DNA from: a virus
Virus record (IMG/VR): IMGVR_UViG_3300025137_000007
Span: 1-36,304 of that record
DNA: 36,304 nt
Strand: one strand, 5' to 3'
Every line of letters begins with the position of its first letter. Positions within the stretch are counted from its first letter, which is position 1. Shown in pieces: positions 1-36,304 of this stretch. A program made the position numbers and the translations under genes. Under the pieces are notes generated by a model. The model was not told where the DNA came from, did no database searches, and worked only from the letters and a program-made list of their open reading frames with translations.

Positions 1-99
1 AGTCCAACCTATGCTCCAAACACCATCTTTATAAGTTGGTGCTTCATCAAGTTCTAACTTTTTATCATTAGAAGTTTCTGGTCTTGAGTCTACAGAAAC
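1..99. repeat. Terminal overlap, left copy (circular junction)
   Basis: These 99 bases are identical to 36206-36304. An open reading frame continues in frame across the join when one copy is removed. The most economical reading is a circular assembly graph closed with a fixed-length overlap, giving a genome of about 36,205 bp. A true 99-bp terminal repeat cannot be excluded from sequence alone. Confidence 0.95.
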
Positions 100-240
100 A
101 GGATATACATTATAAGATTGTAAAACTTCCTCAGTTATCTCAGAAGGAAAACTTGTGTTTGGGTTATCCTGTTTTAGTTGTTGAGTAGAATAAGGATATT
201 GGTCTATAACCCCTCTGCTCTTTTCTTTTATTTGCGACAT
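1..240 (-). CDS. Tail fibre assembly chaperone-like protein, N-terminal 80 codons (rest at 35999-36304)
   Basis: The start ATG at 238-240 follows a good ribosome site (AAAGGAGATAAAA). The frame runs off the left edge at codon 80 and resumes at 36205 on the circle, giving 148 residues in total. The N-terminus contains a YPYS..QL..DNPNTSFP segment, followed by EITEEVL..YNVYPV. This is the usual opening of phage tail (fibre) assembly chaperones that sit beside the fibre gene. The C-terminal half has the matching YRQ.LR..P.QEGFPY motif. It lies directly upstream of the putative receptor-binding protein in the late operon, so it probably helps that protein fold or assemble. The family assignment is from motif recognition. 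Confidence 0.8.
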   Translation of the reverse strand, partial: MSQIKEKSRGVIDQYPYSTQQLKQDNPNTSFPSEITEEVLQSYNVYPVSVDSRPETSNDKKLELDEAPTYKDGVWSIGWT

Positions 241-267
241 TTTTATCTCCTTTGTTTTATTAAAAAA

Positions 268-1635
268 TTATGTTGGTCCTATATTTGAACCAGAATAATA
301 GTGTCCATACTCACAAGACTCTCCACCTTGCCGATTTGAATTATTATCATAGGGTTTTTCATTAGATACAGAAGTGTCCATTGTAACAGTTATATCTGAA
401 CCTTGTTGAGTAGCACCATTAAATATCTTTATAACAAAAGTATTGTTATTACTTGTATAATCACTATACATAATGGCAATATTTCCAACGTCATTAATTC
501 TTCTCATTGAATAATTTGGTCCAGTAGCACCTCCGCTACCAGACATAAAACGTGGATTAGCCTTATATAATTCATTACCTAATCCTGTAGTTCCTGAGCC
601 AACAAGAGCATTGCTTCCGTTTTTATCGGCATACATTAAAGCATAGTTAGTTGCATCATAATTATTACTGTAATACATACACATATTATAAATTGCTTCT
701 ACACCTCCAGCTTTACCTCTTACTGCTGGCTGATAAGTGTCATAACCAAAATCAAGAGAATCTTGCGTTCTCCAGCCTCCGCCACCTGGACTAAAAGGAC
801 TTGTTAAAGTAGTAGCAGACCAATTATTATAATTAGTCCATGTTCCTTGATTTCTAGTTAATGAGCCACTTTTATTATAAAATAAAAAATTGCTGTCAAA
901 ATATTTTTGACAAATAACATTACCACCTAGACTCATGGAGCTACCTCTTGAGTAGTTAGATGTTGGTCCAAATACAGAAGTTGGAGAACCAGTTAAAGAC
1001 GTTCCACTATAAGGTTGAAAATATACTCTTAAATTAAAACTGTGTGCAGAACTGCCTTCTTGCCAAGAAACATAACCTCCAAAATTAGAAAAACTAGCTT
1101 CTCCAGTTACATCATAGGCTATACAAGCCCCAGCTCCTGGGGATAGTAGTTCATTTCCCCAACCAGTCCATGTTTGAGTAGAAAGATAAGGAGTAGTTCC
1201 AGCATTATTAATTGTAAGCCAGTCCATTTGTTGAGTAGTGCCACTATTGCGTTTCTGTCTAGCTAAAACAAACTCTCCAGCTCTACACCATATACCCTGA
1301 GATGGTGGAGCCATGTTATTAACTGAAAAAGAATTTACAACTCCTGTACTTCTATTAACTGCAAGTATTCTATTACTTGAATTTGGTATTATCCAATCCC
1401 AATCAACAGTTGACTGAACACTTCTTGTAATTCTTGAACCTCCAGCGTCTTTTGGAAAACCAGTAACATTAGTAACATCTATTGATTTTTGTACCTCTCC
1501 AAGAAGATTAACATAATTCCAGTAATATTTACGAGAACCGCTTGCGGTACTGCTAGTCATTATAGGTATTAAAACTTTTTCGTTACTACTACCACCACCG
1601 CCAGCTGCCATTAAGGCTTTTGTTCCTACGCTCAT
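268..1635 (-). CDS. Putative receptor-binding / distal tail protein
   Basis: This is a 455-residue protein with a strong ribosome site (TAGGAGATAATTAA). It begins MSVGTKALMAAGGGGSS, a Gly-rich N-terminus often seen in phage fibre or appendage proteins that attach to the virion. The rest is rich in Ser, Thr, Gly, Asn, Trp and Tyr with little charge, typical of beta-rich extracellular phage proteins. No signal peptide, membrane segment or catalytic motif was seen. It lies between the fibre-like gene at 1647-2471 and the tail chaperone gene, the usual place for the host-recognition protein. I do not recognise a specific family. Function is inferred from composition and position. Confidence 0.6.
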   Translation of the reverse strand: MSVGTKALMAAGGGGSSNEKVLIPIMTSSTASGSRKYYWNYVNLLGEVQKSIDVTNVTGFPKDAGGSRITRSVQSTVDWDWIIPNSSNRILAVNRSTGVVNSFSVNNMAPPSQGIWCRAGEFVLARQKRNSGTTQQMDWLTINNAGTTPYLSTQTWTGWGNELLSPGAGACIAYDVTGEASFSNFGGYVSWQEGSSAHSFNLRVYFQPYSGTSLTGSPTSVFGPTSNYSRGSSMSLGGNVICQKYFDSNFLFYNKSGSLTRNQGTWTNYNNWSATTLTSPFSPGGGGWRTQDSLDFGYDTYQPAVRGKAGGVEAIYNMCMYYSNNYDATNYALMYADKNGSNALVGSGTTGLGNELYKANPRFMSGSGGATGPNYSMRRINDVGNIAIMYSDYTSNNNTFVIKIFNGATQQGSDITVTMDTSVSNEKPYDNNSNRQGGESCEYGHYYSGSNIGPT

Positions 1636-1646
1636 TTAATTATCTC

Positions 1647-2471
1647 CTAGTATAAGTCTTGTCCAGCTGTAAAGGCAAAGAAATTGGTCCCACCATCAAC
1701 TGTTAATAAAACAAAAACATCACAATTTGAAGTTGATAAAGTAGGTGCTGTATCACCAGCCCATTTAATAGCCGAAGCCCATGCGATAGTATAAGCAGAA
1801 CCTCCTACCTTTAAAACCATAGCGTAAGCGTTACCGCTAGTTGGAATATTAGTGATTGTTAAAGTTGTAATGTTTTGAGAGGGAGTAAACTCAAAAACAT
1901 TTGCAGTAGAACAATCTAAAGTTAATGTTCCTGTTGATTGGGTAACTGATGTTTTTGTTTCCCTAGAAGATGTAGATTTTAAAATTGTTGAAGTAACAGG
2001 AGCTGGAACACTTCCACCTACTATAGCTCCGTCAACAGTACCACCATTAATATCAACAGTTGTTACAGAACCACCATTAGAAATGGTAGCACCATTAAAA
2101 TTAATTGTGCCTGTACCTGTTAAATTTGTGGCTGTAATTGCTCCGGCTGTAGTAGCTCCGATAGTTACTCCGTCAATAGTTCCACCATTTAAATCAACTG
2201 TAGTTACAGTTCCTAAATTAGATATTGTGGATCCTGTTGCTGAAATGCTTGAATTATCTAGTGTAACTGTTCCGCTACCTACTAGAGTTCCGCCTACACT
2301 TAAAGTTTTTCCTGAACCTACTTGTAGTCCAACTGAAGTTCCTGAACCAGCGGCGGCGAAAAGAGCATCAAGAGAATCAAGATCGGTGTTTAATTTTGTT
2401 CCCCAGGTATCTGTAGAGGCGCCTACCTCTGGTTTAGTCAGATTCAGATTTGTTGTTGTTGTATCTGCCAT
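1647..2471 (-). CDS. Tail fibre-like protein with beta-helix-type repeats
   Basis: This 274-residue protein opens with a [19 protein letters not shown] block followed by [13 protein letters not shown]. Many marine phage tail fibres carry this N-terminal virion-attachment segment. Residues about 50-155 hold imperfect repeats of the form [15 protein letters not shown] / [15 protein letters not shown], which look like rungs of a beta-helix or similar solenoid. The C-terminal third is a Ser/Thr-rich beta domain ending [11 protein letters not shown]. It sits in a run of tail genes with 11-15 bp gaps. Virion location is well supported by family features; the receptor is unknown. Confidence 0.75.
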
Positions 2472-2486
2472 TTGTTTTCTCCTAAA

Positions 2487-3035
2487 TTAAGCCGCAACTT
2501 TATAGACTTCAGTCCAATTAGTAGTTGCGTTTGGTTCATCAACCCATTTTAATCTTGCACTAAAGTTTGTAGATGATTGAGCTGATATATTTGAAACATC
2601 TATAAACACTATTCTATTGTATACAGTCGTAACCGTAGAAACTCCATTAATAGGATATGGGTTACCACTAAATGTAACATTTCCTATTACATTTAATGAT
2701 GAAGTAGCTTGTGCAGGTATTATACCGCCACTTACTACTTGTCCTAATAACGAAACAGTTGCTACAGCATTTACTGTAGGTAGTCCATTTGCAACATATC
2801 CACCAACGGCAGTTACACTTCCTACAGCATTAATAGTTATACTTGCTTCTCTAATAGTTCCGGCTGAGTAATTTCCATAGCCATATTCACCAGAAGAATA
2901 AGTATCTACAGGGACTTTATTAACAATACTTAAACTAGATGAAGCTGTTATAGAGCATGAGACATCACTATATCCCCATATTCCAAAAACATTTGAGCTA
3001 TATCCACCTTGACTATAATTTCTTGTTCCAGACAT
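2487..3035 (-). CDS. Beta-rich tail/structural protein, hypothetical
   Basis: This is a 182-residue protein with a plain ribosome site (AAGGAATTAA) before ATG. It is rich in Ser, Val, Thr, Gly and Tyr. Alternating hydrophobic stretches of 10-12 residues with Gly/Ser (for example ITINAVGSVTAVGGYV and NAVATVSLLGQVV) suggest repeated beta strands. The C-terminus (ARLKWVDEPNATTNWTEV) is the most sequence-specific part. It lies between the Gp80-like tail protein and the fibre-like protein, so it is probably a virion component of the tail tip. I do not recognise the family. Confidence 0.55.
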   Translation of the reverse strand: MSGTRNYSQGGYSSNVFGIWGYSDVSCSITASSSLSIVNKVPVDTYSSGEYGYGNYSAGTIREASITINAVGSVTAVGGYVANGLPTVNAVATVSLLGQVVSGGIIPAQATSSLNVIGNVTFSGNPYPINGVSTVTTVYNRIVFIDVSNISAQSSTNFSARLKWVDEPNATTNWTEVYKVAA

Positions 3036-3043
3036 TTAATTCC

Positions 3044-3433
3044 TTATGTTAAATCAATATCTAAATCACCAGCGGGTACTCTAAACACATCACCAGTTGA
3101 TATTGGTTTTTGTGTAGCTAAAGTTCCTACTGCATATAAATTACCACTTGTTGAAGCATCTAATACACCTACTGCCACAACTGTTCCGTAACTTGCTGTT
3201 GCTGTTGGGTATTCTACAGCCGCAGTATTTGACGATTGGCTGTTGGTAGTTGTAAAAGCTACCTGTTGTCTTGCATAACCTGTTCCAGTAGCTGAAACTT
3301 CTGTACCTCCGGTACCATCATCACCTGGAGCTACAGTATATAAAGCTAAATATTTTGTACTAGCAGGTGTGAAGGCTGTACCACTAAAGGTATATGCAAG
3401 AATTTTATTTTCTAAATAATCACTAAAACTCAT
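3044..3433 (-). CDS. Phage tail fibre protein, Gp80-like family
   Basis: The 129-residue product starts MSFSDYLENKILAYTF and continues ..YLALYTVAPGDDGTGGTEVS..GYARQ.V, then FPTATASYGTV-like and F/VGVLDASTSGNLYAVGTL. These are the characteristic blocks of the small 'Gp80' phage tail fibre family found across tailed phages, and the length is typical. It probably forms a minor structural part of the tail. It follows the adaptor gene closely (10 bp gap) and keeps the late-operon order adaptor, Gp80-like, fibre. Confidence 0.72.
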   Translation of the reverse strand: MSFSDYLENKILAYTFSGTAFTPASTKYLALYTVAPGDDGTGGTEVSATGTGYARQQVAFTTTNSQSSNTAAVEYPTATASYGTVVAVGVLDASTSGNLYAVGTLATQKPISTGDVFRVPAGDLDIDLT

Positions 3434-3443
3434 TTTAATCTCC

Positions 3444-4067
3444 TTATTGTAATGCCTTTGCTTTCATTTTTAAAGTTGAATCACCTACTCTTGCTCTTTG
3501 ATCGGCGATTTCCAAATCTTTAACTAACTTTTGATAAAGACTTGCCCAAACACTAATTCTAGCATCATCAACAAGATAAGGAGCCGATTGCAATAAAGTA
3601 GCATATAAGTAAATATCTGGACTACTATTGATAAGCCAATTAGTTGTATTAGTTGCTGATAGACTTGGTATCTTACTATAGTAAGTAATTTCTCCTGTTA
3701 AGGTTCCACTATCTGGAATTGGTAATACTTCCAACTCTTGACCCACTATTGTGTAAAATTTTGGTGTTCCACCTGATGTATAAGTTCTTCTTAATTTATC
3801 AAGTTGTTCATTTGTTATAAATTCTAAAGTTACAACAGGATTTGCTTCAACGACAAAATCAACTGTTTGTAACCAATCGGCTGGAACAGCACTATACTGA
3901 GAATCTATAGTCGCTGTTGCTCTTTTAATCATTTTTCTATTTCTAACTTCTTTATTTAACTGAGCTTCAGCTAAAGTAATAAAATCTGGTATAACATTTG
4001 TTAAATCAGTTCTATTAAGCCAATCTGCTATACTATCTTTTAATTCTGCATAATTACCTAAAGCCAT
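3444..4067 (-). CDS. Head-tail adaptor protein (SU10 adaptor-like)
   Basis: The 207-residue product has an N-terminal helical part (YAELKDSIADWLNRTDL..IPDFITLAEAQLNKEVRNR). A middle beta part follows (ATIDSQYSAVPADWLQ, then VTLEFITNEQLDKLR), and then a helical C-terminus. This order is characteristic of the SU10-type adaptor, which joins the portal ring to the tail of podoviruses. The start overlaps the stop of 4067-4396 by one base, showing translational coupling. The companion major capsid protein is also SU10-type, which supports the call. Confidence 0.75.
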   Translation of the reverse strand: MALGNYAELKDSIADWLNRTDLTNVIPDFITLAEAQLNKEVRNRKMIKRATATIDSQYSAVPADWLQTVDFVVEANPVVTLEFITNEQLDKLRRTYTSGGTPKFYTIVGQELEVLPIPDSGTLTGEITYYSKIPSLSATNTTNWLINSSPDIYLYATLLQSAPYLVDDARISVWASLYQKLVKDLEIADQRARVGDSTLKMKAKALQ

Positions 4068-4396
4068 TAAATAGTACCTTCTCTAGTTCTAAATGCTCTA
4101 TTATCAGGATCATTAAGCCATTTTTTAACGGCTTTTGGATCATCTAAAATACCTTTAGCTTTTAAATCGTAATATAAAACCATGGGTATTGAAGCAACTT
4201 TATTCCAGTGACCATAAGGGTCTCTTTTGTCGCTTTCATTAAACTGTTCTTTGTTGTCTTTTATTATTGCAGTAACATCTTGTTCTCTACTTAAAACAAA
4301 AGTGTGATCTCCGTTACCTGAAGCATCTTCTTCAAATGTAAAGTTGTTTGATATTTTTGTATCATTATCAAAACTAATTAATCTTTTTTTATTCAT
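4067..4396 (-). CDS. Small conserved virion-associated protein, hypothetical
   Basis: This 109-residue, charged, cytosolic-looking protein lies between the capsid and adaptor genes. The C-terminal half (YGHWNKVASIPMVLYYDLKAKGILDDPKAVKKWLNDPDNRAFRTREGTI) is the conserved-looking part and resembles small proteins found next to capsid genes in many podoviruses. Position suggests a head-completion or minor head role. No catalytic motif was seen. Confidence 0.6.
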   Translation of the reverse strand: MNKKRLISFDNDTKISNNFTFEEDASGNGDHTFVLSREQDVTAIIKDNKEQFNESDKRDPYGHWNKVASIPMVLYYDLKAKGILDDPKAVKKWLNDPDNRAFRTREGTI

Positions 4397-4405
4397 TTTA
4401 AGTTT

Positions 4406-4429
4406 GGGTGGAGCTTTTAAACTCCACCC
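4406..4429 (-). terminator. Hairpin downstream of the capsid gene (partial terminator or processing site)
   Basis: Between the capsid stop (4444) and the next start lies a perfect 8-bp stem, GGGTGGAG/CTCCACCC, with an 8-nt loop. It is palindromic, so it forms in RNA from either strand. No U-run follows it on the minus strand, so a strong intrinsic terminator is unlikely. Partial attenuation or mRNA end protection after a very highly expressed capsid gene is more plausible. Confidence 0.6.
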
Positions 4430-4443
4430 TTCCCTATTCAGTA

Positions 4444-5415
4444 TTATGAATCTGTTAAATCTGCGGCAACCCCAAGGGCGGCTTCATTTTTAACTTTAAG
4501 TCCATATTCAGCTAAGATCATGCGTTTTTCTGCATCACCAGTTTTAGCTAATTCTATTACTTCCAATGGTCTTAGGAAAGTAGTACAATAGAACTCTGGA
4601 TCAAGAACATAAGCATCTCTTTCTCTTTGGAATCTATTTGGAACAATATTCACGCTTCCAAAATCAGAAACATAAATGTCAGCCGCACCAATAATAACTC
4701 CAGCTTCAGGCTTAGTTATTTGGTATCTGTTGGCTGCAATTCCGGCAAAACCAGAGACAACTGTTTTGTTGTGGGGCCCAACCATAAGCATCTTAGGAGT
4801 TCCTCCTTGAGCCCATACTTTTTCGATAACATTATCAAGTATGCCCAAAGTGAAAGCTCTTTTGTTAGCATTGGTTGAATCACCAGCCGCATTATTAACA
4901 GTACCGTTAAGAACTGTTGGATTAGTTCCACCAGTACCTCTATCGGAGTTTGTTTTAAGCCATGCTGGTAAACCAGCTGTCTGTCTTGCTACGCCTGTAC
5001 CACCACCAACTGCGGCTGAATTTGCCATAAGAGTTTTTTCTTGATCTCTTTTTAGCTCTTGACCTAGTTTTGTGATTTGATAGGCAAGCTCTGATGTTCG
5101 GCCTGCTTCATTGATAACTTCTAAATTGTCAGCTAATACAACAAGTTTTCTTGAAATATTTGTGTAATTTCCAATTCTTGTTGTCGGTGCAGTCACCGGA
5201 AAAGCCGCTATATCATCGCCATCAATCTGATAGTTTGTAGAAGCATCCGCTAATGAGTCTGTTTGCCACTCATAAAAAGTATTAGATACGGTCTCTCTAC
5301 CACCATTTGACATAAATGGAGTTTCTTCAGGAGAAATGTTATAGATGATATTGCTAAGTTCTTCACGAATACCTACAGCCGCATAGCGGGTAAATGTATT
5401 TGCAATTATTGCCAT
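4444..5415 (-). CDS. Major capsid protein, SU10-type (HK97 fold)
   Basis: The 323-residue protein begins MAIIANTFTRYAAVGIREELSNIIYNISPEETPFMS, the hallmark opening of the SU10-like major capsid family. Supporting blocks are FYEWQTDSLADA, the pair APTTRIGNYTNIS and RKLVVLADNLEVINEAGR, and the C-terminal pair IVPNRFQRERDAYVLDPEF and LRPLEVIELAKTGDAEKRMI. Length fits the family. It assembles the icosahedral head. It lies directly downstream of the scaffold gene, and a stable hairpin follows its stop. Part of the central region reads with a GGGCCC-containing Gly-Pro codon pair. Confidence 0.93.
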   Translation of the reverse strand: MAIIANTFTRYAAVGIREELSNIIYNISPEETPFMSNGGRETVSNTFYEWQTDSLADASTNYQIDGDDIAAFPVTAPTTRIGNYTNISRKLVVLADNLEVINEAGRTSELAYQITKLGQELKRDQEKTLMANSAAVGGGTGVARQTAGLPAWLKTNSDRGTGGTNPTVLNGTVNNAAGDSTNANKRAFTLGILDNVIEKVWAQGGTPKMLMVGPHNKTVVSGFAGIAANRYQITKPEAGVIIGAADIYVSDFGSVNIVPNRFQRERDAYVLDPEFYCTTFLRPLEVIELAKTGDAEKRMILAEYGLKVKNEAALGVAADLTDS

Positions 5416-5434
5416 TGTAATATCCTATTAATTA

Positions 5435-6487
5435 TTATTCGTTTAACAACATGGAAACGGCAGAATGTGCATCTTGCCATTTTCCACTCTTTTTTAGACT
5501 AGAAGTAGCTTTCTTAAATGCGTCAGTTTTCTTAGGTGCTTTTTTACTACCGCTTCTTAGAACTCTAGTTCCTTTTGTAGCGGTTCTTTTTTTAACAACT
5601 TTTCTTTTGCCTTTATTAAACAACATAGCATCTCTTAATACAGAGACATGATTAGCTCTTACTAGAGCAGATATTTCCTCTTCTGAAACACCTTTGCTGA
5701 TTAAAAATTCTTTTAATTCAGCTTTTTCTTTAGTAGCCACATTCTGATCTTTCCAACTTGGAATAAACTCAGATAATCTTTGAGCTTCAGTAGACAATAT
5801 TTTTTGATATTGAACCATCTCAGCTTGTCTATTTTCATTTGCAATTCTTTGTTTTTCAACTGCGATAGCTTGTAGCTTATCTGCTTTAGTTTGCTTATAA
5901 GAATTGTACTCATGTTGTTTTTTACTAGCTTCTACTGGGTCTATCTCATACAAAGAATTCCAGTCAGGTTCAGGTTCATTATCGAAACCCTGTATTTGTT
6001 GCTCTAAAGTTCCTAAGAGTTGAGCATATTGCTGTCTCTCTTCTAATACTTTAGTAGAGTCTATTTCAAATTGCTTTTTTTCTTCTGCAAGTTTTTGACT
6101 CTGCCTAGTAAAATGCTGTTGCCTTGAATATCCATTTCTCAATTCATCTAATGATATTTGCTCTAATTTTCCGTCAATCTTGACTTCAATTAAATCTTGT
6201 TGCAAATCATCTTCAAAATTTTCTTCGATTTGTTCGTCTGCATACAGTTCGGAATCGTTTTGATCTTCTTGGATTTCTTCGTCATATTCTTCAGACTCAA
6301 AAGTTTCCAATTCAGATTCTTCTGTCAACTCCTCGCCAATAGGAACATCTTCGTATTCTTGTTCTCTTGACTCTATTTGATTACTTGTTTCTGAGTTGTC
6401 GCTTGGGCGATTCAAAAGGTCTGTAACCTTGTCTACACTTGATTTTAATTCAGGCGATTCCTCAATCGGGTTTGTCGCTTGGTTCAT
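5435..6487 (-). CDS. Capsid scaffolding protein
   Basis: The start was placed at the ATG at 6485-6487 because AAAGGAGTTTAAT stands just before it; the open frame extends a little further upstream without a ribosome site. The product is 350 residues. The first third is very acidic (runs of Glu/Asp). The middle is a long charged coiled coil rich in Gln, Glu and Lys, and the tail is strongly basic (KGKRKVVKKR, SGSKKAPKK). Acidic/coiled-coil proteins with a basic capsid-binding end just upstream of the capsid gene are typically scaffolds. No protease motif was seen in it. Confidence 0.78.
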   Translation of the reverse strand: MNQATNPIEESPELKSSVDKVTDLLNRPSDNSETSNQIESREQEYEDVPIGEELTEESELETFESEEYDEEIQEDQNDSELYADEQIEENFEDDLQQDLIEVKIDGKLEQISLDELRNGYSRQQHFTRQSQKLAEEKKQFEIDSTKVLEERQQYAQLLGTLEQQIQGFDNEPEPDWNSLYEIDPVEASKKQHEYNSYKQTKADKLQAIAVEKQRIANENRQAEMVQYQKILSTEAQRLSEFIPSWKDQNVATKEKAELKEFLISKGVSEEEISALVRANHVSVLRDAMLFNKGKRKVVKKRTATKGTRVLRSGSKKAPKKTDAFKKATSSLKKSGKWQDAHSAVSMLLNE

Positions 6488-6488
6488 A

Positions 6489-6761
6489 TTAAACTCCTTT
6501 TTTGTTTTTGACAATATTTTCTGATTTTATTTTTAAAATATGTGCGTTGTCAGCCACCGCCCATAATTTTTCTTCAAGCAAGTCTACTGCTTGTAAAAGC
6601 TGATAGTGTCTTTCTCTTTCTTTTGATTCATGTGGAGAAGTTAATTTCCAATTATTATGAATATCACTTTTAACACTTTCTATAACAGCTTTAAATGTTG
6701 CATCTTCTAAAATGTTTCTTGCGTTTTTTCCAAAAGATATTAAATCATCTACATTACTCAT
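6489..6761 (-). CDS. Small helical protein between portal and scaffold, hypothetical
   Basis: The 90-residue, mostly helical product (FGKNARNILEDATFKAVIESVKSDIHNNWKLTSPHESKERERHYQLLQAVDLLEEKLWAV) has a start that overlaps the portal stop by 4 bases. Similar short helical proteins often sit between portal and scaffold in podoviruses, but I cannot name the family. It is probably a head-assembly or minor virion component. Confidence 0.6.
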   Translation of the reverse strand: MSNVDDLISFGKNARNILEDATFKAVIESVKSDIHNNWKLTSPHESKERERHYQLLQAVDLLEEKLWAVADNAHILKIKSENIVKNKKGV

Positions 6762-9124
6762 TGTCTTACTCTCTGTATATCACTCACTAATTTTGTTTGT
6801 GCTTTCATTTGTTCTCTATCTCTCTCAACTAATGCTCTAATAACAGTAGTTTCTACTTGAGTACCGTATTTTGCCTCTATTTCTGCGGCCTTTAGCATAA
6901 TTTCTGCATCTAACTTATCTCTATCAAGATCATCTTTTCTCTTCATTTCTTCAGTATCTAGCTGTAATCTTGAATTTGCTTTCTGCATATCTGCTTTGAT
7001 TTGCTCTATTTGAACTTGAATTAACTGCTCTTGAACATCAGGTTTCTTTTGTTGCATAGCTTGTCTTTGTTCAGGTGTCATATCAGGGACCTCTTTAAAG
7101 AACATAGAAGCATCTTTAAATCCAGCTAACTCAACCATTTTTGCCATAGTATTTCTATATTGAGTCATCTCAACAATAGGATTAGAAGCACCTAATGTTT
7201 GTAATATCTGTTCTTGCTTTGATGCTATTTGACCTAGATATTGCATACGCTCTTGAGTTGTACCATTACCTAAACCAACATTTACAATGGCATCCATTCC
7301 TGTCTGCCAAACTCTTGGGTCAATAGGAATCCATTCATTGCGTAGTCTAACTGTTCTTTCTTTATCTTGGTGTCTAGCAAGTAATTCGTAAATGCCTTTG
7401 AATAAAGGTTTCATGCCTGTTTCAGCAAATATTCTAGCTATTAATTCTATGTGTTGTTGTCCACCTTGAACAGTTGCTTGAACTGCCGAAGCTGTGGAAG
7501 ATTGTAGAGCATCAGGATCTAATCCCATTGATGCTTTCGATATGCCTGTTCTATTCTCTTTTACTTCATCAAGATACTGTAACATAGGAAAACAATCTTT
7601 ACCAACAAATGGCATATTAAAAGGTTGTACTGCGCCTGCATTTCGCATACGAATAATACCACCAACTTCTGTATTCATTACATCTTCTATGTTTGCTTGT
7701 CCTTCGACAACTGCAACTCTAGGGTGAACACTTAATGCAAGACTATCAAGTGAAGCTCTTAATACAGCAGACTTAACTTTTTGTATATCTTCTGTTATAT
7801 CTGCAATACTGAGACCAAAGAAAGTATGTGGCTCAGGGTCAGGACAGAAAGATACGAAAGGTATTTGATCGCATTTATAATTGTGTTTAATTTCATGATT
7901 ATCGCCTAGACAACAAACTCTTCTAAGTTCTGCAATGCCATCGCCTGTCATATCAATCTTCATATAAGCTTCGACATACTGAACTTTTAAATTTGCCTCA
8001 TCTTCGATAGGGTTAATACCTTGATCTGCATAACTATTTCTTGCTTGATATTCTGCGTTATCATCTAATTGTGTTTCATAAGAAGAAGCAAATTTTTGAA
8101 CTTCATCATAATCGTAACCCATCTCTACTAGATCAGAAACAGTTAAGTATCTTCTGTGAGCAACTATATAAGCATCACTCATAGATGTTGCGTTTCTATC
8201 AATCAGAAACTCCTCCGGAGGAACCGATTCAATTTTTATACAACCATGTTCTTTCTTTCTGCTAACTTTTACATCATGCAACTGAGGTATCATCATGCTT
8301 TGTTGCATCAATTCAGGAATTATTTGCTCAGCTTCTTGTGGTAATAATTGCTCAACCATTTGTTCTGGAGACATCTCTTCGCTCATGCCTCCTAATTCTT
8401 GTCCGCCCATCTCAACAACAGTCTCGTCAACTACTGTATCTTGCAAGGGGCCCTCATCAATAGGAGACATCATATTGTTAATTTGTTCTGGGTTAATATC
8501 AAATGTAGCTTGTGGAGTAGGATAAGATGGGTCAGGATATGATAAAACTTCTGTTACTTCTACTTCGTCATCTGCTTCTAATACTGCAAGTTCGTTGTCG
8601 CTTATTCGTGAATATTCGTAATACTCAGCATGATAAGTTGTGTCCCAATAATATTTTAAAATTCCGTTCTTACATAATAAAGCATCTTTAAAAGCATTAT
8701 AGAAAATTGGGAAACCGTCATTGTCTTGTTGTAGTACAATTCTGTTTATGTAATCTGTGGCTTGTTCTGCTAGTTTAATATCCTCAGAACCAAAAGGTAC
8801 AAACTCGACTACATTTTCGCTTGAGAAGAATATTCGCATAAGACTTGGCAATATGTCTGCGATTGTGTCATGAACATCAAGAGAGACAACTTGACTTCTT
8901 CCTGTCTCTTCATTGCCGAAAGGTTTGCCTTGATAATAGTCAATGCTTGTTGCTCGTAGTGGTGATATTGTATTGTCAATGAAGTCAACAGCATCATCAA
9001 TAGCAGAACCAATAAAACCTTGTAATTCTTGTTCTGAGGGAGCTTCATTGTTATTAAATTCTTCTGTTGATTCACCGTACATATCATCAACATCTACAGC
9101 TTCGTAAGTATCTTCATTACGCAT
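6758..9124 (-). CDS. Portal protein (P22-like podovirus type)
   Basis: At 788 residues this is a large portal. The N-terminal region contains AVDFIDNTISPLRATSIDYYQGKPFGNEETGRSQVVS, then HDTIADILPSLMRIFFSSENVVEFVP. Further on are VEFVPFGSEDIKLAEQATDYIN and the NRTGISKASMGLDPDALQSSTASAVQ block typical of podovirus portals. After about residue 690 there is a long charged coiled coil. The ring forms the DNA entry vertex and docks the terminase. An insert rich in Met, Glu and Gln (about residues 215-280) is likely a flexible loop. Its start overlaps the 37-residue gene upstream by 8 bases. Confidence 0.9.
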   Translation of the reverse strand: MRNEDTYEAVDVDDMYGESTEEFNNNEAPSEQELQGFIGSAIDDAVDFIDNTISPLRATSIDYYQGKPFGNEETGRSQVVSLDVHDTIADILPSLMRIFFSSENVVEFVPFGSEDIKLAEQATDYINRIVLQQDNDGFPIFYNAFKDALLCKNGILKYYWDTTYHAEYYEYSRISDNELAVLEADDEVEVTEVLSYPDPSYPTPQATFDINPEQINNMMSPIDEGPLQDTVVDETVVEMGGQELGGMSEEMSPEQMVEQLLPQEAEQIIPELMQQSMMIPQLHDVKVSRKKEHGCIKIESVPPEEFLIDRNATSMSDAYIVAHRRYLTVSDLVEMGYDYDEVQKFASSYETQLDDNAEYQARNSYADQGINPIEDEANLKVQYVEAYMKIDMTGDGIAELRRVCCLGDNHEIKHNYKCDQIPFVSFCPDPEPHTFFGLSIADITEDIQKVKSAVLRASLDSLALSVHPRVAVVEGQANIEDVMNTEVGGIIRMRNAGAVQPFNMPFVGKDCFPMLQYLDEVKENRTGISKASMGLDPDALQSSTASAVQATVQGGQQHIELIARIFAETGMKPLFKGIYELLARHQDKERTVRLRNEWIPIDPRVWQTGMDAIVNVGLGNGTTQERMQYLGQIASKQEQILQTLGASNPIVEMTQYRNTMAKMVELAGFKDASMFFKEVPDMTPEQRQAMQQKKPDVQEQLIQVQIEQIKADMQKANSRLQLDTEEMKRKDDLDRDKLDAEIMLKAAEIEAKYGTQVETTVIRALVERDREQMKAQTKLVSDIQRVRQ

Positions 9125-9230
9125 ATTGCGTACTCTTCTTCTTCTTTTTTGTAACTACCTTCTTCTTCTTTACTTTTTTCTTGTTCATAAGTTCTTGAAC
9201 ATCATGTTGGGCATCATATCTTGTAGTCAT
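9117..9230 (-). CDS. 37-residue Lys-rich peptide upstream of portal
   Basis: ATG at 9228-9230 is preceded by AGGAGCAATCTT, and the frame ends at 9117-9119 inside the start of the portal gene, an 8-base overlap. The product is MTTRYDAQHDVQELMNK followed by a long Lys-rich stretch (KKKVKKKKVV, KKKKK). A short, highly basic peptide with a proper ribosome site and coupled to the portal could bind nucleic acid or assist assembly. No family is known to me. A second Lys-rich small gene lies next to terL. Confidence 0.6.
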   Translation of the reverse strand: MTTRYDAQHDVQELMNKKKVKKKKVVTKKKKKSTQYA

Positions 9231-9534
9231 AAGATTGCTCCTATTATCACACTATAACCATCATATATAGTGTTTCTAATTATTAATTTTATAGAAAAAA
9301 AATTTTTTTGCTAGTTATATATACATCATGTAGATAAAAAATATTTAGAAACAACTACATATAGTGATTTTAGTTTTGGGAAAATTTCCTAGGAATTACT
9401 GGGTGAACACCTAAGCAGGGTGCGTGTACTACAGAGAGCAAAGGGGGGCTCAATTTTCTTTTTTCTCTCATATAATAACTTGTTGATTTAATTGACTTTT
9501 ATTTTTATTGTCTACTTAGTACAGCAAGTTGACA
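9231..9534. other. About 300-bp gene-free region between terS and portal; packaging-site candidate
   Basis: No credible gene on either strand. Most of it is extremely AT-rich and carries inverted repeats: CACTATA (9250-9256) with TATAGTG (9266-9272), and GTTTCTAA (9272-9279) with TTAGAAAC (9345-9352). It also has A/T runs and two overlapping palindromes (GGAAAATTTCC at 9379-9389, TTCCTAGGAA at 9386-9395). Inside it, 9401-9451 is about 59% G+C, roughly twice the background. The position directly downstream of the small terminase gene fits a pac or cos site, but this is inference. Confidence 0.5.
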
Positions 9535-10023
9535 TTATTTATTAATCTTTAAAGCTTCTAAATGTAAATCTTGAGTCGTTATGTTTACTTTTACATCATT
9601 AGTTGATCCAGCTTTGAATTGTGAATTATAAGAACCAGCTTTCCATTTCCTAGCATCAATCTGTAGTTTAGCTTTGTTAATTGAATCGCTATCAAGATCA
9701 ACAGCATCGGCAATCTCTATAACTTCTTCCAATGTTTTATGAGCTTCTTCCTTTTGTGCTTCCTCTCTCAGGCGCAATAGCTCATCTTTAAAAGATCCGT
9801 TAAAGTGATCTCTCTTTAAGTTTAAATATTTATAAAACAAATTCCAAGTTAATGTATCTTTATTATATCTTTTAAAATCTTTCAGCTCAGGACATTTATT
9901 ATTAATAATCTGATTGAAAGAATATCCATTGCTGACTGCCTCGATTAGTCTTTGATCTAAAGATTCAACTCCAATAGTTTTTAAGTAGTCGATTGTTTTT
10001 TTCATTATTGGTTGTCCTGCCAT
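9535..10023 (-). CDS. terS: Terminase small subunit (DNA-packaging recognition protein)
   Basis: The start was set at the ATG at 10021-10023: MAGQPIMKKTIDYLK resembles the MAGRP.. opening of many small terminases, and GAGAG lies 8-12 bases upstream. The 162-residue product has an N-terminal helix-turn-helix-like part (LIEAVSNGYSFNQIINNKCPELK). A coiled-coil part follows (KDELLRLREEAQKEEAHKTLEEVIEIAD), then INKAKLQIDARKWKAGSYN, which matches the common 'R..ARKW.A.K..P..YG' signature. It binds the packaging start site and recruits TerL. It is the first gene of the late operon, while terL lies about 6 kb away in another operon. Confidence 0.75.
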   Translation of the reverse strand: MAGQPIMKKTIDYLKTIGVESLDQRLIEAVSNGYSFNQIINNKCPELKDFKRYNKDTLTWNLFYKYLNLKRDHFNGSFKDELLRLREEAQKEEAHKTLEEVIEIADAVDLDSDSINKAKLQIDARKWKAGSYNSQFKAGSTNDVKVNITTQDLHLEALKINK

Positions 10024-10052
10024 TGATTCGATCTCTCTATTTAGTTGCAATT

Positions 10053-10081
10053 ATTATAATATTTATGATGTTAATTTTCAA
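10053..10081 (-). promoter_or_regulatory. Late/structural operon promoter (sigma70-like)
   Basis: On the minus strand TTGAAA (10081-10076) and TATAAT (10058-10053) are separated by exactly 17 bases. The predicted start is near 10046, giving a leader of about 23 bases to the terS ATG. It is the best promoter found upstream of the structural genes and fits host RNA polymerase. Confidence 0.72.
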
Positions 10082-10102
10082 CTTAATTGCATTGCATTAC
10101 AT

Positions 10103-10120
10103 AGAGCTTATATAAGCTCT
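10103..10120. repeat. 18-bp perfect palindrome (operator candidate)
   Basis: AGAGCTTAT/ATAAGCTCT is a perfect 18-bp palindrome lying 22 bp upstream of the -35 of the late promoter and beside the iteron array. No U-run follows on either strand, so a dimeric regulator site, or a recombinase site, is likelier than a terminator. Confidence 0.6.
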
Positions 10121-10128
10121 AATGTACT

Positions 10129-10285
10129 TGCAATCATGCAATCCTTATAAGTAATTTTTTAATATGTTTTTCTATTTGCTATGATGCAATCTCTTAAAGT
10201 GTTGATTTAATTGATTTAATTTTAAGTTATGCAATCAGTTGCAATCATGCAATCAGTTGCAATCATGTTAATAATTAATGCAATC
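10129..10285 (+). repeat. TGCAATC iteron array (eight direct copies)
   Basis: TGCAATC occurs in the same orientation at 10129, 10137, 10185, 10230, 10240, 10248, 10258 and 10279. The central four form two exact tandem copies of an 18-bp unit (10230-10247 and 10248-10265). Related TTGCAAT and inverted ATTGCATTGCA lie at 10044-10050 and 10086-10096. The array fills the divergent gap between terS and ardC. Such iterons typically bind a replication initiator, partition protein or regulator; which one is not visible here. This gap (10024-10391) holds no gene. Confidence 0.85.
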
Positions 10286-10318
10286 TTAATCTTATTTGTA
10301 AGCTTGTTAATTTTATAT

Positions 10319-10350
10319 TTGACAATAAGGATATAATAATATCTTATAAT
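10319..10350 (+). promoter_or_regulatory. Probable ardC operon promoter
   Basis: TTGACA at 10319-10324 and TATAAT at 10345-10350 are both perfect hexamers, but the spacing is 20 bases, longer than ideal. The first 13 bases from TTGACA are identical to the promoter at 23945, which supports a shared promoter ancestry. The predicted start is around 10356-10358. Confidence 0.55.
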
Positions 10351-10355
10351 TAAAT

Positions 10356-10371
10356 AAAGCAATTAAGCTTT
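10356..10371 (+). promoter_or_regulatory. 5'-leader hairpin of the ardC mRNA
   Basis: AAAGC-AATTAA-GCTTT forms a 5-bp stem with a six-base loop at or near the predicted transcript start. The same shape (UAAGC-AAUCAA-GCUUA and UAGGC-AAUAAA-GCUUA) appears at the 5' ends that the two hammerhead-type elements downstream would create. All three are followed by GGAGAAACATTATG. It probably protects the 5' end or sets translation. Confidence 0.6.
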
Positions 10372-10391
10372 ATTAATTTTGGAGAAACATT

Positions 10392-11462
10392 ATGAGTAAA
10401 AATAAAATAACATTAAAAAAAGGCATGACCAGAAAAGAGAGAGATGATCAATTTTCTACCTTCATTACTAATCAAATACTAGAGATGATGAAGCAGGAAA
10501 AAGGTTCATCATCTCATTGGTCAAAAAAATGGAAATTCAGCGAGGGTTTACCTTATAGAGTTTCAACAGCTAACAAAGAAACATATAAAGGATTTAATAT
10601 TATGAATCTTTCTCATGCTAAGCTAAGCAATAATTATAATTCTAATGCTTGGGGAACTTCTAAAGCATGGAAAAAACTAGGATTCAAATTAGCTGAAGAT
10701 CAACATTGGTCTTTAAATTCTGAAACAGTTGTTTTTTCTTCAGCAAAAAAAGTTGCTAAAAAAGACAACGAAGGAAATATTATAAAAGATTCACAAGGAA
10801 ATGAGCTTTTCTTTTCGAATTGGTTTCATACTGTTTCCGCTGTTTATAATGCCTCTCAAATGGTTAATATAGAAACAGGACAACGAGCTGATCAAGATGA
10901 TAATTACAGAATAATTCCAATAGAAAAAAACGATCAATTCAAGCAGGATCAATTTTCTAAATTTGAGAATTTTGCCAATAATTATCTTAATAATCAAGAG
11001 TTAGAAGTTAGATCAGGCGGAAATAGAGCCTTTTATAATATATCTCAAGATTTTATTGGAATGCCTTCTAAAGATAATTTCCAAAAGATTAACGATAGAG
11101 AAAAAGAGGAAAATTATTACTCTACTTTATTTCATGAGATTGGACATTCAACTGGCAATCCTACCAGATTAAATAGAAAATTTGGCAATAGATTTGGAGA
11201 TAATAATTATGCCTTTGAAGAGCTAATCGCCGAACTTACAAGCGTTCTAATTGGTGCGGAGACTGGATTAGAATTAACTCCAGCTCTTAATCATGCTTGT
11301 TATTTAAACAGCTGGCTTGAAGCTCTATCACCATTAAAAGGCGATACCAAATATGTATGGAAAGCTTTAAACAAGGCGACTCAAGCTACCAGATTCATAA
11401 CGGATTCCGTAGAAGCTCAAGAGAATAAACAAGAGAGGCACATATTTAAAAAATCAGCTTAA
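10392..11462 (+). CDS. ardC: ArdC-type antirestriction protein with zinc peptidase domain
   Basis: The 356-residue protein has two parts. Residues about 20-160 match the ArdC N-terminal ssDNA-binding domain (for example LPYRVSTANKETYKGFNIMNL, then WGTSKAWKKLGFKL). Residues about 235-340 form a zincin-type peptidase domain with H248-E-I-G-H252 and a downstream EELIAEL segment expected to give the third metal ligand. ArdC proteins of plasmids protect incoming DNA from restriction. The leader is TTTGGAGAAACATT. It is the first gene of the rightward accessory operon, so it is probably made early to shield the genome. The stop codon is part of stem I of a hammerhead ribozyme. Confidence 0.88.
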   Translation: MSKNKITLKKGMTRKERDDQFSTFITNQILEMMKQEKGSSSHWSKKWKFSEGLPYRVSTANKETYKGFNIMNLSHAKLSNNYNSNAWGTSKAWKKLGFKLAEDQHWSLNSETVVFSSAKKVAKKDNEGNIIKDSQGNELFFSNWFHTVSAVYNASQMVNIETGQRADQDDNYRIIPIEKNDQFKQDQFSKFENFANNYLNNQELEVRSGGNRAFYNISQDFIGMPSKDNFQKINDREKEENYYSTLFHEIGHSTGNPTRLNRKFGNRFGDNNYAFEELIAELTSVLIGAETGLELTPALNHACYLNSWLEALSPLKGDTKYVWKALNKATQATRFITDSVEAQENKQERHIFKKSA

Positions 11463-11519
11463 CTGATGATCGGTAAATCCGTGAAATACAGGGCCCCAAT
11501 ATCGCCCTGTATATTAAGC
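11457..11519 (+). ncRNA. Hammerhead ribozyme, type I architecture
   Basis: All core elements are present in order. Stem I is GCUUAA (11457-11462) with UUAAGC (11514-11519), 6 bp. CUGAUGA is at 11463-11469. Stem II is CGG/CCG (11471-11473, 11479-11481) with a five-base loop and a U-U mismatch at its base. GAA is at 11483-11485. Stem III (11486-11494 with 11504-11512) is 9 bp with A15.1-U16.1. The cleavage nucleotide A is at 11513. Predicted cleavage lies between 11513 and 11514 after AUA. Weak points are the U-U at the base of stem II, the short stem II and the less common AUA triplet. The ardC stop codon forms part of stem I. Confidence 0.82.
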
Positions 11520-11552
11520 AATCAAGCTTATACAACAAAAAGGAGAAACATT

Positions 11553-11699
11553 ATGAATGATGCAATTTTCATAAGTTTAATAATAAGTCTAATGTTCGCC
11601 GGAGTTTCAGCATTGGCATATTGGATGGCTCTACCAACTTTGGAGCAATTCGACAATAAAGAGAACTTCTATAAATCACTAACAAAGGAGGATTTTTAA
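11553..11699 (+). CDS. Small single-pass membrane protein (48 aa)
   Basis: The start was chosen at 11553 because AAGGAGAAACATT precedes this ATG; longer versions of the frame start inside the ribozyme and have no ribosome site. The 48-residue product is MNDAIFISLIISLMFAGVSALAYWMALPTL followed by a charged tail (EQFDNKENFYKSLTKEDF). It has one N-terminal membrane helix (about residues 4-27). It leads the three-gene group between the two hammerhead-type elements, and its last codons contain the AGGAGG-like site of the next gene. Function is unknown. Confidence 0.7.
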   Translation: MNDAIFISLIISLMFAGVSALAYWMALPTLEQFDNKENFYKSLTKEDF

Positions 11700-11700
11700 G

Positions 11701-12105
11701 ATGGGTAATAGAGCGGTAATAACTATTAAAGATAAATATATTGCCAAAGAAGATTGGCCCTCAATTTATTTACATTGGAATGGTGGATATGACACGGTTA
11801 AACCCATGTTAGATGTTGCCAAAGAATATGACATTAGATGTGAGAGTCATTATGGAATAGCCAGATTGGCTCAGATGTTCGGCAATTATTTTGGCGGTAC
11901 TCTTAGCGTTGGTGTTGGTCCATATAGTAGGCAAGACCTTAACAATGGCGACAATGGAGTTTATATAATAGGCGATGATTGGGAAATTATTGAAAGAGAA
12001 TATGCCGATAGACCCGAACAATTAAATCACGATTATTACAAAATGATTGAATCTATAAAAGAGATTAACGATTCTATATTTATTAAAACTAAGGGAGAAA
12101 AATAA
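11701..12105 (+). CDS. Conserved mobile-element protein, MGNRAVI family
   Basis: The 134-residue product starts MGNRAVITIKDK and contains YLHWNGGYDTVKPML, then YGIARLAQMFGNYFGGTLSVGVG and NGDNGVYIIGDDWEI. These blocks are those of a conserved but uncharacterised protein that I recall from plasmids and phages, often near antirestriction genes. No catalytic motif is evident. AAAGGAGGATTTTTAAG just upstream is a very strong ribosome site, and the stop overlaps the next ATG (TAATG). Association with ArdC suggests a part in establishment or anti-defence, but that is inference. Confidence 0.7.
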   Translation: MGNRAVITIKDKYIAKEDWPSIYLHWNGGYDTVKPMLDVAKEYDIRCESHYGIARLAQMFGNYFGGTLSVGVGPYSRQDLNNGDNGVYIIGDDWEIIEREYADRPEQLNHDYYKMIESIKEINDSIFIKTKGEK

Positions 12106-12545
12106 TGAAAATAATAGATGCCGGACATTATAAGTATAAAGGGTATGAAATTTGTGATGCCTTTGTTAGTAAGAACCATGATGGCTCAGATGCTATGCTT
12201 TATCATGAATATGATGGGATAAAATCTCATGATGATATACAAAAGCTAGTTAATTATTGGCAAGGTCGCTGGTATATTAGATGCAATCCTGAAAATAATG
12301 ATAAATTCGATTTTGAAACTAAAGAATATATCGAAATTTACCCTAATACTTATGGTAATCATAGACTTTATTTTGATGATAATGGAAAGATTGCTATGTC
12401 TGATATAAGATTTTATCCTACTTTAAAAGCGATCAAATTAGAAATTGATCATCTTCATGAGTGCGATAAAAACCAATTTATTGAAAATCATATTAATAAA
12501 TTAACCAAATTTGGATTTGTATCAGGCGAAGAAAAATTAGTCTAA
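12105..12545 (+). CDS. Hypothetical protein (146 aa) ending in a hammerhead-like element
   Basis: This 146-residue soluble protein is coupled to the preceding gene by a one-base overlap and has GGGAGAAA as ribosome site. It is rich in aromatic and acidic residues (ARG/ASP-rich motifs include YKGYEICDAFVSKNHDGSDAM and VNYWQGRWYIRC). I do not recognise a family. The repeated MLYHEYDGIKSHDD and YYDD-like strands suggest a small alpha/beta domain. Its stop codon is embedded in stem I of the second hammerhead-like structure. Confidence 0.6.
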   Translation: MKIIDAGHYKYKGYEICDAFVSKNHDGSDAMLYHEYDGIKSHDDIQKLVNYWQGRWYIRCNPENNDKFDFETKEYIEIYPNTYGNHRLYFDDNGKIAMSDIRFYPTLKAIKLEIDHLHECDKNQFIENHINKLTKFGFVSGEEKLV

Positions 12546-12597
12546 CTGATGAAGATTAATTCTAAGACTAGGGGACTTATTTTCCCTAGTCTTAGGC
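12540..12597 (+). ncRNA. Hammerhead-like element with altered core (AAG in place of GAA)
   Basis: Geometry matches the upstream ribozyme. Stem I is GUCUAA (12540-12545) with UUAGGC (12592-12597), 6 bp including one G-U. CUGAUGA is at 12546-12552. Stem II is AGA/UCU with a five-base loop (12553-12563). Stem III is 12567-12575 with 12582-12590, A15.1-U16.1. The cleavage nucleotide C is at 12591, giving the classic GUC triplet. The triplet 12564-12566 is AAG where GAA is required, which should abolish normal catalysis. An alternative perfect hairpin of 12-14 bp (12562-12595) would compete. It is either a decayed ribozyme, a variant, or a stable RNA end. Confidence 0.55.
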
Positions 12598-12635
12598 AAT
12601 AAAGCTTAACTATTGTAATCTTGAATATAATAAAT

Positions 12636-12664
12636 TTGACAATGATTTTAAATAGGATAGATTA
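12636..12664 (+). promoter_or_regulatory. Possible promoter for 12689-13174
   Basis: TTGACA is perfect at 12636-12641, followed 16 bases later by TAGATT (four of six matches to TATAAT). TTGACAAT is shared with the other two rightward promoters. The weak -10 keeps this tentative. Confidence 0.35.
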
Positions 12665-12688
12665 GTAATTAATTTTAGGAGAAACATT

Positions 12689-13174
12689 ATGAATATTAGT
12701 TTAAGAAAAAGAAAAGCAGTAATAAAAAAACTTATAAAAGACCTTGAAAATTTTACAGAATTTTTTATGAAGTCAGATATACAATTATATAAGGATAGAC
12801 CTGGCGATGATGCAGAAGATAAGGCATTTAATCTTAGATCAAGAGAGAGAGCCAAAAAAAATAAGCTTGTTATAAAAGAGAATGGCGAATTTGATTCCGA
12901 TATGCTTACTTATAATAAATTATATAATTTTGATATTGTTAATGATGATGAGATTATTCAAGCTTTTAAAAATCGAGAATGTTTCTCATTAAAACTTGAA
13001 GGCAGTTCTATTAAAGTTTTTATTAATTCAGGCATTGAAGATTATTTGAATGATGAAATGGGTATTGAATCTTATAAAAATAAATTTGAAAATATCTTAG
13101 ATAAGTATGACTATGAGCTGGAAGATTATCAAACTTATTTAATATTAGGTAAAAGAGGTGATTATTATGCTTAA
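12689..13174 (+). CDS. Hypothetical acidic helical protein (161 aa)
   Basis: The start follows TTTTAGGAGAAACATT, the leader shared with ardC and the membrane-protein gene. The 161-residue product begins with a basic helix (SLRKRKAVIKKLIKDLENFTEFFM) and continues with a charged, largely acidic sequence ending FENILDKYDYELEDYQTYLILGKRGDYYA. No motif or family was recognised. The stop (GCTTAA) is followed by a short GGGCCCCAAT stretch that looks like the edges of the upstream ribozyme with the middle deleted. Confidence 0.6.
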   Translation: MNISLRKRKAVIKKLIKDLENFTEFFMKSDIQLYKDRPGDDAEDKAFNLRSRERAKKNKLVIKENGEFDSDMLTYNKLYNFDIVNDDEIIQAFKNRECFSLKLEGSSIKVFINSGIEDYLNDEMGIESYKNKFENILDKYDYELEDYQTYLILGKRGDYYA

Positions 13175-13201
13175 TTCAAAGGGCCCCAATGGAGGAAAAT
13201 A

Positions 13202-13339
13202 ATGGCAAAAAGACAAATTAAACCTAGAAATTCTAAAACAAAATCAATGAGTCATAGACCACAACGATTTACAAATTCGTATTGGCATGAGGTTGATGGC
13301 TGTTGGTATGCTAAATCTAAAGTTGACATTGACAAATAA
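13202..13339 (+). CDS. Small basic protein (45 aa), hypothetical
   Basis: ATG at 13202 follows GGAGGAAAATA, an excellent ribosome site. The product MAKRQIKPRNSKTKSMSHRP... is basic in its first half and ends with EVDGCWYAKSKVDIDK. There is no Cys pair for zinc and no membrane segment. It is probably a genuine small early gene of unknown function. Confidence 0.6.
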   Translation: MAKRQIKPRNSKTKSMSHRPQRFTNSYWHEVDGCWYAKSKVDIDK

Positions 13340-13388
13340 TTAGAATCAAAATCTATTAGATCAAATAACTTTTTGGAAGGAGTAAATT

Positions 13389-13595
13389 ATGAAAGAAAAA
13401 ATATATAAAGGAAAATTATCTGAAGTTAGAAAGCAGATAAAAAAAGAGGCAGAAGATTATAAATTATCTAAAGAAAATCCCTCTTTTGTAAAACTTGGAA
13501 ATGTTTTATCACATAAAAAGTTTTTAGATAGAATGGTTAAACTTGGCAGTATATCTCAAGAAAAAGCAGATAAATTGTTAAATGATTTAAGTTAG
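13389..13595 (+). CDS. Small charged helical protein (68 aa), hypothetical
   Basis: Preceded by TTGGAAGGAGTAAATT, a strong ribosome site. The product is highly charged and helical (KLSEVRKQIKKEAEDYKLSKEN, then HKKFLDRMVKLGSISQEKADKLLNDLS). The C-terminal part resembles a short helical hairpin used for protein or DNA contacts, but no family can be named. It sits in the rightward accessory operon, 49 bp after the 45-residue gene. Confidence 0.6.
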   Translation: MKEKIYKGKLSEVRKQIKKEAEDYKLSKENPSFVKLGNVLSHKKFLDRMVKLGSISQEKADKLLNDLS

Positions 13596-13612
13596 TTTTT
13601 AAGAGAGCTATA

Positions 13613-13684
13613 ATGGATATAACTTTTTTACATTTATTCGGAGTCGCTCTCTTAAATTATTTAATTTTTATTTATTGGGAGTAA
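13613..13684 (+). CDS. 23-residue membrane peptide (tentative)
   Basis: MDITFLHLFGVALLNYLIFIYWE is a near-complete single membrane helix. It is preceded by a modest GAGAG site and followed after 3 bp by the next gene's ATG, whose ribosome site (GGGAG) lies in its last codons. Coupled tiny membrane peptides are common in phage early regions. The length makes chance possible. Confidence 0.4.
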   Translation: MDITFLHLFGVALLNYLIFIYWE

Positions 13685-13687
13685 GTA

Positions 13688-13825
13688 ATGTTAAAATGGC
13701 ATGAAAAATTATTACTTTGTATAGCTGTTATATTTTTTGGTATGTTGATAGTAATTTCAAAACCTAAAGAAAAAATATTAAAAGCTGAATGTATTAATAT
13801 ACCTCAGCAATCATGGGTGGATTAA
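13688..13825 (+). CDS. Small single-pass membrane protein (45 aa)
   Basis: ATG follows TTGGGAGTAAGTA. The product has a short basic N-terminus (MLKWHEK), one membrane helix (about residues 8-24, LLLCIAVIFFGMLIVI) and a basic/polar tail with one Cys (KAECINIPQQSWVD). The tail would lie outside or inside depending on topology, and the Lys cluster after the helix favours the tail in the cytoplasm. The stop is one base before the ABC/GNAT gene. Function is unknown. Confidence 0.55.
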   Translation: MLKWHEKLLLCIAVIFFGMLIVISKPKEKILKAECINIPQQSWVD

Positions 13826-13826
13826 T

Positions 13827-15005
13827 ATGAAAGATTTATTTAATGAAACAAAAGTTTTAAAAAGTTCAGTTGAATTAACTGATATTGATTTAAGTATATA
13901 TAAAAATTTTGATTTAGACTTTAATGGAGAAAGTTCTTTTGAAGTTCCAAGAGTTGCGGGGATACCTGATGACTTTAATATAGGAGTTGTCTGTGGTTCA
14001 AGTGGCTCAGGAAAATCATCTATAATAAAAGATTTTGGTGAAGAAGAAAATATTGATTGGCAACATAATAGAAGTGTAGCTTCTCATTTTAATAATGTTG
14101 ATGATGCTATTGATAGATTGACAGCAGTTGGATTAAATAATGTTCCAACTTGGGCTAAGCCTCGCCATGTCTTGTCAATGGGTGAAGGGTTTAGAGCTGA
14201 TCTGGCGAGAAAATTAAAAGATAATGCTGTAATAGATGAATATACTTCAGTAGTTAATAGAGATGTAGCCAAATCATGTTCTAAAGCATTGTCAAAGTAT
14301 ATTAAAAGGAACAATTTAAAGAATATTGTTTTAGCTAGTTGTCATTATGACATATTAGATTGGCTTGAGCCCGATTGGGTTTATCTAACTGATAGTCAGA
14401 AGATGACAAGGGGGTATCATCGGCCATCAGTCTCTTTTACGATACACGACTGCACAAAAAGATATTGGGAAATCTTTAAGAAGCATCATTATTTAACATC
14501 AGAAATACCTACTGCTGTTAAATGTTATTTAGCAATATGGGAAAATAATATTGTAGGGTTTTGTTGTAGTATTCCTATGCCTGGATATTATCCCCCATTA
14601 TATGAGGGTGATATTAGAAAATGTTATAGAGAATGTAGAACAGTTATATTGCCTGATTTTCAAGGGCTTGGAATTGGAACAAAGTTACACAATGCCATTG
14701 CCGATATGCACATTGAAAGTAATAGAAGATATTTTTGTAAAACTTCTCATGTAAGAATTGGAGAATATAATGATAGATCAAAATTATGGAAAGCCACAAC
14801 TATGAATAAGAAAATGCAAACAACAGTTCCTTATCATAGACATGATAAAAAAGAACAATCAACTAGATTTTTTTACTCGCATGAATATATGGGCCCCGAT
14901 AATAAAACATTAGATCCCAAATGGAATGCAATAAAAGAAAGTTCTAATCAAATAAATTTATTTGATGATGGACAGATTGAAACCATGATAGATAAAGCAA
15001 TATAA
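13827..15005 (+). CDS. ABC-type ATPase fused to a GNAT acyltransferase domain (COG2401-like; Mom-like candidate)
   Basis: The 392-residue protein has two domains. The ATPase (about 1-190) carries Walker A GSSGSGKSS (57-65), ABC signature LSMGE (116-120), Walker B VIDEYTS (135-141) and an H-switch at H173. There is no membrane domain, so it is not a transporter. The second domain (about 198-350) is GNAT: RTVILPDFQGLGIGTKL (271-287) holds the acyl-CoA pyrophosphate loop Q-x-x-G-x-G. KHHYL (219-223) precedes a VGF strand, as in Mu Mom-like enzymes that modify adenine in DNA. The ABC-ATPase/acetyltransferase fusion is a known family; the DNA-modification role is inference from the HHY motif and the ArdC and methyltransferase context. 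Confidence 0.75.
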   Translation: MKDLFNETKVLKSSVELTDIDLSIYKNFDLDFNGESSFEVPRVAGIPDDFNIGVVCGSSGSGKSSIIKDFGEEENIDWQHNRSVASHFNNVDDAIDRLTAVGLNNVPTWAKPRHVLSMGEGFRADLARKLKDNAVIDEYTSVVNRDVAKSCSKALSKYIKRNNLKNIVLASCHYDILDWLEPDWVYLTDSQKMTRGYHRPSVSFTIHDCTKRYWEIFKKHHYLTSEIPTAVKCYLAIWENNIVGFCCSIPMPGYYPPLYEGDIRKCYRECRTVILPDFQGLGIGTKLHNAIADMHIESNRRYFCKTSHVRIGEYNDRSKLWKATTMNKKMQTTVPYHRHDKKEQSTRFFYSHEYMGPDNKTLDPKWNAIKESSNQINLFDDGQIETMIDKAI

Positions 15006-15015
15006 AGGAGAAGTT

Positions 15016-15771
15016 ATGAGAGTTATTAGTTATATAAGATTATCTTCTGAGACTCAGATTGATAATCAATCAGCAGAAAATCAAAAACAAATTAACATTA
15101 TTGAAATAGATAAACTTAAAGAATTAGATAAAATAGATTCACATATTCAGCCTGAGTTAATAGATGATTCAGGAGTTTCAGGTTTATTAGAATTTAAAGA
15201 TAGAAAGTTCGGAAAAGAACTTCTTAATTTAAAAGAAAATGATTATATATTTACTTCTAATATTGATCGTTTAGCTAGAGACAATAGAATCTTTGAGAAC
15301 TTAATTCACCATTGTAAAATGAATAAAGTAAATGTTATTGTGCCAAATACAGGCAATATTACTAAGAGTAAAGTTGGATTAGAAGCTTCGTTAAGAGCAG
15401 TTTTTGCCAAAGAATATGCTAGAAGAGTTAAAGAGAATTGTAGAGCCGGGACTAAAAGAAAAAGAAACTTTGCTTATCATGATTTTCCTAGCGTTAGAAA
15501 TGGTATGGGCGGTAAAATACCTTATGGTTATAGAAAAGAAGGCATAGGAAAAGAGGCAGAATTTATTAAACATAAATGGCTTGATGATGCTGTTGTGCTT
15601 ATGAAAAAATTAGATAATGAAGGTCAATCTTTAAGAAAAATATCTGATACAATTACTAATACTTTTTCAATGTATGTTGAAGCACAAGTTACTCATCAAA
15701 CTGTTAATAAAATATTAACAGACTCAAGAAAATATGAAGAAAGTTTAGCTATTAATCAGGAGGTTATGTAA
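15016..15771 (+). CDS. Serine recombinase (resolvase/integrase family)
   Basis: The 251-residue product begins RVISYIRLSSETQ, with catalytic Ser10 in the Y-x-R-x-S motif. It carries NIDRLARD (82-89), the second active-site block, and DDSGVSG (50-56). After the catalytic domain comes GKIPYGYRKEG and a short 'recombinase' domain ending VTHQTVNKILTD. It lacks the long zinc-ribbon and coiled-coil tail of large serine integrases (450-600 residues), so it may be a compact integrase, resolvase or invertase. AAAGGAGAAGTT is the ribosome site, and the stop overlaps the next start (ATGTAATG). A 10-bp inverted repeat site lies downstream. Confidence 0.85.
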   Translation: MRVISYIRLSSETQIDNQSAENQKQINIIEIDKLKELDKIDSHIQPELIDDSGVSGLLEFKDRKFGKELLNLKENDYIFTSNIDRLARDNRIFENLIHHCKMNKVNVIVPNTGNITKSKVGLEASLRAVFAKEYARRVKENCRAGTKRKRNFAYHDFPSVRNGMGGKIPYGYRKEGIGKEAEFIKHKWLDDAVVLMKKLDNEGQSLRKISDTITNTFSMYVEAQVTHQTVNKILTDSRKYEESLAINQEVM

Positions 15772-16004
15772 TGAAACAGAAACAGCTACAAGATCAGATT
15801 AAAAAAGATATATTACAACTTGCATCTAAGTATAGAGAGCAAGGCAATGAACAAGAACTTTTCTTTATGGCTTATGTTGTGGAAAATTTTTTAATTAACA
15901 TGATTAAGAATATTCCAGCTAGTCAAACATTGATTATTTTTGTAAATTTATTGAAGAATATTTTGTCAACTTTAGTTGAAACTTATGTTGACAAAAAGAA
16001 CTAA
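15771..16004 (+). CDS. Small helical protein coupled to the recombinase
   Basis: This 77-residue protein, whose start overlaps the recombinase stop, has AGGAGG in the last codons of the recombinase as ribosome site. Its N-terminal half is charged and helical (KQKQLQDQIKKDILQLASKYREQGNEQEL). The C-terminal half is amphipathic to hydrophobic (MAYVVENFLINMIKNIPASQTLIIFVNLLKNILSTLV). It could be a recombination directionality or accessory factor, judged only from its coupling. No family was recognised. Its 3' end contains the TTTTGTCAAC/GTTGACAAAA inverted repeat. Confidence 0.6.
   Translation: MKQKQLQDQIKKDILQLASKYREQGNEQELFFMAYVVENFLINMIKNIPASQTLIIFVNLLKNILSTLVETYVDKKN
15961..15996. repeat. 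10-bp inverted repeat, recombinase-site candidate
   Basis: TTTTGTCAAC (15961-15970) and GTTGACAAAA (15987-15996) are perfect inverted repeats separated by 16 bp, about 190 bp after the serine recombinase gene. Serine recombinase sites are typically imperfect inverted repeats beside their gene, so this is a possible att/res site. It lies inside a coding region, and chance AT-rich symmetry is possible. Confidence 0.4.
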
Positions 16005-16035
16005 AAAATACTAATATTATCTTATTCATAATGTT

Positions 16036-16066
16036 AAAGGGTGATTGTAATGGTCGCCCTTTTTTT
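16036..16066 (+). terminator. Intrinsic terminator of the rightward accessory operon
   Basis: AAAGGGTGA (16036-16044) pairs with TCGCCCTTT (16054-16062), with one U-G pair and a 9-base loop, followed by a run of T. It stands just after the last rightward gene and before the convergent terL stop. Confidence 0.85.
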
Positions 16067-16181
16067 ATGAGAAAACCTAGCCGAACTATGATTGGAAGAA
16101 GGATATAGATTGCGGTCCGACTAGGAAGAATCAAATTCTTTTTTCTCTATATATAGATGTATATATTAAATCAAATTATAG
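16067..16181. other. Convergent intergenic region with a structured segment
   Basis: CCTAG (16076-16080) pairs with CTAGG (16121-16125) around an inner CCG/CGG match. Next comes AAGAAT-CAA-ATTCTT with a T-run (16125-16144), a weak second rightward terminator. A 13-codon frame starts at 16068 but has no ribosome site. No tRNA could be folded from it. Confidence 0.4.
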
Positions 16182-17594
16182 TTAAACAACACCCTTAATA
16201 TCTCTTACTAAAGGTTGTTTCCAGTCTCTTGCATAGTTACCTGATCTTGATGCAATGGCTTCTCCTGCCATTAGTAAGACTAAAGCATCGGCAAAATCAG
16301 GTGATCTGCCTAATCTTTTCTTAATCATCTCTTTAGATTCAACTTGAATTTTTCCGGCAGCCGTAAATTTATATTTAACACCAATTAAATCAGCTATCAT
16401 GTACTCATTATTTGGCAATTTACACATTTTATTTTCTAAAAATGATCTAAATTTAAACCATAATTCGCTTCTTAAATTCATATAAGTTTCTTTTTGGCTA
16501 GGACTTTCTGCAACATTAATCCCAATAGCATTGATTCTACCAATGGAATTAATGGCATCTAAAACTCCGTACCCCATTCCGATTACATCTATATAAAGTT
16601 CATGAGGTCTATGTTCAAGTTCAGTAGTATCAAATTCTGCATGAACACGACCACTAAGCTCCATTAAGTCTAATCTTTTCCATGATTTTATTTCAGTAAT
16701 ACAATTACCTGTTTTTTTTATCAATACAGAACTGTCGGCACCATGTCTTGCTACATCAAGAGACCAAATAGTATCTGATACAGAATGATCTACTGGAATT
16801 TCTCTACTAATAGCAGAGTCAATTAACTCTAAAGGTATAATAGTATCATCTGTTTCTTCAGCAAACTCACCTAAACATCTTACTTTAAAAGCAGAACTAT
16901 CTTCTCCATATCGCATAGCCATTTCTTCAACAAACTCATCTGAAACTCTATCGCTATCATAAGCTGATATATGAAATGTTCTCCAAGCTCCTTTTAATTT
17001 ATGATGAGTATCATAAAATAAACCAGAGTTTCTTGTTGGGTTTCCAAGTAAGATTGTGTGAGTATTTTTGCCGGACATGGACCCTGAAGCAGATTCATAT
17101 ACTTGTTCAGGAATACCTGATGCTTCATCACATAATAAGATAACTTTACCTTGACTATGAACACCGGCTAAAGCTTCAGGTTGTTCTTTACGAGAAGTTC
17201 TTGCTGATATAAATGCTTCAGCACTTCGAGATCGCAAAGATATTCTATCACTTTTTATATCAACTAAATCTTGTAATGCTTGTGGCATTTCGCCAATCCA
17301 TTTCTTTAATTCGGCGAATAAAGCATCAAATAATTGACCGCTTGTTGGCGCAGTTACTATAAGTTTACAGTCTAAATGTGTAAGTAATGTATGAATTAAT
17401 ATCCAACTAGCAACTGAAGATTTACCAACACCATGAGCAGATCGAACAGATATTTTTCTTTCTCCTTCAACAACAGCTTTCATTAGTTCGGATTGCCAAA
17501 CATCTGGTTTAACATTTAAAACATTTTCACAAAATAAAGTTGGTTCATATTGATACTTTTCTATAAAGTTTACAAAAGGATTAGCTTGATTCAT
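16182..17594 (-). CDS. terL: Terminase large subunit
   Basis: The 470-residue protein has the full packaging motor. Walker A is in RSAHGVGKSS (51-60), and Walker B VILLCDE (151-157) carries the catalytic Glu. The coupling region is near LLGNPTRNSGLFYD. The RNase H-like nuclease has Asp280 (WSLDVARHGADSS), Asp336 (ELYIDVIGMG) and Asp436 (SPDFADAL). It cuts concatemeric DNA and pumps it through the portal. It is the last gene of the leftward replication operon, far from terS and portal. The start overlaps the stop of the small Lys-rich gene (TAATG). Confidence 0.95.
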   Translation of the reverse strand: MNQANPFVNFIEKYQYEPTLFCENVLNVKPDVWQSELMKAVVEGERKISVRSAHGVGKSSVASWILIHTLLTHLDCKLIVTAPTSGQLFDALFAELKKWIGEMPQALQDLVDIKSDRISLRSRSAEAFISARTSRKEQPEALAGVHSQGKVILLCDEASGIPEQVYESASGSMSGKNTHTILLGNPTRNSGLFYDTHHKLKGAWRTFHISAYDSDRVSDEFVEEMAMRYGEDSSAFKVRCLGEFAEETDDTIIPLELIDSAISREIPVDHSVSDTIWSLDVARHGADSSVLIKKTGNCITEIKSWKRLDLMELSGRVHAEFDTTELEHRPHELYIDVIGMGYGVLDAINSIGRINAIGINVAESPSQKETYMNLRSELWFKFRSFLENKMCKLPNNEYMIADLIGVKYKFTAAGKIQVESKEMIKKRLGRSPDFADALVLLMAGEAIASRSGNYARDWKQPLVRDIKGVV

Positions 17595-17737
17595 TATTTT
17601 TTCTTTTTAGATTTTTTCTTCTTCTTTTTCCAACCAGATTTCATATCAGCATAGGCTTTTTTAGATACTGTACTGTTCTTTTTTGATCTACTTTTACCAG
17701 CTTTTTTTCTTTTGTTAATATTTTCTACTAAACTCAT
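17594..17737 (-). CDS. Small Lys-rich protein upstream of terL (47 aa)
   Basis: The frame runs from ATG at 17735-17737 to a stop that overlaps the terL ATG. The product begins MSLVENINKRKKAGKSRSK, continues VSKKAYADMKSGW and ends in a run of Lys with one Ser. Such Lys-rich peptides precede terL or portal in marine phages and may bind DNA. Only a weak site (GGTGATGA) precedes the start, so expression probably depends on coupling to the upstream gene. Confidence 0.6.
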   Translation of the reverse strand: MSLVENINKRKKAGKSRSKKNSTVSKKAYADMKSGWKKKKKKSKKKK

Positions 17738-17741
17738 TTCA

Positions 17742-18002
17742 TCACCATTTTACCCTATTAGCCCAAAAGGCAGCCGACATTTTACCTTTCTTAATATTCT
17801 TTGCGTGTCTTGCCTTAAAAGATTTTGCTCTTTTTGTCATAGTTTTATCACCAGTTTTACCTTGTTGACCAAAACGAATAGTTTTTATTTTATCACCTTC
17901 TTTAGCCACAACAACATGAGATTTTGTTTTATGACCAGGTGTTCTTTTTGGTTTATTATAACCTGAAACACCTGCTCTAATTAATCTTGAATCTTTTGTC
18001 AT
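17742..18002 (-). CDS. Small conserved phage protein, DUF6321-like
   Basis: The 86-residue basic protein contains LIRAGVSGYNKPKRTPGHKTKSHVVVAKEG, then KIKTIRFGQQG and SFKARHAKNIKKGKMSAAFWANRVKW. I recognise this as a widespread small phage family (DUF6321) found near terminase or portal genes. Function is unknown; the basic, compact sequence suggests nucleic-acid contact. The start shares its A with the stop region of the upstream gene, another coupled pair. Confidence 0.75.
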   Translation of the reverse strand: MTKDSRLIRAGVSGYNKPKRTPGHKTKSHVVVAKEGDKIKTIRFGQQGKTGDKTMTKRAKSFKARHAKNIKKGKMSAAFWANRVKW

Positions 18003-18271
18003 TAGTTTAACTGATCTTTTCTATATTCAATTCTATAAATGTTATCACCAAAAGCTCCAATAATACCTATACAAGCTTTAGCTGAATCAATAAACTCAAA
18101 TGCTCCATGACAATCTCTAGCAGAATCGCAATTACAAAGCTTTGATTCATATTCAAAACATATAACCTGGGCACAAGAATTTACCATTATATCAAGATAA
18201 TCTTCCTCAGTTATTGCTGTTAAGTTTTTATCTTCATCTTTGTTAGACATAGTGCTTATATTATACAGCAT
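18002..18271 (-). CDS. Small Cys-rich hypothetical protein
   Basis: The 89-residue product (or 82 if the ATG at 18250 is used) contains ITEEDYLDIMVNSCAQVICFEYESKLCNCDSARDCHGAFEFIDSAKACIGIIG. Seven Cys in 50 residues could form a metal site or disulfides, but spacing does not match a known zinc ribbon. Neither start has a good ribosome site. The upstream gene ends at 18261, so the first start overlaps it by 11 bases and the second lies 10 bases after it. Confidence 0.55.
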   Translation of the reverse strand: MLYNISTMSNKDEDKNLTAITEEDYLDIMVNSCAQVICFEYESKLCNCDSARDCHGAFEFIDSAKACIGIIGAFGDNIYRIEYRKDQLN

Positions 18272-18425
18272 TATTTCTAATCCATAAGCTATTAATTATT
18301 TCTTTTGATAGTCTCAGTAATTGTTGATCTGATAAATTTATTTTTTGTTCTTCTCTTTCATTATTACTTAATAATAAATATTCAGAATTAACACTAACAT
18401 AATCATACTTAATTTTTTTTGTCAT
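18261..18425 (-). CDS. Small hypothetical protein (54 aa)
   Basis: ATG at 18423-18425 overlaps the end of the preceding gene (18409-18612) by 17 bases, and the frame ends at 18261. The product is MTKKIKYDYVSVNSEYLLLS followed by NNEREEQKINLSDQQLLRLSKEIINSLWIRNNAV. It fills what would otherwise be a gap in a fully packed operon, and its codon use is like its neighbours'. There is no family match. The LSDQQLLRLSKEIINSLWI stretch is probably one helix. Confidence 0.5.
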   Translation of the reverse strand: MTKKIKYDYVSVNSEYLLLSNNEREEQKINLSDQQLLRLSKEIINSLWIRNNAV

Positions 18426-18612
18426 CATCTACTCCAAATATTTGATTAACTAAATCTTCGCCCATTTGTTCCCATTGTTCATCTGTGAATCCTTTATTTT
18501 CATCTCTAACTTTTTGTGAAAATGTAAATGTTACAACTTCTTCAAATTCTTCATCTTCAATATCATCTGCATCTATATTATAAGTAATATCTTTTTCTTT
18601 CGATTTCGACAT
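18409..18612 (-). CDS. Small acidic protein (67 aa), hypothetical
   Basis: The start was set to the ATG at 18610-18612, nine bases after AGGAG; an upstream TTG in frame is only three bases from the same site. The product is very acidic (ADDIEDEEFEEVV) with a helical C-terminal part (FTDEQWEQMGEDLVNQIFGVDDD). Acidic, DNA-mimic-like small proteins are common among phage inhibitors, but nothing here proves such a role. Confidence 0.55.
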   Translation of the reverse strand: MSKSKEKDITYNIDADDIEDEEFEEVVTFTFSQKVRDENKGFTDEQWEQMGEDLVNQIFGVDDDKKN

Positions 18613-18844
18613 CTTCAATAACTCCTTTTAATTTTTCTGATTCTTTAATAACTTTTTCTAAAACTATTGGTGCTGATAGTTTTCCAAAATGACCATTAGG
18701 GCTTTCTAACTCGCTGATTCTATCAATGAATTTTTTATATATATCATTTTGTTTTTTTAATATTTTGTTTTGAATTTCTAATTCTAAAGTTTTTTCTTCT
18801 TGTTTTTTTAATTTAGAAGTTAGTCTCAATTTAGTAGTCATCAT
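18578..18844 (-). CDS. Small coiled-coil protein (88 aa), hypothetical
   Basis: The N-terminal 50 residues form a clear heptad-like coiled coil ([36 protein letters not shown]). The middle contains [14 protein letters not shown], and the C-terminal part is again helical. The start overlaps the previous stop (ATGA). It overlaps the following gene by 35 bases, an unusually long overlap. Function is unknown. Confidence 0.55.
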
Positions 18845-19134
18845 ATTTTACCTTTTAAAAAACCTTCTAAAAAATCTTTTTCATCTGAATCAGATTGAAC
18901 AACAAAACTATCTGTTCTTTGCGATCTAAAAGTTTCATATTTTTTTTCTTTCTTTTTTGATTGCTGTTCTGATCTTTCAATTAGTTTTCTTTTTTTTGGT
19001 TTTTCAATTACTTTTTCTAGTGTTGTAAATCTATTACCACAATCTAAACATTCTCTTCTTCGTCTTGTAGAGTCGGAAGATTTTCTACTTTCTATTACTT
19101 TACTTTTTTCAGAACTACAAATTAAACAAATCAT
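18841..19134 (-). CDS. NrdR-like zinc-ribbon protein lacking the ATP-cone
   Basis: Residues 1-45 match the N-terminal zinc ribbon of the bacterial regulator Nrd[39 protein letters not shown]. The zinc Cys are at 3, 6, 29 and 32, with the signature RRRR and RFTTLE motifs. Full NrdR (about 150 residues) continues with an ATP-cone that senses nucleotides. Here only a basic linker ([21 protein letters not shown]) and an acidic tail follow. It may bind NrdR boxes of host ribonucleotide reductase genes without nucleotide control, or act on phage DNA. No nrd genes are present in the phage. Confidence 0.75.
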
Positions 19135-19147
19135 AATTATCTCTTAT

Positions 19148-19660
19148 TTAAAACGGAATAGGGTCATCAAAAGGAATATCTTTTTCAAATTTAGTTACTT
19201 TAGCTTTTGCAAAAATCTTTTTACATTCATTAACTTCATGTAGTGTTTCTAAAATTTCAGCTAATTCATCTAGTGTGTATAATATACATCTTGGATATTT
19301 TGTTAAAACTATATCACCTTCAGCAACATTTTTTACAATATAAAATTCTTTATTGTTTTTAGATTTTGCTAACCAAAATTCACCTTTTGGTGGTTCATGA
19401 CCTGATAATCTAGCTTCTTTATCTAAAGCTAAATAACCTTTTATTATATTACTACAAGCTTTTTTAAATAATGAAGAATTACCTTTTGTTATTAAAGCTG
19501 TATTTAGTTTTACTCTTGCTTTAGAAAATTTCTTTTTTGTCTCTTCAGAGACAAGTTTTTCTAAAACACCAGGGCCCCAAACATTTTCCATTTCAATAGC
19601 TGTCTGATCTACTTCAGATAAATAAATATTTTTTAGTTCTTCTTCTTTATCTTTTAACAT
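19148..19660 (-). CDS. Hypothetical replication-operon protein with an SSB-like C-terminal tip
   Basis: The start was placed at the ATG at 19658-19660, seven bases after AAAGG. The product has 170 residues. The body is unrecognised, with a helical N-terminus (LKDKEEELKNIYLSEVDQTAIEMENVWG), a segment FWLAKSKNNKEFYIVKNVAEGDIVL and a helix ILYTLDELAEILETLHEV. The last residues are FEKDIPFDDPIPF. This closely resembles the DDDIPF tip of bacterial SSB, which docks replication and repair partners. Its start overlaps the primase-helicase stop by 7 bases. It may be an ssDNA-binding or SSB-partner protein. Confidence 0.55.
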   Translation of the reverse strand: MLKDKEEELKNIYLSEVDQTAIEMENVWGPGVLEKLVSEETKKKFSKARVKLNTALITKGNSSLFKKACSNIIKGYLALDKEARLSGHEPPKGEFWLAKSKNNKEFYIVKNVAEGDIVLTKYPRCILYTLDELAEILETLHEVNECKKIFAKAKVTKFEKDIPFDDPIPF

Positions 19661-21492
19661 AACCAAACCTTTTCATTCCAAATTCCTATAATATTTTTAT
19701 TCTGTAAACCTAATAAACTTCTCTTTAGTATCTGATTCTTTTGACTTGTATTCTTATCAGTTAATTTTGGTAAAACTAAAAACTCAACACTACTTATTGT
19801 AATAAACTTATTCTCTCCTGCATCAGCATTAATCCAACCTTCTTTTGAAATTTCTGAACTCATTGCATCAACAATAGTATCATAAATTAACTTCTGATTA
19901 GCACCTAATTTTGGAACATAAGGCGTATGTACTGTTTCTTGATCCATAACTCTTTGTAATGTAACGGAACTTTGACCAATCAATGCTCTTGATTCGACCT
20001 CAAGAACAATATCTTCTAAAGACTCGGCATCTTTTTGTTTTTGTACTTCTAAATGAACATTTGGTTTTGAGTATTTACAATAAATAGAAGTATCAACTCC
20101 GCCTAATAAAGCACTTGAACCTCTCAGACCAGCAGTCTCACTTTTTCCTGAGTGATGAACTAATAGAACTGCACAATTAATATTCTCTCTAATAAAATCA
20201 CATGAGCTTATAAAATGTCCCATATCACTTGCAGAGTTTTCATCTGAGCCTGAATTAGATAAAGCTCTTGCAACTGTATCAATTACAACTAACTTAAAAT
20301 CTTTTCCAACTTTATTAATTGTTTGAATTAATTTACTTAATTCATCTTGATCTAAAAAATTTACAGTCTGTGCAAGTAAATGAAAATTTGGTTGAGCTTC
20401 AGGTTTATTTTTAACTAACCATGCTTTAATTCTTTTCTTTAAACCTCCAACGCCTTCACTTGCCACATACATTGTTTTACCTGAGTTACTATTAAATTTT
20501 TGCCAGTCTTGATCTGAAGATATTGATAGACACATATCTAATGCACAAAAAGTTTTATATGATGCCGGTTGACCATATATAACGGCTAAACCATTTTCTG
20601 GTATTAAGTTCTCAATTAAGAAAGTTTGATTTTTTAATGTTAGAATATCACTTATATTCATAGTTGGAAAAACATCTATATTAGATTCTTCGTAAGGTTT
20701 AGCTGATAATATAAGCTTTTCTATATCACCACCATTATCAAGAAAATCAGATACATCTCCTTTTTCTGCTACTTTTCCATCTAATTTCAAAATATGAACG
20801 CTCAGGGAAGCTCGTAGGAGCGATTTTGCGACCTTGTCTATATGTAAGTACCCAGCAGAATCGTTGTCTGGGATTAAAATAACTCTTCTGTTTTCAAACC
20901 ATTTGTTTAAAGATTCATTCCAGTTCTTACTTCCTCCGCTATTAGTTGTAGCTAATAGACCAATAGACATTAATCTATCTGCATCTTTCTCACCCTCAAC
21001 AATAAAGATTGTACTCGAATCTTTTTCTAAAATTTGTGGTAAGTTATAAGGTAATGGATCAATACCATTTAAACCCCAATGCCATTTATTATCTTTAAAA
21101 TGTCTTTGTCTAAAATCTTTTGGTTCATATCTTATGACTTGATACTTTATTTCATTTAATTCATTTTTATAATTATATTCAGATACAATTTTTTTTGGTT
21201 GATCTTGTTTTTTATTTATAAAATTTTTCTTATCTTCTAATTTTTCTCCAATATCAAACTCTTCTAGAAGATATTTTGAAAGATTAATACCATTTAGATT
21301 TTTAGTTTTAGATATTAAATCAATTAAACCACCTCCTTCGTTTTCTTCAAAATCAAAGTAAGTAGCATTTTTAATATCAATAGCTTTACTAAGTTTATTT
21401 CCAAATCTCCATTCATCATCATTTTTTATTTTAGGTTCACCCCAAACTTCTTGAGATATAATCTTAATTGCTTCTACATATTTTTTATTCAT
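19654..21492 (-). CDS. Primase-helicase: TOPRIM domain plus RecA-fold (RepA/AAA_25) ATPase
   Basis: The start was moved to the ATG at 21490-21492, just after the methyltransferase stop; the longer frame reads through that gene. The product has 612 residues. TOPRIM lies at about 160-265, with IFIVEGEKDAD (162-172) and IPDNDSAG (207-214). The RecA-like ATPase (about 285-530) has Walker A GQPASYKTF (307-315; Tyr replaces the usual second Gly, as in many phage relatives), Walker B KLVVIDTVARAL and VLLVHHSGKS. It probably primes and unwinds phage DNA, with the host polymerase doing synthesis, since no phage DNA polymerase was found. The N-terminal domain (EEWRFGNKLSKAID..) resembles a primase-associated region. 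Confidence 0.85.
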   Translation of the reverse strand: MNKKYVEAIKIISQEVWGEPKIKNDDEWRFGNKLSKAIDIKNATYFDFEENEGGGLIDLISKTKNLNGINLSKYLLEEFDIGEKLEDKKNFINKKQDQPKKIVSEYNYKNELNEIKYQVIRYEPKDFRQRHFKDNKWHWGLNGIDPLPYNLPQILEKDSSTIFIVEGEKDADRLMSIGLLATTNSGGSKNWNESLNKWFENRRVILIPDNDSAGYLHIDKVAKSLLRASLSVHILKLDGKVAEKGDVSDFLDNGGDIEKLILSAKPYEESNIDVFPTMNISDILTLKNQTFLIENLIPENGLAVIYGQPASYKTFCALDMCLSISSDQDWQKFNSNSGKTMYVASEGVGGLKKRIKAWLVKNKPEAQPNFHLLAQTVNFLDQDELSKLIQTINKVGKDFKLVVIDTVARALSNSGSDENSASDMGHFISSCDFIRENINCAVLLVHHSGKSETAGLRGSSALLGGVDTSIYCKYSKPNVHLEVQKQKDAESLEDIVLEVESRALIGQSSVTLQRVMDQETVHTPYVPKLGANQKLIYDTIVDAMSSEISKEGWINADAGENKFITISSVEFLVLPKLTDKNTSQKNQILKRSLLGLQNKNIIGIWNEKVWLC

Positions 21493-21496
21493 AATA

Positions 21497-22087
21497 TTAA
21501 ATCCAATCAAATATAGTTTTATTAAATTGTTTCTTATTGGAAAAGTCCCAAACCCACCAAGCATAAGCAGTTGTGCCACTTCTACCTTTTGGAATTACTT
21601 CGCCATTTCTCCACAATGTTTGTCTTTCTGAAAAAACATATATGTAAGTAGGTCTATTATTTATAAAGAAATTTCTTCTTTTTTTACTTTCAGCAAAAGC
21701 CAATCTTAAAAACATTGCGACTTTGCCTTGATTAGGTTTTACTAAATTTATCGAATGTTCGACAAACTCAAAAGCTTTATTAAAAGGTGGATTAGTAACT
21801 ATATTAGTTGGTATATTTCTTGCACTAATACAGTTTAAAAAATTAATTTGAGCAGTTAATTTATCATAACCATGATCTACAATATCAGTAGATAAAACTG
21901 TGTAATTGTTATCAAGTAATACTTCAGATACATCTCCTTTACCACAAGCAGGTTCCCAAATATTACCTTTAAAATCAACTCTCTTTAATAATTCTGTAAC
22001 ACATTTTTTAGGTGTAGGATAAAGATCATATTTAGCTCGTTGTCCTGTCTTTAAAATTGTTTTAGATTTGGATTGAGATTTCAGCAT
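21497..22087 (-). CDS. DNA adenine-type methyltransferase
   Basis: The 196-residue protein has the class I methyltransferase order. DLYPTPKKCV lies at 21-30. The SAM-binding motif I is WEPACGKGD (44-52), and STDIVDHGY follows with the acidic ligand. The catalytic motif IV is NIVTNPPFNKA (95-105), where NPPF is typical of N6-adenine or N4-cytosine enzymes. The C-terminal WWVWDF region is also usual in small phage adenine methyltransferases. The ribosome site is AGAAGGAATTTAA. It probably protects phage DNA or marks it. No cognate nuclease lies beside it. A weak TTGACG promoter-like site is present just upstream. Confidence 0.82.
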   Translation of the reverse strand: MLKSQSKSKTILKTGQRAKYDLYPTPKKCVTELLKRVDFKGNIWEPACGKGDVSEVLLDNNYTVLSTDIVDHGYDKLTAQINFLNCISARNIPTNIVTNPPFNKAFEFVEHSINLVKPNQGKVAMFLRLAFAESKKRRNFFINNRPTYIYVFSERQTLWRNGEVIPKGRSGTTAYAWWVWDFSNKKQFNKTIFDWI

Positions 22088-22205
22088 TTAAATTCCTTCT
22101 GCACATAACTATCTTATCATCTCCGTCAAACACATAATTACTGAGAGATATATATAGAATCATAAGAACATTAATTAATATTTCAGACTTATCATTTTTT
22201 TGCAT
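22062..22205 (-). CDS. Possible small protein (47 aa), low support
   Basis: MQKNDKSEILINVLMILYISLSNYVFDGDDKIVMCRRNLNAEISIQI. It fills most of the gap before the methyltransferase and overlaps its start by 26 bases. No ribosome site precedes its ATG. It could be real, or the gap may be purely regulatory. Confidence 0.3.
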   Translation of the reverse strand: MQKNDKSEILINVLMILYISLSNYVFDGDDKIVMCRRNLNAEISIQI

Positions 22206-22220
22206 ACAAGGGTTTTTGTA

Positions 22221-22264
22221 GTGAAGGGTAGCAGGGGAAAATAATAATAAAATCTACCCTTCAC
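22221..22264 (-). terminator. Strong hairpin after the SSB-like gene
   Basis: GTGAAGGGTAG (22221-22231) pairs perfectly with CTACCCTTCAC (22254-22264) around a 22-base AT-rich loop. A smaller stem AAGCA/TGCTT lies at 22272-22291. There is no U-run on the minus strand, so processing, attenuation or a protein-binding site is likelier than simple termination. Confidence 0.55.
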
Positions 22265-22296
22265 AATTAACAAGCACCCAGTAGTATGCTTACTAA

Positions 22297-22962
22297 TTAA
22301 AAATCTTCTTCGAAATCATCATCAGCATCTTTTATATCTTCAATGCTTGGACTTAATGAATTAATTTCTTTCTCGATCTCCTTATTAACTGGTTTCTCTT
22401 GTACTTCTTCAGTTAATTTATTGTTATTATTAGTTGTCAACATAGCCTCAGGTCTTTCAACCCAATCAATAATAGACCAATCAGGCAGATATACAGTTGC
22501 TTTTCCCCATTTTGTGGGGCCCACAACACCTTTAACTTGTATTACTGGCAATTTCTCCTTCTCATTAGCACTAATATAACTGTCATGAAGCTTATCAAAA
22601 CTTTGAATCATACTTCCTGCACTAGAACCAAATTTTACTGTATTCAGATTCTTATTGTAAATATTGACATTAAAGTATTCTTTGTGATCGGAAGAAGGTC
22701 TTTCAGGAAGTTGATTCGAAACACCATGAGGCACTACAACAACACTTGGAGGGCTTTGAGTCCAATCTGCCCAACCTACTTTTAACTCATTGAAATCAAT
22801 GATTATTTTAAATTCATTTTTATAATCATCTGCAACTGCAACTTCATTTTCTCTGTCATAATGATGATGAGTAAACTTACCTTCTTTAGCATTGAAATTT
22901 AATCTATCATAAATCTCTCTTGGTGCATTATCATTATCTTCTTTTATTAGTCCCATAGCCAT
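22297..22962 (-). CDS. Single-stranded DNA-binding protein (T7 gp2.5-like type)
   Basis: The 221-residue protein is coupled to the exonuclease gene by a TAATG overlap. The middle (about 50-175) is beta-rich with scattered aromatic residues (VGWADWTQSPPSVVVVP, HKEYFNVNIYNK, WGKATVYLPDWSIIDWVERPEA), as expected of an OB fold. The tail is Ser/Glu/Asp-rich and ends DADDDFEEDF, the acidic C-terminus with final Phe that T7 gp2.5-type SSBs use to contact replication proteins. Neighbouring exonuclease and primase-helicase support a recombination-replication role. The assignment rests on tail and context more than on a strict motif. Confidence 0.68.
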   Translation of the reverse strand: MAMGLIKEDNDNAPREIYDRLNFNAKEGKFTHHHYDRENEVAVADDYKNEFKIIIDFNELKVGWADWTQSPPSVVVVPHGVSNQLPERPSSDHKEYFNVNIYNKNLNTVKFGSSAGSMIQSFDKLHDSYISANEKEKLPVIQVKGVVGPTKWGKATVYLPDWSIIDWVERPEAMLTTNNNNKLTEEVQEKPVNKEIEKEINSLSPSIEDIKDADDDFEEDF

Positions 22963-23837
22963 TATAAATCTCCTTCTATTTCGATTGACTTGTTAAATAA
23001 TATTATTTCTTCCGGCGGAAGAGTTTCTTTGTAAGCCCAATTAGGTATATTTAAAGACACGACTTCATTGGGGTAGTCAGGGTATTCGCCTAGTTCTTCA
23101 GCTTCTTTGTATCTATCTAAAGCTATATTCATACAAGCAACTCCTTCTTCTAAAAAAGGCTCAGGAATTTCATACAAACAACAGGCAAATGGAGGTTCTT
23201 TTTCAACAAAAAGAAAAACAAATCTTGATACTTCTCTCTTAGTAGCTAACGACCAGACATGACGATAAAAAGCTTCTTGTATATGATAACCATATCTAGC
23301 TATTGATTTTACTACACTATCTTCATCAGCTAATTGAGTTGTTTTTAGATCAACAAGCATATCTGCTTTAGACCCAAGTACAGCTCTATCAGGTCTTGTC
23401 TTTAACTTTAAATTAGTTCTAGGGTCTTTAGCAAAAGCAGACATCTCAGATTGTCCATTATCACTAACTAATAGTTTATTAATTTCACTTTTTCTATGAA
23501 CACTATCTCTTATTCTTAAACATTTATCATATTCAATATCAGTAACTATTACTTGATTGCTAAGTTTATTTTTCTTTAAATCTTTATATTCTTTAGTCAT
23601 GCGATTTTTACCACATTTAATAACTTCAGAATCAAACTTCTCAGGTTCTAATACTGCTACATGAACAGCAGTACCAACATCAAAATGAACTTTGTTTGTG
23701 AACTCTTGAAATTTGTAGTGTGCTACACTCTTACTATATATAGTCTTTACACCTGTTGAACCTAAAGCTTCAGATATAGAATGATATTCGTCATGACTTA
23801 AATGTGGTTCAATAGAGTTGTATTTTATTTGTTTCAT
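22962..23837 (-). CDS. RecE-like PD-(D/E)XK exonuclease
   Basis: The start was set at the ATG at 23835-23837 because GGAAGGAGAAATT precedes it; the longer open frame has no ribosome site. The 291-residue product contains FDVGTAVHVAVLEPEKF (52-68, with His59), RPDRAVLG (148-155), DMLVDLKTTQ (159-168, catalytic D163 and K165) and YGYHIQEAFYRH (182-193). This is the order of exodeoxyribonuclease VIII/RecE-type nucleases, which resect 5' ends for single-strand annealing. It is first in the leftward operon, next to the SSB-like gene, forming a recombination pair. No separate annealing protein was recognised. Confidence 0.85.
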   Translation of the reverse strand: MKQIKYNSIEPHLSHDEYHSISEALGSTGVKTIYSKSVAHYKFQEFTNKVHFDVGTAVHVAVLEPEKFDSEVIKCGKNRMTKEYKDLKKNKLSNQVIVTDIEYDKCLRIRDSVHRKSEINKLLVSDNGQSEMSAFAKDPRTNLKLKTRPDRAVLGSKADMLVDLKTTQLADEDSVVKSIARYGYHIQEAFYRHVWSLATKREVSRFVFLFVEKEPPFACCLYEIPEPFLEEGVACMNIALDRYKEAEELGEYPDYPNEVVSLNIPNWAYKETLPPEEIILFNKSIEIEGDL

Positions 23838-23855
23838 AATTTCTCCTTCCAAAGA

Positions 23856-23962
23856 TTGATTCAAAAATATTCTGATTCGTAAATTAGTCAAATTCATTTT
23901 CTGAATCAAACTAGAACTATTGTGTAAGCTTAAAAAAAAAGATGTTGACAATAAGGAATCAA
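23856..23962. repeat. GATTCA-type repeats in the divergent promoter region (operator candidates)
   Basis: Four related elements lie between the divergent starts: TTGATTCAA (23856-23864, palindromic), TGATTC (23873-23878), TGAATCA (23902-23908) and GGAATCAA (23955-23962). The first three surround the leftward promoter and the last lies in the spacer of the rightward promoter. They are well placed for one regulator to control both units. No repressor gene was recognised. Confidence 0.45.
23864..23891 (-). promoter_or_regulatory. Probable promoter of the replication operon
   Basis: On the minus strand TTGACT (23891-23886) is followed after 16 bases by TATTTT (23869-23864). The predicted start near 23857 gives a 20-base leader with the strong ribosome site of the exonuclease gene. 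Confidence 0.5.
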
Positions 23963-23973
23963 TATCCTAAAAT
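23945..23973 (+). promoter_or_regulatory. Near-consensus promoter with almost no leader
   Basis: TTGACA (23945-23950), 17-base spacer, TAAAAT (23968-23973). The expected start is around 23980, only about three bases before the ATG at 23983. This is the best promoter in the genome, and it implies a leaderless or nearly leaderless mRNA. Its first 13 bases equal those at 10319. Confidence 0.8.
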
Positions 23974-23982
23974 GATTACATT

Positions 23983-25476
23983 ATGAATAATAATGTTATG
24001 AAAAATCCAGTTGAAACTGGTCAGATTAACTCTAGCGATATGCAGACAAAATCTGTTGGTAATAAATCTAACAACTCATGGTTTAATGTTAATCATATTG
24101 GTTTGAAAAAAAATCAGTCTGATAAAAATAAAATCTTTATCATTAAAGAATTAGTCTCTAATGCTTTTGATGAGAACATTAATAAATGTGAAGTTCAACT
24201 TACATGGTCATCTGAAGGAACAAAGATTAAAGTTCAAGATGATAGCCCTGAGGGTTTTAAAAAATTAGCTGATGCTTATACATTATTTAATGAAAGCTAC
24301 AAAGCTAACGATACTTCAAAGAGAGGTAGATTTTCTTATGGAACTAAATCTTCTTTAGCTATGTTTAAAGAAGCTAAGATAGTTAGTACAAAAGGAACTA
24401 TACTTTTTAAATCTAATGGCACTAGAACTAAGACTGGAACTAAAACTGAAAAAGGTTCTATCTTTGAGGGTTTGATTAAACTTAAAAAAGTTGAGTTCGA
24501 AGAGTTGCTTGATTTATCAAGAACTATCATTCCACCAAAAAATGTTGAGTTTGTAATTAATGATAACTTGATTAAAAGATCAAACACACACTCAGTATTT
24601 ACAGAAACTTTACCGACTGTAACGATTGATGAAGAAGGTAACTTTACTCCAAGTTCAAGAGTTACTGAAATTGAATTGTTTAAATCTTTAGATACAAACT
24701 ATATTTGTGAACTTGGAATACCAGTTGTTGAAACTGATATTCCTTTTACAATAAATGTTAATCAGAAAGTTCCTCTTTCTAAAGATAGAGACAATGTTAA
24801 ACCAGCTTATCTTAAAAAGTTAAAAGCATTTGTTTTAAATCATACTCATAATGATTTATCAGAAGAGGAATTACAGACAACTTTTGCTCAAGAAGCCTTA
24901 GAGCAAAAAGAATCTTCTGCTGAAGCAATTAAATCTGTCATTGACGCTAAGTTTGGTGAAGATGCAGTTGTATATGATATGTCTGATATTGAAGCAAACA
25001 AGAAAGCATTTGCTGATGAGAGACAAGTTATCTCAGGCAGCCAACTTTCTAAAGAAGCATGGTCTAGAGTCAAAGAAGCAAGAGAACAATATTCAGACTT
25101 TGCTTTACCATCAGGACAAATTAGTAAGTATGCAAAACCTGAATTTACTGGTGGAGCAGAAGAGGTTGATGTTGATGATAAGATGCAAGAGGTAGTTGAC
25201 TATGCAAAGTTCTTACATCAACAATTAGGCTTTGGAAGTTTATCAGTTACAGTACATGACGGCTCAGGGGCCCTTGCAAGTTATGGTCGTGGTAACTTGC
25301 AGTTGTTCTTTAATGTTCTTGGTCGTCAATGGTTTGATTTAGATACAAACAAACAAGAGATACTTGAACTGTTGATACATGAGTTTGGTCATTACTATTC
25401 TTCCGATCATTTAAGTAGAAGTTACTATGACGGTTTATGCAGAATTGGTGCAAAGCTAACAATTCTTAAAGTTTAA
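23983..25476 (+). CDS. GHKL-type ATPase fused to a C-terminal zinc peptidase-like domain
   Basis: The 497-residue protein starts with a GHKL (Hsp90/MutL/MORC-type) ATPase. The N-box is KELVSNAFDEN (55-65, Glu56, Asn60, Asp63), the G1-like box is DDSPEGF (86-92) and the G2 box is RGRFSYGTKSS (114-124). The middle is helical and charged. Residues about 400-497 form a zincin-like domain with H466-E-F-G-H470 and H476, the spacing HExxHxxxxxH of metzincins. T4 rIIA is also a GHKL protein, so an rIIA-like exclusion or anti-defence role is possible. No ribosome site precedes the start; a second ATG at 23998 is the alternative. The gene is driven by the strongest promoter seen. Confidence 0.8.
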   Translation: MNNNVMKNPVETGQINSSDMQTKSVGNKSNNSWFNVNHIGLKKNQSDKNKIFIIKELVSNAFDENINKCEVQLTWSSEGTKIKVQDDSPEGFKKLADAYTLFNESYKANDTSKRGRFSYGTKSSLAMFKEAKIVSTKGTILFKSNGTRTKTGTKTEKGSIFEGLIKLKKVEFEELLDLSRTIIPPKNVEFVINDNLIKRSNTHSVFTETLPTVTIDEEGNFTPSSRVTEIELFKSLDTNYICELGIPVVETDIPFTINVNQKVPLSKDRDNVKPAYLKKLKAFVLNHTHNDLSEEELQTTFAQEALEQKESSAEAIKSVIDAKFGEDAVVYDMSDIEANKKAFADERQVISGSQLSKEAWSRVKEAREQYSDFALPSGQISKYAKPEFTGGAEEVDVDDKMQEVVDYAKFLHQQLGFGSLSVTVHDGSGALASYGRGNLQLFFNVLGRQWFDLDTNKQEILELLIHEFGHYYSSDHLSRSYYDGLCRIGAKLTILKV

Positions 25477-25490
25477 CTAAAGGAGATAAT

Positions 25491-25509
25491 GAGGGGTTAA
25501 TAACCCCTC
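25491..25509 (+). repeat. 19-bp inverted repeat after the GHKL gene, overlapping a three-codon minigene
   Basis: GAGGGGTTA-A-TAACCCCTC is a 9-bp perfect stem with one central base. It lies between the GHKL gene and the 73-residue gene and has no U-run. AAAGGAG followed by ATG AGG GGT TAA (25489-25500) overlaps it. The rest of the gap (25510-25609) shows nothing but the ribosome site of the next gene. Confidence 0.55.
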
Positions 25510-25609
25510 GTTACTTATTAACATCTTATCAACAACAAATTTCAATCACAATATAGACACAATCTCGAATCAAGTTATTATCAACTCGATTGATGAAGGA
25601 GTTTATATT

Positions 25610-25831
25610 ATGAATTATCAAAAAAAGGATCAAATTGTTGATCTACAACTTTACTTAGCACTATCAGAAATGTATAGACAAGACTTAGAAGCTTTAGAAG
25701 ATTTAGCTACAATGGATCCAAAGACTGTTGATATTGAAAAACAACTTGAAAAATTAAAATGGTCTACTAAAATTTTTAGAGAAAAAATGGACACTTATAG
25801 TTGGGCATTAAATAATGATAAATATTCTTAA
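25610..25831 (+). CDS. Small helical protein (73 aa), hypothetical
   Basis: Preceded by GATGAAGGAGTTTATATT, a strong ribosome site. The sequence is almost entirely helical and charged (QIVDLQLYLALSEMYRQDLEALEDLATMDPKTVDIEKQLEKLKWSTKIFREKMDTYSW), consistent with a helical hairpin or a coiled-coil dimer. There is no known family. It follows the GHKL gene in the same rightward unit and is followed by a clear terminator. It may be a partner or antagonist of the GHKL protein, inferred from position only. Confidence 0.6.
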   Translation: MNYQKKDQIVDLQLYLALSEMYRQDLEALEDLATMDPKTVDIEKQLEKLKWSTKIFREKMDTYSWALNNDKYS

Positions 25832-25840
25832 AGTTTTTAT

Positions 25841-25877
25841 AGAAGCAGTAATTAGTTTTTTACTGCTTCTTATTTTT
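25841..25877 (+). terminator. Intrinsic terminator of the GHKL unit
   Basis: AGAAGCAGTAA (25841-25851) pairs perfectly with TTACTGCTTCT (25860-25870) around an 8-base loop, followed by TATTTTT. It separates the rightward unit from the convergent end of the late operon (stop at 25892). Confidence 0.88.
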
Positions 25878-25891
25878 GATATTGATTAATT

Positions 25892-26494
25892 CTATCTACC
25901 AAAATTTCTCATATAATCTTCAACTCTTTTCTTTCTTTGTAACTTTGCTTCACTAGACATTTCATTATAACTTGGAAAAACTATATCACTTTCAGTAGTT
26001 GTAAATTGATTTAAATTTCCAATAGATTGTTTTACAGAATTATTAATAGTATCTTGTCCTGCTAATTTATCTAAATTTATTGGAGGTCTATTTTTTAAAG
26101 ATTGTTGAATTTGAGAATTTGTATTTTGAAATTTTAAATTATCTAAATCAGTTATCATCTTCTGCATTGCATTTCTTTTGTCATCTCCTTCAACCATTTC
26201 TTGATACATCTTATCTCCTGTTTCTCTAAAATTTACAGGATTTAATCTTTCTTTATATTCATTAAACTTATCTCCAAAATTATTCATTGTTGAATTAAAA
26301 TTAGCTGGCATATTTTTTGGATTTAATTTACTCAACATTGAATTTGCTTCTAGAGTCATTGCATCAAAATTTTTACCAGAAGTAATATCAGTAAATTGTT
26401 TTTTTGGTGAAGCCATTTTTTCAGCCATCTTTTTTTCTAGTGTTGCTTTTAAAAGCTCACCAGACCCAGCCATTGCACCCATTGCCTTTGACAT
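25892..26494 (-). CDS. Last gene of the late operon, probable virion-associated protein
   Basis: This 200-residue protein has AAGGAGTAAACT as ribosome site. It opens MSKAMGAMAGSGELLKATLEKKMAEKMA, a helical stretch rich in Ala and Met, and continues with polar, Asn- and Lys-rich sequence (KLNPKNMPANFNSTMNNFGDKFNEYKERLNP). It has no membrane segment and no enzyme motif. It closes the series of internal virion genes after a small lipoprotein, so it may be a minor ejection or assembly protein. The family was not recognised. Confidence 0.5.
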   Translation of the reverse strand: MSKAMGAMAGSGELLKATLEKKMAEKMASPKKQFTDITSGKNFDAMTLEANSMLSKLNPKNMPANFNSTMNNFGDKFNEYKERLNPVNFRETGDKMYQEMVEGDDKRNAMQKMITDLDNLKFQNTNSQIQQSLKNRPPINLDKLAGQDTINNSVKQSIGNLNQFTTTESDIVFPSYNEMSSEAKLQRKKRVEDYMRNFGR

Positions 26495-26497
26495 AGT

Positions 26498-26632
26498 TTA
26501 CTCCTTACTTGTAGATTCAATAACAATTTTAAGATCGGTGTCTGCTGGAGTTTGTGTAGATACATTTACACTTCCAGGTTTAGCACAACCAATCATTACT
26601 AACATTGGTAATAAAATTATTAATTTTTTCAT
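26498..26632 (-). CDS. Small lipoprotein (44 aa)
   Basis: ATG at 26630-26632 follows GGAGAGTAAT, and the frame ends at 26498. The product MKKLIILLPMLVMIGCAKPG continues with a Ser/Thr-rich 24-residue tail. The Lys-Lys start, hydrophobic core and M-I-G-C lipobox with Cys16 predict a lipoprotein signal peptide. After cleavage about 29 residues would remain at a membrane. In phages such tiny lipoproteins are often outer-membrane spanins (Rz1-like) or superinfection-exclusion proteins. No paired inner spanin is evident here, so the role is open. Confidence 0.65.
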   Translation of the reverse strand: MKKLIILLPMLVMIGCAKPGSVNVSTQTPADTDLKIVIESTSKE

Positions 26633-26633
26633 A

Positions 26634-29600
26634 TTACTCTCCATCATCATACATTTCTGAAAACCATTCTGGTATTTCTCTTACATTAACTTGAGTTGTT
26701 CTTCCACCAGCTAAGAACTGTCTTTTATATTGTTTATAAGCTTCTAGCTTTGAAAGAGCTTTAGTCTCAATTCCTTTTACTAGCTCTAATATATATCTAG
26801 TCTTTTCTGGCTTTAACATAACTTCAATAACTAGATCATTTAATTTTTTATTGTTTGCAATACCACCAAATAATTTTTGCCCTATTTGAGAGCCACGACC
26901 TGCAATAATAAGACTTGATCCTGAACTTCCTGTTGCACTACCCATTAATTTACTAAAACCTTTAGAACCCATGCCTCTAAATATGGCAGATAAAGCTTCA
27001 CTTGTTGCCATAGCGGTTGTCTTATCTTGAAACATATTTAGATTCATAAAATCAACATCTTTAGTAAAACTGTTAAAAGTTTTTTGCCAATGAGATAATT
27101 GTTTTTCACTTAATATTTTTTCTGCTATTAAAACTTCTCTTAGAGTTTCACCTCCAATAGATTGATCTAATCTTTTTTGTAGTTGTAAAACTGGATTAGC
27201 ATTTTTTAAAGCATCATCAATTAATCCGTCAAATACTGTTACATTAAATCCATCTTTTAAAGATTTATCATTTTTAAGAGCTTGTGATATTGTTCTAATT
27301 TTATTACCACCATTTTGAGGGTCAAACATAGCCTTTTGAACTATTGGAATACCATTGTCAGTTTCTAATAAACCATAGAAAGCACTTCTCTTATCAACTT
27401 CAAAATTAATTTTACCTGTAACAGGGTCCTTGTTTATTGGTTTTAATCCAAAAATATTAGAAGATAAATCTTTTTCTAATTCAGAAAAGTTTGTTTTATA
27501 TTTTTCTAATATTTCTTGTAGTCTTGGAAAATTATTAATAGTATCTTTGTTATCTTTCATCCATCTGTAAAAATTACTTACATTAACTTTTCCGTCTGTA
27601 CCTATAACCACATTTGCCATATCACCTACTATACTTTGAAAAGCTCTATCGCCATCTATTTTTAATTCAGGTTGTCTTAATCTTCCTGTTCTATCTGGTG
27701 GACCAAAATAAGATTTTGTTATGTTATCATCTGCACTTTCAAGAACAGTTCTAATAACATTAATATCTTCTCCAAGATATTTTGGATCAAAATCTAATAT
27801 TGTTTTTGCGGTGTATCTATCATTTAAATTATAATTTCCTCTTGAGCTTTTACTCATTACTGAATTAATTATATTGTTTCTTTCATAAGTTTCATACTTA
27901 TTGAATGTATGATATTTAGCTTGTTGTAATAAATCTGCAAACTCTTTGCCTTGATTACTTATAAAAATGTCTGAGTTTTCAAATAAAGATTTTTCTAACT
28001 CTGAAAGATTAAAATGAACATTTGCGTTCTCACTTAAAGGACCTGTGTTAATTGCTTCCTTTGAAGATCTAAGTTGTGTTTGAAAAGATTTTAATTCTCC
28101 AAAAGTTATTTTATCTCCTTTTTCTACCTTTGATAAAATAGCGTTTAATTCTTTGTTTATGTTTGCAGGGAGAACAGGTTTATCGGCTATTTGCATTTGT
28201 TCAGCCAATTTATTTCTTACAGCTATCATAGGTGCAAAGAAATCTTTTGGCAATTCAATACCCATAAATTCTCTTTTATCTAATTTGCCCCAAGCATTGC
28301 TTTCTGCCTGTCGTGTTTGTTTGTATGATTTTCTAATTAATTTTGCGATCTCTAAATTAGCTTCAGCAGGAGTAAAACCAAATTCTTTTGTGAGTATTTT
28401 TTCATAATCATCTAAATATGTTACAAACTTTTTTCCATATTCTTGTGATTGATTATTAAAAAGTGATTTGATTTTCGCAACAAATATATCTGGGTCTCCT
28501 CTTGGTTTTAAATCATCAGCCAATATAACATTCTTAGCATTTTTATTTATTAAACTTGTTAATACTTGATTAAAGCTTTGATTGTTAGAGGCGGCCCAAT
28601 TACTAAAAGCTGTAATAGTTTCATCATCTGCTATACGAGCCGGTATACCATAACCTTGACCTTCTCTTGTAGAAATTTTTAAAAGCTCTTCATCAGACAT
28701 AGCACTTAATTGTGGTATATCTTCATCAACAAATCTTTTAATAATGTCATCAATATTTGCATCTGGGTCTTTAGCTAATTCTCTAGATAATTTTGAAGCT
28801 AATAAATTCTGAACTGCTTGAGGGTCTGAACTAATTCTTAACTTCATACTGTTACCAAAATTAGCAATAGATTCAAAAGGGCCTTTTAATTTCCCTAACA
28901 TTCCCTCACCTGTTAAAACTTTATTATAAGTAGATTTTCCTCCAGACACTAATCCACCAGGAATCATACCTACTGTACTTGCAACTAATACAGCACCCAT
29001 AGTAGCGGTTGGGCCCCAATCATTTTTTTCTGCGTATGTATATATATTTGATCCTGCTAAATCTCCTGTAACAGATGAAGCTAAAAATGTTTTTGGAGAA
29101 TTTGTCATAGCACTATACATATCATCAAAGTATTTACTTCCTTTCCCATATTTAGAAAGTAAAAGTTGAGAACTTAAACTAAACTTAGTAAAGTCTCCAA
29201 AGTTTTTACCAAAAGATGAAGCAAAATTATCGGGCCCTACATTTCTTGGATCGCTACCACTTCCAATATTTAAATCTTCAAATAAAACATCTTTTATTTT
29301 TCCACTTACATCTATCTTTTCAGGAACATCATATCTATCTATTCTTGGAGGTCTTGGAGTAAAATTCTTATCAGCAACAATATCTCTTATACCTTCAAAA
29401 CCAGATATGCCTATGTTGGCTAAATTTTGTCCACTTAGATAATGACGAGGAACATTGTATCCAATATCGGTTAAATCACCAGGTAAAGATAATAAACTTG
29501 ATAAAGCATCACCTCCAAAATTTGTTGATGGACTTCTATCCATAATTTTTTGTTGATTAAGTAGTGGTGAATAAATTTCGCTTTGTAGAGCATTAGAATA

Positions 29601-29798
29601 TTCTTCATTAGGAATTTTATTATTACTTAATATTCCTTGTAATAGTTCTAAATTTCTTGGTCTTGAACTAGCATCATTTATAGGATTGTAATATCCTCCA
29701 GTAAGCTCATCTTGTCTTTGAAGTTTATCTAAAAAAAGAAATTCATCATTATTTAATAATCTTTTCTTTTTTTCTTCTTCATCTAAAATTGAAACCAT
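26634..29798 (-). CDS. Large internal virion / DNA ejection protein
   Basis: At 1054 residues this is the largest gene of the phage, with a highly charged N-terminus (VSILDEEEKKKRLLNNDEF). A Gly/Ala-rich hydrophobic patch (MGAVLVASTVGMIPGGLVSGG, near residue 265-290) could touch a membrane, and long helical regions follow. It sits at the end of a podovirus late operon together with two other large polar proteins, the arrangement of T7 gp14-16 or P22 gp7/16/20 ejection proteins. No lytic transglycosylase or peptidase motif was found in it. The assignment is by size, position and composition. Confidence 0.6.
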   Translation of the reverse strand: MVSILDEEEKKKRLLNNDEFLFLDKLQRQDELTGGYYNPINDASSRPRNLELLQGILSNNKIPNEEYSNALQSEIYSPLLNQQKIMDRSPSTNFGGDALSSLLSLPGDLTDIGYNVPRHYLSGQNLANIGISGFEGIRDIVADKNFTPRPPRIDRYDVPEKIDVSGKIKDVLFEDLNIGSGSDPRNVGPDNFASSFGKNFGDFTKFSLSSQLLLSKYGKGSKYFDDMYSAMTNSPKTFLASSVTGDLAGSNIYTYAEKNDWGPTATMGAVLVASTVGMIPGGLVSGGKSTYNKVLTGEGMLGKLKGPFESIANFGNSMKLRISSDPQAVQNLLASKLSRELAKDPDANIDDIIKRFVDEDIPQLSAMSDEELLKISTREGQGYGIPARIADDETITAFSNWAASNNQSFNQVLTSLINKNAKNVILADDLKPRGDPDIFVAKIKSLFNNQSQEYGKKFVTYLDDYEKILTKEFGFTPAEANLEIAKLIRKSYKQTRQAESNAWGKLDKREFMGIELPKDFFAPMIAVRNKLAEQMQIADKPVLPANINKELNAILSKVEKGDKITFGELKSFQTQLRSSKEAINTGPLSENANVHFNLSELEKSLFENSDIFISNQGKEFADLLQQAKYHTFNKYETYERNNIINSVMSKSSRGNYNLNDRYTAKTILDFDPKYLGEDINVIRTVLESADDNITKSYFGPPDRTGRLRQPELKIDGDRAFQSIVGDMANVVIGTDGKVNVSNFYRWMKDNKDTINNFPRLQEILEKYKTNFSELEKDLSSNIFGLKPINKDPVTGKINFEVDKRSAFYGLLETDNGIPIVQKAMFDPQNGGNKIRTISQALKNDKSLKDGFNVTVFDGLIDDALKNANPVLQLQKRLDQSIGGETLREVLIAEKILSEKQLSHWQKTFNSFTKDVDFMNLNMFQDKTTAMATSEALSAIFRGMGSKGFSKLMGSATGSSGSSLIIAGRGSQIGQKLFGGIANNKKLNDLVIEVMLKPEKTRYILELVKGIETKALSKLEAYKQYKRQFLAGGRTTQVNVREIPEWFSEMYDDGE

Positions 29799-29800
29799 TA

Positions 29801-31237
29801 TTAACCTCTATTAGGAACAACTGGATTAAGTTCATAACTTTTTTGTCTAGCTCCTTGCCCAGTAGTTCCTTGTTCTTCAAATTGTTTATACATAGCCTTT
29901 AATAATTCAATCATAGCCGGAGCTTGATCTATCAATGCTTGATCGTATTCTTCTAGTTTTCCACCTGTAACATTGTTTTTTATATTTTCTCTTTTCTGTA
30001 AAGCATTTCTTAATTTTGATTGCATATCAACAATAGCAGTTTTAGTTAAAGAGGCATTTTTAAAATCATTTTTATTAAAACTTGGTAATAATAATCTTTG
30101 TTGATCTATTTCTTTTGATGTTGGTTTTGGCATTAAAGCTCTTGCTCTAAACCAAAGTATTGGTTGAAGTAATCCATCAAATGAGGCTTGATTAGCAGTT
30201 GTCTGTCTTGCAAAATTGGCAGGAGCTTCAGCTCCAAAAAAATTAAAAAGACCACTCATTGATCTTCCAGCTAAGCCTTTAAGATCACCAGCAGAAGCAT
30301 AGTCAACATTAAAATTATCAGGAATAGGTACATAAGGATTTTCTATGCCTACACCATATATTTCATTTTGATCTTCTTCACTAAGAGCTTTTCCATTAGC
30401 ATCATATAATTGATAATTAAATCTTTTTCCTTGAATATTTTGATCGTAAGAATTTTTTATTTCATCAAAAGTTCTGTCATCTTGATCAAGAGGATTTAAA
30501 GCAAATCTAATTTGATCTGTTACTATCTCAGATAAAGGATCGACTCTTCCTGATTCTGTTGTTGCAATTAATGAGCTTTGAATAATATTAGCTATTGGAA
30601 TTCTTCTTCCAAAAGAATCAGTAGTTTCTTCTGAAGTAAGAGATTTTCTAAAATTTTGTAATTCATCTCTATTCATAACAATAGCATTTGGAACACCTAA
30701 AGCTTCTACATTTGCTAAAGTTGTTTTAATTTCATCTTTGCTTTCACTATCAAAAAGAACTTTTGCATTATTTGGATTTACTACATATTTTCTTTCATTA
30801 TAAAATTGTGTATCTATTTTACTTTGTTGTGCATCTTTAGAGCTAACACCAATTTTATTATTGGCATACATAGCATCTCCAATAATACTTCTAATCCCTC
30901 CAAATTGTTTAAAGTCAGTTAAAGGACCTACAACAGGAGGTTTTGATTCTCCTAAACCGCTTGGTGCATTTTCTAAAATATTTAAACCTAATGCTCGTTG
31001 TTGATCGTTTAAATTAACATCTCTACTTATTAAGTTTGAATTATTTGGATTTATTGGCAATTTTGTACCTTCTGGAATTACATAATTTGGACCAAAAATA
31101 GTATCTTTTCCAAAACCAAACTTAGCTTCTCTTCTTGCATCACCGCTACCAGCTTCAGTAGAAAAGTCAGGATATTTTTTCATTATAAATTTGTCTAACA
31201 TTTTTTTTCTTTTGTCGTAATCTTCAAACATATTCAT
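29801..31237 (-). CDS. Internal virion protein, hypothetical
   Basis: This 478-residue polar protein is rich in Asn, Gln and Lys, with a helical C-terminal part (SLTKTAIVDMQSKLRNALQKRENIKNN, then LIDQAPAMIELLKAMYKQFEEQG). It ends YELNPVVPNRG, two bases before the next gene's start. There is no membrane segment and no known domain. It lies between the Ala/Gln-repeat protein and the 1054-residue protein, so it is the probable middle member of the ejection set. Confidence 0.55.
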   Translation of the reverse strand: MNMFEDYDKRKKMLDKFIMKKYPDFSTEAGSGDARREAKFGFGKDTIFGPNYVIPEGTKLPINPNNSNLISRDVNLNDQQRALGLNILENAPSGLGESKPPVVGPLTDFKQFGGIRSIIGDAMYANNKIGVSSKDAQQSKIDTQFYNERKYVVNPNNAKVLFDSESKDEIKTTLANVEALGVPNAIVMNRDELQNFRKSLTSEETTDSFGRRIPIANIIQSSLIATTESGRVDPLSEIVTDQIRFALNPLDQDDRTFDEIKNSYDQNIQGKRFNYQLYDANGKALSEEDQNEIYGVGIENPYVPIPDNFNVDYASAGDLKGLAGRSMSGLFNFFGAEAPANFARQTTANQASFDGLLQPILWFRARALMPKPTSKEIDQQRLLLPSFNKNDFKNASLTKTAIVDMQSKLRNALQKRENIKNNVTGGKLEEYDQALIDQAPAMIELLKAMYKQFEEQGTTGQGARQKSYELNPVVPNRG

Positions 31238-31248
31238 TTTATTTTCCT

Positions 31249-32766
31249 CTAACTAAATATTCTTGTATCTGTCATCTTCTGATTTGAAGATAAAGGTGTT
31301 GGGAATCCACTTAACAGACCACCTAAGAATTGTGCTAACATCATCTGATAAGTTTGCTCGTCTTGATACTGTTGATAATCAAAATCATAATTTTGTTGTT
31401 CTCTTGCATCTTGAACAGAACCAATCTCTCTCATTTGATTAAATCTATCTACAGTTGATTGATTTGACGCATCAGCTAATCCTGCCGCTGATAATAAACC
31501 TTGTTGATTTAATGCGTTAGCTTCAAGCCCTGCTCCTTGATTTGCTAAAGCGGCCTGTAAATTTGATTCTTGATTCATGCCGGCAGCCTGTAATGATGAT
31601 GATTGATTGGCTAAATCTGCTTGTAATGTATTAGATACATTCTGTGCTTGGGCTCTATACTTATTATCTACATTTGATTGAGCAACTCTAAAAGCATCTT
31701 CTTGATTCATGCCTTGTGCTTGTAAATCTCTAGTAGCATTTGCTAAATCAATTTCTCTTGCGTTGGCTTGATTTGCTAAAGCAGACTGTTGCATTATTTC
31801 TGTATTAAATTGACCTAGTGATAAATCTCTGGCTTGATTTAATCTTTGTGCTTCCATGGCCGCATCTAACATTGATTGCTCGGCGGCTAAATCAGTTGCT
31901 TGATTTAATCTTTGTGCCTCTCTAAGATTCACAATGTTATCTCTTTCAGCTTGATTTAATAAACCTAAGTCTTGAGTAGCTAATTGCGTTGCTTGATTAA
32001 AACCTTGTTGACCTAATTGTGCTGTTTGTTTTGCTATCTCAGATAAAGCTTTTCCTTGTATCATTCCGGATTCAACATCTTCTCTAGTACCGCCAAAAGC
32101 TCCTGCCTGTATGGCTCTACTCTGAAGCTCTGATAGTTGTCTATCTCTAGCTTCTTCAATTTGATTGATAGTTACATCTCTTACCATTGAGTTATAGGGG
32201 TTCATGTATGGGTCTAAAGAAGTTTCAGCTAAAGTCTGAGGATTAATTAAACCTGGAGCAGTTACTCTTTCTATATTAAAGTCTCTTTCAAAAACTTCTC
32301 TAGCAGTTATATCGTTAGGGTCTGCAACTCTTTCTTGTCCAACTTCTGTTGAGTTAACCATTGTTCTAGCTATTTCACTTGGTAAATCTACAAGACCGGC
32401 GGCTACATCTCTTGATGTAACTGTATCTGCACTTACATTGTCAGGAGTATAATTAGCAACATTTGACATTCTTCCATAAAGATCATCAAGTCTTTCAGTT
32501 TGTTGAAATGGTTTATTTGTGTTTAAATAATTTCCCAAACTAGCTTCACCTAATCCTGAGGCTGCACTAGGACTCGCAAATCTTGGACCTTCAAAAGCTT
32601 GATAATCTTTAAGTCTTTGACCCATAATAGGCTGTCCATATTGAGTAAATCGACCAGTATCGTATTCTTCCATCACAGCACCTTTACCAATGTTAAAGGT
32701 TTCTTGCATCATTGCCTTAATGGCTGGGTCTAGCTCTGAACTTCCACTTGATTTTGATTTTCCCAT
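31249..32766 (-). CDS. Internal virion/DNA-ejection protein with Ala-Gln-Asn coiled-coil repeats
   Basis: The 505-residue protein starts MGKSKSSGSSELDPAIKAM. A recognisable motif, RQLSELQSRAIQAGAFGGTREDVES (around 203-227), is common in a large class of phage virion proteins of podoviruses. From about 235 to 430 it is built of imperfect helical repeats rich in Leu-Asn-Gln-Ala (for example EAQRLNQATDLAAEQ and EAQRLNQARDLSLGQ). The C-terminus is Gln/Tyr-rich (QQNYDFDYQQYQDEQTYQ) and then hydrophobic (MMLAQFLGGLLSGF). The helical repeats suggest a channel or sheath released during DNA ejection. Confidence 0.68.
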   Translation of the reverse strand: MGKSKSSGSSELDPAIKAMMQETFNIGKGAVMEEYDTGRFTQYGQPIMGQRLKDYQAFEGPRFASPSAASGLGEASLGNYLNTNKPFQQTERLDDLYGRMSNVANYTPDNVSADTVTSRDVAAGLVDLPSEIARTMVNSTEVGQERVADPNDITAREVFERDFNIERVTAPGLINPQTLAETSLDPYMNPYNSMVRDVTINQIEEARDRQLSELQSRAIQAGAFGGTREDVESGMIQGKALSEIAKQTAQLGQQGFNQATQLATQDLGLLNQAERDNIVNLREAQRLNQATDLAAEQSMLDAAMEAQRLNQARDLSLGQFNTEIMQQSALANQANAREIDLANATRDLQAQGMNQEDAFRVAQSNVDNKYRAQAQNVSNTLQADLANQSSSLQAAGMNQESNLQAALANQGAGLEANALNQQGLLSAAGLADASNQSTVDRFNQMREIGSVQDAREQQNYDFDYQQYQDEQTYQMMLAQFLGGLLSGFPTPLSSNQKMTDTRIFS

Positions 32767-32768
32767 TT

Positions 32769-33131
32769 CTATAACTCCTTGTCTAATGTAAAGAAAGTTG
32801 GATTATAACCAACATCTTTAAACTCTCTTTGCCAACCTTTTCTTCCTGTTAAAGTTGTATATTTGCAACCTACATCTCTTGCTTTATTTTCTAATATAGG
32901 CATTATTTGTTTTATTTCTTCTGTATGACCACCGGCTAAAAAACCATGTAAATTATAATATTGTGGAAATACATGAACTTCAGTAACAATGAAGGAGTTT
33001 CCTAAAGAATGAAAAAACATTTCACCTTTGGCTATACTTTGTCTTACATCATTAAGAGTATGACTGTTCTTACCATAGTCTAAAGCTTTCTGTATGCTTT
33101 CGCAACATTTATCAAAATTTTCTATTGTCAT
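32769..33131 (-). CDS. GNAT-fold phage protein (late operon)
   Basis: The 120-residue protein has the strand-helix pattern of a short GNAT fold. The central beta strands read MFFHSLGNSFIVTEVHVFP and YYNLHGFLAGGH. Next comes a helix with IMPILENKARDVGCKYTTLTGRKGWQREFKDVGYNPTFFTLDKEL. The motif 'A...GC....TGR.GW.R.....GY' is shared by a family of small phage acetyltransferase-like proteins found in podovirus late regions. The acyl-CoA loop is not clear, so it may be a structural derivative rather than an active enzyme. Its start overlaps the upstream stop by 4 bases. Confidence 0.65.
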   Translation of the reverse strand: MTIENFDKCCESIQKALDYGKNSHTLNDVRQSIAKGEMFFHSLGNSFIVTEVHVFPQYYNLHGFLAGGHTEEIKQIMPILENKARDVGCKYTTLTGRKGWQREFKDVGYNPTFFTLDKEL

Positions 33132-33334
33132 ATTGTACTCGCTGTTATGTTACCTGAATTATCTATTGTAATATTATATCTAGTTCCGTTAGGTGATTTT
33201 AATATTAATCTTCCATCATTAATATTAATATCAGTATCTTTTTTAAAATTTTTTTTATCTTCTTGCTCTAAAGTATTATTTGTCTGTTGAACAACACTAG
33301 AGCTATATTCTTGCATTGGTAATGGCAATCTCAT
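33128..33334 (-). CDS. Small late protein (68 aa), hypothetical
   Basis: The N-terminal part is Pro/Gln/Ser-rich and probably disordered (MRLPLPMQEYSSSVVQQTNNTLEQEDKKN). The C-terminal part forms short beta strands (ININDGRLILKSPNGTRYNITIDNSGNITAST). It is coupled to both neighbours by overlaps of 1 and 4 bases. No family was recognised; it is likely a minor virion or assembly factor. Confidence 0.55.
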   Translation of the reverse strand: MRLPLPMQEYSSSVVQQTNNTLEQEDKKNFKKDTDININDGRLILKSPNGTRYNITIDNSGNITASTI

Positions 33335-34830
33335 TATCCTCTACCTCCACCTGATCTTACAAATATTTGCATATTACCTACTCTCCAATCTGTATTTCTA
33401 GCAGTTTCAACTCTAAGCTTTACTTCTTTTGCAGTAAATCTAACATCAGTTGGATTAGCTAAAGTAAAAGAACCACTACTTGGAAATGTTGTTTCTGTTC
33501 CTGTTGGATAATTTTTAACTTTAAATTTAGCAGAAACATCTCCTAAAGTATTTTCATCTGGTATTAATTGTAAAACATTCATTAATCTACCACTAGGTTG
33601 ATCTATTTGATAGGGCCCCGATTCAGCAAAAACACTTGCTGATTCTCCTGAGTATGAATATCCAGTTTCATGTTCGTATAATTTATAATCAGCACCAATC
33701 ATCATAGGATTTAAATATGTTCCTCTATCTTCTGCACAAGTTCTGGCCAACTCACCAACAATCCAGTGATTTTCTTTATAGTTCCACGCAACATATCTAT
33801 TGTTTTCTGTGCTATCAGAACTAGGATAAAACCACCACACTTCTGAACTTGCAGAATTATTAAAACCATAAATTTTACTTTTTTGACTAATGTTATAGTC
33901 GCTAAAAACATAATCACTTACATCACTAGGTAATGGCTTTACAATTCCGTCATATATAAAAAATTGTCCATCACCAAACCATGTAGCAAAACTATCAGTA
34001 GCTACAACACCATTTGTTGAAACAACACCGCAATTAGAACCTACTCTTTCAAAAGAATAAACAAAAGGTAAACCTACATAAGTGGCTGAATAAGCATCAA
34101 TAGTTGAAAGTATAAGTATTTGACCTTTTACTCTTACTGCTGTTTGTAGTTTACCATTACCATTAACATTAAAGCTACCAGATTGATTTGTTCCAGTTGG
34201 CGTCCAGTCGGTATTATCTTCTAAATCAGACCATTGAACTTTTCTAGGGTCGCCACCAGCACCAAAAACCATTAATGCTCTTTCTTCAGTTACAATTAAA
34301 GATTGAACACTTGTTGGGCAATTTGCTATTAGTTGTGCAGATGTTCCTGTGTTGTTTTGCCATTCATAAACTTTTCCGTCTGTTGTGCTAACGCCTACTA
34401 AATATTGTCCCCAATTATCTAATGACCATGTAGTACAAGGGTTAAACAAACCACTATCAGGTCTTTGTGTTCCGTAGTTAGAAGAACTATAAGTGTAGTT
34501 ACCATAACCTACGCTTTGAATTGCGTCATTTCTACCTGTTGTAAAACCAGCTGGTGTTATATCGTATTGTGTGCCGTCTATAGTGTAAGCATACAGTTTA
34601 TTAGAAGTTCCTACAGCTAACCTTCTGTTATTACCGTTATCAATCCAAGACAACATTCTTCTAGCTTTTTCTGTTGTTGTAGCTGTGCCAAACTGACTCC
34701 AACCTTTAATAGGTTGCATAGCATTATTGTTCCAACGAACTAAGTTACAATCATTCCAACGACCTTTTGACTGCAATTCTGTTCCGTTCTTATAAACTCC
34801 ACTTGGTATTTTTAATTCAACATAAGGCAT
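33334..34830 (-). CDS. Tail stabilisation protein, P22 gp10-like
   Basis: This 498-residue protein has WNDCNLVRWNNNAMQPIKGWSQFG near the start. Repeated short beta segments follow (RRLAVGTSNKLYAYTID, GQYLVGVSTTDGKVYEW, RALMVFGAGGDPRKVQWSDLEDNTDW), the look of a beta-propeller. The block 'R.VQWSD....WTPT' and 'RVKGQILILSTIDAYSATYVGLPFVYSFERVG' are typical of the phage DNA-stabilisation family, which plugs the portal-tail channel after packaging. Length is close to P22 gp10 (472). The start overlaps the holin-like stop by one base. Confidence 0.82.
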   Translation of the reverse strand: MPYVELKIPSGVYKNGTELQSKGRWNDCNLVRWNNNAMQPIKGWSQFGTATTTEKARRMLSWIDNGNNRRLAVGTSNKLYAYTIDGTQYDITPAGFTTGRNDAIQSVGYGNYTYSSSNYGTQRPDSGLFNPCTTWSLDNWGQYLVGVSTTDGKVYEWQNNTGTSAQLIANCPTSVQSLIVTEERALMVFGAGGDPRKVQWSDLEDNTDWTPTGTNQSGSFNVNGNGKLQTAVRVKGQILILSTIDAYSATYVGLPFVYSFERVGSNCGVVSTNGVVATDSFATWFGDGQFFIYDGIVKPLPSDVSDYVFSDYNISQKSKIYGFNNSASSEVWWFYPSSDSTENNRYVAWNYKENHWIVGELARTCAEDRGTYLNPMMIGADYKLYEHETGYSYSGESASVFAESGPYQIDQPSGRLMNVLQLIPDENTLGDVSAKFKVKNYPTGTETTFPSSGSFTLANPTDVRFTAKEVKLRVETARNTDWRVGNMQIFVRSGGGRG

Positions 34831-35201
34831 TATTTTTTAACTCCAGTTTTAAGTTCGTAAGTTCTAAGAGTACCAAGTCCTAAAACTCCAAACAGTACAG
34901 GCATCATAACAGACATATCAGCTTGTGGTACATCAATATTAAATATAGCAAGAATAGGAGAAAAGAAGAAATTTAAACTAAAAGATAACACTAAAACCCA
35001 ACAAAGAGTAGGTCTCCACATTGATTGAAATAAATTAGAACTTTTAGCATCTTGTAAATTAATTTGTGCTTGAGCTTTATCTATATCATTAATAGAAGCT
35101 ACTAACTCAGATTCGACTTTAACTTTTAAATCTTTGTCTGGAATAAACTTATCTAATATTTTAGATACATTTCCTATTAAAGATGTTGCTAATAAACTCA
35201 T
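34830..35201 (-). CDS. Holin, three-transmembrane GTA-type
   Basis: The 123-residue protein has an N-terminal amphipathic helix region (ISKILDKFIPDKDLKVKVESELVASIND) and the motif FQSMWRPTLCWVLVLSFSLNFFFSPILAIFN. A further membrane helix (MSVMMPVLFGVLGLGTLRTYE) follows, and a basic tail (KTGVKK). This is the pattern of the three-TM holin family (Holin_3TM / GTA holin), including the conserved 'WRP'. It would permeabilise the inner membrane at lysis. It lies beside the XhlA-like gene, but no endolysin was found nearby. Confidence 0.8.
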   Translation of the reverse strand: MSLLATSLIGNVSKILDKFIPDKDLKVKVESELVASINDIDKAQAQINLQDAKSSNLFQSMWRPTLCWVLVLSFSLNFFFSPILAIFNIDVPQADMSVMMPVLFGVLGLGTLRTYELKTGVKK

Positions 35202-35617
35202 ATTATTTTTTCACTATTTAAACATTTTTCAAAAGAATCTTTTGTAATATTTGGTTCATAAAAATGAGCTTCACTAATTTTAGTTGTAGAACCTGTAATT
35301 TCAGAAACATTTTTAAAAAGTATTCTTTGTTGTTTTATTGATGCTAAAGCAACAATATCAGTATCTTCTTTTGTAAGTTTTCTTTTTACTCTACCTACTG
35401 AAGTTGAAAAATTGTATCTAGGTTTACCACCTTTTGCTGATTTTTTATCTGTTGTGCTAGAAGATTTAACTTGAAGTCTTAAAGGTCTATTTAAAACATT
35501 AACTACAATGTCATAACCTTTAGCATCAACTAAAGAGGTATTATAACCAAGTTTTTCTAATTCAAAACAAACCATTAATTCACCAACTCTGCCTAACTGC
35601 TTGTTGTTATTACCCAA
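35198..35617 (-). CDS. PD-(D/E)XK endonuclease-like protein
   Basis: The core reads KQLGRVGELMVCFELEKLGYNTSLVDAKGYDIVVNVLNRPLRLQVKSS. It has a Glu in the GE-L-V helix, an Asp in GYDIVV and LQVK, matching the E...D...xVK active site of the PD-(D/E)XK superfamily (Holliday-junction resolvase or HNH-free endonuclease type). The start is uncertain. A TTG at 35615-35617 (139 residues) gives the usual MNNKQLGR-like opening and an 8-base overlap with the XhlA-like gene; the open frame extends to 35659. It may resolve recombination intermediates or act as a packaging-linked nuclease. Confidence 0.65.
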   Translation of the reverse strand: MGNNNKQLGRVGELMVCFELEKLGYNTSLVDAKGYDIVVNVLNRPLRLQVKSSSTTDKKSAKGGKPRYNFSTSVGRVKRKLTKEDTDIVALASIKQQRILFKNVSEITGSTTKISEAHFYEPNITKDSFEKCLNSEKII

Positions 35618-35813
35618 ACATTTTTCCAAACAAACCAACAACTGCGGCAGAAATACCACTTGCTGTTAAAAATATTCCTATAACAACTCCTTTTCCTGAT
35701 TTCATTTGTCCTTCAAGAGTATCAAGTCTTGTGTTTAATCTCGTTACTTGTTTTTCAAGACTTTCTACTGCTTCTATTAATTTACCTTGTTCAAGTTCTG
35801 AAAGACCACTCAT
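35610..35813 (-). CDS. XhlA-like small membrane protein (lysis accessory)
   Basis: The 67-residue protein has a charged coiled-coil N-terminal part (QGKLIEAVESLEKQVTRLNTRLDTLEGQMKSGK) and one C-terminal membrane helix (VVIGIFLTASGISAAVVGLFGKMF). This is the architecture of the haemolysin XhlA family, which anchors near the membrane and assists holin-endolysin lysis. It is followed by the endonuclease-like gene and the three-TM holin, so 35610-35201 looks like a lysis cassette. Confidence 0.68.
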   Translation of the reverse strand: MSGLSELEQGKLIEAVESLEKQVTRLNTRLDTLEGQMKSGKGVVIGIFLTASGISAAVVGLFGKMFG

Positions 35814-35990
35814 TTAACTGCTCTTTTTCTTCTTCTTGTGATTGCAGTCGTAATGCACATTGTTAAAATTCAAAGCTAAAATTTTTATTATTTTTTTAAA
35901 TTTTTCAGGTAATATATTTGTAGAAACAAAACTACATATCAAAGATGATATTGTAACTATGCTTGTTGTAATAGTTAATAATACTAACAT
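35814..35990 (-). CDS. Small membrane protein with Lys-rich tail (58 aa)
   Basis: ATG at 35988-35990 follows AATAGGAGTAAAA, and the frame ends at 35814, directly adjacent to the XhlA-like ATG. The product has an N-terminal membrane helix (MLVLLTITTSIVTISSLICSFV), then a short stretch NILPEKFKKIIKILAL and a tail HYDCNHKKKKKSS. Small single-helix proteins beside holin-type genes are often antiholins or holin partners. That role is inferred from position only. Confidence 0.6.
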   Translation of the reverse strand: MLVLLTITTSIVTISSLICSFVSTNILPEKFKKIIKILALNFNNVHYDCNHKKKKKSS

Positions 35991-35998
35991 TTTTACTC

Positions 35999-36304
35999 CT
36001 ATTCGCTTGGTTTATTAGGTATATCAATATACGGAAAACCTTCTTGCTCTGGCAAATTTCTAAGGTCTTGCCTATAAGTAGCCATTTCTTCTGAAAGATC
36101 TCTATCAGTTAAAGCATAACTATCTGTTAATTTTAATGCTTCATCTCTTTCTCGTCTTTTATTGCTTTCGTCAGCATTTTTTTCTTCTTCTGTTTTTGAT
36201 TCAACAGTCCAACCTATGCTCCAAACACCATCTTTATAAGTTGGTGCTTCATCAAGTTCTAACTTTTTATCATTAGAAGTTTCTGGTCTTGAGTCTACAG
36301 AAAC
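35999..36304 (-). CDS. Tail fibre assembly chaperone-like protein, C-terminal part (begins at 240)
   Basis: This is the continuation of the gene that starts at 240. Bases 36206-36304 duplicate 1-99, so its unique portion is 35999-36205. The C-terminal part (ADESNKRRERDEALKLTDSYALTDRDLSEEMATYRQDLRNLPEQEGFPYIDIPNKPSE) carries the 'RD..L..(S/T)D......W/MATYRQ.LRN.P.Q.GFP' motif of phage tail assembly chaperones. The complete product has 148 residues and reads in frame across the join. Confidence 0.8.
   Translation of the reverse strand, partial: VSVDSRPETSNDKKLELDEAPTYKDGVWSIGWTVESKTEEEKNADESNKRRERDEALKLTDSYALTDRDLSEEMATYRQDLRNLPEQEGFPYIDIPNKPSE
36206..36304. repeat. Terminal overlap, right copy (circular junction)
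   Basis: Identical to 1-99. One of the two copies should be removed to give the circular genome of about 36,205 bp. Confidence 0.95.

Follow-up and report, generated by a model that had tools for sequence, protein, structure and literature searches.

A type I hammerhead ribozyme predicted across the ardC stop codon of a tailed phage, and its relatives at phage gene ends

The end of an ardC-like antirestriction gene in a marine tailed phage coincides with what is, judged from sequence and predicted fold, a complete type I hammerhead ribozyme, which spans positions 11457–11519 and overlaps the UAA stop codon of the gene. Its structure, family, placement and coupled core change are established here by comparison with related sequences. 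The element belongs to a large phage subfamily of type I hammerheads and would most probably, by cutting itself co-transcriptionally after nucleotide A17, split the ardC mRNA from that of the downstream genes. By the same comparisons, the arrangement at ardC exemplifies a general design in which the ribozyme sits where the upstream gene stops, just before the next ribosome site; this amounts to a placement rule for a large, regular set of phage hammerheads. As far as we have searched, the stop-codon geometry, the subfamily consensus and the coupling of a U10.1·U11.1 mismatch to A17 are new.

The hammerhead at the ardC stop codon

The window, which is the whole of an IMG/VR virus record (IMGVR_UViG_3300025137_000007; 36,304 nt), is assigned to a tailed phage by matches to portal, scaffold, major head protein, terminase and primase/helicase. 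Its rightward accessory block contains ardC, a GNAT-type gene and a serine recombinase, and distant blastn of the 10.3–12.75 kb region against isolate phages gave no match. The ardC-like gene (10392–11462, + strand; phrog_7245) encodes a 356-residue product comprising MPTase-PolyVal and ArdcN domains (Pfam PF18818, 3e-36, and PF08401, 9e-13). Downstream on the same strand, a Shine-Dalgarno-like AGGAGA and a 48-residue open reading frame (ORF) occupy 11541–11699, with a would-be ATG start at 11553, 39 nt past the predicted cut. The ribosome-site/start sequence GGAGAAACATTATG is identical before three accessory-block genes (10381–10394, 11542–11555 and 12678–12691). Its total match count was reached in 0 of 100 shuffles, and a search for it in viral contigs was generic, with no lead among the matches listed. 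Repeated TTGCAATCATGCAATC units at 10128–10264, upstream of ardC, may constitute a regulatory or recombination site.

Three helices were delineated on the + strand by a structure scanner, which demands the core and all three helices, and by a covariance model; stem I is open-ended, and stems II and III are closed by loops. Stem I pairs GCUUAA (11457–11462) with UUAAGC (11514–11519), and the ardC stop codon (11460–11462) forms the final three bases of its 5′ strand. The type I core, CUGANGA followed by GAAA with A15.1–U16.1, is present at 11463–11469 (CUGAUGA, C3–A9), 11483–11486 (GAA, G12–A14, at 11483–11485) and 11512. Between the two core strands, 11470–11482 holds a 3-bp stem II (CGG/CCG) capped by the pentaloop UAAAU (11474–11478), which is of the UNANU type; in place of the G10.1–C11.1 closing pair there is a U11470·U11482 mismatch. 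Stem III (11486–11512 with its loop) consists of A15.1–U16.1 plus 8 bp formed by strands 11486–11494 and 11504–11512, with U16.1 at 11512. The cleavage triplet AUA at 11511–11513 satisfies the NUH rule, with A17 at 11513 and the cut predicted by homology between 11513 and 11514. An A at 11456 directly precedes stem I and AA at 11520–11521 directly follows it. These flanking residues and the UNANU loop are conserved in the family, and the window copy, which has all of them, may form a tertiary contact between stems I and II. The earlier note had laid out the hammerhead elements in this order over this interval with the UAA inside stem I, and both its coordinates and its anatomy hold. Its further claim, that every conserved core element is present, stands for CUGAUGA, GAA, the stems, A15.1–U16.1 and A17 but overlooked the U·U that replaces G–C at 10.1/11.1, as it also overlooked the coupling of that mismatch to A17 and a degenerate second copy downstream.

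A covariance model built on 56 relatives, from which the window copy and L001 (a contig with a 99% identical ArdC protein) were left out, finds the window copy at 57.2 bits (E = 2.4e-11). The scanner identified 11457–11519 as the sole element in the window, and it found 0 matches in Markov-randomised copies of all loci, with 1 in a later, larger set. As an isolated 64-mer, the sequence folds as a hammerhead (z = −2.9). The Rfam search suggested in the earlier note returned no hammerhead match to the window copy at either the gathering cut-off or E 10, and RAGATH-1-hammerhead (RF03152) gave none at E up to 10. Rfam also fails to detect canonical relatives in related loci, and in L250 and L256 together only one match lies above the gathering score against 20 scanner elements; the negative result is therefore no refutation, the search being insensitive for this subfamily. 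It could be cited, together with the strength of stem III as a hairpin in its own right, for a chance arrangement or an ordinary terminator or stabiliser hairpin. No U-run follows that hairpin in the window, however, and the E-value of 2e-11 against an independent family model, the copies with compensatory changes and the near absence of matches in randomised sequence leave this explanation extremely improbable.

The second copy (12538–12599, + strand; cmsearch 36.4 bits, E = 2e-6) lies over the TAA stop (12543–12545) of the ORF at 12105–12545. Its 10.1/11.1 pair is missing and its core GAA has become AAG. Loss of G12 should abolish hammerhead cleavage, and this copy is predicted to be inactive on the basis of that core change; fold prediction favors two plain hairpins. 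Its broken state indicates that elements of this lineage can decay.

Relatives in phage genomes and their placement

Hammerheads of types I, II and III were reported in 2011 to cluster in prophage genomes and to flank single genes including ardA, around which Agrobacterium carries a triple array; the tandem phage copies that surround ardA cut themselves both in vitro and in E. coli, and a role in mRNA processing was proposed (Perreault et al., PMC3088659). The text of that paper has no mention of a stop codon, and its main text none of A17, C17 or NUH. Like the hammerheads around ardA, the window ribozyme adjoins a phage antirestriction gene, and it has the U10.1–U11.1 mismatch that the same paper notes in nature; unlike the ardA array, it is associated with ardC, encloses the stop in stem I and couples its U·U to A17. 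A 2017 review lists the role of hammerheads in phages as open (PMC6155905). The earlier note took a hammerhead built into the stop codon of an antirestriction gene to be undescribed, a reading correct in kind but too singular, since stops lie in or beside hundreds of related phage hammerheads and ardA-flanking examples were already published (PMC3088659). The catalytic core and three-helix topology are common to the window copy and the Rfam families RF00163 (Hammerhead_1) and RF00008 (Hammerhead_3), from which the phage subfamily differs by a fixed 6-bp stem I, the UNANU loop II and the A...AA flanks. RF03152 resembles it in open stem I, GUC and similar stem lengths, and its matches in L256 reach 42 bits, below the cut-off of 56.3, but the model has an additional upstream hairpin.

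Sequence patterns with and without a built-in stop codon each retrieved at least 120 stretches from IMG/VR, lower bounds drawn from samples that are not random; the pattern without the stop codon retrieved only 5 from 85,000 prokaryote genomes. A set of 210 distinct elements, from loci fetched mainly through the stop-codon pattern, has in common the 6-bp stem I and the UNANU loop II, with an A before stem I in 94% and the two A residues after it in 85% and 81%. Standard pairs fill 97.4% of pair cells in the 56-member alignment (62.1% when shuffled), 14 of its 16 pairs vary on both sides and RNAalifold recovers the same stems; such pairing statistics lean on the scanner, which demands pairing, whereas the pass rates of pattern sites and control patterns given below do not. 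Phages related by portal protein carry canonical copies, up to five per contig.

Placement was assessed on 149 elements found without requiring a stop codon, using mechanical ORF calls. An upstream ORF of at least 50 codons had its stop within −15 to +12 of the core in 83% (1–15% at shifted positions), and the next start followed 10–45 nt past the cut in 56% (2–15% at shifted positions). The stop may be a UAA at −3, within stem I, a UGA at +1 that lies in the core (C-UGA), or a codon at +11 in loop II, so that all three reading frames are served. We define the subfamily by a 6-bp stem I, a GNNY-UNANU-RNNC stem-loop II, the flanking A and AA, an upstream stop at −15 to +12 and a start soon after the cut; the window copy has its stop at −3 and its start at the distance given above, and departs solely in the U·U that replaces the first G–C of stem II. 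The genes that end at family hammerheads are mostly small and mostly of unknown function. A link to one gene type was rejected, as PHROG matches among 120 genes with such a ribozyme at their end were few and diverse. In one fetched stretch each (25 kb together), L256 contains eleven and L250 nine hammerheads, nearly one per gene. An additional core variant, in which one extra U separates A9 from a 4-bp stem II, occurs rarely (L300:9873, L305:4331, L331:8542 and 9039, and L389:3131), in each case with C17.

The same covariance model detects members in Pelagibacter phages HTVC019P, HTVC131P, HTVC022P, HTVC304P and Jormungand, in Methylophilales phage MEP301 and in Flavobacterium elemo phages (elemoA), at 50.6–60.1 bits; the isolate-phage records that we examined carry no ribozyme annotation. 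In MEP301, the stop of gp02 lies inside loop II. Six isolate-phage elements compared base by base have G10.1–C11.1, unlike the U·U of the window. Two neighbouring ORFs of Jormungand (L528:2821–3688), each annotated as ArdA, share an accessory block with its hammerhead.

L001 carries the same hammerhead as the window and, directly before ardC (3469–3537), a second U·U copy with the same core, whose stems II and III differ from those of the first but still pair. The window lacks this copy, and the accessory segment adjoining ardC thus differs between the two. With ardC in L001 flanked by two copies of identical stem I, a pair of hammerheads could excise the RNA of one gene, with its ends then rejoined through compatible stem I strands to yield a circular RNA. 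Across the family, cross-copy stem I pairing is possible for 54% of adjacent elements, with a median intervening segment of 574 nt, as opposed to 13–16% between contigs. Stem II is likewise more alike within contigs (18% versus 5%), however, so common descent may suffice for the shared stem I. Perreault et al. sought spliced or circular products and found none (PMC3088659), and the window's second copy is defective, with none present before ardC. We therefore regard circle formation as very unlikely and favor the separation of transcripts by self-cleavage.

The U10.1·U11.1 mismatch and nucleotide A17

The window copy departs from the commonest hammerhead core at two places, the 10.1/11.1 pair and nucleotide 17. 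An IMG/VR pattern with U fixed at 10.1 and 11.1 and A or C allowed at 17 was searched to exhaustion and yielded 75 stretches. Of its distinct sites, 40 of 59 fold. A control pattern that placed other bases at 10.1/11.1 gave 1 real element among 39 sites, and such alternatives were set aside. Among 41 distinct U·U elements, which have 22 different stem I sequences, A17 occurs in 40 and C17 in 1. Of the 185 non-anchor G–C elements, 153 carry C17 and 32 carry A17 (Fisher p = 2e-23 versus U·U), although C17 may be overstated here since their contigs were chosen largely for a GUC element. Comparison within contigs that contain both types mostly avoids this overstatement, and the A:C ratio at position 17 is 15:0 for U·U and 8:16 for G–C (p = 2.5e-5). 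Stems I and III of L383 (U·U, GUA) are identical to those of L234 (G–C, GUC). L371 (U·U, GUA) equals the G–C, GUA element of HTVC019P outside stem II. Short-query blastn found no U·U elements in isolate phages.

G10.1 is part of the classical Mg2+ site. We consider the chances about even that the U·U elements, the window copy among them, represent a second natural hammerhead active site, in which U·U replaces G10.1–C11.1 only with A17 and the two positions switch as a unit, also between near-identical ribozymes, through a direct structural or metal-binding link in the catalytic centre that alters rate or ion dependence. The coupling amounts to a double-mutant series supplied by nature for a textbook ribozyme, and the joint loss of G10.1 and change of the cleavage base offers a clean probe of hammerhead mechanism. 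No description of it was found in the open-access literature, subscription papers and supplementary files lying outside the search.

The two core departures, the broken sister copy 1.1 kb downstream and the competing folds described below could instead indicate a decaying relic, an ancestral hammerhead that now cuts barely or never and whose stem III hairpin is kept as a 3′ stabiliser of the mRNA. The remaining core positions are all intact, however, and the U·U and A17 core is kept in 40 distinct elements with compensatory variation in the stems. Natural U10.1–U11.1 mismatches have been noted before and are the best tolerated mispair at 10.1/11.1, with the most activity of any (PMC3088659). 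Recurrence in 41 distinct relatives and this known compatibility with activity mean that the U·U is not disqualifying, and a relic is unlikely.

Predicted processing of the ardC transcript

Within its natural 121-nt context, the element has a minimum-energy fold other than the hammerhead and stem I has a probability of about 0, in a secondary-structure model without tertiary contacts or ribosomes. The competing hairpins AUCAG/CUGAU and UAAGC/GCUUA are preferred. The former, AUCAG(CUUAA)CUGAU at 11453–11467, is a perfect 5-bp hairpin with the stop codon in its loop that competes with the ribozyme core. Across the family, the median stem I probability in the same kind of model is 0.22 in context versus 0.98 alone, and the context fold disfavors stem I (probability <0.05) in about 30% of sampled members.

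Competition between terminating ribosomes and folding of the putative ribozyme at the ardC stop is plausible. The dominance of the 5-bp competitor (11453–11457/11463–11467) in the context fold, and the recurrence of stop codons at this place across the family, would fit a translation-coupled switch, in which the hairpin hides the core until a ribosome at the ardC stop melts it and cleavage reports completed ardC translation. The competitor is, however, no family feature, as base −8 is C in only 22% of members, and a weaker form of it occurs in the sister copy of L001; we find such a switch unlikely.

On the preferred reading of self-cleavage during transcription, RNA polymerised past the end of ardC would fold into the three-helix hammerhead and cut itself after A17 (11513). 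The ardC mRNA would then end in a 2′,3′-cyclic phosphate behind the stem III hairpin, and the downstream mRNA would begin with a 5′-OH at UUAAGC. This new end could refold into a short 5′ hairpin, UAAGC/GCUUA (11515–11530), ahead of the next start codon, which would hinder re-ligation. Family elements would thereby act as gene-by-gene punctuation of phage transcripts, each at one gene's stop and just before the next ribosome-binding site, presumably to the benefit of the phage. Some members belong to phages grown on hosts that are themselves in culture (HTVC019P on Ca. P. ubique HTCC1062, MEP301 and the elemo phages), which makes mRNA processing during infection directly testable. The sequence AATMAAGCTTA follows both window copies, at 11520–11530 and 12598–12608, and at the former site its pairing with the 3′ strand of stem I could produce the 5′ hairpin on the cut product.
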